Assembly: GCA_009377795.1 (NCBI GenBank)
Contig: WHTJ01000035.1
Location: 1 to 41,341, forward strand
Reading direction: 5' to 3'
DNA: 41,341 nucleotides
Source: Propionibacteriales bacterium
GTDB taxonomy: Bacteria > Actinomycetota > Actinomycetes > Propionibacteriales > Nocardioidaceae
The notes beneath the pieces are model-generated. The model was given only the letters and a program-made list of their open reading frames with translations, was not told the DNA's origin and made no database searches. Every line of letters starts with the position of its first letter. Positions within the stretch are counted from its first letter, which is position 1. Positions 1-41,341 of the stretch are shown piece by piece. The translations under genes and the position numbers were made by a program.

Positions 1-2
1 GT

Positions 3-86
3 GTCCGAGGGGGGACTTGAACCCCCACCCCCTTTACGGGGACTAGCACCTCAAGCTAGCGCGTCTACCTATTCCGCCACCCGGAC
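3..86 (-). tRNA. tRNA-Leu (anticodon GAG)
   Basis: Read on the minus strand, the first and last seven bases (GTCCGGG and CTCGGAC) pair as an acceptor stem with one G-T pair. The anticodon arm CTAGC-TTGAGGT-GCTAG gives anticodon GAG, which reads CUC leucine codons. A long variable arm (TCCCC/GGGG) makes it a class II tRNA, and GGTTCAAGTC is the T-arm loop. No CCA is encoded in the two bases visible after the acceptor stem. A GGCC-GAAA-GGCC mini-hairpin lies just upstream of its 5' end (about 92-105). Confidence 0.95.
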
Positions 87-172
87 GAGGTGCGGCCTTT
101 CGGCCGGAGTGCGCGGGTAACTGTAACAAACCCGCACGGGTGCCCGGCCACCCAACAAGGCAGGATGGGCCC

Positions 173-1501
173 ATGACCGAGGGTACGCCAGCACGCACTC
201 ACGATCCGGCCGCCGAGGTCGTGCAGATCTGCTCCGACCTGATCCGCATCGACACCTCCAACTACGGCCCCGAGGACGGCCCGGGCGAGCGGAAGGCGGC
301 CGAGCACGTGGCCGCGCTGCTCGACGAGGTCGGCATCGAGTCCCGGGTCTTCGAGTCCGAGCCACGGCGCACGACGATGGTCGCCCGGTGGGGGGAGACC
401 GAGGCCAATCGACACCGCGACCCGCTTCTGGTCCACGGCCACCTGGACGTCGTACCCGCGCAGGCGGCGGACTGGCAGGTCGACCCGTTCGCCGGCGAGG
501 TCCGCGACGGGTACCTGTGGGGCCGCGGCGCGGTGGATATGAAGGACCTCGACGCGATGGTCCTGTCCGTCGTACGCGCCCGCGCCCGCGAGAATGCCGC
601 GCCGAGTCGGCCCATCACGCTGTGCTTCACCGCGGACGAGGAGGCGGGCGCGGTCAAGGGTGCGCACTGGCTGGTCGACCACCACCCGGACCTGGTCGCG
701 GACTGTACAGAGAGCGTCGGCGAGGTCGGCGGGTTCAGCGTCACGATCAAGGACCGCCGGATCTACCTGATCGAGACCGCCGAGAAGGGCATGGCCTGGA
801 TGAAGCTGACCGCGCGCGGCAACGCCGGGCACGGGTCGATGCGGCATCTCGACAACGCCGTCACCGCGGTCAGCGAAGCGGTGGCCCGGATCGGCGGCCA
901 CGACTGGCCGGTCCGGGTACGCCCGGCGATGGCCGAGCTGTTGCAGGTGGTGGCCGAGATCGTGGGGGAGACGTACGACGAGCAGGACCCCACCCCGCTG
1001 ATCCGGCACTTCGGCGCGGCCGCCCGGATGTTGGACGCGGTCGTCCGCAACACCGCGAACCCCACGATGCTCGAGGCGGGCTACAAGGTGAACGTCGTAC
1101 CGGGTGAGGCGTCGGCGTACGTCGACGGCCGGGTCATCCCCGGGCTGGAGGAGGAGTTCCTCTCCGCGATCGACGAGCTGCTCGGCGACCGCGTCACCCG
1201 CGAGATCGTGCATCGCGACGTCCCGCTGGAGACGTCGTTCGACGGCCCGGTCGTGGACGCGATCCGCGAGTCCCTGGTCGCCGAGGACCCGGGCGCGCTC
1301 GTGGCGCCGTACCTCATGAGCGGAGGCACGGACGCGAAGGCCTGGACCCGCCTCGGTATCCGCAACTTCGGGTTCACCCCGCTGCGCCTGCCGACCGATC
1401 TCGACTTCACCGCGCTGTTCCACGGGGTCGACGAGCGGGTGCCGGTCGACGCCCTGGAGTTCGGGGCGCGGGTCTTCGATCGGTTCCTCGACCTCGCCTG
1501 A
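173..1501 (+). CDS. M20 family metallopeptidase (dipeptidase/deacylase-like)
   Basis: This 442-residue protein is a zinc-dependent peptidase or amidohydrolase of the M20/M25/M40 family, probably cytoplasmic. The HGHLD motif supplies His90 and Asp92, GRGAVDMKD supplies the bridging Asp122, and TADEEAG supplies the general base Glu156 and metal ligand Glu157. A later MSGGTDAK segment matches the C-terminal metal-binding region. I chose the ATG at 173 over an in-frame GTG at 140 because CAGGAT lies exactly six bases before it, the same -10-like spacing as at many other starts here, and because the family normally begins close to this point. The substrate cannot be read from the sequence; peptides or N-acyl amino acids are typical. 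It converges with the DUF5703 gene. Confidence 0.9.
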   Translation: MTEGTPARTHDPAAEVVQICSDLIRIDTSNYGPEDGPGERKAAEHVAALLDEVGIESRVFESEPRRTTMVARWGETEANRHRDPLLVHGHLDVVPAQAADWQVDPFAGEVRDGYLWGRGAVDMKDLDAMVLSVVRARARENAAPSRPITLCFTADEEAGAVKGAHWLVDHHPDLVADCTESVGEVGGFSVTIKDRRIYLIETAEKGMAWMKLTARGNAGHGSMRHLDNAVTAVSEAVARIGGHDWPVRVRPAMAELLQVVAEIVGETYDEQDPTPLIRHFGAAARMLDAVVRNTANPTMLEAGYKVNVVPGEASAYVDGRVIPGLEEEFLSAIDELLGDRVTREIVHRDVPLETSFDGPVVDAIRESLVAEDPGALVAPYLMSGGTDAKAWTRLGIRNFGFTPLRLPTDLDFTALFHGVDERVPVDALEFGARVFDRFLDLA

Positions 1502-1518
1502 CTCGTTCGGGTCCGCTC

Positions 1519-1607
1519 CCAGCGTGGCGCGTTCTGGCGGGCGAGTCGGACGTACGACGACCATTTCGCGCCACGCAATGTGCGGCCGCGACCAAAACGC
1601 GCCACGC
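1519..1607. repeat. Intergenic inverted repeat, GTGGCGC/GCGCCAC family (copy 1)
   Basis: The motif CCAGCGTGGCGCG (1519-1531) is followed by two inverted copies CGCGCCACGC at 1567-1576 and 1598-1607. It lies between the convergent M20 peptidase and DUF5703 genes, so it could form a transcription-terminating hairpin. The same 13-base sequence recurs at 23189 with an inverted partner. No transposase is nearby. Confidence 0.6.
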
Positions 1608-1635
1608 GACGTAGAACCCTGGGAGGGGCGCCGAA

Positions 1636-1818
1636 TCAGAGGGTCGAGCGGACCCGGATGATGCGACGGCGGAGTATGACCCTGCGAGTGCCGTCGGCGA
1701 ACAGCCGCAGCCGGTCGAGCTCCCACCCGCCGTACTCCGCCTGATCGGTGAGCAGTTGGCGCACCGCGGACCGTCCCACCGACCGCGGGATGAAGATCTT
1801 GCGGAACTCGAAGTCCAT
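1636..1818 (-). CDS. DUF5703 family small protein
   Basis: This 60-residue basic protein begins MDFEFRKIFIPR and contains QAEYGGWELDRLRLF and a terminal RRRIIRVRSTL. That pattern matches the actinobacterial DUF5703 family, which often sits beside an aldo/keto reductase and uppP, as here. No enzyme motif, signal peptide or membrane segment is visible and the function is unknown. It starts eight bases after the stop of the aldo/keto reductase and is probably co-transcribed with it. The only nearby Shine-Dalgarno-like sequence is weak, so translation may depend on coupling. Confidence 0.8.
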   Translation of the reverse strand: MDFEFRKIFIPRSVGRSAVRQLLTDQAEYGGWELDRLRLFADGTRRVILRRRIIRVRSTL

Positions 1819-1826
1819 CGCCAGCT

Positions 1827-2837
1827 CTACATGCCTCGGAGATCCGGGTCGGGGTCGGCGTCGGGCTCGTCTGCGTCGTCGCCGTCCAGGTCGCCGGCGG
1901 ATACGTCGTCCAGCGCCGTACGGATCTCCTGCGGCAGGTCGACCTCCTCGGCGGACAGCGCTCCACGCAGCTGTGCCGCGGTTCGGGCCCCCAGCAACGC
2001 GGCGGAGACCCCAGGCCGGTCTCGCAGCCAGGCCAGCGACACCTCGACCGGCGACAGGGCGAGCCCGTCGGCCGCCTTGCACACCGCCTCGACGATGCCT
2101 GCGGCGCGCTCGTCGAGATACGGCGCCACGAACGCCTCCAGGTGCGGGGTCGCGGCCCGCGAGTCCGCGGGCATACCGGTGCGGTACTTGCCGGTGAGCA
2201 CCCCCCGGCCGAGCGGCGACCAGGCGAGTATGCCGAGGCCCAGCGCCAGCGCCGCCGGCACGACCTCGTGCTCGATCTCACGGTTCAGCAGGGAGTACTC
2301 CACCTGCGTGGACGCCAACCGGGCCCGCCCCGGCCAGGCGCGCTGCCAGGTGGCCGCCTGCGCGGTCTGCCACCCGGAGTAGTTGGACACCCCGACGTAG
2401 TGGGCCCGCCCGGAGTGCACCGCGGCGTCGAGGGCCGAGAGCGTCTCCTCCAGCGGTACGCCGTCACTCCAGAACTCGACCTGCCACAGGTCGACCGAGT
2501 CGACGCCCATCCGGTCCAGCGAGCCGTCCAGGGCGCGCAGCAGCGCACCCCGGGAGGTGTCCCGCACGCGCCGCTTGTCGCCGTCGCCGGAACCCGCCTT
2601 GGTGGCGATCACGACGTCGTCGCGGTCCACGGTGTCGCGCAGCAGCTCTCCGATGAGCCCCTCGCTGGCGCCGTCGCCGTAGGAGGCGGAGGTGTCCAGC
2701 AGCGTGCCCCCGGCGTCCACGAAGGCGGTGAGCTGGTCGCGGGCGTCGTACTCGTCGGTGTCCCGCCCCCACGACCACGTGCCGAGGCCGAACCTCGAAA
2801 CCTGGAGCCCGGTCGCACCGAGCGGACGACGTTGCAT
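1827..2837 (-). CDS. Aldo/keto reductase family protein with Glu at the catalytic His position
   Basis: This 336-residue (beta/alpha)8 oxidoreductase has a full-length AKR domain. The usual tetrad is Asp-Tyr-Lys-His, and I find Asp48 and Tyr53 (DTSASYGDG) and Lys80 (ATKAG). Where families carry His after the Q-[IVL] of 'DLxQ[IVL]H', this protein reads DLWQVEFW, giving Glu121. The C-terminal LGARTAAQL and nearby residues fit NADPH binding. The start ATG at 2837 has TAGCCT seven bases upstream, suggesting a leaderless transcript. It is divergent from uppP, with only 53 bp between starts. The substrate is unknown; the His-to-Glu change could alter the reaction type (see findings). Confidence 0.88.
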   Translation of the reverse strand: MQRRPLGATGLQVSRFGLGTWSWGRDTDEYDARDQLTAFVDAGGTLLDTSASYGDGASEGLIGELLRDTVDRDDVVIATKAGSGDGDKRRVRDTSRGALLRALDGSLDRMGVDSVDLWQVEFWSDGVPLEETLSALDAAVHSGRAHYVGVSNYSGWQTAQAATWQRAWPGRARLASTQVEYSLLNREIEHEVVPAALALGLGILAWSPLGRGVLTGKYRTGMPADSRAATPHLEAFVAPYLDERAAGIVEAVCKAADGLALSPVEVSLAWLRDRPGVSAALLGARTAAQLRGALSAEEVDLPQEIRTALDDVSAGDLDGDDADEPDADPDPDLRGM

Positions 2838-2844
2838 GGTTCAG

Positions 2845-2882
2845 AGGCTAGTCGAGTTGGCGGCCGCCCGGGCGTATAGGCT
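2845..2882. promoter_or_regulatory. Divergent -10 hexamers for the aldo/keto reductase and uppP
   Basis: TAGCCT on the minus strand (2845-2850) lies seven bases before the reductase ATG, and TAGGCT on the plus strand (2877-2882) lies eight bases before the uppP GTG. Neither start has a convincing Shine-Dalgarno sequence. The arrangement fits two divergent leaderless promoters within a 53-bp gap; this is inference from spacing. Confidence 0.5.
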
Positions 2883-2890
2883 CGCCCGCC

Positions 2891-3712
2891 GTGGAGTGGT
2901 TCAAGGCGATCTTCCTCGGGATCCTGCAAGGGCTGACCGAGTTCCTGCCCATCTCCAGCAGCGCGCACCTTCGGATCTTTCCGGAGTACTTCGGCTGGAA
3001 CGATCCCGGTGCGGCGTTCACCGCCGTGGTGCAGATCGGCACCGAGACCGCGGTGCTGCTGTACTTCCGGCGGGACATCTGGCGGATCGGCTCCACCTGG
3101 TGCCGCGCGCTGTTCAACCGCGAGCTGCGCGGCCACCAGGACACCAGGATGGGCTGGTTCATCATCGTCGGCTCGATCCCGATCGTGGTCCTCGGGGTGA
3201 CGTTCAAGGAGACCATCGAGCGGGACTTCCGGAACCTATGGGCGATCGGTACGACGCTGGTGGTGCTCGGCGTCGTACTCGGCGTCGCGGACCGGGTCGG
3301 GCGCAAGGTCCGCCCGATCGAGATGCTCAACCTGCGCCACGCCGTGATCCTGGGGCTGGCTCAGGCCGCGGCCCTGGTGCCCGGGGTTTCGCGATCCGGG
3401 GCGACGATCAGCATGGGGTTGTTTCTGGGGTACGACCGGTATGCGGCGACGAGGTACGCGTTCCTGCTGGCGATCCCTGCGGTCGTCGGCGCCGGGCTGT
3501 TCGAGCTCCGGGAGATCCCCGGTGGCCACAACGAGTACGGACCGGTCCCGACGCTGGTCGCGACGGTGGTGGCTTTCGTCTTCGGGTACGCCGCGATCGC
3601 CTGGCTCCTGCGCTACATCACCACGCACGCGTACACGCCGTTCGTGCTATACCGGATCCTCCTCGGCGGCTTGACCCTCGGACTGCTCACCGCCGGCGTC
3701 ATCTCCGCCTGA
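2891..3712 (+). CDS. uppP: Undecaprenyl-diphosphatase
   Basis: UppP (BacA family) is a polytopic membrane phosphatase that dephosphorylates undecaprenyl diphosphate, recycling the lipid carrier for peptidoglycan synthesis and giving some bacitracin resistance. The 273-residue protein has both signature segments: LQGLTEFLPISSSAHL (residues 12-27, with Glu17 and the Ser cluster) and PGVSRSGATIS (164-174, with Arg168). Several hydrophobic helices follow, and the length is typical. It starts with GTG directly after a -10-like TAGGCT. Its last 66 bases overlap the 3' end of the convergent dinB gene. Confidence 0.96.
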   Translation: MEWFKAIFLGILQGLTEFLPISSSAHLRIFPEYFGWNDPGAAFTAVVQIGTETAVLLYFRRDIWRIGSTWCRALFNRELRGHQDTRMGWFIIVGSIPIVVLGVTFKETIERDFRNLWAIGTTLVVLGVVLGVADRVGRKVRPIEMLNLRHAVILGLAQAAALVPGVSRSGATISMGLFLGYDRYAATRYAFLLAIPAVVGAGLFELREIPGGHNEYGPVPTLVATVVAFVFGYAAIAWLLRYITTHAYTPFVLYRILLGGLTLGLLTAGVISA

Positions 3713-4810
3713 CAGGACGCTTCGCGGCCTGCCCGACCCCGCGGGGGGACGCTGCTCGCCTTCGGCCGGTCGCGGGTCCTCAAGCTCGGCGCGGACTCCG
3801 AGCAGGCGCACGGCCCGGTGGTCCTCGAAGCGGCCCAATGCGGTGACCGCACCGGCCTCGACCTCCGCCGGGTCGAGAGTGGGCGCGGCCAGCGTGACGC
3901 TGCGGGTGTAGGTCTGGAACGGCACGAAGCGCACCTTGAGCCCGACCTGCACCACGGGCCGTCCCTCGGCCGAGACGTCGTCCATGACCCGATGCACCAG
4001 CCGGCGTACCTCTTCTTGGACCCGGCTCCAGTCGGTGAGGTCCTGCTGGAAGGTGGTCTCCCGGCTGCGGGACCGCGCGACGTACGGCGAGCCCACCACC
4101 GGGCTGTTGTCCACGCCGCGAGCGAGCCGTCGGTACCACGGACCCATCACGGGCCCGAGCTCGCCGGCCAGCCGGGCGGCATCGGCGGCCGCGAGCTCAC
4201 CGACGGTGGTGAACCCGAGCGCGGCGAGCCGTTTCGCGGTCTTGCGACCGATGCCCCACAGCGCATCGGTCGGCCGGTCGTCCATCACCTGATGCCAGTT
4301 GGCCGCCGTGAGCGAGAACGTCCCGGCCGGCTTGCCGAACTCGGTGGCGATCTTGGCGCGCAGCTTGTTGTCGCCGATGCCGACCGAGCAGTGCAGCCTG
4401 GTCCGGTCGAGGACGGCGGCCTGGACGACGCGGGCGAACCGCTCGGGATCGTCCCCCTGCTCGGTCAGCTCCATGAATGCCTCGTCCCATCCGAGCACCT
4501 CCACCACGACTCCCGGGAACGACCGGAGGGTGGCCATCACCTGTGCGGAGGCGGCCTCGTACGCCGGCGCGTCGACCGGCAGGAACACCGCGTCCGGGCA
4601 TCGGCGGGCGGCGGTACGCATGGGCGTGCCGGAGCGGACGCCGAACTCACGGGCCTCGTAGGACGCCGTCGACACCACCCCGCGTTTGGTGGGGTCGCCG
4701 TCACCGCCGACCACGACCGGCCGGCCGCGTAGCTCCGGCCGGCGGAGCACCTCGACGGCGGCGACGAACTGGTCGAGATCGACGTGCAGGACCCAACGCC
4801 GAGTCGCCAC
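3647..4810 (-). CDS. dinB: Y-family DNA polymerase IV (DinB type) lacking an aromatic steric gate
   Basis: This is a 387-residue translesion polymerase. The N-terminal catalytic motif HVDLDQFVAAVE holds the metal-binding Asp11. YEAREFGVRSGTPMRTA is the fingers region, and LGWDEAFMEL carries the second acidic pair. A helix-hairpin-helix (LWGIGRKTAKRLAALGFTTV) and a little-finger domain (RSRSRETTF) follow. The residue equivalent to E. coli Phe13, the usual steric gate, is Val16. No clear beta-clamp-binding peptide is visible in the Pro/Glu/Gly-rich tail. I prefer the GTG at 4810 because it gives the standard N-terminus and has CAGACT six bases upstream; a longer form could start at GTG 4876. 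It overlaps uppP tail to tail. Confidence 0.9.
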   Translation of the reverse strand: MATRRWVLHVDLDQFVAAVEVLRRPELRGRPVVVGGDGDPTKRGVVSTASYEAREFGVRSGTPMRTAARRCPDAVFLPVDAPAYEAASAQVMATLRSFPGVVVEVLGWDEAFMELTEQGDDPERFARVVQAAVLDRTRLHCSVGIGDNKLRAKIATEFGKPAGTFSLTAANWHQVMDDRPTDALWGIGRKTAKRLAALGFTTVGELAAADAARLAGELGPVMGPWYRRLARGVDNSPVVGSPYVARSRSRETTFQQDLTDWSRVQEEVRRLVHRVMDDVSAEGRPVVQVGLKVRFVPFQTYTRSVTLAAPTLDPAEVEAGAVTALGRFEDHRAVRLLGVRAELEDPRPAEGEQRPPAGSGRPRSVLSGGDDAGGEQSEGQAAEEDPV

Positions 4811-4892
4811 GGCACCAGTCTGGCCCACGCCACCGACACCGGGCGACGCTCGCGACGGCCGAGGATTACTGGACACGCCCTAGGCTGGCCCG

Positions 4893-5615
4893 ATGGCGAT
4901 CGCGCTCCTTGTCCGACATGGCCGAACGACGGCCAACGCGAACGGGCTGCTGGCCGGGCGCAGCCCCGGCGTCCATCTCGACGAGACCGGGCAGGCGCAG
5001 GCCCGCGAGCTCGCCGAACGCATCGGCGTGGTCCCGATCAGCCGGTTCGTCACCAGCCCGCTCGTCCGGTGCCGGGAGACCGCGGCCGCGCTCGCCGGCC
5101 ACCAGGCGTCGAAGGCGGGCAAGGACGCGGTGTCGGTGGACTCGCGGCTCACCGAATGCGGTTACGGCTCCTGGACCGGCCGGCCCTTGAAGGAGCTGGC
5201 CAAGCAGCCACTGTGGAAGCAGATCCAGGCCCAGCCCTCGTCGGTGACGTTCCCCGACGGGGAGTCGATGCGGGCCATGCAGGCCCGGGCGGTCAAGGCG
5301 GTGCGCGGGATCGACGCCGAGGTCGAGGCCGCCGACGGCCCGGACGCGGTGTGGGTCGTCGTCAGCCACGCGGACGTGATCAAGTCCGTGCTGGCCGACG
5401 CGCTGGGGATGCATCTCGACCAGTTCCAGAGGATCGCGGTCGACCCGGCGTCGGTGTCCGTGGTGCGCTACACGCCCGTCCGGTCCTTCGTCCTGCGGAT
5501 GAACGATCTCGGATCGGATCTCCGCGGGCTGCGTCCGCCTAAACGCCGGCGTCGACGGGCGAGCAGCGATGCGGTGGTCGGTGGCGGTGCGGGTCCGGAT
5601 CGCCGTACGGGATGA
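4893..5615 (+). CDS. Histidine phosphatase family protein (MSMEG_4193 type)
   Basis: This 240-residue protein belongs to the phosphoglycerate-mutase-like superfamily. LLVRHGRTTANANG carries the catalytic His9 of the RHG motif, TSPLVRCRETA is the second arginine motif, and VVVSHADVIK supplies the second catalytic His. The pattern matches the actinobacterial MSMEG_4193 family, often annotated as a putative phosphomutase; its substrate is unknown. The basic C-terminal tail (PPKRRRRRASSD) is probably disordered. TAGGCT lies six bases before the ATG. In many actinomycetes this gene precedes DUF3090 and an SCO1664-type gene, as here, suggesting a shared but undefined role. Confidence 0.9.
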   Translation: MAIALLVRHGRTTANANGLLAGRSPGVHLDETGQAQARELAERIGVVPISRFVTSPLVRCRETAAALAGHQASKAGKDAVSVDSRLTECGYGSWTGRPLKELAKQPLWKQIQAQPSSVTFPDGESMRAMQARAVKAVRGIDAEVEAADGPDAVWVVVSHADVIKSVLADALGMHLDQFQRIAVDPASVSVVRYTPVRSFVLRMNDLGSDLRGLRPPKRRRRRASSDAVVGGGAGPDRRTG

Positions 5616-5683
5616 CCGGATCGTCGTACGGGATGAAGGGGATGGGCGCACCGGTGCCACCACCCACCCCATAGGCTCGGGAC

Positions 5684-6307
5684 ATGCCAGTCCTCCATCT
5701 CTACAACCCCCCAGAGCGCTTCGTCGCAGGCACGGTCGGTGAACCCGGCCACCGGACCTTCTTCCTGCAGGCCCGGTCGGGCGCGCGGGTCACCAGCGTG
5801 GTCCTGGAGAAGGAGCAGGTCGCCGCGATGGCGGAGCGCGTCGACGCGATGCTCGACGAGGTGCTGCGCAACAGCGGCGGTGAGGCGCCGATCCCGGCGG
5901 TTGCCCCGGTCGAGCTGGATGACAGCGAACCGCTGGAGCAGCCGATCGACGAGGAGTTCCGGGTCGGCACGATCACGCTGTCGTGGGACGGCACCACCGA
6001 ACTGGTCGTGCTGGAGCTCTTCTCCGTCGTCGAGTCCGGCGAGGATCCGGAGGAGACCGGGGAGACCGGGGAGACCGGGGAGACCGGGGAGACCGGGGAG
6101 ACCGGGGAGACCGGGGAGGACGACGAGAACCTCGCCGACGAGGTACTCGAGGTCCGCCTGGGCGCCGGCGCGGCGCGCGCGTTCGCGAAGCGAGCGCAGT
6201 CCGTGGTGGCCGCGGGCCGGCCCTCCTGTCCGTTCTGCGGTAACCCGGTCGATCCGGAGGGGCACATCTGCCCGCGGGCCAACGGGTTCCGTCGCATCGG
6301 GCAATGA
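5684..6307 (+). CDS. DUF3090 family protein with an ETG tandem-repeat loop
   Basis: This 207-residue protein of unknown function begins MPVLHLYNPPERFVAGTVG, typical of DUF3090. The C-terminus carries a zinc-ribbon-like CPFCGNPVDPEGHIC motif. Between the conserved halves is an acidic loop made of seven exact ETG repeats. The start has TAGGCT six bases upstream. Its stop overlaps the ATG of the next gene (ATGA), so the two are translationally coupled. The family is usually encoded beside the histidine phosphatase and SCO1664-type genes and mshC. Confidence 0.9.
   Translation: MPVLHLYNPPERFVAGTVGEPGHRTFFLQARSGARVTSVVLEKEQVAAMAERVDAMLDEVLRNSGGEAPIPAVAPVELDDSEPLEQPIDEEFRVGTITLSWDGTTELVVLELFSVVESGEDPEETGETGETGETGETGETGETGEDDENLADEVLEVRLGAGAARAFAKRAQSVVAAGRPSCPFCGNPVDPEGHICPRANGFRRIGQ
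6052..6114 (+). repeat. Seven perfect 9-bp tandem repeats (GGAGACCGG) in the DUF3090 gene
   Basis: Seven consecutive exact copies of GGAGACCGG encode seven Glu-Thr-Gly units. The unit is a multiple of three, so copy-number change keeps the frame. Perfect identity at the DNA level indicates recent slippage or expansion. Confidence 0.95.
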
Positions 6308-7089
6308 CCGACGAGTCCCTCCGGCTGCTCCGGGAGGGTGAGCTCGCGATCGAAGGACGGTTGCTGAGCGCGTCGAACGCGACCTTCGTCGGCCGGCTCT
6401 CCCTGGACGGCGCGGAGTCGGCCTGCGTCTACAAGCCGGTGCGTGGTGAGCGCCCGCTGTGGGACTTCCCGGACGGCACGCTCGCCGGCCGGGAGCGGGC
6501 GGCGTACCTCCTGTCCGAGGCCTCCGGCGCCGGGCTGGTGCCGCCGACGATGCTCCGGGACGGGCCATTCGGCGACGGCATGTGCCAGCTGTGGATCGAG
6601 GAGGACACCGACCGGATGCTGGTCGACGTCGTACCGGAGGGGAAGATCCCGCCCGGATGGCGGCACATTCTGGACGCCGAGGACCACCGACGGCGCGCGG
6701 TGAGCCTGGTGCATGCCGAGCACGACGCCCTGCGGCGGATGGTGGTCCTCGACGCGATCATGAACAACGCGGACCGCAAGGGCGGACATGTTCTGGTCGA
6801 CCACGACGGACGGGTCTACGGGGTCGACCACGGCGTGTCCTTTCACGAGGAGCCGAAGCTCCGGACCGTGCTGTGGGGATGGGCGGGAGAGCGGCTTCCG
6901 GAGTCGTGCGTCGAGGTGGTGCGGAGGGTACGGCGCTGGCTGGACTCCGCCGATGCCGACGAGCTCGGGGAACTGCTGACGAAGGCGGAGATCGACGCCC
7001 TGCACGAACGGGCCGCGGCGATCCTGCGGTCGGATGAGTTCCCGCTGCCCAGGTCGGACTGGCGGGCGATCCCCTGGCCGGCGTTCTGA
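6304..7089 (+). CDS. SCO1664 family protein, PI3/4-kinase-like fold
   Basis: This 261-residue protein matches the actinobacterial SCO1664 family, which is distantly related to phosphatidylinositol 3/4-kinases. CVYKPVRGERPLWDFP resembles the ATP-binding lysine segment. LDAIMNNADRKGGHVL resembles the catalytic loop with Asp and Asn, and VYGVDHGVSFH resembles the metal-binding segment. Whether it phosphorylates a protein or a small molecule is not known. It starts inside the DUF3090 stop codon (ATGA overlap) and is followed after 54 bp by mshC, which has its own -10-like hexamer. Confidence 0.88.
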   Translation: MTDESLRLLREGELAIEGRLLSASNATFVGRLSLDGAESACVYKPVRGERPLWDFPDGTLAGRERAAYLLSEASGAGLVPPTMLRDGPFGDGMCQLWIEEDTDRMLVDVVPEGKIPPGWRHILDAEDHRRRAVSLVHAEHDALRRMVVLDAIMNNADRKGGHVLVDHDGRVYGVDHGVSFHEEPKLRTVLWGWAGERLPESCVEVVRRVRRWLDSADADELGELLTKAEIDALHERAAAILRSDEFPLPRSDWRAIPWPAF

Positions 7090-7143
7090 TCGGCTCGTGG
7101 GCACGGCGGTCTGTCCCGCGATCCGGATAGTTAGGCTCTGCGC

Positions 7144-8385
7144 ATGCGTGCATGGACTGCTCCCGAGGTGCCGGCGCTCACCGACAGGTTCGGGGCGGCA
7201 CCCGCGGTCGTCGTTCACGACACGTCCACCGGCCGGCAGGTCGAGACCCGTCCCTCGGGCACGGCACGCCTCTACGTGTGCGGGATCACGCCGTACGACG
7301 CCACGCACATCGGCCACGCGTCGACGTACCTCGCCTTCGACCTCCTCACCAGGGCATGGCGGGACGCCGGTCATGACGTCGTATACGTGCAGAACGTGAC
7401 CGACGTCGACGACCCGCTGCTCGAACGCGCGGCCGAGACCGGCGAGCCGTGGGACCGGCTCGCCGAGCGGGAGGTCGAGCTCTATCGCGACGACATGACC
7501 GCACTGCGGATGCTCCCTCCGGACCACTTCGTGGGTGCGGTCGAGGCGATGCCGCGGATCGTGGAGCTCATCGGCCGGCTTCGTACGGCCGGTGCGGCGT
7601 ACGACGTGGACGGTGATCTCTATTTTCCGATCTCCGCCGACTCGCGATTCGGCGACGTGTCGCACTACGACAGCGAGACCATGGCCGAGCTGTCCGTCGA
7701 GCGCGGGGGAGACCCCGACCGGAGTGGGAAGAAGGATCCGCTGGACGCCCTGCTCTGGAGATCGGAGCGCCCCGGCGAGCCGGGATGGGAAGCGCCGTGG
7801 GGGGTCGGCCGCCCGGGGTGGCATGTCGAATGCTCGGCGATCGCCCTGGAGCACCTGGGCATGACGTTCGACGTGCAGGGCGGCGGCAGCGACCTGATCT
7901 TCCCGCACCACGAGTTCAGCGCCTCGCACGCTCAGGCCGCGCACGGCACGGGGCCGTTCGCGCGGGCGTATGTGCATGCCGGCATGGTGAGCCTCGACGG
8001 CGAGAAGATGTCCAAGTCCCGCGGCAACCTGGTCTTCGTCTCCGGACTGCTGAAGGCGGGCGCCGATCCGATGGTGATCCGGCTCGCCCTGCTCGCGCAG
8101 CACTATCGCGAGGACTGGCCGTGGACCACCGAGGACCTCACCCGGGCGGAGCGACGCCTGGAGCGGTGGCGGGCGGCCGCGGCGCTGGAGACCGGGCCGG
8201 ATGCCTCCGGCCTGGTGGCCGGGGTCCGCAGCGCGCTGGCCCGCGACCTGGACGCGCCGGCCGCCTTGTCCGCGGTCGACGAGTGGGTGGACGAGGCCCT
8301 GAGCGGGACGGCCGCACGGCCCGACGCCGGGTCACCCGCGACGATGCGCGCGCTGTGCGACGCCCGGCTGGGCGTCGCGCTGTGA
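7144..8385 (+). CDS. mshC: L-cysteine:GlcN-Ins ligase (mycothiol synthesis)
   Basis: MshC joins cysteine to 1D-myo-inositol 2-amino-2-deoxy-alpha-D-glucopyranoside using ATP, the step before acetylation to mycothiol, the main actinobacterial thiol. The 413-residue protein is a class I cysteinyl-tRNA synthetase relative. [15 protein letters not shown] (Cys46, HIGH-like 55-58), Cys230 with the HH pair near 255 as zinc ligands, and KMSKS at 288-292 are all present. It lacks the tRNA-binding C-terminal domain of CysS, as expected for MshC. TAGGCT lies six bases before the ATG at 7144. The gene converges with the PAC2-family gene. Confidence 0.96.
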
Positions 8386-8449
8386 CCACCGTGGTCTCGG
8401 CGCGGAGCCTCTCTCGTCGAGATCGCACCACTGGCCGACGGCCCGGCGT

Positions 8450-9361
8450 TCAGTCGGTGGAGTCGCGGCGTCGGAGGTAGCGCTCGAACTCCCTGGCGAT
8501 TGCGTCGCCCTTGGCCTCGGGAAGGTCGGCGGTGTCCCGGGACTGCTCGAGGGAACGGACGTACTCCGCCACGTCGCTGTCCTCGCGGGAGAGCTCGTCC
8601 ACACCGCGTTCCCACGCGCGGGCCTGCTCCGGGAGGTCACCGAGGGGTACGGCGATCTGCAGCACCTCCTCGACCCGGGCCAGCAGGGCGAGCGTCGCCT
8701 TCGGGCACGGCGGCTGGGCGACGTAATGCGGTACGGCCGCCCAGCAGGACACGGTGTGCAGGCCCTGGCGGCGGCACGCGTCGTGGAACACGCCCACGAT
8801 GCCGGTCGGTCCCTCGTAGCGGGACTGCTCGAGGCTGAGGCGGTTCGTCAGCTCGGGATCGCTCGACGTACCGGTAGTCGGGATCGGCCGGGTGTGCGGC
8901 GTGTCCGCGAGCAGGGCGCCGAGGGACACCACCACCTGGACGTCGAGCTCCCCGGCGATGTCCAGCAGGTCGGCGCAAAACTTCCGCCACCGCATGTTGG
9001 GTTCGATCCCGCGAAGGAGTACGACGTCCCGGTCGGCGCCGGGAGGCCGACAGACCGCCACGCGGGACGTCGGCCACGTGAGCTCGCGCTCCCCTTCCGA
9101 GCCGATGGTGATGACCGGCCGGTTGACCTGGAAGTCGTAGAACTCCTCTGGGTCGACGGCGGCGACCGTGGTGGAGTCCCAGGTCTGCATCAGGTGGTCG
9201 ACGACACCGGACGCGGCCTCGCCGGCGTCGTTCCAGCCTTCGAAGGCGGCGATCATGATCGGGTCGACGAGATCCGGGCTGTCGTGCAGCGGAATCACCA
9301 GCGGAGTTCCTTCGGGCATGCGGGATGCGGGACGGTGGAGAGACGTACGGCGGGACGTCAC
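8450..9361 (-). CDS. PAC2 family protein
   Basis: This 303-residue protein shows the PAC2 pattern: PIMIAAFEGWNDAGEAASG near the N-terminus and EVVVSLGALLAD-like and GIVGVFHDACR segments in the core. The family shares a fold with eukaryotic proteasome assembly chaperone 2, but bacterial members, often called 'ATP-grasp superfamily' in databases, have no established role. The C-terminal third is charged and probably helical (ARAWERGVDELSRED). The GTG at 9361 has TAGGCT six bases upstream. It is divergent from the exported-protein gene starting near 9536. Confidence 0.88.
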   Translation of the reverse strand: MTSRRTSLHRPASRMPEGTPLVIPLHDSPDLVDPIMIAAFEGWNDAGEAASGVVDHLMQTWDSTTVAAVDPEEFYDFQVNRPVITIGSEGERELTWPTSRVAVCRPPGADRDVVLLRGIEPNMRWRKFCADLLDIAGELDVQVVVSLGALLADTPHTRPIPTTGTSSDPELTNRLSLEQSRYEGPTGIVGVFHDACRRQGLHTVSCWAAVPHYVAQPPCPKATLALLARVEEVLQIAVPLGDLPEQARAWERGVDELSREDSDVAEYVRSLEQSRDTADLPEAKGDAIAREFERYLRRRDSTD

Positions 9362-9535
9362 ACTGCCAGCCTACGGTCTTCGTGGTCGAACTCGGAGGGT
9401 CTCTCGCGTGCTGCTGCCGGAGAGAGTGAACCAGACCAGATGATCACATATTGGGATGGGTGGGGTGTGACTCTCGACAGTAGGCGAGATATTACCTACC
9501 GTAGTCCGGGTTGCCTTAGCTCACTTCTTCTCGGG
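9362..9535. promoter_or_regulatory. Divergent intergenic region, AT-richer than its surroundings
   Basis: These 174 bases separate the PAC2 gene from the exported-protein gene. The minus strand holds the TAGGCT hexamer for PAC2 (9368-9373). The plus-strand part contains TCACATATTGGG, a short inverted repeat (GTAGG/CCTAC around 9479-9499) and TTGCCTTAGCTC before the start. A regulated promoter is plausible, but no known operator matches convincingly. Confidence 0.35.
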
Positions 9536-10579
9536 ATGGCGATGGCTGCAGCCTTTACGTCGGAATCGGCCACCCGGCCGGTGGATCGGCCGACTCTCCG
9601 CCTGTTGGTGCGGTCGGCCGTGTTCTCGGCCGGCCTCCTGGCCGCAGTCCTGCTCTCGACCAACGACGCGCAGGCGGAACAGCGCGCCGATCGTTCGCAG
9701 GGTGTTCTTTCGGGGCTCGTTCCGACCGCCGACGCAGAGCCCCGGAGCGGCGCGGCCGGCTCCGGCCCGCGCGGCGTGACCGAGCAGCCGAGCGGTACAC
9801 CCGACGAGACCGCCGGGCAGCGTCCGGCGGACGGCGTCCAGCCGGGCGCGCAGTCGATCGAGCGGACCGTCGGCGTGGTCGTCAAGACCACGGATGACGC
9901 CGTACGCCGCGTACGGGCAGAGGTGGACGAGAAGGTCGCCGAACCCACCCGCGACACCGTCGAGGAAACCGTGAAGTCCGTCGAGGACGCGGCCGGCGAT
10001 CTCCCCGGCGACGTGCTCGAGCTCCCGGACGAGACGCTTCCTCGGTCCGAGGAACCGCCGGCGGAGACCGCTCCAGCAGAGACCGCCCCGGCAGAGGCCG
10101 CTCCGGCAGAGGCCGCTCCGGCAGAGGCCGCTCCGGCGGAGACCGGCCCGACGCACACGGAGACCGCCCGAACCGAGGCGGCGACTCAGTCGACGGCCGG
10201 TACGGAGGACCCACGCTCGATGTCCCACGATCGCCCGACGAAGCGGCTCGCTCACAATCGCGCTCCCCGCTCGATGGAACACCCGCCGGACGGCTCACCG
10301 GTCGTGACCTCCGGGAACGCGCCGTCGGTCGCCGACAACCCGGTGCCGCACGGGAACTTGTCGGTCTCCCACGACTCGGGTGCGTCCAGCGGGCAACCGA
10401 ACACCCCGGGTGGCGATGAACCGGCCCCCAGCACAGGGTGCACCGGCGTGGCGATGCAGGTGTTCGCCGCCATGACGGGCTGGGAGGTACCCGGTTCCGG
10501 CTTGGCACTCGCGATGGCGCCTCATCGGACGGCCTGCTCGACGGGTCCGGTCGTTCAGCCGGGTTTCTCACCCGACTGA
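9536..10579 (+). CDS. Exported or membrane-anchored Pro/Ala/Glu-rich protein, unknown function
   Basis: I do not recognise this 347-residue protein. It has an N-terminal export signal: basic residues, a hydrophobic stretch (about residues 22-41, including SAVFSAGLLAAVLL) and a likely signal peptidase site after Asp-Ala-Gln-Ala (residue 47). The mature part is low in hydrophobics. It contains a helical, charged segment with regular acidic/basic spacing (TVGVVVKTTDDAVRRVRAEV, about 103-150), six PAE-type repeats, and a Pro/Ser/Gly-rich disordered region. A short C-terminal segment has a Cys (PSTGCTGVAMQVFAAMTG) and a second Cys near the end. A wall-spanning or surface role is plausible. The start is uncertain: ATG 9536 is preferred, with ATG 9440 and ATG 9542 as alternatives. 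Confidence 0.6.
   Translation: MAMAAAFTSESATRPVDRPTLRLLVRSAVFSAGLLAAVLLSTNDAQAEQRADRSQGVLSGLVPTADAEPRSGAAGSGPRGVTEQPSGTPDETAGQRPADGVQPGAQSIERTVGVVVKTTDDAVRRVRAEVDEKVAEPTRDTVEETVKSVEDAAGDLPGDVLELPDETLPRSEEPPAETAPAETAPAEAAPAEAAPAEAAPAETGPTHTETARTEAATQSTAGTEDPRSMSHDRPTKRLAHNRAPRSMEHPPDGSPVVTSGNAPSVADNPVPHGNLSVSHDSGASSGQPNTPGGDEPAPSTGCTGVAMQVFAAMTGWEVPGSGLALAMAPHRTACSTGPVVQPGFSPD
10061..10150 (+). repeat. Six 15-bp tandem repeats encoding Ala-Glu-[TA]-Ala-Pro
   Basis: Six 15-base units of the form GCxGAGrCCGCyCCG follow one another, the middle three identical (GCAGAGGCCGCTCCG). They encode AETAP/AEAAP units in the disordered part of the exported protein, like extended spacers in wall-crossing proteins. 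Confidence 0.9.
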
Positions 10580-10591
10580 AATCTCTCCGAG

Positions 10592-10645
10592 TACGAAGAA
10601 AACCCTCGCTCTGGAGTCAGCCAGAGCGAATGTCGGTGTTTCGTA
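10592..10645 (+). promoter_or_regulatory. Intergenic stem-loop between two exported-protein genes
   Basis: A perfect nine-base stem TCGCTCTGG (10606-10614) pairs with CCAGAGCGA (10621-10629) around a six-base loop. An outer TACGAA (10592-10597) can pair with TTCGTA (10640-10645). It sits between the stop at 10579 and the next Shine-Dalgarno GAGAGGAA. No U-tract follows, so mRNA processing, stability or attenuation is more likely than full termination. Confidence 0.6.
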
Positions 10646-10658
10646 TTTGGAGAGGAAA

Positions 10659-10982
10659 ATGAACGTCTGGATGGCAAGAACCGTCAAGGCCGCCACGTTC
10701 GATCTCGGGTTCCTCGGCGTCAGTGCCGGAGCTGTGGTTACGGGCAGCTCATCCGATGGAGCGAACGTGACCGGTGAGGCGAGGTCCGTGATCACGGAAA
10801 CCATCCCGCATGCGCAACCCCTGGATTCCCCTTCCGGTGCAGCGCGGGTGGGTGACCAGGGTTCCCTGTCGTTGGAGCGCACCCACGGCGACGCCGTCTC
10901 GGGTGGCGTCGACGTGGGTGGAGCCGGATCGGCCGGCTTCAAGGCGGACCGTGTCTCCGGCGCGGTCGAGATCGACCGGTAA
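10659..10982 (+). CDS. Small exported or membrane protein, unknown function
   Basis: This 107-residue protein starts at ATG 10659 with a good GAGAGGAA Shine-Dalgarno eight bases upstream. The N-terminus (MNVWMARTVKAATFDLGFLG, then VSAGAVVTG) resembles a signal or membrane anchor. The rest is Gly/Ser/Val-rich with alternating polar and small residues (GDAVSGGVDVGGAGSAGFKA), suggesting a beta-rich or disordered extracellular segment. There are no Cys residues and no chaplin-type motif. It follows the larger exported protein in the same direction and is probably co-expressed with it. I do not recognise the family. Confidence 0.55.
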   Translation: MNVWMARTVKAATFDLGFLGVSAGAVVTGSSSDGANVTGEARSVITETIPHAQPLDSPSGAARVGDQGSLSLERTHGDAVSGGVDVGGAGSAGFKADRVSGAVEIDR

Positions 10983-10995
10983 GGACGGACGGAAC

Positions 10996-11208
10996 ATGAG
11001 CTCGCACGAGAGGCGGCGGCATTGCCGGGGCACTATTCGGCCCCGGCGAACGCCGGCGACATCGCAGCCGGTCCCGCCATGCTCCCCAGCATGGCGTGCG
11101 GCCGGCATGGACGCCGCCTCGGATGGCCGCCTGACGTACTCCCTGCACTGGCGCCGGACGGCCATCCGCGAGCCCGTCCCCGACATGTGGTGGGGAGGTG
11201 ATACCTAG
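10996..11208 (+). CDS. Possible 70-residue protein (or structured RNA)
   Basis: An ATG at 10996, preceded by GGACGGA and 13 bases after the previous stop, opens a 70-codon frame ending in DMWWGGDT. The product would be Arg-rich with an unusual Trp-Trp-Gly-Gly C-terminus. The DNA contains two perfect eight-base stems inside the frame (11025-11047 and 11076-11095), so the region may act as RNA rather than protein. No family is recognised. Codon choice is less clearly biased than in neighbouring genes. Confidence 0.3.
   Translation: MSSHERRRHCRGTIRPRRTPATSQPVPPCSPAWRAAGMDAASDGRLTYSLHWRRTAIREPVPDMWWGGDT
11025..11095 (+). other. Two tandem perfect stem-loops
   Basis: GCCGGGGC (11025-11032) pairs with GCCCCGGC (11040-11047) over a seven-base loop. 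GCCATGCT (11076-11083) pairs with AGCATGGC (11088-11095) over CCCC. They lie in the possible 70-codon frame and ahead of the terminator-like hairpin at 11219, so the transcript end would be highly structured. Confidence 0.6.
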
Positions 11209-11218
11209 CTGGGTTCTA

Positions 11219-11259
11219 GATGGCCGGCGCCGGGCTCCCTCCACTGGGCGCCGGCCATC
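11219..11259 (+). terminator. Strong hairpin, probable transcription terminator
   Basis: GATGGCCGGCGCC (11219-11231) and GGCGCCGGCCATC (11247-11259) form a perfect 13-base stem with a 15-base loop, followed by TTCACATC. It closes the exported-protein locus and separates it from metH. The lack of a long U-tract is common in actinomycete terminators. Confidence 0.75.
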
Positions 11260-11344
11260 TTCACATCGCAGCCACCGGTGTCCACGGATCGGGCAGAGTG
11301 TTCACACTCTGGCTGGCCCTCGGGGCCGTCGGCGGGGCCGTGCC

Positions 11345-11350
11345 TACGCT
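11345..11350 (+). promoter_or_regulatory. Candidate -10 hexamer for metH (TACGCT)
   Basis: TACGCT fits the actinobacterial TANNNT consensus. It would give a leader of about 30 bases that includes GAGAGG before the GTG at 11388. No cobalamin or SAM riboswitch motif is visible in the short upstream region. Confidence 0.35.
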
Positions 11351-11387
11351 TGGGTCGGTCCAGTACGACGTCGATGAGAGGTACACC

Positions 11388-14300
11388 GTGTCCCCGAAAC
11401 CTGCTCTGCTCCGACAGGCGCTCACCGAGCGCGTCGTTGTGGCGGACGGCGCGATGGGCACGATGCTCCAGGCACACGACCTCGGCCTCGACGACTTCGA
11501 GGGGCATGAGGGCTGCAACGAGATCCTCAACATCACCAGACCGGACGTGATCGCGGACATCCACGACGCGTACTTCGAGGCCGGAGCCGACTGCGTCGGG
11601 ACGAACACGTTCGGGTGCAACTTCGGCAACCTCGGCGAGTACGACATGGTCGACCGGATCTACGAGCTGACCGTCGCCGGCACCCGGATCGCCCGGGAGC
11701 GGGCGGATGCCTGGTCGACCGACGACCGCCCCCGATGGGTGCTCGGGTCGGTGGGTCCCGGCACCAAGCTGCCGACCCTTGGTCACACGACGTTCGCCAC
11801 GCTTCGCGACGCCTACCAGGAGGAGGTCCGCGGGCTGGTCGACGGCGGCACGGACGCCGTACTCGTCGAGACCGCTCAGGACCTTCTCCAAGCCAAGGCG
11901 GCGGCGATCGGTGCCCGACGCGCGCTGACCGCGGCCGGCGTCGACCTGCCGCTGATCGTCAACATTACCGTCGAGACGACCGGCACCATGCTGCTCGGCA
12001 GCGAGATCGGCGCGGCGCTGACAGCGCTGGAGCCGCTCGGCATCGACCTGATGGGGCTCAACTGCGCGACCGGCCCGGCCGAGATGAGCGAGCATCTGCG
12101 GCATCTCTCGAGGCAGGCCCGGGTCGGGCTGGTGTGCATGCCGAACGCCGGGCTGCCGGAGCTGACCGCCGACGGCGCGCGCTACCCGCTGACCCCGGTC
12201 GAGCTGGCCGAGGCGCACGACACGTTCACCCGCGAGTACGGGCTGGCGCTGGTCGGAGGCTGCTGCGGTACGACGCCGGAGCACATCCGCGAGGTCGTCG
12301 AGCGGGTGGGCGGCCGCGAGCTGGCCACCCGGCGGCCGCGGCCGGAGGCCGGTGGGGCGTCCCTCTACCAGCCGGTGCCGTTCCGCCAGGACACGGCGTA
12401 CCTCTCCATCGGCGAACGCACCAACGCGAACGGCAGCAAGGCCTTCCGGGAGGCGATGCTGGAGGAACGCTGGGACGACTGCGTGCAGATCGCGCGTACC
12501 CAGACCCGCGACGGAGCCCACTTGCTCGACCTGTGCGTGGATTACGTGGGCCGCGACGGCGTGGCCGACATGACCGAGCTGGCCTTCCGGCTGGCGACCT
12601 CGTCCACGCTGCCGATCGTGCTCGACTCCACGGATCCGGAGGTGATCCGTACCGGTTTCGAGCACCTCGCCGGTCGTTGCGTGATCAACTCGGTGAACTA
12701 CGAGGACGGCGACGGCCCCGACTCACGGATGGCGCGGGTCATGCCGGTCGTCAAGGAGCACGGCGCGGCCGTCATCGCGCTGACCATCGACGAGGAGGGT
12801 CAGGCGCGGACGGCCGAATGGAAGCTGCGGATCGCGACCCGGCTGATCGAGGACCTCACGCAGAACCACGGCATCCGGATCGAGGACATCCTCATCGACT
12901 GCCTCACGTTCCCGATCGCCACCGGCCAGGAGGAGACCCGGCGCGACGGCCTGGAGACGATCGAGGCCATCCGCGAGCTCAAGCGGCGCTACCCGGACGT
13001 GCAGACCACGCTGGGCGTCTCGAACATCTCCTTCGGGCTCAACCCGGCCGCCCGGATGGTGCTCAACTCGGTCTTCCTGCACGAGTGCGTGAAGGCCGGC
13101 CTCGACTCGGCGATCGTGCACGCGGCGAAGATCCTGCCGCTGTCCCGGATTCCTGAGGAGCAGCGCGACGTCGCGCTCGACTTGGTCTACGACCGCCGGC
13201 GCGACGGCTACGATCCGCTGCAGAGGCTGCTGGAGGTGTTCTCCGGCGTCACGGCGGCCGAGAGCAAGGAGACCCGGGCCGCGGAGCTGGCGGCGCTGCC
13301 GCTGAGTGAGCGGCTGGGACGCCGGATCATCGATGGCGAGGGCAACGGTCTGGAGGCCGACCTCGACGAGGCGCTGGCGACCGGGCGTGGTGCTCTGGAC
13401 ATCGTCAACGACGACCTTCTGGAAGGCATGAAGGTGGTCGGCGACCTGTTCGGCCGCGGCGAGATGCAGTTGCCGTTCGTGCTGCAGTCCGCGGAGGTGA
13501 TGAAGACCGCGGTCGCCTACCTCGAGCCGCACATGGAGAAGGTCGAGGGCGACGAGGCCGGCAAGGGGACCATCGTGCTCGCGACCGTCAAGGGGGATGT
13601 GCACGACATCGGCAAGAACCTCGTCGACATCATCCTGACCAACAACGGCTACAACGTCGTGAACCTCGGGATCAAGCAACCGGTCAACGCGATTCTGGAG
13701 GCCGCGCAGGAGCACCGGGCCGACGTGATCGGGATGTCCGGGCTGCTGGTCAAGAGCACCGTCGTGATGAAGGAGAACCTCGAGGAGCTCAACCAGCGTG
13801 GGCTGGCCGAGTCCTGGCCGGTGCTGCTCGGCGGCGCCGCACTGACGAGGGCGTACGTCGAGCAGGACCTCGCCCAGCTGTTCAAGGGCGAGGTGCGCTA
13901 TGCCCGGGACGCGTTCGAGGGCCTGCGGTTGATGGACTCCGCGATGGCGGTTCGACGCGGCGTGCCGGGGGCGCAGCTTCCCGAGCTCCGCGAGCGCCGG
14001 GTGAAGCGCCGTGCCCAGCCGGATCTCGCCGGCGCCGACGGGACGTCGGTGCCGGCGAGACAGCGCTCTGATGTGAGTACGACGAATCCGGTGCCGGCTC
14101 CGCCGTTCTGGGGTGACCGGGTGGTCAAGGGAGTGGCGCTGGCCGACTTCGCGTCGTACCTCGACGAACGCGCCACCTTCATGGGGCAGTGGGGACTGAA
14201 GAGCTCTCGGGCCAAGGACGGTCCGTCGTACGAGGAGCTGGTGGAGACCGAGGGCCGGCCCCGGCTGCGGAGCTGGCTGGACCGGATCCAGACCGAGGGC

Positions 14301-14891
14301 ATCATGGAGCCGGCCGTGGTGTACGGCTACTGGCCGTGCCACTCCGAGGGTGACAGCGTGGTGGTGCTCGACCCGGAGACCCGGGACGACGACGTCGCCC
14401 GGTTCACGTTCCCCCGGCAGCGACGCGGCCGGTTCCTGTGTCTGGCCGACTTCTTCCGGCCGAAGGACTCCGGCGAGCTGGACGTCATCGGGTTCCACCT
14501 GGTGACGATGGGCGCCCGGGTCAGCGAGGTCACCGCCGAGCTGTTCGAGAAGAACGCGTACCGCGACTACCTGGAGCTGCACGGGCTGTCGGTGCAGCTG
14601 ACCGAGGCGCTGGCGGAGTACTGGCATGCCCGGGTGCGTGCCGAGCTGGGCTTCGCCGGGGAGGACTCCGAGGACCTCGCGGAGATCTTCCGGCAGGGCT
14701 ATCGCGGCTCGCGCTACTCGTTCGGCTACCCGGCATGTCCGGACCTGGAGGATCGGGTGCCGCTCGTGGAGCTGCTGCGTCCGGACCGGATCGGCGTGGA
14801 GTTGTCCGAGGAGCTGCAGCTGCATCCGGAGCAGTCGACGGACGCGCTGATCGTCCACCACCCGGAGGCGAAGTACTTCAACGCGCGCTGA
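11388..14891 (+). CDS. metH: Cobalamin-dependent methionine synthase
   Basis: MetH transfers the methyl group of 5-methyltetrahydrofolate through cobalamin to homocysteine. All four modules are present in the 1167-residue protein. The homocysteine domain begins ADGAMGTMLQ, with zinc ligands Cys226, Cys292 and Cys293. The pterin domain has IGERTNANGSKAF. The B12 domain has the DxHxxG motif GDVHDIGKN with the cobalt-ligating His739. The C-terminal SAM-dependent reactivation domain carries RPKDSGELDVIGFH. I start it at GTG 11388 because of the GAGAGG Shine-Dalgarno and because the protein normally begins just before the ADGAMG motif. It is transcribed alone, between the hairpin at 11219 and the ABC importer operon. 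Confidence 0.97.
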   Translation: MSPKPALLRQALTERVVVADGAMGTMLQAHDLGLDDFEGHEGCNEILNITRPDVIADIHDAYFEAGADCVGTNTFGCNFGNLGEYDMVDRIYELTVAGTRIARERADAWSTDDRPRWVLGSVGPGTKLPTLGHTTFATLRDAYQEEVRGLVDGGTDAVLVETAQDLLQAKAAAIGARRALTAAGVDLPLIVNITVETTGTMLLGSEIGAALTALEPLGIDLMGLNCATGPAEMSEHLRHLSRQARVGLVCMPNAGLPELTADGARYPLTPVELAEAHDTFTREYGLALVGGCCGTTPEHIREVVERVGGRELATRRPRPEAGGASLYQPVPFRQDTAYLSIGERTNANGSKAFREAMLEERWDDCVQIARTQTRDGAHLLDLCVDYVGRDGVADMTELAFRLATSSTLPIVLDSTDPEVIRTGFEHLAGRCVINSVNYEDGDGPDSRMARVMPVVKEHGAAVIALTIDEEGQARTAEWKLRIATRLIEDLTQNHGIRIEDILIDCLTFPIATGQEETRRDGLETIEAIRELKRRYPDVQTTLGVSNISFGLNPAARMVLNSVFLHECVKAGLDSAIVHAAKILPLSRIPEEQRDVALDLVYDRRRDGYDPLQRLLEVFSGVTAAESKETRAAELAALPLSERLGRRIIDGEGNGLEADLDEALATGRGALDIVNDDLLEGMKVVGDLFGRGEMQLPFVLQSAEVMKTAVAYLEPHMEKVEGDEAGKGTIVLATVKGDVHDIGKNLVDIILTNNGYNVVNLGIKQPVNAILEAAQEHRADVIGMSGLLVKSTVVMKENLEELNQRGLAESWPVLLGGAALTRAYVEQDLAQLFKGEVRYARDAFEGLRLMDSAMAVRRGVPGAQLPELRERRVKRRAQPDLAGADGTSVPARQRSDVSTTNPVPAPPFWGDRVVKGVALADFASYLDERATFMGQWGLKSSRAKDGPSYEELVETEGRPRLRSWLDRIQTEGIMEPAVVYGYWPCHSEGDSVVVLDPETRDDDVARFTFPRQRRGRFLCLADFFRPKDSGELDVIGFHLVTMGARVSEVTAELFEKNAYRDYLELHGLSVQLTEALAEYWHARVRAELGFAGEDSEDLAEIFRQGYRGSRYSFGYPACPDLEDRVPLVELLRPDRIGVELSEELQLHPEQSTDALIVHHPEAKYFNAR

Positions 14892-15070
14892 GTCCGGCGC
14901 GAACCGGGCGCGATTTATTACAGGAAAATCGTTGCCAGATTGCGATGTTGTCACAGTTCTGGAATACGTAGAGTCGCGCCCAGAGCGGGGGTAGTCTCCC
15001 TCCAGTCCTGGTCATGTCCCGGACCCTGCCGGCCGGTTGGGGTGGGCGTGCGCAAATCGTGAGGTGAATC
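14892..15070 (+). promoter_or_regulatory. Intergenic region upstream of the ABC importer operon
   Basis: This 179-base gap contains an AT-richer block (about 14911-14972) with a short inverted repeat CCAGA...TCTGG (14934-14961). TAGTCT follows near 14992, and GTGAGGTGAATC is a good Shine-Dalgarno ahead of the GTG at 15071. It most likely holds the operon promoter and perhaps an operator; no specific regulator site is recognised. Confidence 0.4.
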
Positions 15071-16681
15071 GTGGTAGTCAAACGAGTCCTGGCCTTAGCC
15101 GGAAGCGCAGTACTCGCAGCGTCGCTCGCTGCCTGTGGCGGCGACGACGATGGTGGTGGTGACGAGGGTGGGACCGGCCTCGGCCAAGAGTGGATCTTGG
15201 GCACCACCGACACGGTGAGTGCGGTCGACCCCGCCGGCTCGTACGACCTGGGGTCGTCGACGCTGCAGTACGCGCTCTATGAGCAGCTGCTGACCGTTTC
15301 GGCCGGCTCCGACACTCCCGAGGGTGATGCGGCGGAGTCCTGTGAGTACGACGACCCGCAGACGTTGACCTGCACCCTGCGGGAGGGGGTGACGTTCGCC
15401 AACGGGAACGAGCTGACGTCGTCCGACGTGAAGTACTCGTTCGAACGCAACATCGCGATCGCCGACCCGAACGGCGCCTCGGTGCTGTACGGGAGCATCG
15501 CCGACAGCGACGACGAGGGCAACCTGTCGGTCAACCCGGATGCGATCGAGACCCCGGACGACCAGACCGTCGTCTTCCATCTCAACCAGCCGGACACCAC
15601 GTTCCAGTTCATCCTCACCCACGCCTCGGCGTCGATCGTGGACGAGGAGACGTACCCCGAGGACGACATCCTGCCGAACGAGCAGGCCGTCGGCTCCGGT
15701 CCCTACGCGCTGGAGGAGTACGAGCACGGCCAGCGCGCCCTGATGGTGGCCAACGAGGAGTACACCGGCAACCGGAGCTCGCAGTCGGACCGGATCCAGG
15801 TGAACTACTACAAGCAGACCTCGGGTCTGAAGTCCGCGACCGAGAACGGCGACGTGCAGGTCGCCTGGCGGAGCCTGAGCCCCACCGAGCTCAACGAGCT
15901 CGACCAGAACCCGGACACCGAGGTGGTGCGGGGTGAAGGCGCCGAGATCCGCTACTGGGTCTGGCAGTTCTCCAACGACGCGGCGAAGGACGAGGCGACA
16001 CGGCAGGCCGTGGCGCAGATCTTCGACCGGGAGGCGGTCGCCGAGCGGGCCTACGACGGCACCGTCGACCCGCTGTACTCCATGGTGCCGCCCGGGTTCG
16101 CCGGTCAGGTCGACGCGTTCCAAGACGAGTACGGCCAGCCGAGCGTGCAGGAGGCGCAGCAGCTGCTGAACGACGCCGGGATCGACACCCCGGTCGATCT
16201 CACGATCGGCTACACGCCGACGCACTACGGCCCGAACGCTGTCGACGAGGCGAACGAGCTGAAGCGGCAGCTGGACGAGAGCGGTCTCTTCAACGTGACG
16301 ATCGACAACCTGGAGTGGGAGCAGTACCAGGACGAGTACAAGGAGGGTGCGTACGACCTGTTCATGCTCGGCTGGTTCCCCGACTTCCCGGACGCGGACA
16401 ACTACCTGTCGCCGTTCCTCGTCGACGGTGGCTTCTACGCCAACAACTACAAGAACCAGCGGATCAACCAGCTGGTCGGCGAGGAGCAGAGCACCGACGA
16501 CCCGAGCGTGCGGGAGCCGGCGATGGAGGAGATCCAGCAGATCACGGCGCAGGACGTGTCGGTGATGCCGTCCTGGGTCGGCCAGAACGTCGCGGTGACG
16601 GCCCCCGGGATCGAGGGCATCGACGCCACCCTCGACCCGGCGTTCATCTTCCGGTTCTGGGAAGTCAGCTACGAGGGATGA
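15071..16681 (+). CDS. ABC transporter substrate-binding lipoprotein, family 5 (peptide/nickel type)
   Basis: This 536-residue protein is the extracellular solute receptor of the importer encoded downstream. The N-terminus is a lipoprotein signal: VVKRVLALAGSAVLAA then the lipobox Leu-Ala-Ala-Cys with Cys22, followed by an Asp/Gly-rich linker (GGDDDGGGDEGG). The mature part has family 5 features such as LREGVTFANGNELTSSDVKYSFER and YDLFMLGWFPDFPDADNYLSPF. Binding probably concerns oligopeptides, but family 5 proteins also bind nickel, opines and other solutes, so the ligand is open. GTG start with a strong Shine-Dalgarno. A hairpin separates it from the permease genes. Confidence 0.93.
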   Translation: MVVKRVLALAGSAVLAASLAACGGDDDGGGDEGGTGLGQEWILGTTDTVSAVDPAGSYDLGSSTLQYALYEQLLTVSAGSDTPEGDAAESCEYDDPQTLTCTLREGVTFANGNELTSSDVKYSFERNIAIADPNGASVLYGSIADSDDEGNLSVNPDAIETPDDQTVVFHLNQPDTTFQFILTHASASIVDEETYPEDDILPNEQAVGSGPYALEEYEHGQRALMVANEEYTGNRSSQSDRIQVNYYKQTSGLKSATENGDVQVAWRSLSPTELNELDQNPDTEVVRGEGAEIRYWVWQFSNDAAKDEATRQAVAQIFDREAVAERAYDGTVDPLYSMVPPGFAGQVDAFQDEYGQPSVQEAQQLLNDAGIDTPVDLTIGYTPTHYGPNAVDEANELKRQLDESGLFNVTIDNLEWEQYQDEYKEGAYDLFMLGWFPDFPDADNYLSPFLVDGGFYANNYKNQRINQLVGEEQSTDDPSVREPAMEEIQQITAQDVSVMPSWVGQNVAVTAPGIEGIDATLDPAFIFRFWEVSYEG

Positions 16682-16692
16682 GAGGTCCTGAC

Positions 16693-16723
16693 GGGAGGGG
16701 ACGGCCAACCGTCGTCCCCTCCC
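16693..16723 (+). terminator. Hairpin between receptor and permease genes
   Basis: GGGAGGGGAC (16693-16702) and GTCCCCTCCC (16714-16723) form a perfect ten-base stem with an 11-base loop, followed by TTCCTGTG. In such operons a hairpin here usually stabilises the receptor message or partly terminates transcription, so that the binding protein is made in excess. Confidence 0.65.
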
Positions 16724-16745
16724 TTCCTGTGTGAGGGTAGTGTCT

Positions 16746-17774
16746 ATGGTCTCCCGTGCGGGCTCGTTGCCGCGCTACATGCTGCAGCGCCTGCTGCTGG
16801 TCATCCCGATGCTGTTCATCTTGCTCACGCTCGTCTTCCTGATCATGCGGGTGGCGCCGGGGGACCCGGTCTCCGCGACCGTCGGCGGTCAGCTCCGGGA
16901 AGAGGAGCTGGAGCGGCGCCGCGCCGCGCTGGGTTTCGACCGGCCGCTGATCGTCCAGTACCTCGACTATCTCGGTGATGTCGCCCGTCTCGACTTCGGC
17001 ACCACGATCACCGACGACCAGCCGATCATGAACATCGTCAAGGAGAACGGCGGCGCCACGCTGACCCTGACCGTCGCCGCCTTCGCGGTGGCGTTGTTCC
17101 TCGGCGTGGTCTTCGGCCTGATCGCGGGGCGTTTCCGGGACAGCGCCGGCGATGTCGTCATCCGGCTGCTGGGCATCGCCACGTACGCCGCACCGGTCTT
17201 CTACACCGGGATCCTGGTCAAGATGCTGTTCGCCGGCAACCTGGGCTGGCTGCCGCCCAACCGAGCCACGTCCGGGTTCACCGAGAGCGACGTCGACGAG
17301 CACACCCACATCCTGCTGGTGGACGCCCTCTGGCAGGGGGAGACCGAGGCGGTGGTGGACATCCTCGAGCATCTGGTGCTGCCCGCGGCCACGCTCGGGA
17401 TCTTCATCTGCGGGATCTTCGTGCGGCTCATCCGGGTCAACGTCCTGCAGACCCTGCAGGCCGACTATGTGGAGGCGGCGCGGGCGCGTGGCGTGCGAGA
17501 GAGCAAGGTGATGCGCTCGCACGCGTTCCGCAACGCGCTGGTTCCGGTGGTCACGATCATCGGCCTGCAGGTGGCACTGCTGCTGAGCGGGGCCGTGCTG
17601 ACCGAACGAACCTTCGAGTGGCCGGGCATCGGCAGCGAGCTCGTCCGCTACATCACGCTTCGCGACTACACGGCGGTGCAGGGCATCATCACGATGTTCG
17701 CGGTCGTGGTCGTCGTCATCAGCATCCTGGTGGACATCGTCATCGCCATCATCGACCCGAGGGTGCGCTACTGA
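16746..17774 (+). CDS. ABC transporter permease, DppB/OppB type
   Basis: This 342-residue inner-membrane permease has six predicted transmembrane segments, beginning with YMLQRLLLVIPMLFILLTLVFL. The cytoplasmic EAA loop (YVEAARARGVRESKVMRSHA) contacts the ATPases. APGDPVSATVGG in the first periplasmic loop is typical of DppB. I prefer ATG 16746, eight bases after GAGGG, over the in-frame GTG at 16731. Its stop overlaps the next start by one base (TGATG). Confidence 0.93.
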   Translation: MVSRAGSLPRYMLQRLLLVIPMLFILLTLVFLIMRVAPGDPVSATVGGQLREEELERRRAALGFDRPLIVQYLDYLGDVARLDFGTTITDDQPIMNIVKENGGATLTLTVAAFAVALFLGVVFGLIAGRFRDSAGDVVIRLLGIATYAAPVFYTGILVKMLFAGNLGWLPPNRATSGFTESDVDEHTHILLVDALWQGETEAVVDILEHLVLPAATLGIFICGIFVRLIRVNVLQTLQADYVEAARARGVRESKVMRSHAFRNALVPVVTIIGLQVALLLSGAVLTERTFEWPGIGSELVRYITLRDYTAVQGIITMFAVVVVVISILVDIVIAIIDPRVRY

Positions 17775-18706
17775 TGGGTGTTTTCCGCGTCCTCTTCAAG
17801 CCGTTCGGGCAGACGACAGGTCTTGCCCGATGGCTGCTGATCTCCGGTCTGCTGCTCACCGCGATGTTCGTGACCTTCGCGCTGTTCGCGCCGTGGATCG
17901 CGCCGTACGGCTTCGCCGAGGAGGTGCCCAAGAAGGTGGCACCACCCGGCGACGGCTTCCTGATGGGCACGAACGACCTGTGGTACGACGTGTGGTCACG
18001 GGTCGTCTGGGGATCGCGGACGGCCATCGAGGTGGTCATCCTCGCCGTGATCCTCGGGCTGCTCGTCGGGGTTCCCATGGGGCTGGTGTCCGGCTACGTC
18101 GGCGGGTGGCTGGACCGGATTCTGGTGCTGATCATGGACGCGCTGTTCGCGTTCCCGCCCCTGCTGCTGGCGATCGTGTTCGCCTTCCTGTTCCGCGACC
18201 TGATCGGTGGTGGCGTGATGGCGGTGGCGCTCGCGCTGGCCGTGATCTACGTCCCGCAGTATTTCCGCGTCGTACGCAACACGACACTCAGCGCTCGGGA
18301 GGCGACGTACGTCGAGGCCGCGCGGGCGATCGGCGCACCGGGGCACACGATCATGGGCCGCTACCTCTTCTCCAACGTGATCCAGAGCGTGCCCGTCATC
18401 GGCACCCTGAACGCGGCCGACGCCATCGGCACGCTGGCCGCTCTCGGGTTCATCGGTCTCGGAATCCAGCCGACCGACGCCGCCGAGTGGGGCTTCGACC
18501 TGCAGCGGGCCCTGGACGACACGGAGGCCGGACTGTGGTGGACGGGCGTGTTCCCCGGGCTCGCCATCGTGTTGCTCGTGACCGGGCTGACCCTGGTCGG
18601 GGAAGGCCTGAACGAGACGATCAACCCCACACTGCGCAAGCGCCGGTTGCGCAGGTTCGCGCTCCCGCCTCGTCGTCCGGCGGTCGAGGAGGAGGCCGCC
18701 CGATGA
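17774..18706 (+). CDS. ABC transporter permease, DppC/OppC type
   Basis: This 310-residue permease partners the DppB-type protein. An N-terminal OppC_N segment (LLISGLLLTAMFVTFALFAP) precedes the transport domain. The EAA loop reads YVEAARAIGAPGHTIMGRYL, and LAALGFIGLGIQP is the conserved C-terminal-side motif. It starts at ATG 17774, sharing one base with the preceding stop, and ends with a four-base ATGA overlap with the next gene, so the operon is tightly coupled. Confidence 0.93.
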   Translation: MGVFRVLFKPFGQTTGLARWLLISGLLLTAMFVTFALFAPWIAPYGFAEEVPKKVAPPGDGFLMGTNDLWYDVWSRVVWGSRTAIEVVILAVILGLLVGVPMGLVSGYVGGWLDRILVLIMDALFAFPPLLLAIVFAFLFRDLIGGGVMAVALALAVIYVPQYFRVVRNTTLSAREATYVEAARAIGAPGHTIMGRYLFSNVIQSVPVIGTLNAADAIGTLAALGFIGLGIQPTDAAEWGFDLQRALDDTEAGLWWTGVFPGLAIVLLVTGLTLVGEGLNETINPTLRKRRLRRFALPPRRPAVEEEAAR

Positions 18707-19740
18707 ACGATCGCATGGAGCCGGTGGTCTCCGTACGCGACCTGCGGGTCTGGTACGGCACCGAGCGCGGAGCCGTACGTGCGGTGGACGGCGTGAGCTT
18801 CGACCTGCTGCCCGGCGAGACCCTCGGGCTGGTGGGCGAGTCCGGCTGCGGCAAGTCGACCCTTGGACGCGGCCTGCTCGGCATGTTGCCGGAGGGTGCG
18901 CAGACCGACGGGGAGATCCGGTTCAAGGGCGAGAACCTCCGGACGGTGTCGCGGAGCCGGCTGCGCGACATGCGCGGTCCCGAGCTGGGGATGATCTTCC
19001 AGGAGCCGCTCACCCGGCTGAATCCGCTGATGCGGATCTCGGAGCATTTCGAGGAGGCGCTGCGCGCGCACACCCCAGGGATCAGCAAGGACACCGTCGA
19101 GCGTGCGGCGTTGGAGGTGCTGGGACTGATGGGCATCCCGCCGACCCGTTACCGCTCCTATCCGCACGAGTTCTCCGGTGGCATGCGGCAGCGGCTGATG
19201 ATCGGGCTCGCGCTGGTGTTCCGGCCGGCGTTCGTGGTGGCCGACGAGCCGACCACCGCGCTCGACGTACTCGTCGAGGCGCAGATCATCCGCATCCTGC
19301 ACGACCTGAGGCGGGAGTTCGACACGTCGTTGCTGCTGATCACGCACAACCTCGGGATCATCGCGGAGGCGTGCGACCGGGTCGCGGTGATGTACGCCGG
19401 CAAGATCGTGGAGGTCGGGGAGGCGCGTCAGGTGTTCCGCGACCCGCAGCATCCCTACACCCGGGAGCTGCTGCGGTCGACGATCTCGCTGTCCACCACC
19501 GGGCTGAACTACATCCCGGGCGCGCCGCCCGACCTCACCGATCCGCCTCCGGGCTGTCACTTCCATCCGCGCTGCCCGGATGCGATGCGGGTCTGCGAGG
19601 AGCTCGACCCGATCGATCAGGAGCTGTCCGGCGGCCAGCGGGTGGAATGCTGGCTGCACGGGCCGGATCACCTGATCGGCGTGGACGGCCGGGACCGGCT
19701 GAGGGTACGAGAGGAGCTCAGCGTTGCCGACGAAGCCTGA
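18703..19740 (+). CDS. ABC transporter ATP-binding protein, DppD/OppD type
   Basis: This 345-residue ATPase energises import. Walker A is GESGCGKST (about residues 46-54), the signature is FSGGMRQR, and Walker B is VVADEPTTALD followed by the switch His in LLITHNLG. The C-terminal oligopeptide ABC extension has GCHFHPRCPDAMRVCEE, whose Cys pattern can bind an Fe-S cluster in some homologues. It overlaps dppC by ATGA and the following ATPase by 17 bases. Full length for the family. Confidence 0.93.
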   Translation: MNDRMEPVVSVRDLRVWYGTERGAVRAVDGVSFDLLPGETLGLVGESGCGKSTLGRGLLGMLPEGAQTDGEIRFKGENLRTVSRSRLRDMRGPELGMIFQEPLTRLNPLMRISEHFEEALRAHTPGISKDTVERAALEVLGLMGIPPTRYRSYPHEFSGGMRQRLMIGLALVFRPAFVVADEPTTALDVLVEAQIIRILHDLRREFDTSLLLITHNLGIIAEACDRVAVMYAGKIVEVGEARQVFRDPQHPYTRELLRSTISLSTTGLNYIPGAPPDLTDPPPGCHFHPRCPDAMRVCEELDPIDQELSGGQRVECWLHGPDHLIGVDGRDRLRVREELSVADEA

Positions 19741-21070
19741 GATCCAGGGGACGGCGCATGCTCCCAAGCACCGGGCGCCGGACGAGGTCCTGGTGTCCAT
19801 GCAGGACGTCGAGGTGTACTTCCAGCTGCGCGGTGGGTCGATGGCCCGGCTGCTCGGTATGGACACCGGTTCGGTGCGTGCGGTCGACGGCATCAGCCTC
19901 GATCTGCGCAAGGGCGAGGTGCTAGGACTGGTCGGGGAGTCCGGCAGCGGCAAGACCACGCTGGGCCGGGCCTTGCTGGGGCTGGTCGCCGCGACCGGTG
20001 GGGAGATCCGGTACGCCGGCCAGGACATCACCAAGCTCTCGACCCGGCACCTGCGTCGCCTGCGCGGCGACCTGCAGATGGTGTTCCAGGATCCCAGTGC
20101 GGCGCTGAACCCGTCCATGACCATCGAGACCGCGGTGGGTCACCCGCTGAAGATCCACGGCCTGGCGTCCGGCGAGGAGCTGCATCGCCGGGTGGCCGAC
20201 GCGCTCGAACGGGTCGGGCTGTCGCCTCCCGAGCGGTTCATGTTCAAGTATCCCGGCGATCTCTCCGGCGGCCAGAAGCAGCGCGCGGTCCTCGCCAGGG
20301 CGGTCATCCTCGATCCCGTACTGCTGGTCGCGGACGAGCCGGTGTCCATGCTCGACATGAGCGTACGCGCGAAGATCCTGCAGCTGATGCTCGACCTCAA
20401 GCGCGACCTCGACCTGACCTACGTCTACATCACGCACGACCTGGCGAGCGCGAAGTTCTTCTGCGACCGGGTGGCGATCATGTACCTCGGCCGGGTGGTC
20501 GAGGTCGGGCGGACGGAGGAGATCTTCGCCGACCCCAAGCATCCCTACACCAGGTCTCTGCTCAAGGCGATCCCCGAACCGGACCCGGAGAAGGCGCTGC
20601 CTCGCGACCTGCCGCGCGGGGAGATCCCGGACGCCGCCAGCCCGCCACTGGGCTGCGCCTTCCATCCACGGTGCCCGGAGGCGTTCGACATGTGCGGATG
20701 GGAGCGCCGGGACCTCCGGGCGCTGATCGAGGCGCACTGGACACGTCACGAGGCGCTGGACTTCGAGACCGAGCGCGGCACCATCGCCAACCTGGACGAC
20801 CTGGACGAGCCGTCGCACGAGGCGGTCGTGGCGGCCGGAAGGTCGAGCTCACCGGTGGACGTCGAGGACCTGCTCCACCGGATCCGGGAGGAGGACGCCG
20901 ACGAGCCGCTGTGGCGTGGCGTCGAGGACATGACCCTGACCGACGGCGGCGTACGGGTGAGGTTCCACGACGGGGCCGACCCGCGGTTGCGGCCGGCCGG
21001 CGGAGTGGAGGTCGCCTGCCACCTCTACCCGGAGGTGGAGCCCGCCGCGGGCGAAGGGCCGGCCTCCTGA
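19724..21070 (+). CDS. ABC transporter ATP-binding protein, DppF/OppF type, with long C-terminal tail
   Basis: This 448-residue ATPase pairs with the DppD-type protein. It has Walker A GESGSGKTT, signature LSGGQKQRA, Walker B LVADEPVSMLD and switch THDLA. The GCAFHPRCPEAFDMC motif marks the usual end of OppF. After it comes about 120 residues of extra acidic sequence (for example DVEDLLHRIREEDADEPLW) not found in typical OppF. I assign the TTG at 19724 because GAGAGGAG lies eight bases upstream. The last 46 bases overlap the convergent RecB-like gene. Confidence 0.9.
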   Translation: MPTKPEIQGTAHAPKHRAPDEVLVSMQDVEVYFQLRGGSMARLLGMDTGSVRAVDGISLDLRKGEVLGLVGESGSGKTTLGRALLGLVAATGGEIRYAGQDITKLSTRHLRRLRGDLQMVFQDPSAALNPSMTIETAVGHPLKIHGLASGEELHRRVADALERVGLSPPERFMFKYPGDLSGGQKQRAVLARAVILDPVLLVADEPVSMLDMSVRAKILQLMLDLKRDLDLTYVYITHDLASAKFFCDRVAIMYLGRVVEVGRTEEIFADPKHPYTRSLLKAIPEPDPEKALPRDLPRGEIPDAASPPLGCAFHPRCPEAFDMCGWERRDLRALIEAHWTRHEALDFETERGTIANLDDLDEPSHEAVVAAGRSSSPVDVEDLLHRIREEDADEPLWRGVEDMTLTDGGVRVRFHDGADPRLRPAGGVEVACHLYPEVEPAAGEGPAS

Positions 21071-21945
21071 TCCTGACGGCCCATCCCGCGCGATGAGGAG
21101 TCGTCCTCGGTCGGCAACGGCGGGGGAGTGCCGCCCCACTCCGGGCAGATCGCCTTGTGGTCGCACCACTCGCACAGCGCGGACCTGCGCGGCCGCCAGT
21201 CGCCGGTGTCCCGCGCCCGCTCGATGGCCTTCCACAACGCCTGCACCTTGCGCTCGGTGGCGAGCAGGTCGCGCTCCTCAGGCACATAGCGCAGCATCTC
21301 GCCGCTGCCGAGGTAGATCAGCTGCAGCATCCGGGGTACGACGCCGCGGGTGCGCCACAGCACGAGCGCGTAGAACTTCATCTGGAACAGCGCCTTGGCC
21401 TCGAAGTGCTCATTCGGCGCCCGGCCGGTCTTGTAGTCGACCACCCGCACCTCGCCGGTGGGAGCGACGTCGACCCGGTCGACGTACCCACGAAGCTGCA
21501 GACCGGACTCCAGCAGGGTCTCGACGTAGACCTCGCGCTCGGCCGGCTCGAGCCGTCGCGGATCCTCCAACGTGAAGTAGCGGTGCAGCAGGCGCCGGCA
21601 CTCGTCGAGCCAGCGGCCGAGCTCGGAGGGCTCGCCGCCGAACAGGTCGGCCAGCTCGGGCTCGGACTCGCGCAGGTCGTCCCACGCCGGCTCGAGCAGC
21701 TCGGCCGCGCGCTCGGGGGTGCGGTCGGCCGCGGGCAGGCTGAACAGCCGCTCCAGCACGGAGTGCACGACCGTGCCGCGCACCGCGTCGGGGCTCGGCA
21801 CCTCGGGCAGCTGGTCGATCACCCGGAACCGATAGAGCAGCGGACAGGTCATGAAGTCGCTGGCCCGGCTCGGCGACAGCGACCCGAGGACGCCGTCGTC
21901 GGTCTCCTCGCCCACGACCGGGCGGACTGCGGGCTCCACGCTCAT
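21025..21945 (-). CDS. RecB-family PD-(D/E)XK nuclease with Fe-S-type cysteines
   Basis: This 306-residue protein is a stand-alone nuclease domain of the RecB/AddB/Cas4 type. His61, Asp156, Asp170 and Lys172 (VVDYKTG) form the expected metal-dependent active site, and QMKFYALVLW matches the motif after it. Cys34 with Cys258, Cys261 and Cys267 (CEWCDHKAIC) match the four-cysteine iron-sulfur arrangement of AddB and Cas4. There is no helicase domain and no CRISPR nearby. The ATG at 21945 is preferred over upstream starts because TAGCCT lies seven bases before it. A homologue adjoins trmI in mycobacteria. It is divergent from the M50 protease gene. Confidence 0.88.
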   Translation of the reverse strand: MSVEPAVRPVVGEETDDGVLGSLSPSRASDFMTCPLLYRFRVIDQLPEVPSPDAVRGTVVHSVLERLFSLPAADRTPERAAELLEPAWDDLRESEPELADLFGGEPSELGRWLDECRRLLHRYFTLEDPRRLEPAEREVYVETLLESGLQLRGYVDRVDVAPTGEVRVVDYKTGRAPNEHFEAKALFQMKFYALVLWRTRGVVPRMLQLIYLGSGEMLRYVPEERDLLATERKVQALWKAIERARDTGDWRPRRSALCEWCDHKAICPEWGGTPPPLPTEDDSSSRGMGRQDQEAGPSPAAGSTSG

Positions 21946-21952
21946 GTGCGAC

Positions 21953-22017
21953 AGGCTAGGCCACCCGGCCGACAAAGGGTGCGTCCGCGACCGCATGTTG
22001 CCCGCACAGACTAGGTT
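21953..22017. promoter_or_regulatory. Divergent -10 hexamers for the RecB-like and M50 protease genes
   Basis: TAGCCT on the minus strand (21953-21958) is seven bases from the RecB-like ATG, and TAGGTT on the plus strand (22012-22017) is seven bases from the M50 protease GTG. Neither gene has a Shine-Dalgarno, consistent with leaderless transcripts from a 79-bp gap. Confidence 0.5.
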
Positions 22018-22024
22018 TGGAGCC

Positions 22025-23170
22025 GTGGAGCCACAGCGATCGGACGACTCGCGACGCTCGCGACCGCCGGGCACCATGCGGCTCGGTCAGATCGCGGGTG
22101 TCGACATCCTGCTGCGGTCGTCGTGGGTCCTGATCGCGATCCTGATCGCCGTGCTGATAGCGCCGCGGGTGGAGCAGGTGGCGCCCGGTCTGGCGGGACC
22201 CCTGGCGTACGTCGCGGGCGTGGTCTTCGCCGTACTGCTGTACCTGTCGGTGCTCCTGCACGAGCTCTCGCACGCGCTGGCCGCCCGCGCGTTCGACATC
22301 CCGGTCCAGCACATCACCCTCGGGTTCATGGGCGGCGGCACCCACATGGACAGCGACACCAACAGCCCCGGCCGGGAGTTCGTGGTCTCCGGTGTCGGGC
22401 CGCTCACCTCTCTCGTGGTGGGTTTCATCGCCTTACCCATCGCGCTCGTCACCCCGGACGGCCTGATCACCTTCCTGCTGGAGGGTCTCGCGTTCGCGAA
22501 CATCATCGTCGGCGTGTTCAACCTCGTACCCGGCCTTCCCCTGGACGGCGGGCGGATGCTCCAGGCGGTCGTGTGGTGGATGACGAAGAAGCCGTACGTC
22601 GGGAGCGTCGTGGCCGGGTGGACCGGCAGGGTGCTGGCCGTGCTCGTGGTGGCCGGCCCGCTGGTCGCGCAGAACCTCACCTCATTCGAACCGAACCTGT
22701 TCGACGTCGTGCTGGCCGCGGTCATCGGGCTGTTCCTGTGGCAGGGAGCGTCGCAGAGCCTGGTGATGGCCAACGTCCGGCGCAAGCTGCCCGCGATCAA
22801 GGCCCGGACCCTCGCGCGGAGGGCGATCGGCGTACCTCCGGACCTCCCGCTGGCCGAGGGCCTGCGGCGGGCCCGTGCCGAGCAGGCTGGCGCGATGGTC
22901 GTGGTCGCCGGCGACGGCCGTCCGCTGGCGGTGGTGAACGAGGCCGCAGTGACCGCGACACCCGTCGAGCGCAGGCCGTGGGTGAGCTGTTCGGCGGTCG
23001 CCCGCGAGCTGGACACCGGGCTGCTGCTGGAGGCCACGCTCGAGGGCGAGGCGCTGATGCGAGCGATGCAGCGTACGCCGGCCACTGAGTACGTCCTGGT
23101 CGAACCCACCGGCGGCCTCTTCGGGGTGTTGTCCGCGGCGGACGTCGACCAGGCGTTCGCCGCCTCTTGA
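22025..23170 (+). CDS. Site-2 protease family (M50) membrane metalloprotease with CBS domains
   Basis: This 381-residue polytopic protease belongs to the Rip3/SpoIVFB-like group. HELSH (79-83) gives the zinc ligands and the catalytic Glu within a transmembrane helix. NLVPGLPLDGGR (166-177) supplies the third ligand, Asp174. After about residue 255 a cytoplasmic part contains a degenerate CBS pair (PLAEGLRRARAEQAGAMVVV and later VLVEPTGGLFGVLSAADV), which may sense nucleotides. Such proteases cleave membrane-embedded substrates such as anti-sigma factors, but the target here is unknown. GTG 22025 is chosen because of the TAGGTT seven bases upstream. Confidence 0.92.
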   Translation: MEPQRSDDSRRSRPPGTMRLGQIAGVDILLRSSWVLIAILIAVLIAPRVEQVAPGLAGPLAYVAGVVFAVLLYLSVLLHELSHALAARAFDIPVQHITLGFMGGGTHMDSDTNSPGREFVVSGVGPLTSLVVGFIALPIALVTPDGLITFLLEGLAFANIIVGVFNLVPGLPLDGGRMLQAVVWWMTKKPYVGSVVAGWTGRVLAVLVVAGPLVAQNLTSFEPNLFDVVLAAVIGLFLWQGASQSLVMANVRRKLPAIKARTLARRAIGVPPDLPLAEGLRRARAEQAGAMVVVAGDGRPLAVVNEAAVTATPVERRPWVSCSAVARELDTGLLLEATLEGEALMRAMQRTPATEYVLVEPTGGLFGVLSAADVDQAFAAS

Positions 23171-23188
23171 TCCGGGGCGATCCCGGTT

Positions 23189-23246
23189 CCAGCGTGGCGC
23201 GGAATGGCAGTCCCGAGCCGGATTTGTCCGCCAGAAGGCGCCACGC
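23189..23246. repeat. Intergenic inverted repeat, GTGGCGC/GCGCCAC family (copy 2)
   Basis: CCAGCGTGGCGCG (23189-23201) is identical to the 13 bases at 1519. The inverted partner GCGCCACGC lies at 23238-23246. The element follows the M50 protease stop by 18 bases and precedes trmI, fitting a terminator or small dispersed palindromic repeat. Confidence 0.6.
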
Positions 23247-23319
23247 AAGGCGGTGTGCATCATCTCCGAGGTGAATCTGGCGCGCTGGCCCGGCGCGTCC
23301 TCTGAGTAGGCTTCGCGGC

Positions 23320-24273
23320 ATGTCCGGCGAGTCAGGCGACGATGCGAACCCGCAGGAGCCGCGCGCGTGGTCCGGCGTGCGTAGCGGCCCCCTCCGGGCG
23401 GGCGAGTGGGTCCGGATCACCGACCCGAAGAACCGCCGTCACCACATCCAACTCGAGAAGGGCGCGCAGTTCTTCACCCATCGGGGTGCGATCGAGCACG
23501 ACGACATCCTCGGGTCCCCCGAGGGGATCGTGGTCACGAGCGCGGGCGGCGTCGAGTACCTCGTCTTCCGTCCCCTGCTGCACGAGTACGTCGTCTCGAT
23601 GCCCCGGGGAGCGGCCGTCGTCTATCCGAAGGACGCCGCCCAGATCGTGGCGATGGCCGACGTGTTCCCGGGCGCGCGGGTGGTGGAGGCCGGGGCCGGT
23701 TCCGGGTCGCTGACCTGTGCGCTGATCCGGGCCGTGGGCCCTCATGGATCGGTCTCATCGTACGAGCGGCGACGTGATTTCGCCGACATCGCCCGCGCGA
23801 ACGTGGAGAAGTTCTTCGGCGGCTCCCCTCCGATGTGGTCTCTCACGGTGGGTGACGTCCAGGACGACCTGCACGGACGGGAGGTGGACCGCGTCGTGCT
23901 AGACATGCTGGCGCCGTGGGAGTGCGTCGAGGCGGTCGGGTCGGCGCTCGTTCCGGGCGGTCTGGTCTGTGCGTACGTCGCCACGACGCCGCAGCTCAGC
24001 CGCCTGGTCGAGACCCTGCGGACGCACGGCGAGTTCACCGAGCCGGACGCCTGGGAGACGCTCGTGCGGCCGTGGCACGTCGAGGGGCTCGCCGTACGCC
24101 CGTCTCACAAGATGAACGGCCACACCGGGTTTCTGGTCACCGCCCGGCGGATGGCGCACGGCGTACGCCCGCCGGGGAGGAAGCGGCGGCCCGCGCCCGG
24201 TGCGTACGGGGCGGACTACGCCGGACCGCGCCCGGCCACGGAGAGTGAGCGGGACCCCGAGTCCACCGGCTGA
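23320..24273 (+). CDS. trmI: tRNA (adenine58-N1)-methyltransferase
   Basis: TrmI methylates N1 of A58 in the T-loop of tRNAs using SAM, usually as a homotetramer. The 317-residue protein has a small N-terminal beta domain ([20 protein letters not shown]), then the Rossmann methyltransferase domain with the SAM motif [10 protein letters not shown] (123-132). Motif [11 protein letters not shown] lies further on. A short Pro/Arg-rich tail is probably disordered. TAGGCT lies seven bases before the ATG. In mycobacteria trmI sits just upstream of the proteasome ATPase gene, as it does here. Confidence 0.95.
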
Positions 24274-24418
24274 GCCGGGTGCGGTGGCCGCCGCGCTGCG
24301 GACACTGGGGTTGCTTACAGTGGCGGTCTGGCCGAAACGCCCACCGAGACGCACCCTGCCGTCGGTGCGGCCTGCCAGGGTAGGGTCCGTAGTACGAGGA
24401 GCCGGGGAGGTGAGTGCG
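24274..24418 (+). promoter_or_regulatory. Upstream region of mpa
   Basis: The 145-base gap includes TTGCTTACAGTGG (24313-24325) and TAGGGT (about 24380-24385), which could be -10 elements. GGGGAGGTGAG is a strong Shine-Dalgarno seven bases before the mpa ATG. A leadered promoter is likely; the exact start site is not determined. Confidence 0.35.
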
Positions 24419-26161
24419 ATGTCACCACAGAGCCATGACGGGCGCACGCGCGATGAGCTGGTCGCTCAGGTGCGTTACCTCGAGCAGGAGGTCGTGGAGC
24501 TGCGCCAGCGCATGTCGCAGCATCCCTCGACGCCGCGGGGTCTCGAGCAGCGCCTTGCCGAGACTCAGGCGTCGCTCGCGTCGGTGAGCGCTCAGAACGA
24601 GCGCCTGACCCAGACTCTCCGGGAGGCCCGTGACCAGATCGTCACGCTGAAGGAGGAGGTCGACCGCCTCGCACAGCCACCGGCCGGTTTCGGGACCTTC
24701 CTCCAGCGCAACGACGACGACACCGTCGACGTGTTCACCGGCGGCCGCAAGCTCCGGGTGAACGTCAGCCCCAGTGTGGACGTCGACGAGCTGCGGCGCG
24801 GCCAGGAGGTCATGCTCAACGAGGCGCTCAACGTGGTCGCGGCCATGCAGTACGAGCAGATCGGCGAGGTCGTGATGCTCAAGGAGCTGCTCGAGGACAA
24901 CGAGCGTGCTCTGGTGATCGCCAACGCCGACGAGGAGAAGGTCGTCCGGATCGGTGAGCCGCTGCTCGGTACGCCGATGCGGGCCGGAGACTCGCTGCTG
25001 CTCGACTCGCGCTCCGGATACGTCTACGAGCGCATCCCCAAGTCCGAGGTCGAGGAGCTGATCCTCGAGGAGGTGCCGGACATCGACTACGCCGACATCG
25101 GCGGGTTGATGGGGCAGATCGAGGCCATCCGCGATGCGATCGAGCTGCCGTACCTCTACCCCGAGATCTTCGAGGAGCACGAGCTCAAGCCGCCCAAGGG
25201 CGTGCTGCTGTACGGCCCGCCGGGCTGTGGCAAGACGCTCATCGCCAAGGCGGTCGCCAACTCGCTGGCCAAGCAGGTCGCGGAGAAGACCGGCGCCGAG
25301 GGCAAGAGCTTCTTCCTGAACATCAAGGGCCCCGAGCTGCTGAACAAGTACGTCGGCGAGACCGAGCGGCACATCCGGCTGGTGTTCCAGCGGGCGCGGG
25401 AGAAGGCGTCCGGCGGCACCCCGGTCATCGTGTTCTTCGACGAGATGGACTCGTTGTTCCGTACCCGAGGCTCGGGCGTCTCCTCGGACGTCGAGAACAC
25501 CATCGTCCCGCAGCTGCTGTCCGAGATCGACGGCGTCGAGGGCCTGGAGAACGTCATCGTCATCGGTGCCTCGAACCGCGAGGACATGATCGACCCGGCG
25601 ATCCTTCGCCCCGGCCGGCTGGACGTCAAGATCAAGATCGAGCGGCCGGACGCCGAGTCCGCGCGCGACATCTTCAGCAAGTACCTCACGCCCAGGCTGC
25701 CGTTGCACGAGTCCGATCTCACGGAGTTCGGTGGCAACCGCGAGTCTTGCGCCAACGGGATGATCCAGCGGGCCGTCGAGCGGATGTACACCGAGTCGGA
25801 GGAGAACCGTTTCCTCGAGGTCACCTACGCCAACGGCGACAAAGAGGTGCTGTACTTCAAGGACTTCAACTCCGGCGCGATGATCCAGAACATCGTCGAC
25901 CGGGCGAAGAAGATGGCGATCAAGGACTTCATCGACGCCGGTGCGAAGGGCATCCGGATCCAACACATGCTGCAGGCCTGCATCGACGAGTTCAAGGAGA
26001 ACGAGGACCTCCCCAACACCACGAACCCGGACGACTGGGCCCGCATCTCCGGCAAGAAGGGCGAGCGGATCGTGTTCGTCCGTACCCTCATCACCGGCAA
26101 GGAGGGCACCGAGCCCGGCCGGTCGATCGACACGGTCGCCAACACCGGCCAGTACCTCTGA
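24419..26161 (+). CDS. mpa: Proteasome-associated AAA+ ATPase (Mpa/ARC)
   Basis: Mpa (ARC in other actinobacteria) is the hexameric unfoldase that captures pupylated proteins through its N-terminal coiled coil and threads them into the 20S core. In this 580-residue protein the coiled coil spans roughly 12-85 and two OB folds about 90-205. The AAA domain has Walker A GPPGCGKT (266-273), Walker B FFDEMD (339-344) and the arginine-finger region LRPGRLD. It ends in Gly-Gln-Tyr-Leu, the penultimate-Tyr motif that docks in and opens the core particle. ATG 24419 is chosen for its Shine-Dalgarno and normal length. Unusually, a GNAT gene separates it from dop. Confidence 0.98.
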
Positions 26162-26169
26162 TCCCGGTC

Positions 26170-26271
26170 GGCCAGATCCGCGATCTCGGCGCGACGTATC
26201 GCAACTCCTCGCGCCGAGATTGCACATCTGGCCGTCTCTTTCGTTTGACATATCGCGCCGAGATTGCGCCA
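26170..26271. repeat. Inverted repeat element of the CGCGCCGAGATTGCACATCTGG family, downstream of mpa
   Basis: A 25-base arm at 26170-26194 and its near-complement at 26209-26233 (three mismatches) flank a 14-base loop. A third, partial copy in the same orientation as the second arm lies at 26253-26271. The core TCGCGCCGAGATTG recurs in the perfect palindrome at 40381-40430. The position just after the mpa stop fits a terminator or a dispersed palindromic repeat. Confidence 0.8.
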
Positions 26272-26327
26272 ATGTCCGATCCGTGGCGGGCCGGAAACCG
26301 GTTTGCGCGCACTCATAACCTGAGGCC

Positions 26328-26906
26328 GTGACCTCCGACTCCATGGATGTGCCCACCCGCTTGGTGCTGCGGCGGACGGCGTACGACCACCCACACGTCA
26401 CGGCGATGGTGGAGCAGGTGCAGGACGAGTACCGGCGGATCTACCAGGACGAGGGCGACACCTCGCCGACGGCCCCTGCCGACTTCGTGGCGCCGCGCGG
26501 ATACTTCGTGGTCGGCTACGCGGGCGGCGAGCCGGTCGCGATGGGCGGCTGGCGCCGGCTGGAGCCGGGGTACGGCGGGCCCGGCCGGCGTCCCGCGGAG
26601 ATCAAGCGCATGTACGTCGTGCCGGCCGGGCGCGGCCGGGGATGGTCGCGCGTCGTCCTCGCCGACCTGGAGCATTCGGCCCGTGCGGCAAGTGTGGACT
26701 GGCTGGTCCTGGAGACCGGCGACCAGCAGCCGGCGGCGCTCGTACTCTACAGATCCGCGGGGTATGGCCCGGTGCCGCGGTTCGGCCATTACGCGGCGTA
26801 CGACGACGCCGTCCACCTGGGCAAACACCTCACGGGGCAGCCCGACGGCCACCCGTCGACGGCCCGGCAACCCACGCATGGAGGGGCGAACCGCGTAGGC
26901 TCCTGA
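26328..26906 (+). CDS. GNAT family N-acetyltransferase
   Basis: This 192-residue protein has the GNAT fold: [12 protein letters not shown], then the strand-plus-loop [17 protein letters not shown] (the acetyl-CoA pyrophosphate loop, with R-G-R-G-W in place of the common R-G-x-G-x). [26 protein letters not shown] matches motif B. The substrate is unknown. It sits between mpa and dop, one base before the dop ATG, and its last codons contain the TAGGCT hexamer of dop. Its own GTG is preceded by TAACCT at six bases. A function in the Pup system would be inference from position only. Confidence 0.85.
26896..26901 (+). promoter_or_regulatory. -10 hexamer for dop (TAGGCT)
   Basis: TAGGCT lies six bases before the dop ATG, inside the last codons of the GNAT gene. 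No Shine-Dalgarno precedes dop, which suggests a leaderless transcript independent of the upstream genes. Confidence 0.5.
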
Positions 26907-26907
26907 C

Positions 26908-28416
26908 ATGACCGTGCAACGGGTGATGGGTACCGAGACCGAGTTCGGGATCTCGGTACAAGGCCAGCCGACCGCGAATCCCATGCTGGCCTCGTCACAG
27001 ATCGTGAACGCCTACGCCAACGCGACGGTGCGGGTCCGCCGCGCCCGATGGGATTTCGAGGAGGAGAGCCCGCTGCGCGACGCGCGCGGCTTCGACATGT
27101 CCCGCCAGGTGGCCGACCCCAGCCAGCTGACCGACGAGGACCTCGGCCTGGCGAACGTCATCCTCACCAACGGCGCCCGGTTGTACGTCGACCACGCACA
27201 CCCGGAGTACTCCACGCCCGAGTGCCGCACGCCGCGGGACACCCTGGTCTGGGACAAGGCCGGCGAGCTGATCATGGTGGACGCCGCGCGGCATGCGGCG
27301 GAGATCCCGAACGCCCGGCCGATCGTGCTGTACAAGAACAACACCGACAACAAGGGAGCATCGTACGGCGCCCACGAGAACTACCTGATGCGCCGGGAGA
27401 CCCCGTTCGGTGACATCGTACGACACATCACCCCGTTTTTCGTTTCTAGACAGGTAATTTGTGGAGCTGGTCGGGTAGGCATCGGTCAGGAAGGGGCCAG
27501 CAACGGGTTCCAGGTGAGCCAGCGTGCCGACTACTTCGAGGTCGAGGTCGGGCTGGAGACCACGCTCAAGCGGCCGATCGTCAACACCCGCGACGAGCCG
27601 CACGCCGACCCCGACAAGTACCGCCGGCTGCACGTCATCATCGGCGACGCCAACATGGCCGAGATCCCGGCGTACCTCAAGCTCGGCATGACCTCACTGG
27701 TGCTGACGATGATCGAGGAGCGGTTCATCTCCACCGACCTGGCACTGGCCAAGCCGGTACGCGCACTCCACGAGATCTCGCACGACCCGACCCTGAAGCG
27801 TCAGGTCGAGCTGCGGGACGGCCGGCACATGACCGGCGTCCAGCTGCAGATGGAGTACGCCGAGCAGGCCCGCAAGTTCGTCGAGGACCGTTACGGCGAC
27901 GACGCCGACGAGCAGACCGTCGACGTGCTCGACCGCTGGGAGTCCCTCCTCACCCGGCTGGAGCACGACCCGATGGAGTGCCGGCACGAGCTGGACTGGG
28001 TGGCCAAGCTGACGTTGCTCAACTCGTATCGCGACCGTGACGGCCTGGACTGGGACCACCCGAAGCTGCACCTCATCGACCTGCAGTACGCCGACGTACG
28101 GCCGGAGAAGGGCCTCTACCATCGGCTGCAGCGGCTCGGCGAGATCGAGACGCTGCTCGACCGCGACGAGGTCGCGGCCGCGGTCACCCATCCGCCGACG
28201 GATACCCGGGCATACTTCCGCGGCCGGTGCCTGGAGAAGTACGCCGACCAGATCGCGGCGGCGTCCTGGGACTCGGTGATCTTCGACCTGCCCGGCCGGG
28301 ACTCGCTGCAGCGGGTCCCCACCATGGAGCCGCTGCGTGGTACCGAGTCGCACGTGCGCGAGCTGCTGGACAGTTGCGACACGGCCGACGCTCTGGTCCG
28401 GGCGATCACCGGCTGA
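26908..28416 (+). CDS. dop: Pup deamidase/depupylase
   Basis: Dop converts the C-terminal Gln of Pup to Glu and removes Pup from conjugates. It is a glutamine-synthetase-like enzyme and a paralogue of PafA. The 502-residue protein begins [17 protein letters not shown], with metal-binding Glu10 and Glu12. [14 protein letters not shown] contains the catalytic Asp95, and HENYLMRRE and TRDEPHAD-type segments ([13 protein letters not shown]) follow. The residues between about 43 and 80 form the Dop-specific loop absent from PafA. Length and order are normal. One anomaly is DNA-level: codons 177-191 (27436-27480) mostly end in A or T, unlike the rest of the gene. Confidence 0.98.
27436..27480 (+). 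other. A/T-ending codon island inside dop
   Basis: Of the 15 codons for residues 177-191 ([15 protein letters not shown]), 11 end in A or T, including TTT, GTT, TCT, AGA, ATT, TGT and GTA. The neighbouring dop sequence almost always uses G or C in the third position. The equivalent PafA stretch (from 30960) uses only G- or C-ending codons. The protein sequence is ordinary, so the anomaly is at the nucleotide level. Confidence 0.85.
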
Positions 28417-28538
28417 CGCCCGACATTCGACGCGATCGGCGGCAACCAGGCCGGCGCAGGGCCGGTCCGATTGGCCCGCCTGGCGCGCCGGGTCCGGCTT
28501 TGTGACAATCCTGACCTGTCCCGACGGGTATACCCCGG

Positions 28539-28544
28539 TAGGGT
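28539..28544 (+). promoter_or_regulatory. Candidate -10 for the pup-prcBA transcript (TAGGGT)
   Basis: The 168-base gap between dop and pup contains GGGTATACCCCGGTAGGGT. TAGGGT (28539-28544) would give a leader of about 35 bases with the strong GGAGGTGA before pup. TATACC at 28529 is an alternative. This would let pup and the core particle be expressed separately from dop. Confidence 0.4.
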
Positions 28545-28584
28545 CGAGGGTGAAGGTGCTCGACGCGCTCACGGAGGTGAGAGC

Positions 28585-28794
28585 ATGACACGCGATGGTG
28601 GGCAGCAGCGCAAGAGTTCTCGCAAGACCTCGGAGTCCGAGGAGGCTCCCGAGGTCGAGCCGAGTGAGGACGTCGCCGAGCGCAAGGAGAGGCTCGACGA
28701 AGACATCGACTCCATCCTCGACGAGATCGACGAGGTGCTGGAGTCCAACGCGGAGGAGTTCGTGCGCGGATTCGTCCAAAAAGGAGGTCAGTGA
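28585..28794 (+). CDS. pup: Prokaryotic ubiquitin-like protein Pup
   Basis: Pup is a small, largely disordered protein that is ligated through its C-terminal residue to lysines of proteins destined for the proteasome. The 69-residue product is acidic and has the conserved C-terminal half: [20 protein letters not shown], then [13 protein letters not shown]. It ends in Gly-Gly-Gln, so deamidation by Dop is required before PafA can use it. The helix around 36-58 is the part that binds the Mpa coiled coil. ATG 28585 has GGAGGTGA five bases upstream. Its stop overlaps the prcB GTG (GTGA). Confidence 0.98.
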
Positions 28795-29648
28795 ACGCCG
28801 TGGCCAACCCGATCGAACACGGGCGGTTGCCCGCCTCATACCTGACGCCCGGCAGCTCCTCGTTCGCCGATTTCCTCTCGCAGCAGGCGCCCGACCTCCT
28901 GCCGAGCCGGCGGCACCGGGGCGCGGTCTCGGGTGACCTGTCTGGCGAGGTACTCCACGGCACGACCATCGTGGCGGTCACCTATCCCGGGGGCGTCGTC
29001 ATGGCCGGGGATCGGCGAGCGACCATGGGCAACGTCATCGCGCAGCGCGACGCCGAGAAGGTCTATCCCGCGGACGAGTACTCCTGTGTCGGCTTCGCGG
29101 GCTCGTCTGGGCCGGGCGTGGAGATGGTGCGGTTGTTCCAGACCGAGCTCGAGCACTACGAGAAGATCGAGGGCACCACGCTGTCGATCGACGGGAAGGC
29201 GAACCGGCTCTCCGGGCTGATTCGGGGCAACCTGGCGATGGCCATGCAGGGCCTCGCGGTGGTGCCGTTGTTCGCCGGTTACGACATGACCCGGGAGCGC
29301 GGCCGGATCTTCTCGTACGACGTCGCCGGGGCCAGCTACGAGGAGACCGCGTTCCATGCCGTCGGCTCGGGGTCGGTATTCGCCCGCGGCGCGCTCAAGA
29401 AGCTCTATCACGAGGGCATGAGCGAGCGGGACTCCGTCTCGTCCATCCTGCAGGCGCTGTACGACGCCGCGGACGACGACTCGGCCACCGGAGGCCCGGA
29501 CCTGCCCAGAAGGATCTTCCCGATCGTGGCCGTGGTCACCGCGGACGGATACCGGCGCCTGCCGGACGCCGATGTGGGGCAGCTGGCCGACGATGTGGTC
29601 AACAGCCGCATGTCACGGCCGGACGGTCCCGCCGCGCCGTTGTATTGA
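28791..29648 (+). CDS. prcB: 20S proteasome beta subunit
   Basis: PrcB is the catalytic subunit of the 20S core. The 285-residue precursor has a 57-residue propeptide that is removed autocatalytically at LHG-TTIVAV, exposing Thr58 as the N-terminal nucleophile. The following [19 protein letters not shown] contains the conserved Asp and Arg, and [19 protein letters not shown] supplies the conserved Lys region. GTG 28791 overlaps the pup stop. Its Shine-Dalgarno AAGGAGGT is made of the pup codons for the Lys-Gly-Gly end and lies only a few bases away, so GTG 28800 is an alternative start two codons into the same propeptide. Confidence 0.97.
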
Positions 29649-29696
29649 TGGACTGGTCCAGATGGCGTACCCGCACCGGCCCGAGAGGTTAACGAC

Positions 29697-30521
29697 GTGA
29701 CTGTCCCGTTCTACGTGTCGCCCGAACAGCTGATGAAGGATCGGGCCGACTTCGCCCGCAAGGGCATCTCGCGCGGCCGCAGCGTCCTCGTCCTGCAGTA
29801 CGCCGACGGGGTCGCGTTCGTCGCCGAGAACCCCCATCGCACGCTGCACAAGATCAGCGAGCTCTACGACCGGGTCGCCTTCGCCGCAGTCGGCCGCTAC
29901 AACGAGTACGAGAACCTCCGGATCGCGGGTGTGCGGCTGGCCGACATACGCGGCTACTCGTACGACCGCGCCGACGTCACCGGCCGGGGGCTGGCCAACG
30001 CCTACGCGCAGACTCTGGGCACGATCTTCTCCTCCGGCGGTGAGAAGCCCTACGAGGTGGAGCTGTTCGTCGCCGAGCTCGGGGACTCCGAGGAGACCGA
30101 CCAGATCTACCGGCTCACCTACGACGGCTCGGTCGCCGACGAGCACCGGTTCGCGGTGATGGGCGGTTCCGCGGAGCAGGTCGCCGACTACCTCCGATCG
30201 AATTACGAGGACGCCCTGAGCCTCTCCGACGTCGTACGCCTCGGCGCGGACGCCCTGGGCCATGACAGCCAGCAGGCCCGCACCCTCACGCCCCTCGAGC
30301 TCGAGGTCGCCGTCCTCGACCGCAGCCGGAGCCAGCCGCGCAAGTTCCGGCGGATCAGCGGGCCCCGCCTCACTGCGTTGTTCCCGGAGGAGGAGACGCC
30401 CGCGGACACCGGTGCGGCCGGCTCCGAGGCCACCGCGACGGGCTCGTCCGGGGCGGAGCCGACCGGGGGCGAAGCCACCCCCTCGGCCGAGGAACCGCCG
30501 GCCAGCGAGTCCAGCGACTAG
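29697..30521 (+). CDS. prcA: 20S proteasome alpha subunit
   Basis: PrcA forms the outer rings of the core, gates substrate entry and binds the C-termini of Mpa. The 274-residue protein begins [20 protein letters not shown], the gating N-terminus, and continues with the N-terminal nucleophile fold without a catalytic Thr ([17 protein letters not shown]). The last 40 or so residues are an acidic, Ala/Glu/Pro/Ser-rich disordered tail. GTG start with GAGAGG upstream, 48 bases after prcB. The TAG stop is the first half of the TAGGCT hexamer of pafA. Confidence 0.97.
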
Positions 30522-30524
30522 GCT
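30519..30524 (+). promoter_or_regulatory. -10 hexamer for pafA overlapping the prcA stop codon
   Basis: TAGGCT begins with the prcA stop codon TAG and lies six bases before the pafA GTG. There is no Shine-Dalgarno for pafA. It suggests that pafA has its own leaderless transcript besides any read-through from prcBA. Confidence 0.5.
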
Positions 30525-30530
30525 TGGCTC

Positions 30531-31892
30531 GTGGATCGTCGGGTCTTCGGCATCGAGAACGAGTACGGCGTCACGTGCACCTTCCGAGGGCAGCGGCGCC
30601 TCTCGCCCGACGAGGTCGCGCGCTATCTCTTCCGCCGGGTCGTCTCCTGGGGACGCAGCAGCAACGTGTTCCTGCGCAACGGCGCGCGGCTGTATCTCGA
30701 CGTCGGAAGCCATCCGGAGTACGCCACGCCGGAGTGCGACGACGTCGTCGACCTGATCACGCATGACAAGGCGGGCGAGCGGGTCCTCGAGGGCCTGCTG
30801 ATCGACGCCGAGCGCCGGCTGCGCGACGAGGGCATCGCCGGTGACGTGTACCTGTTCAAGAACAACACCGACTCCGCCGGGAACTCGTACGGTTGCCACG
30901 AGAACTACCTCGTGGGCCGGCACGGCGAGTTCGGCCGGCTGGCCGACATCCTGATCCCGTTCCTCGTGAGCCGCCAGATCGTCGTCGGCGCGGGCAAGGT
31001 CCTGCAGACGCCCAGAGGGGCCATCTACTCGGTGAGCCAGCGCGCCGAGCACATCTGGGAGGGCGTGTCCAGCGCCACCACCCGATCCCGGCCGATCATC
31101 AACACCCGCGACGAGCCGCACGCCGACGCGGAGCGGTTCCGGCGGCTGCACGTGATCGTGGGCGACTCCAACATGAGCGAGACCACGACTCTGCTCAAGG
31201 TGGCCTCGACCGACCTGGTGCTGCGGATGGTCGAGGAGGGCGTCGTGATGCGCGACCTGACCATCGAGAACCCCATCCGGGCGATCCGCGAGATCTCGCA
31301 CGACATGACCGGGCGGCGTACCGTACGGCTTGCGAACGGACGCGATCTGAGCGCCCTCGACATCCAGAACGAATACCTCACCAAGGCGCGGGATTTCGTC
31401 GACCGCCGCGAGCTGCACACCCCGGTCGTCGACTCGGCGCTCGACCTGTGGGAGCGCGGGCTCAAGGCGGTGGAGTCCGGCGATCTCTCGCTGGTCGAGC
31501 GGGAGATCGACTGGGTGATCAAGTACCAGCTGATCGAGCGCTACCGCACCACGCATGGGCTTCCGCTCAGCCATCCGCGGCTGGCGCAGCTCGACTTGGC
31601 GTACCACGACATCCACCGCGGCCGCGGGCTGTACTACCTGCTCGAGAAGCGGGGCGCGGTCGCTCGCGCGACCACCGACCTGGCGGTGTTCGAGGCGAAG
31701 TCCCGCCCGCCGCAGACCACCCGCGCCCGGCTGCGTGGGGAGTTCATCCGCCGGGCCCAGGAGCGTCGCCGTGACTTCACCGTGGACTGGGTGCATCTGA
31801 AGCTGAACGACCAGGCGCAGCGCACGGTGCTGTGCAAGGACCCGTTCCGGGCCCACGACGAGCGTGTGGAACGGCTCATCGAGTCGATGTGA
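30531..31892 (+). CDS. pafA: Pup-protein ligase
   Basis: PafA uses ATP to phosphorylate the C-terminal Glu of deamidated Pup and then forms the isopeptide bond to a substrate lysine. The 453-residue glutamine-synthetase-like protein begins [18 protein letters not shown], with metal ligand Glu9. [19 protein letters not shown] contains the catalytic Asp57. [12 protein letters not shown] and [18 protein letters not shown] follow, and a small C-terminal domain ([22 protein letters not shown]) binds Pup. It lacks the Dop loop, which distinguishes it from the dop product. All key residues seem intact. Confidence 0.98.
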
Positions 31893-32002
31893 CCGCCGGC
31901 GGCATCGCCCGGCCGGACGCGAACGTGTCGTACGAGCCGGGCACCACCGCACGTCCGTCCGAATGCCGTGCATCCGGTCGACTGGAGATTGACGCGGCGA
32001 GC

Positions 32003-32008
32003 TAGGGT
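32003..32008 (+). promoter_or_regulatory. Candidate -10 for the FKBP gene (TAGGGT)
   Basis: TAGGGT lies 40 bases before the chosen GTG at 32049 and would give a short pyrimidine-rich leader containing TTGAGGTG as Shine-Dalgarno. The 156-base gap after pafA shows no other clear signal apart from a GC-rich short palindrome (CCGCCGGCGG) just after the pafA stop. Confidence 0.4.
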
Positions 32009-32048
32009 GTCCCTGGCTCTTCTTCTTCTCCCTGCATTGAGGTGTCTT

Positions 32049-33002
32049 GTGCGACGGCTGTGTGTGCTGCTGGCCATTCCTGCGTTCCTGCTCTCCGCCT
32101 GCGGTGGCGACGACTCGGAGGGTGGGGGCTCCGCGAGCGCGTCCGTGATCAACGGTGTCACCGTCACGGGTGAGCGCGACGAGGCGCCGAAGCTGAAGCT
32201 CGACGAGGGCCTCAAGATCAAGGAGACCGCCACCGAGGTGCTGGAGGAAGGAGACGGCCCGGAGCTGAAGGCGGGCGAGACCATCCTGGTGCACATGGTG
32301 GCCCTGCAGGCCGACAACCAGGAGAGCCTGATCAACACCTACGAAGGCGACGGCCCGATCGCGTTCGCCCTGGACCAGCAGCGGCTGATGCAGGTGGGCT
32401 TCCCGCCGGGCATCGCCGACATACTCGAAGGCAGGCACACCGGCGATCGGGTGCTCACCGCGATGACGCCGAAGGACCTCATGGCCGGCCAGTCGAGCCA
32501 AGGAGCCCCGGCTCTGGTGGCGGTGTTCGACATCGAGAGGTCGCAGGACTCGGAGCCACTGGACGGCGTCAGCGGTGACGCCGCCGATCTGCCGGCCGGC
32601 CTCCCGCAGCTGCAGCTGAACAACGAGGACGTGCCGACCGGCTTCGACGCGGCCGGGGCGGGGAAGGCGCCCAAGGAGCTCGGCGTGCACGCGGTGATCG
32701 AGGGCGATGGGGACGAGATCGAGTCCGGTGACCTGGTGACCGTGAACTATCTCGGCCAGATCTACCCGGACGGGAACATCTTCGACCAGTCGTACGAGCG
32801 CGGAGAGCCCACGACGTTCCAGCTCCGCGAGGGTGCGCTCATCCCCGGCTGGGTCAAGGGACTTGAGGGAATGAAGAAGGGATCCCGGGTCGTCCTGGTG
32901 ATCCCACCCGCCGACGGCTATGGCAAGCAGGGCAATCCGAACGCGAAGATCAAGGGCACCGACACCCTGGTGTTCGTGATAGACATCCTTGGTATCGGCT
33001 GA
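32049..33002 (+). CDS. FKBP-type peptidyl-prolyl isomerase lipoprotein
   Basis: This 317-residue protein is predicted to be exported and lipid-anchored: the leader RRLCVLLAIPAFLLSACGGDD has a Leu-Ser-Ala-Cys lipobox. It holds two FKBP-like modules. The first (about 50-170) is divergent, while the second (about 205-317) is canonical, with GDLVTVNYLGQIYPDGNIFDQS, LIPGWVKGLEGMKKGSRVVLVIP and DTLVFVIDILGI. The function is prolyl cis-trans isomerisation in folding of extracytoplasmic proteins. GTG 32049 is chosen because it directly precedes the positively charged leader. The gene commonly lies between pafA and pafB in actinomycetes, without a known role in pupylation. Confidence 0.92.
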   Translation: MRRLCVLLAIPAFLLSACGGDDSEGGGSASASVINGVTVTGERDEAPKLKLDEGLKIKETATEVLEEGDGPELKAGETILVHMVALQADNQESLINTYEGDGPIAFALDQQRLMQVGFPPGIADILEGRHTGDRVLTAMTPKDLMAGQSSQGAPALVAVFDIERSQDSEPLDGVSGDAADLPAGLPQLQLNNEDVPTGFDAAGAGKAPKELGVHAVIEGDGDEIESGDLVTVNYLGQIYPDGNIFDQSYERGEPTTFQLREGALIPGWVKGLEGMKKGSRVVLVIPPADGYGKQGNPNAKIKGTDTLVFVIDILGIG

Positions 33003-33034
33003 CCGCAGCTGGAGTTCACCGAAGGGGGAGCGCC

Positions 33035-34000
33035 ATGGCTGCCGCACGCAAGAGCGAGCGGCTGATGAACCTCGTGATCTGCCTGCTGGTGGCCCGCACG
33101 TACGTCGGCAAGGAGAAGATCCGGGAGGTCGTCGAGGGCTATCGCGACCAGAGCGACGAGGCCTTCGAGCGGATGTTCGAGCGTGACAAGGAGGAGTTGC
33201 GCGAGCTCAACATCCCGATCGAGATCGGCCACGTCGAGCGGGCGTTCGAGGACGAACCCGGATACCGGATCCGGCGGGACGCGTTCGAGCTTCCCGAGAT
33301 CCGGCTCGAGCCGGACGAGGCGGCCGTGGTCGGCGTGGCCGCCCGGGTGTGGCAGCACGCCAGCCTGGCGGAGGCGACGTCGGGTGCGTTGCTGAAGCTG
33401 CGGGCCGGCGGGGTGGACGTCGACTCCCGTGCGCTCGCGGTCATCGAGCCGCACCTGGCGGCGCAGGAGCCGTCGTTCGCGCCCGTATGGGACGCGGTGG
33501 TGACCCGTACGCCGGTCACGTTCGGATACCGGCGACCCGGCGGCCAGGAGGCGCAGCGCGTCCTCGAGCCGTGGGGGATCGTCTCGTGGCACGGTCATTG
33601 GTACGCCGTCGGGTTCGACCGCGACCGGGAGGCGCCCCGGGTCTTCCGGCTGTCGAGGATCACCGACGAGGCGCGGCCGGCGGGCAAGGCGGGGGAGTAC
33701 GACGTACCGCCGGGCACCGACATCCGGAAGCTGACTGCGAACCTCGCACCGGCCGACCCGACCGGCGTCGCGACGATGCTGGTACGCGTCGGGGCCGGTC
33801 TCGCCCTGCGGCGTGGTGCGGACACCGTGGAGCCGACCGGGGAGGGGTGGGACCGGATCAGCACGGCGTACTCCCGTCTCGACGGCTTCGCCGACATGGT
33901 GGTCGCGCACGGCCCGGACGTCGTGGTGGAGGATCCCGCGGAGCTGCGCGAAGCGGTGGTGGTCCGGCTGCGCGGTCTGGTCAAGGGCGGTGCTGCGTGA
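33035..34000 (+). CDS. pafB: WYL-domain transcriptional regulator PafB
   Basis: PafB is half of the PafBC regulator. In mycobacteria PafBC activates the RecA/LexA-independent DNA-damage response; it is encoded with pafA but is not needed for pupylation. The 321-residue protein has an N-terminal winged helix (RLMNLVICLLVARTYVGKEKIREVVEGY), a middle helical region and a WYL domain (EPWGIVSWHGHWYAVGFDRDREAPRVFRLSRI). The start at ATG 33035 has GAAGGGGGAG upstream. Its stop overlaps a GTG that opens a 31-codon frame leading into pafC. Confidence 0.95.
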   Translation: MAAARKSERLMNLVICLLVARTYVGKEKIREVVEGYRDQSDEAFERMFERDKEELRELNIPIEIGHVERAFEDEPGYRIRRDAFELPEIRLEPDEAAVVGVAARVWQHASLAEATSGALLKLRAGGVDVDSRALAVIEPHLAAQEPSFAPVWDAVVTRTPVTFGYRRPGGQEAQRVLEPWGIVSWHGHWYAVGFDRDREAPRVFRLSRITDEARPAGKAGEYDVPPGTDIRKLTANLAPADPTGVATMLVRVGAGLALRRGADTVEPTGEGWDRISTAYSRLDGFADMVVAHGPDVVVEDPAELREAVVVRLRGLVKGGAA

Positions 34001-34092
34001 CGCCCCCGCTGAGTGTGACGATTTCCGCGGACACGCCGGCGGGTCGCGTCCAGAACGTCACGGTCAACGGCTCCGGGGTGGGGCGGCCGTGA
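33997..34092 (+). CDS. Possible 31-residue protein linking pafB and pafC
   Basis: A GTG at 33997 overlaps the pafB stop (GTGA), and the frame ends with a TGA at 34090-34092 that overlaps the pafC GTG (GTGA). The encoded peptide begins MTPPLSVTISADTPAGR and ends VTVNGSGVGRP. Alternating residues suggest two beta strands, with no Cys and no signal. Two exact four-base couplings suggest that ribosomes finishing pafB reinitiate here and then at pafC. It may be a real small protein or simply a coupling device. I do not recognise the sequence. Confidence 0.5.
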   Translation: MTPPLSVTISADTPAGRVQNVTVNGSGVGRP

Positions 34093-35051
34093 CTGCGAAA
34101 CAGCAGGTGGAGCGGTTGCTCGCGCTGGTGCCGTACCTCCGGGAGCGTGAGGGCGTTCGACTGGAGGACGTGGCGAACGACTTCGGTGTGGCGCAGAAGC
34201 AGATCCAGGCCGATCTCAACGTCTTGTGGTTCTGCGGCCTGCCCGGTGCGATGCCGGGCGACCTGATCGAGGTCGACATGGAGGCGCTCGAGGGTGAGGG
34301 CGTCGTGCATATCGACAACACCGATTTCCTCGACCGGCCCGTCCGGCTCGACGCGCACGAGGCGCTCGCGCTGACCATGGCCTTGAAGACGCTGCGCGAC
34401 GTGGCCGGTTCGAACGAGCGCGAGGCGATCGACCGGGCACTGGCGAAACTGGAGGCGGCGTCCGGCGACGCCCTGGCCACCGCCGACCAGGTCGAGCTGC
34501 GGGTCGACGCGGCCGACCAGAAGGTCGTCGACACCGTGAACGACGCCCTGCGCCACCAGCGGCGGCTGCGGTTGTCGTACTTCGTGCCGGCCCGGGACGA
34601 GACCACCGAGCGCGAGGTGGATCCGATGCGCCTGGTGGTGGCCGAGGGGCACAGCTACCTCGAGTGCTGGTGCTATCGCGCGGACGATGTACGGCTGTTC
34701 CGGCTGGACCGGATCTCCGCCGCGACCGAGCTGGACACGCCCGCGGACCCGCCCGAACACGCGCACCCGCGGGACCTGTCCGCCGGGCTCTTCCAGCCGT
34801 CGGCCGACGACATGCTCGCGACCGTCGACCTGGACCCGCACGCCACCTGGGTGGCCGACTACTATCCGCACGAGAACATCGAGGAACGGCCGGGCGGCGG
34901 GCTGCGTATGCGGCTCCGGGTGAGCGATCCGCAGTGGCTGGTCCGGCTGGTTCTGCGCCTGGGAGGCCATGCGGAGGTGGTGATCCCGACGGAGATCGCG
35001 GCAGAAGTTCACGAGCAGGCCACCAAGGCTTTGCAGGCGTATGAGGGCTGA
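34089..35051 (+). CDS. pafC: WYL-domain transcriptional regulator PafC
   Basis: PafC is the partner of PafB. The 320-residue protein has an N-terminal winged helix (KQQVERLLALVPYLREREGV then LEDVANDFGVAQKQIQADLN) and a WYL domain (RLVVAEGHSYLECWCYRADDVRLFRLDRI). A C-terminal WCX-like extension (WVADYYPHENIEERPGGGLR) follows. GTG 34089 has GGGGTGGGG upstream and overlaps the stop of the 31-codon frame. In most actinomycetes pafB and pafC are directly adjacent; here 88 bases separate them. Confidence 0.94.
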   Translation: MTAKQQVERLLALVPYLREREGVRLEDVANDFGVAQKQIQADLNVLWFCGLPGAMPGDLIEVDMEALEGEGVVHIDNTDFLDRPVRLDAHEALALTMALKTLRDVAGSNEREAIDRALAKLEAASGDALATADQVELRVDAADQKVVDTVNDALRHQRRLRLSYFVPARDETTEREVDPMRLVVAEGHSYLECWCYRADDVRLFRLDRISAATELDTPADPPEHAHPRDLSAGLFQPSADDMLATVDLDPHATWVADYYPHENIEERPGGGLRMRLRVSDPQWLVRLVLRLGGHAEVVIPTEIAAEVHEQATKALQAYEG

Positions 35052-35113
35052 GGTTCGGTCCTGGGCGGGTTACGGCGTAGGATCGATATGGTCAACACGA
35101 TGAAGAGGTCACC

Positions 35114-35404
35114 ATGAATCAAGCAGTTCCGATGGTCTGGATGCCGCAGGGAGCCGAGTGGCTGATCATCCTGGCGATCGTCATCTTGCTCTTCGGAGCG
35201 GCGAAACTGCCTGACCTGGCACGGAGCACTGGGCGATCGCTGCGTATCTTCAAGGCCGAGACCAAGGGCCTCACCGACGACGACGACGTGTCCGACGACA
35301 CCGGGACGGCGTCGACGTCCGACACCGAGCCGCGCAGCCTGGAGTCCGGCCAGCAGACTGCCACGACCGCCGAAGAGGCGGCGCAGCGCCAGACCGACAG
35401 CTGA
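35114..35404 (+). CDS. tatA: Sec-independent (Tat) translocase subunit TatA
   Basis: TatA oligomers form the protein-conducting element of the twin-arginine pathway, which exports folded proteins. The 96-residue protein has one N-terminal transmembrane helix ([21 protein letters not shown]), the conserved FG hinge, an amphipathic helix ([17 protein letters not shown]) and an acidic disordered tail. The ATG at 35114 has GAAGAGGTC upstream, and TAGGAT lies about 30 bases earlier as a likely -10. It is followed 15 bases later by tatC. Confidence 0.95.
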
Positions 35405-35419
35405 CGCCAGCGGCCGCCC

Positions 35420-36292
35420 ATGGCATCAGCAACTGCCGCTGAAGGCGGCCGGATGACGCTGGTTGAGCACCTTCGTGAGCTGCGCAGCCGGGTGTTCAAG
35501 AGTGTGGTGGCGGTCCTCCTCGCCACCGTGGTGAGCTGGATCTTCTACGACTACCTGTTCGACCTGCTTTCCGACCCGTTCGAGCAGGGCATCGAGGACT
35601 ACGCGGATCTCCCGGATCACGAAGCGCGGATGATCCAGGGGACCATCGCCGGTCCGCTGCTGCTGCAGATCAAGATCTCGCTGCTCGCCGGTGTGGTGGT
35701 GGCCAGCCCGGTGTGGCTCTACCAGATCTGGGCGTTCATCATGCCGGGCCTGCACTCCAACGAGAAGAAGTGGACGATGATCTTCTCCGCGGTCGCGGGC
35801 CCGCTGTTCATGGCCGGGGTCGCCCTCGGGTACGCCGTGCTCCCCAAGGGCATCGACGTCCTGCTGAGCTTCACCCAACCCGACGTCGGCAACTACATCG
35901 AGCTGGGCACCTATCTCAGCTTCGCGCTGCGGATGCTGCTCGCGTTCGGCGTCGCGCTGGAGATCCCGCTCTTCGTCGTGCTGCTCAACCTCGCCGGGGT
36001 GATCAGCGCCAAGCAGCTGGCGACCGCACGACGCTGGATCATCCTGCTGGCGTTCGTCTTCGCCGCGGTCGCCACGCCGTCGGCGGATCCGGTGAGCATG
36101 CTCGCGCTCGCGATCCCGATGACCCTGCTGTTCCTGGCGTCCGAGATGCTCGCGCACTTCGTGGACCGCCGGCGCCTGCGCAAGCGCCGCGAGATGGGAT
36201 TCTCCGATCTCGACGACGACCGGACCTCGCCACTGGAGGTCGATCGCGACCGGGCGGACGACCGGCCGAGCTCGTTGTCGGAGCCCGACTGA
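35420..36292 (+). CDS. tatC: Sec-independent (Tat) translocase subunit TatC
   Basis: TatC is the polytopic receptor that recognises twin-arginine signal peptides. The protein (290 residues from ATG 35420) has the N-terminal MTLVEHLRELRSRVFKS motif. Six transmembrane segments and the IWAFIMPGLHSNEKKW region typical of the family follow. ATG 35453, just before MTLVEHL and preceded by GAAGGCGG, is a plausible alternative start. The C-terminus has a charged extension (RRRLRKRREMGFSDLDDDR). No tatB is adjacent, which is common. A 13-bp direct repeat spans its stop codon. Confidence 0.95.
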   Translation: MASATAAEGGRMTLVEHLRELRSRVFKSVVAVLLATVVSWIFYDYLFDLLSDPFEQGIEDYADLPDHEARMIQGTIAGPLLLQIKISLLAGVVVASPVWLYQIWAFIMPGLHSNEKKWTMIFSAVAGPLFMAGVALGYAVLPKGIDVLLSFTQPDVGNYIELGTYLSFALRMLLAFGVALEIPLFVVLLNLAGVISAKQLATARRWIILLAFVFAAVATPSADPVSMLALAIPMTLLFLASEMLAHFVDRRRLRKRREMGFSDLDDDRTSPLEVDRDRADDRPSSLSEPD

Positions 36293-36315
36293 TGGAGCCC
36301 AGCTGATGGAGCCCA
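36289..36315 (+). repeat. 13-bp direct repeat across the tatC stop and the next start
   Basis: CTGATGGAGCCCA occurs at 36289-36301 and again at 36303-36315. The first copy contains the tatC TGA and an ATG that reads only Met-Glu-Pro-Ser before a stop. The second contains the ATG of the following gene. A local duplication seems to have separated an original TGATG overlap. Confidence 0.75.
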
Positions 36316-36692
36316 CCCTCGCGGACCCGTTCGAGCTGCCGGGCTGGCTGGCCGACCGGGAGGTGGTGTGGGAGGCGCTCGACACCGTCGCCACGAACGT
36401 GCACGTTCACGGCGTCCTCCGCCCGTCGTCGGACTCGGAGACCGAGCAGGTGCTCGACCTGATGGCGGTCGACGCGGCATGGCCCACTCCGGCGTGCGAC
36501 GAGGCCAACCGGCGGGCGTCGCACCAGGCTTGGCACTACGGGGAGGTCGCGGTGCTGGATATCGACAGCCGGGTGGCGCTCGGCGTACCGGTGTCCGCGT
36601 TCACCGCGGAGGCCGTCTGCGACGCCGTACGCCGGTTCACCCGCGCGGTAGGCGCCGATCCGAAGCGTTATGCGGTCCAGCTGCGGCTGTGA
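36306..36692 (+). CDS. Small protein of unknown function
   Basis: This 128-residue acidic protein follows tatC by 13 bases and precedes the lipid-kinase-like gene. It has no signal peptide or transmembrane segment. Distinctive segments are NRRASHQAWHYGEVAVLDID and the C-terminal AVRRFTRAVGADPKRYAVQL, suggesting a small alpha/beta domain. G/C third positions and its length support real coding. I do not recognise a family. It may be co-transcribed with tatAC. Confidence 0.65.
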   Translation: MEPTLADPFELPGWLADREVVWEALDTVATNVHVHGVLRPSSDSETEQVLDLMAVDAAWPTPACDEANRRASHQAWHYGEVAVLDIDSRVALGVPVSAFTAEAVCDAVRRFTRAVGADPKRYAVQLRL

Positions 36693-36716
36693 CCCGGCGT
36701 CCCGTATCCTCCGCAG

Positions 36717-37619
36717 GTGGCCACCGAACTCGCGCTGCTGGTGAATCCCACGTCCGGCCGGCGGATGGGCGCCCGGGCCGCGCGTGAGGCCGCAACCGTG
36801 CTCCGCGGGCACGGTCACCTGGTCCGTGAGCTGGTCGGCGAGGACGCGGGGGAGGCCGCCTACTTGGCCGCGATGGCGCTGCGTCAGGGGATCGACGGCC
36901 TGGTGGTCGTGGGCGGCGACGGGATGGTTCATCTGGCCGTCCAGCTGCTGGCGGGTACCGACGTGCCGCTGGGCGTGGTCCCGGTCGGGTCGGGCAACGA
37001 CATGGCCCGCACCCTCGGGGTGCCGCGGCACAACGTACGGGCCGCCGCCGAGCTGGTCGCGGCCGGCCGTACCCGGGCGATGGATCTCGGCGGAGCCGCC
37101 GGCACGTACTTCGCCACCGTCCTGGCCTGCGGCTTCGACTCCAAGGTCAACGAGCGGGTCAACGCGATGCAGTGGCCGCGGGGTCAGATGCGCTACAACC
37201 TCGCGACCGTCGCCGAGCTGCGCACGTTCGAGCCGATCGGCTTCACCCTGGAGCTGGACGGCGTACGCCGGGAGGAGGAGGCCATGCTCGTGGCCGTCGG
37301 CAACGGACCGACCTACGGCGGCGGGCTGCGGATCTGCGAAGGCGCCGAGATCGACGACGGCGTACTCGACGTGGTGATCATCAAGCCGGTCCCCAAGATC
37401 GAGCTGGTGCGGACGTACCCGAAGCTGTTTCGCGGCACCCACGTGCACCATCCGCAGTACGAACGGATCCGGGTGTCGCAGGTCTCGCTGGCGGCGGCGG
37501 GGATCTCGGCGTACGCCGACGGCGAGGTCTTCGGCGCCCTGCCGCTGACCCTCGACGTCGCACCGGGAGCACTCCGGGTGTTCGCGCCCGGCACCGGTCG
37601 GCATAGCCTCGACATATGA
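36717..37619 (+). CDS. Diacylglycerol kinase family lipid kinase
   Basis: This 300-residue protein has the DAGK catalytic domain. ELALLVNPTSGRRMG is the first motif, and LVVVGGDGMVHLA is the nucleotide-binding GGDG motif, with Met where Thr is frequent. LGVVPVGSGNDMARTLGVP is the third motif, and the C-terminal beta-sandwich (VAVGNGPTYGGGLRICEGAE) completes the fold. Likely substrates are diacylglycerol or related lipids, but the family also includes sphingosine and other lipid kinases. GTG start with TATCCT six bases upstream. It overlaps the helicase gene by ATGA. Confidence 0.9.
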   Translation: MATELALLVNPTSGRRMGARAAREAATVLRGHGHLVRELVGEDAGEAAYLAAMALRQGIDGLVVVGGDGMVHLAVQLLAGTDVPLGVVPVGSGNDMARTLGVPRHNVRAAAELVAAGRTRAMDLGGAAGTYFATVLACGFDSKVNERVNAMQWPRGQMRYNLATVAELRTFEPIGFTLELDGVRREEEAMLVAVGNGPTYGGGLRICEGAEIDDGVLDVVIIKPVPKIELVRTYPKLFRGTHVHHPQYERIRVSQVSLAAAGISAYADGEVFGALPLTLDVAPGALRVFAPGTGRHSLDI

Positions 37620-40369
37620 CCACTCCGGCCGAGCAGTACTCCCGATTCCGGGCGGCCCAGAAGACGCCGGCGCTCGCGGAGTTCCGCGGGATGTACGAGT
37701 TCGAGCTGGACGACTTCCAAATCCGCGCGTGCACCGAGCTCGAGAGCGGGCACGAGGTGCTGGTCGCGGCCCCCACCGGGTCGGGCAAGACGATCGTCGG
37801 CGAGTTCGCGGTGCATCTGGCCATACGCACCGGCCGGAAGTGCTTCTACACCACGCCGATCAAGGCGCTGTCCAACCAGAAGTACACCGATCTGGTACGG
37901 CGTTACGGGCCGGAACGGGTCGGGCTGCTCACCGGGGACAACACGGTCAACGGCGAGGCGCCGGTGGTGGTGATGACCACCGAGGTGCTGCGGAACATGC
38001 TGTACGCCGGATCGACGACTCTGGCCGGGCTCGGGTACGTGGTGATGGACGAGGTACACTACCTGGCCGACCGGTTCCGCGGCGCCGTATGGGAGGAGGT
38101 CATCATCCACCTCCCGGAGTCGGTCGCGGTCGTCTCGCTGTCCGCGACAGTGTCCAACGCGGAGGAGTTCGGCGAGTGGCTGTCGACGGTGCGCAGCAAC
38201 ACGGTCACGATCGTGGAGGAACGCCGCCCGGTGCCGCTCTTCCAGCACGTCATGGTGGGCCAGCGGCTGTATGACCTGTTCGCCGAGGACCGGGACACCG
38301 GGCGCGGCGAGGCCAAGGTCAACCCCGAGCTCACCCGGGTGGCGCGAGACGACTGGCGGGCGCGGCGTACCCGCGACCAGCGCCGCCGCGGAGGCCCGCC
38401 GCGCGGCGGCCGTGATGGGCGGCAGGGGCGCGCGTACACGCCGCGCCGGATCGACGTCGTGGACCGGCTGGACGCGTCCGGACTGCTGCCGGCGATCGTG
38501 TTCATCTTCAGCCGGGTCGGGTGCGACGCCGCGGTCACCCAGTGCCTGAACGCCAACCTCCGGCTCACCACCGACGAGGAGCGGCGGCAGATCCGGGCGT
38601 ACGTCGAGGAGCAGACCACCGCCCTGCCCGACGAGGATCTGCACGTCCTGGGGTTCCACGAATGGGCGGACGGGCTCGAACGCGGGGTGGCCGCCCACCA
38701 CGCCGGCCTGCTGCCGACGTTCAAGGAGGTCGTGGAGACGCTGTTCGCGCAGGGGCTGGTCAAGGTCGTGTTCGCGACCGAGACCCTGGCGCTGGGCATC
38801 AACATGCCGGCCCGATCGGTCGTCCTCGAGAAGCTCAGCAAGTGGAACGGCGAGACCCACGCCGACGTCACGCCGGGGGAGTACACCCAGCTCACCGGCC
38901 GGGCCGGCCGGCGCGGGATCGACGTCGAGGGCCACGGCGTCGTCCTGTGGCAGCCGGAGCTGGACCCGCGCGCCGTGGCCGGACTCGCGTCGACCCGTAC
39001 GTACCCGCTGCGGTCGTCGTTCCTGCCGTCGTACAACATGGCGGTCAACCTGGTGCGCCAGGTGGGACGGGACACCGCACGCGAGCTGCTGGAGTCGTCG
39101 TTCGCACAGTTCCAGGCGGACAAGGCGGTCGTCGGGCTGGCCCGCCAGCTGCGCAAGAGCGAGGAGGCGCTGGAGGGCTATCGGGAGGCCACGCAATGCG
39201 ACCTGGGCGACTTCCTGGAGTACGCCGACCTGCGTCGTGAGCTGTCCGACCACGAGAACAACCTCGCCAAGCGGCGCCGCGCCGACCGGCGCGCCGAGTC
39301 CGTGAACGCTCTGGAGGAGCTGCGCCCCGGCGACGTGATCTCGGTACCCAGCGGCCGCTGGTCGGGGCTCGCGGTGGTCATCGACCCGGGAATCGGCTCC
39401 GACCGGCACGGGCCGCGGCCCCTGGTGCTGACCGCCGACCGGCACGCCCGGAGACTGTCGCTGGTCGACTTCCCGACCCCGGTGCGTCCGCTGACCCGGA
39501 TCCGGGTGCCGCGGTCGTTCAACTCCCGCAACGCCCAGCAGCGTCGCGACCTCGCCTCGACGCTGCGGAACAAGGTCGGTCACCTCGACGCGGACCGTCC
39601 GGCGAAGCCGGACCGCGGGCCCGCGGGACGAAGCGACGACCCGGAGGTACGCCGGCTGCGGGCCCGGCTGCGGGAGCACCCGTGTCATCGGTGTCCGGAC
39701 CGCGAGGACCATGCCCGCTGGGCCGAGCGGTGGTTCAAACTGCGGCGCGAGGCCCGCGGACTGCAGCGCCGGATCGAGCAGCGCACCAACACCATCGCCC
39801 GGCAGTTCGACCGGGTGTGCGAGGTACTGGAGGCGCTGGGCTACCTGAAGGGCGACGAGGTCACGTCCGACGGCGAGCGGCTGACCCGGATCTACACCGA
39901 GATGGACCTCGTGGCGGCCGAGTGCCTCCGCAACGGTCTGTGGGACGACCTGGACCCAGCGGAGCTCGCGTCGGTGCTCTCGGCCCTGGTCTACGAGTCC
40001 CGGCGTCCGGACGACGCCGGGCCGCCGCGGTTGCCCCGCGGCCGGGTGCGAGACGTGCTCGGCGAGCTGGTGAACGTGTGGGGGAACCTGGACGCGCTGG
40101 AGCGCGATCACGGGCTGCAGTTCCTCCGCGAGCCCGATCTGGGGTTCGCGTGGGCGGTGCACCGGTGGGCGAGCGGCGGCTCGCTCGACGAGGTGCTGAC
40201 CGAGACCGATCTGGCGGCCGGCGACTTCGTGCGCTGGGTGAAGCAGGTGCTGGATCTCACCGACCAGATCGCCGACGCCAGCGGCGACGGCCCACTGCGA
40301 GAGACCGCACGGCAGGCGGCCGGTGCGCTCCGCCGTGGGGTGGTCGCGTACTCGTCGCTGTCCGCCTGA
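37616..40369 (+). CDS. helY: DEVH-box RNA helicase, Ski2/Mtr4-like (HelY type)
   Basis: This 917-residue superfamily 2 helicase resembles mycobacterial HelY. Walker A is APTGSGKT (residues 52-59), the DEVH box is at 145-148, motif III is SATVSNAEEF and motif VI is QLTGRAGRRGID. A C-terminal arch/DSHCT-like part (LRREARGLQRRIEQRTNTIA, then the winged-helix and DSHCT segment to the end) supports an RNA-processing or degradation role. An Arg/Gly-rich insertion (about 248-272) precedes the second RecA domain. The ATG overlaps the upstream stop, and TAGCCT lies six bases before it inside the lipid-kinase gene. The gene converges with the exonuclease, separated by a perfect palindrome. Confidence 0.94.
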   Translation: MTTPAEQYSRFRAAQKTPALAEFRGMYEFELDDFQIRACTELESGHEVLVAAPTGSGKTIVGEFAVHLAIRTGRKCFYTTPIKALSNQKYTDLVRRYGPERVGLLTGDNTVNGEAPVVVMTTEVLRNMLYAGSTTLAGLGYVVMDEVHYLADRFRGAVWEEVIIHLPESVAVVSLSATVSNAEEFGEWLSTVRSNTVTIVEERRPVPLFQHVMVGQRLYDLFAEDRDTGRGEAKVNPELTRVARDDWRARRTRDQRRRGGPPRGGRDGRQGRAYTPRRIDVVDRLDASGLLPAIVFIFSRVGCDAAVTQCLNANLRLTTDEERRQIRAYVEEQTTALPDEDLHVLGFHEWADGLERGVAAHHAGLLPTFKEVVETLFAQGLVKVVFATETLALGINMPARSVVLEKLSKWNGETHADVTPGEYTQLTGRAGRRGIDVEGHGVVLWQPELDPRAVAGLASTRTYPLRSSFLPSYNMAVNLVRQVGRDTARELLESSFAQFQADKAVVGLARQLRKSEEALEGYREATQCDLGDFLEYADLRRELSDHENNLAKRRRADRRAESVNALEELRPGDVISVPSGRWSGLAVVIDPGIGSDRHGPRPLVLTADRHARRLSLVDFPTPVRPLTRIRVPRSFNSRNAQQRRDLASTLRNKVGHLDADRPAKPDRGPAGRSDDPEVRRLRARLREHPCHRCPDREDHARWAERWFKLRREARGLQRRIEQRTNTIARQFDRVCEVLEALGYLKGDEVTSDGERLTRIYTEMDLVAAECLRNGLWDDLDPAELASVLSALVYESRRPDDAGPPRLPRGRVRDVLGELVNVWGNLDALERDHGLQFLREPDLGFAWAVHRWASGGSLDEVLTETDLAAGDFVRWVKQVLDLTDQIADASGDGPLRETARQAAGALRRGVVAYSSLSA

Positions 40370-40380
40370 TCGGCTTCCCT

Positions 40381-40430
40381 TCGCGCCGAGATTGCACATC
40401 TGGTCGACCAGATGTGCAATCTCGGCGCGA
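40381..40430. terminator. Perfect 50-bp palindrome between convergent genes
   Basis: TCGCGCCGAGATTGCACATC begins a 25-base arm (40381-40405) that is exactly repeated in reverse complement at 40406-40430, with the axis at TGGTC|GACCA. It lies 11 bases after the helicase stop and 11 bases before the exonuclease stop, so a bidirectional terminator is the simplest reading. The arm matches the repeat downstream of mpa. Confidence 0.85.
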
Positions 40431-40441
40431 GGTGTGTGGTG

Positions 40442-41341
40442 TTACGCCCCGCGGAGGGCCGCGATCACCCGATCCGCGGAGGAGCCGAGTCCCCAGCGCT
40501 CGCTGAGCTCGGCGAACCGCTCGGGGTCGGCGGGTACGTCGGCCGGGATCCGCAGGTCCGGATCGCCGAGGTCGAGATCACGGCGTACGGCGACGACCCT
40601 CGGAGCCGCCGCGAGATAGTCGGCGGCGGCGGTGATCTTGCCCCGTGGGCCGGCCGCCATTGCGCTGTCCGGGTCCGTCGCGGCCGCGATGATGCCGGCG
40701 AGGTCGCCATGGCTCTTCAGCAGGCTGGCCGCGGTCTTCTCGCCGATCCCGGACACGCCGGGGAGCCCGTCGGACGAGTCGCCGCGCAGCGTCGCGAAGT
40801 CGGCGTACTGCTGGGGGAGCACGGAGTACCGGCGCACGACCGCGGCCTCGTCCAGCTCCTCGGGCTTGCCGATGCCGCGTGCGGTGTAGAGAACGCGTAC
40901 CTCCGCCGCGTCGTCGACGAGCTGGAACAGGTCACGATCACCGGTCACCACGTCCACCGGCATGCCGGCGCCGGTCGCCAGCGTGCCGATCACGTCGTCG
41001 GCCTCGTGCTCGTCGGCGCCGACGATGGCGAGCCCGAGCGCCTCCAGCACCTCGACGATGACCGGCACCTGGGCCTCGAGGAGATCCGGGGTCTCCTCGA
41101 CATCCGTACCGCCGGGCACGGCCCTGACGAGGCGATGCGCCTTGTACGACGGGATCAGCCGGACCCGCCAGGCGGGACGCCAGTCGTTGTCCCAGCAGCA
41201 CGCCAGGTGGGTCGGCCGATACTGGCCCAGGAGACGCGCGATGGCGTCCAGCAGGCCGCGTACGGCGTTCACGGGTGCGCCGTCGGGCGCGCGGACGGAG
41301 TCCGGAACGCCGTAAAACGCCCGGAAGTACAGGGAGGCGGT
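40442..41341 (-). CDS. 5'-3' exonuclease (PolI 5'-nuclease type), 5' end outside the window
   Basis: The visible 299 residues form a stand-alone 5' nuclease of the FEN/PolI family. The frame continues to the window edge, where it reads TASLYFRAFYGVPDSVRAPD, the expected N-terminus lacking only the first few residues. Metal ligands appear in GADEHEADDVIG and VTGDRDLFQLV, and RGDSSDGLPGVSGIGEKTAA is the helix-hairpin-helix with conserved acidic residues. There is no polymerase domain. Such proteins remove RNA primers and flaps. The gene is on the minus strand and converges with helY. Confidence 0.93.
   Translation of the reverse strand, partial: TASLYFRAFYGVPDSVRAPDGAPVNAVRGLLDAIARLLGQYRPTHLACCWDNDWRPAWRVRLIPSYKAHRLVRAVPGGTDVEETPDLLEAQVPVIVEVLEALGLAIVGADEHEADDVIGTLATGAGMPVDVVTGDRDLFQLVDDAAEVRVLYTARGIGKPEELDEAAVVRRYSVLPQQYADFATLRGDSSDGLPGVSGIGEKTAASLLKSHGDLAGIIAAATDPDSAMAAGPRGKITAAADYLAAAPRVVAVRRDLDLGDPDLRIPADVPADPERFAELSERWGLGSSADRVIAALRGA

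Follow-up and report, generated by a model that had tools for sequence, protein, structure and literature searches.

A dispersed repeat at the pafB-pafC overlap of a Propionibacteriales bacterium probably keeps the two genes coupled through a 31-codon relay frame

Termination-reinitiation coupling at NTGA overlaps is known (PMC6728339, PMC10666635), and overlapping gene pairs and short overlaps are enriched among the subunits of complexes (PMC10666635). In reporters from E. coli and Haloferax, not actinobacteria, a distance of about 20 nt between genes nearly abolishes this coupling (PMC10666635). PafB and PafC work together as a heterodimer (PMC5656591, PMC6789036), and in some species the two are fused. 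As far as the account of Supply et al. (1997) given in PMC12548453 goes, MIRUs are repeats, apparently mobile, whose insertion at start codons adds an internal ORF coupled at -4 spacing and hardly alters how strongly the downstream gene is expressed. For iraD, a short ORF upstream of the coupled gene is described in outline as supplying it with ribosomes (PMC5574718; reviewed in PMC12548453). A literature search returned nothing specific on comparable elements outside mycobacteria.

In this study, the pafB-pafC junction of a Propionibacteriales bacterium was analysed in a window of 41,341 nucleotides (the whole stretch of DNA), in which the gene neighbourhood is pafA, an FKBP-type isomerase, pafB, pafC, tatA and tatC. 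The identities of PafB and PafC were confirmed by Pfam domains and by sequence match to the solved PafBC chains (PDB 9fnd/7p5x). An earlier note on this DNA had claimed that a 31-codon frame is joined to both genes by GTGA overlaps; on direct reading the double coupling is real and its coordinates are exact. The features are as follows.

33035..34000, plus strand: pafB, the upstream gene, with WYL and WCX domains and phmmer matches to the PafB chains 9fnd_X and 7p5x_AY (E about 1e-67)
34089..35051, plus strand: pafC, the downstream gene, with HTH_PafC (PF19187), WYL and WCX domains and a match to the PafC chain 7p5x_AX (E 1.4e-59)
33997..34000, plus strand: first GTGA, overlap of the pafB stop with the relay-frame start, at the position of the pafB/pafC overlap that is the usual state in relatives and is taken as ancestral
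33997..34092, plus strand: relay frame, 31 codons with the stop included, non-conserved as protein
34089..34092, plus strand: second GTGA, overlap of the relay stop with a pafC start that is homologous to the starts in relatives
34006..34070, plus strand: 65-bp imperfect palindrome, one member of a dispersed repeat family
33996..34001, plus strand: left copy of the 6-bp direct repeat CGTGAC, by direct reading; as a possible target duplication, suggestive only
34088..34093, plus strand: right copy of CGTGAC, by direct reading
33990..33992, plus strand: alternative in-frame pafC GTG with an 11-base overlap with pafB, from which the frame is open to pafC and adds 33 N-terminal residues; a rival reading

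The pafB stop codon TGA (33998-34000) lies within the first GTGA, and the frame opened at GTG 33997 encodes the peptide VTPPLSVTISADTPAGRVQNVTVNGSGVGRP and ends with TGA 34090-34092 within the second. With the pafC GTG at 34089, the gap between the genes amounts to 88 nt. The 31 codons are the mere tail of a 247-codon chance open frame (33349-34092). On the minus strand, an open frame of 1144 codons (29613-33047) runs antisense to pafA and adjacent genes; it is most likely a high-GC artefact.

The gap sequence was compared with its own genome (G000), where about a dozen further copies with 75-85% identity were found, several of them matching both strands at one place. The core common to the copies is the palindrome at 34006-34070, and because this core is a copy of a dispersed palindrome, the 31-codon frame is mostly translated repeat DNA. 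The same repeat occurs in the nearest relative (G009) at a minimum of 16 sites with 92-97% identity to a consensus built in this analysis, and it is weakly present in a few other relatives. Most of the G009 copies follow closely on the end of a gene, and 10 of 16 lie between convergent genes, with genes called by open frame and codon GC only. In that genome the repeat (L372, L380, L381-L394) is an almost perfect palindrome of 65 bp that may act as a bidirectional, terminator-like element. A specialization of the window's repeat for coupled sites was considered but is not supported, since its other copies in both genomes are mostly elsewhere. None of the 11 other G000 copies tested forms a clear relay joining two genes with same-strand support, and three weak relay matches returned by the script (L057, L059, L354) are not credible by gene context. 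A loss of hairpin symmetry in the pafBC copy alone, suspected from a crude palindrome count, was also discarded, as other copies in the genome fold comparably.

The direct repeat CGTGAC bounds a 92-bp unit. Were it a target duplication, the two GTGA sites would be copies of one ancestral site, which is suggestive only. As proof of insertion the duplication was dismissed, because four of its six bases are the NTGA itself and the G009 copies show no evident duplication.

To place the junction, pafB-pafC junctions were compared across actinobacteria of the same family, order and class, giving 268 distinct junctions after removal of duplicates, four of which were mis-assigned by the script owing to inadequate alignment or sequence stretch. 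A 4-base NTGA overlap is present in 214 of the 268, and a further 12 retain it, having either a different start farther downstream or an extended in-frame N terminus of PafC. Other overlaps are of 1 base (10 junctions), 8 bases (6 junctions) and 11 bases (1 junction besides the alternative start of the window). In-frame inserts at other junctions appear as N-terminal extensions of PafC with the -4 overlap retained. The nearest relative, whose PafC is 72% identical (matching record L156, a Propionibacteriales MAG), has a plain ATGA overlap. These comparisons identify the four-base overlap as the ancestral state of the pair. Since the NTGA overlap is usual in relatives and plain in G009, the insertion in the window is lineage-specific and lies at the ancestral overlap; the very insert is known from one genome of the window's genus. 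At G001:C23:110396-111344, the pafC match is broken across two frames with three TGA codons in the first, either a broken gene or an assembly error.

None of the compared junctions carries the 31-codon peptide, which the earlier note had offered as a possible undescribed small protein of the PafBC regulator and had proposed to check in this way. The peptide is almost certainly not a new protein: it has no match in Pfam or NCBIfam, its DNA derives from a dispersed palindromic repeat, and the peptides of other relays (below) are unrelated to it. The composition of the frame is gene-like in GC by codon position (0.68/0.61/0.90), which is weak evidence for such a function, and we regard a functional small protein as exceedingly improbable.

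The recurrence of the arrangement was counted among 15 apparently independent junctions with a gap of at least 5 nt, excluding two with smaller gaps (L305, L359). In 12 of the 15, a frame starting in the NTGA of the pafB stop closes with a TGA that overlaps the pafC start by 4 bases. The inserts are 7-94 nt long and of mostly unrelated sequence, and several of the short ones look like small junction duplications. The relay peptides are unrelated across junctions, except that L111 resembles the Kribbella element. Cultured species with a relay include Kribbella steppae, K. catacumbae and Nocardioides iriomotensis. The 15 junctions are:

Relay, the window: 31 codons
Relay, Kribbella element: 26 codons, four distinct sequences counted as one event
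Relay, L035 (Nocardioides iriomotensis): 26 codons
Relay, L050: 33 codons
Relay, L028: 6 codons
Relay, L061: 8 or 9 codons
Relay, L100: 5 codons
Relay, L111: 27 codons, resembling the Kribbella element
Relay, L133: 4 codons
Relay, L230: 4 codons
Relay, L302: 8 codons
Relay, L371: 10 codons
No exact relay, L335 (G443): length 1 mod 3, frame stopping 7 nt before pafC
No exact relay, L170 (Kribbella sandramycini): 155-nt gap, pafB stop TAA
No exact relay, L368: 12-nt gap, pafB stop TAG

In L335, a second frame of 4 codons bridges the remainder of the 117-nt gap, a possible chain of two relays. Inverted GAGGACATCT / AGATGTCCTC flank the gap in L170, where pafB ends in TAA and a relay is lacking; this is the one clear long insertion that seemingly has lost coupling.

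As a null, the inserts were shuffled and varied in length with NTGA given at both ends. About 3.6 relays were expected compared with the 12 seen (P 1.4e-6). The excess persisted when the TAA and TAG cases were given a chance (P 2.5e-5), when two ambiguous pafC starts were additionally scored as failures (P 1.4e-3), and when the window and both ambiguous cases were left out (P 8e-4). Among gaps longer than 20 nt, seven of nine have a relay (P 9e-4). Five cases were already known when the test was framed, and the later ones are the cleaner evidence. For the window junction alone, 28% of the null inserts show the same double coupling. The earlier view that two couplings in one gap are unlikely to be accidental thus fails for this single junction and holds across lineages.

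Taken together, these data suggest that a repeat was inserted at an overlap and that coupling was kept via the 31-codon frame, an explanation we consider probable as a whole. A ribosome finishing pafB could originally restart on pafC at the 4-base NTGA overlap. An insertion of about 90 bp, mostly palindromic interspersed repeat, would then have left an NTGA on each side, and with a length of 2 mod 3 from start to start and no stops it would have created a frame from the pafB stop to the pafC start. The most likely route for ribosomes that finish pafB would be a restart at GTG 33997, passage through the insert, termination at 34092 and a second restart at GTG 34089, from which PafC is made. In this scheme the peptide would be a by-product, and the function would be to keep supplying pafC with ribosomes. 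Coupling would be expected to break across an 88-nt gap that had no relay, because reinitiation is nearly abolished by a distance of about 20 nt, and the repeat probably survives at the junction because the tiny frame can pass ribosomes from pafB to pafC. We infer both the use of the relay by ribosomes and its efficiency; selection for coordinated synthesis of PafB and PafC would be the cause, and the relay may affect the PafB:PafC ratio. The earlier suggestion of a reinitiation relay gains comparative support, as mostly unrelated insertions elsewhere keep the NTGA-ORF-NTGA plan far above chance, though the relay would more probably maintain an ancestral coupling than establish a new ratio of the two proteins.

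The main rival to the relay is that PafC starts at GTG 33990, so that the insert encodes 33 extra N-terminal residues and the 31-codon frame plays no part. The pafC frame is indeed open from 33990 through the insert, in-frame extensions with the overlap kept occur in other lineages, and so do overlaps of 8 and 11 bases. Yet GTG 34089 is homologous to the start in relatives, two residues off that of G009, and the G-rich AAGGG lies about 2 nt before GTG 33990, which would be too close for a Shine-Dalgarno sequence, and about 9 nt before GTG 33997. An extended PafC also leaves the 11 other relay junctions unexplained, and we consider it unlikely. Those same 11 apparently independent junctions, and the lack of a clear Shine-Dalgarno sequence upstream of GTG 34089, speak against a slightly less probable reading, namely that the repeat landed by accident, pafC initiates independently at 34089 and the frame is open by chance. 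Points in favour of this reading are the null frequency at the window junction and the position of the frame within a longer chance open frame in high-GC DNA.

It is also conceivable that the palindrome is an attenuator or message-end element between the genes that lowers pafC relative to pafB. The window copy is predicted to fold as a hairpin of -30.5 kcal/mol, and the gene-end and convergent positions of the G009 family would fit such a role. However, the fold of the junction barely beats shuffled sequences (z -1.2), no T run follows the palindrome, a search of Rfam gave no match for the junction, and the other relay junctions do not have the palindrome of the window. As a full explanation this is highly improbable, while an attenuator role could coexist with the relay.

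It seems that insertions at the pafB-pafC junction mostly persist where termination-reinitiation coupling is preserved. We are evenly divided on the broader proposal that selection for pafB-pafC coupling is so strong that insertions and small duplications in actinobacteria persist almost only as in-frame extensions or ribosome relays, with unrelated sequences, including repeats without preference for coupled sites, repeatedly becoming relay ORFs that conserve only frame length and NTGA ends. The relay case offers a sequence-only test for selection on translational coupling, which asks of an insert in an overlapping pair whether its frame is open and what its length is modulo 3. It also accounts for small ORFs of a kind that could pass for new proteins in annotation or ribosome profiling. 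As to PafBC, the case suggests that selection acts on the coupled production of the two DNA-damage regulator subunits as such.

Among known systems, NTGA coupling as such is shared by the window, where consecutive frames overlap by way of the relay frame, with the standard four bases shared at the pafB-relay step and again at the relay-pafC step; the difference is that two successive couplings run through a non-conserved mini-ORF instead of one. With the ORF of the iraD type, as far as that system is described in the sources cited above, the window shares a short ORF whose role would be to bring ribosomes to the next start, but here the ORF is placed between two cistrons and stems from a repeat insertion, with no sign of regulation. 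The repeat also resembles REP-like repeats in character, being dispersed, palindromic, stem-loop-capable DNA often near gene ends, whereas the window copy lies inside a coupling site.

The closest known system is MIRU. As in MIRUs, a dispersed multi-copy repeat of less than 100 bp (within about 40-100 bp; about a dozen more copies in G000, at least 16 sites in G009) lies at a coupled-gene junction, and its internal ORF overlaps the upstream stop and the downstream start at -4 spacing (GTGA at 33997 and 34089). The two differ in where their copies lie: MIRU copies are generally at coupled NTGA starts, whereas the repeat of the window is a 65-bp palindrome with copies mostly at gene ends or between convergent genes (0/11 clear relays in G000; 10/16 convergent in G009). 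A different, 77-80 bp element of Kribbella (GTGA-gAGCGGAGCGAG...GCGAAGCGAGGACG-cATGA) is found at NTGA-ORF-NTGA junctions of many gene pairs, with loci L177, L178, L186, L006, L308, L310, L314, L317 and L319 in Kribbella-type genomes and a relative in L111. It forms a relay junction between two genes in all seven copies tested, two of them pafB-pafC, and is a MIRU-like coupling element outside mycobacteria, distinct from that of the window. The window is the case of a general repeat, no specialist for coupled sites, that lies at a coupled site in the one arrangement by which coupling would be kept, and it constitutes a variant of the MIRU-type arrangement because it would work like a MIRU although its repeat is generally absent from coupled sites.
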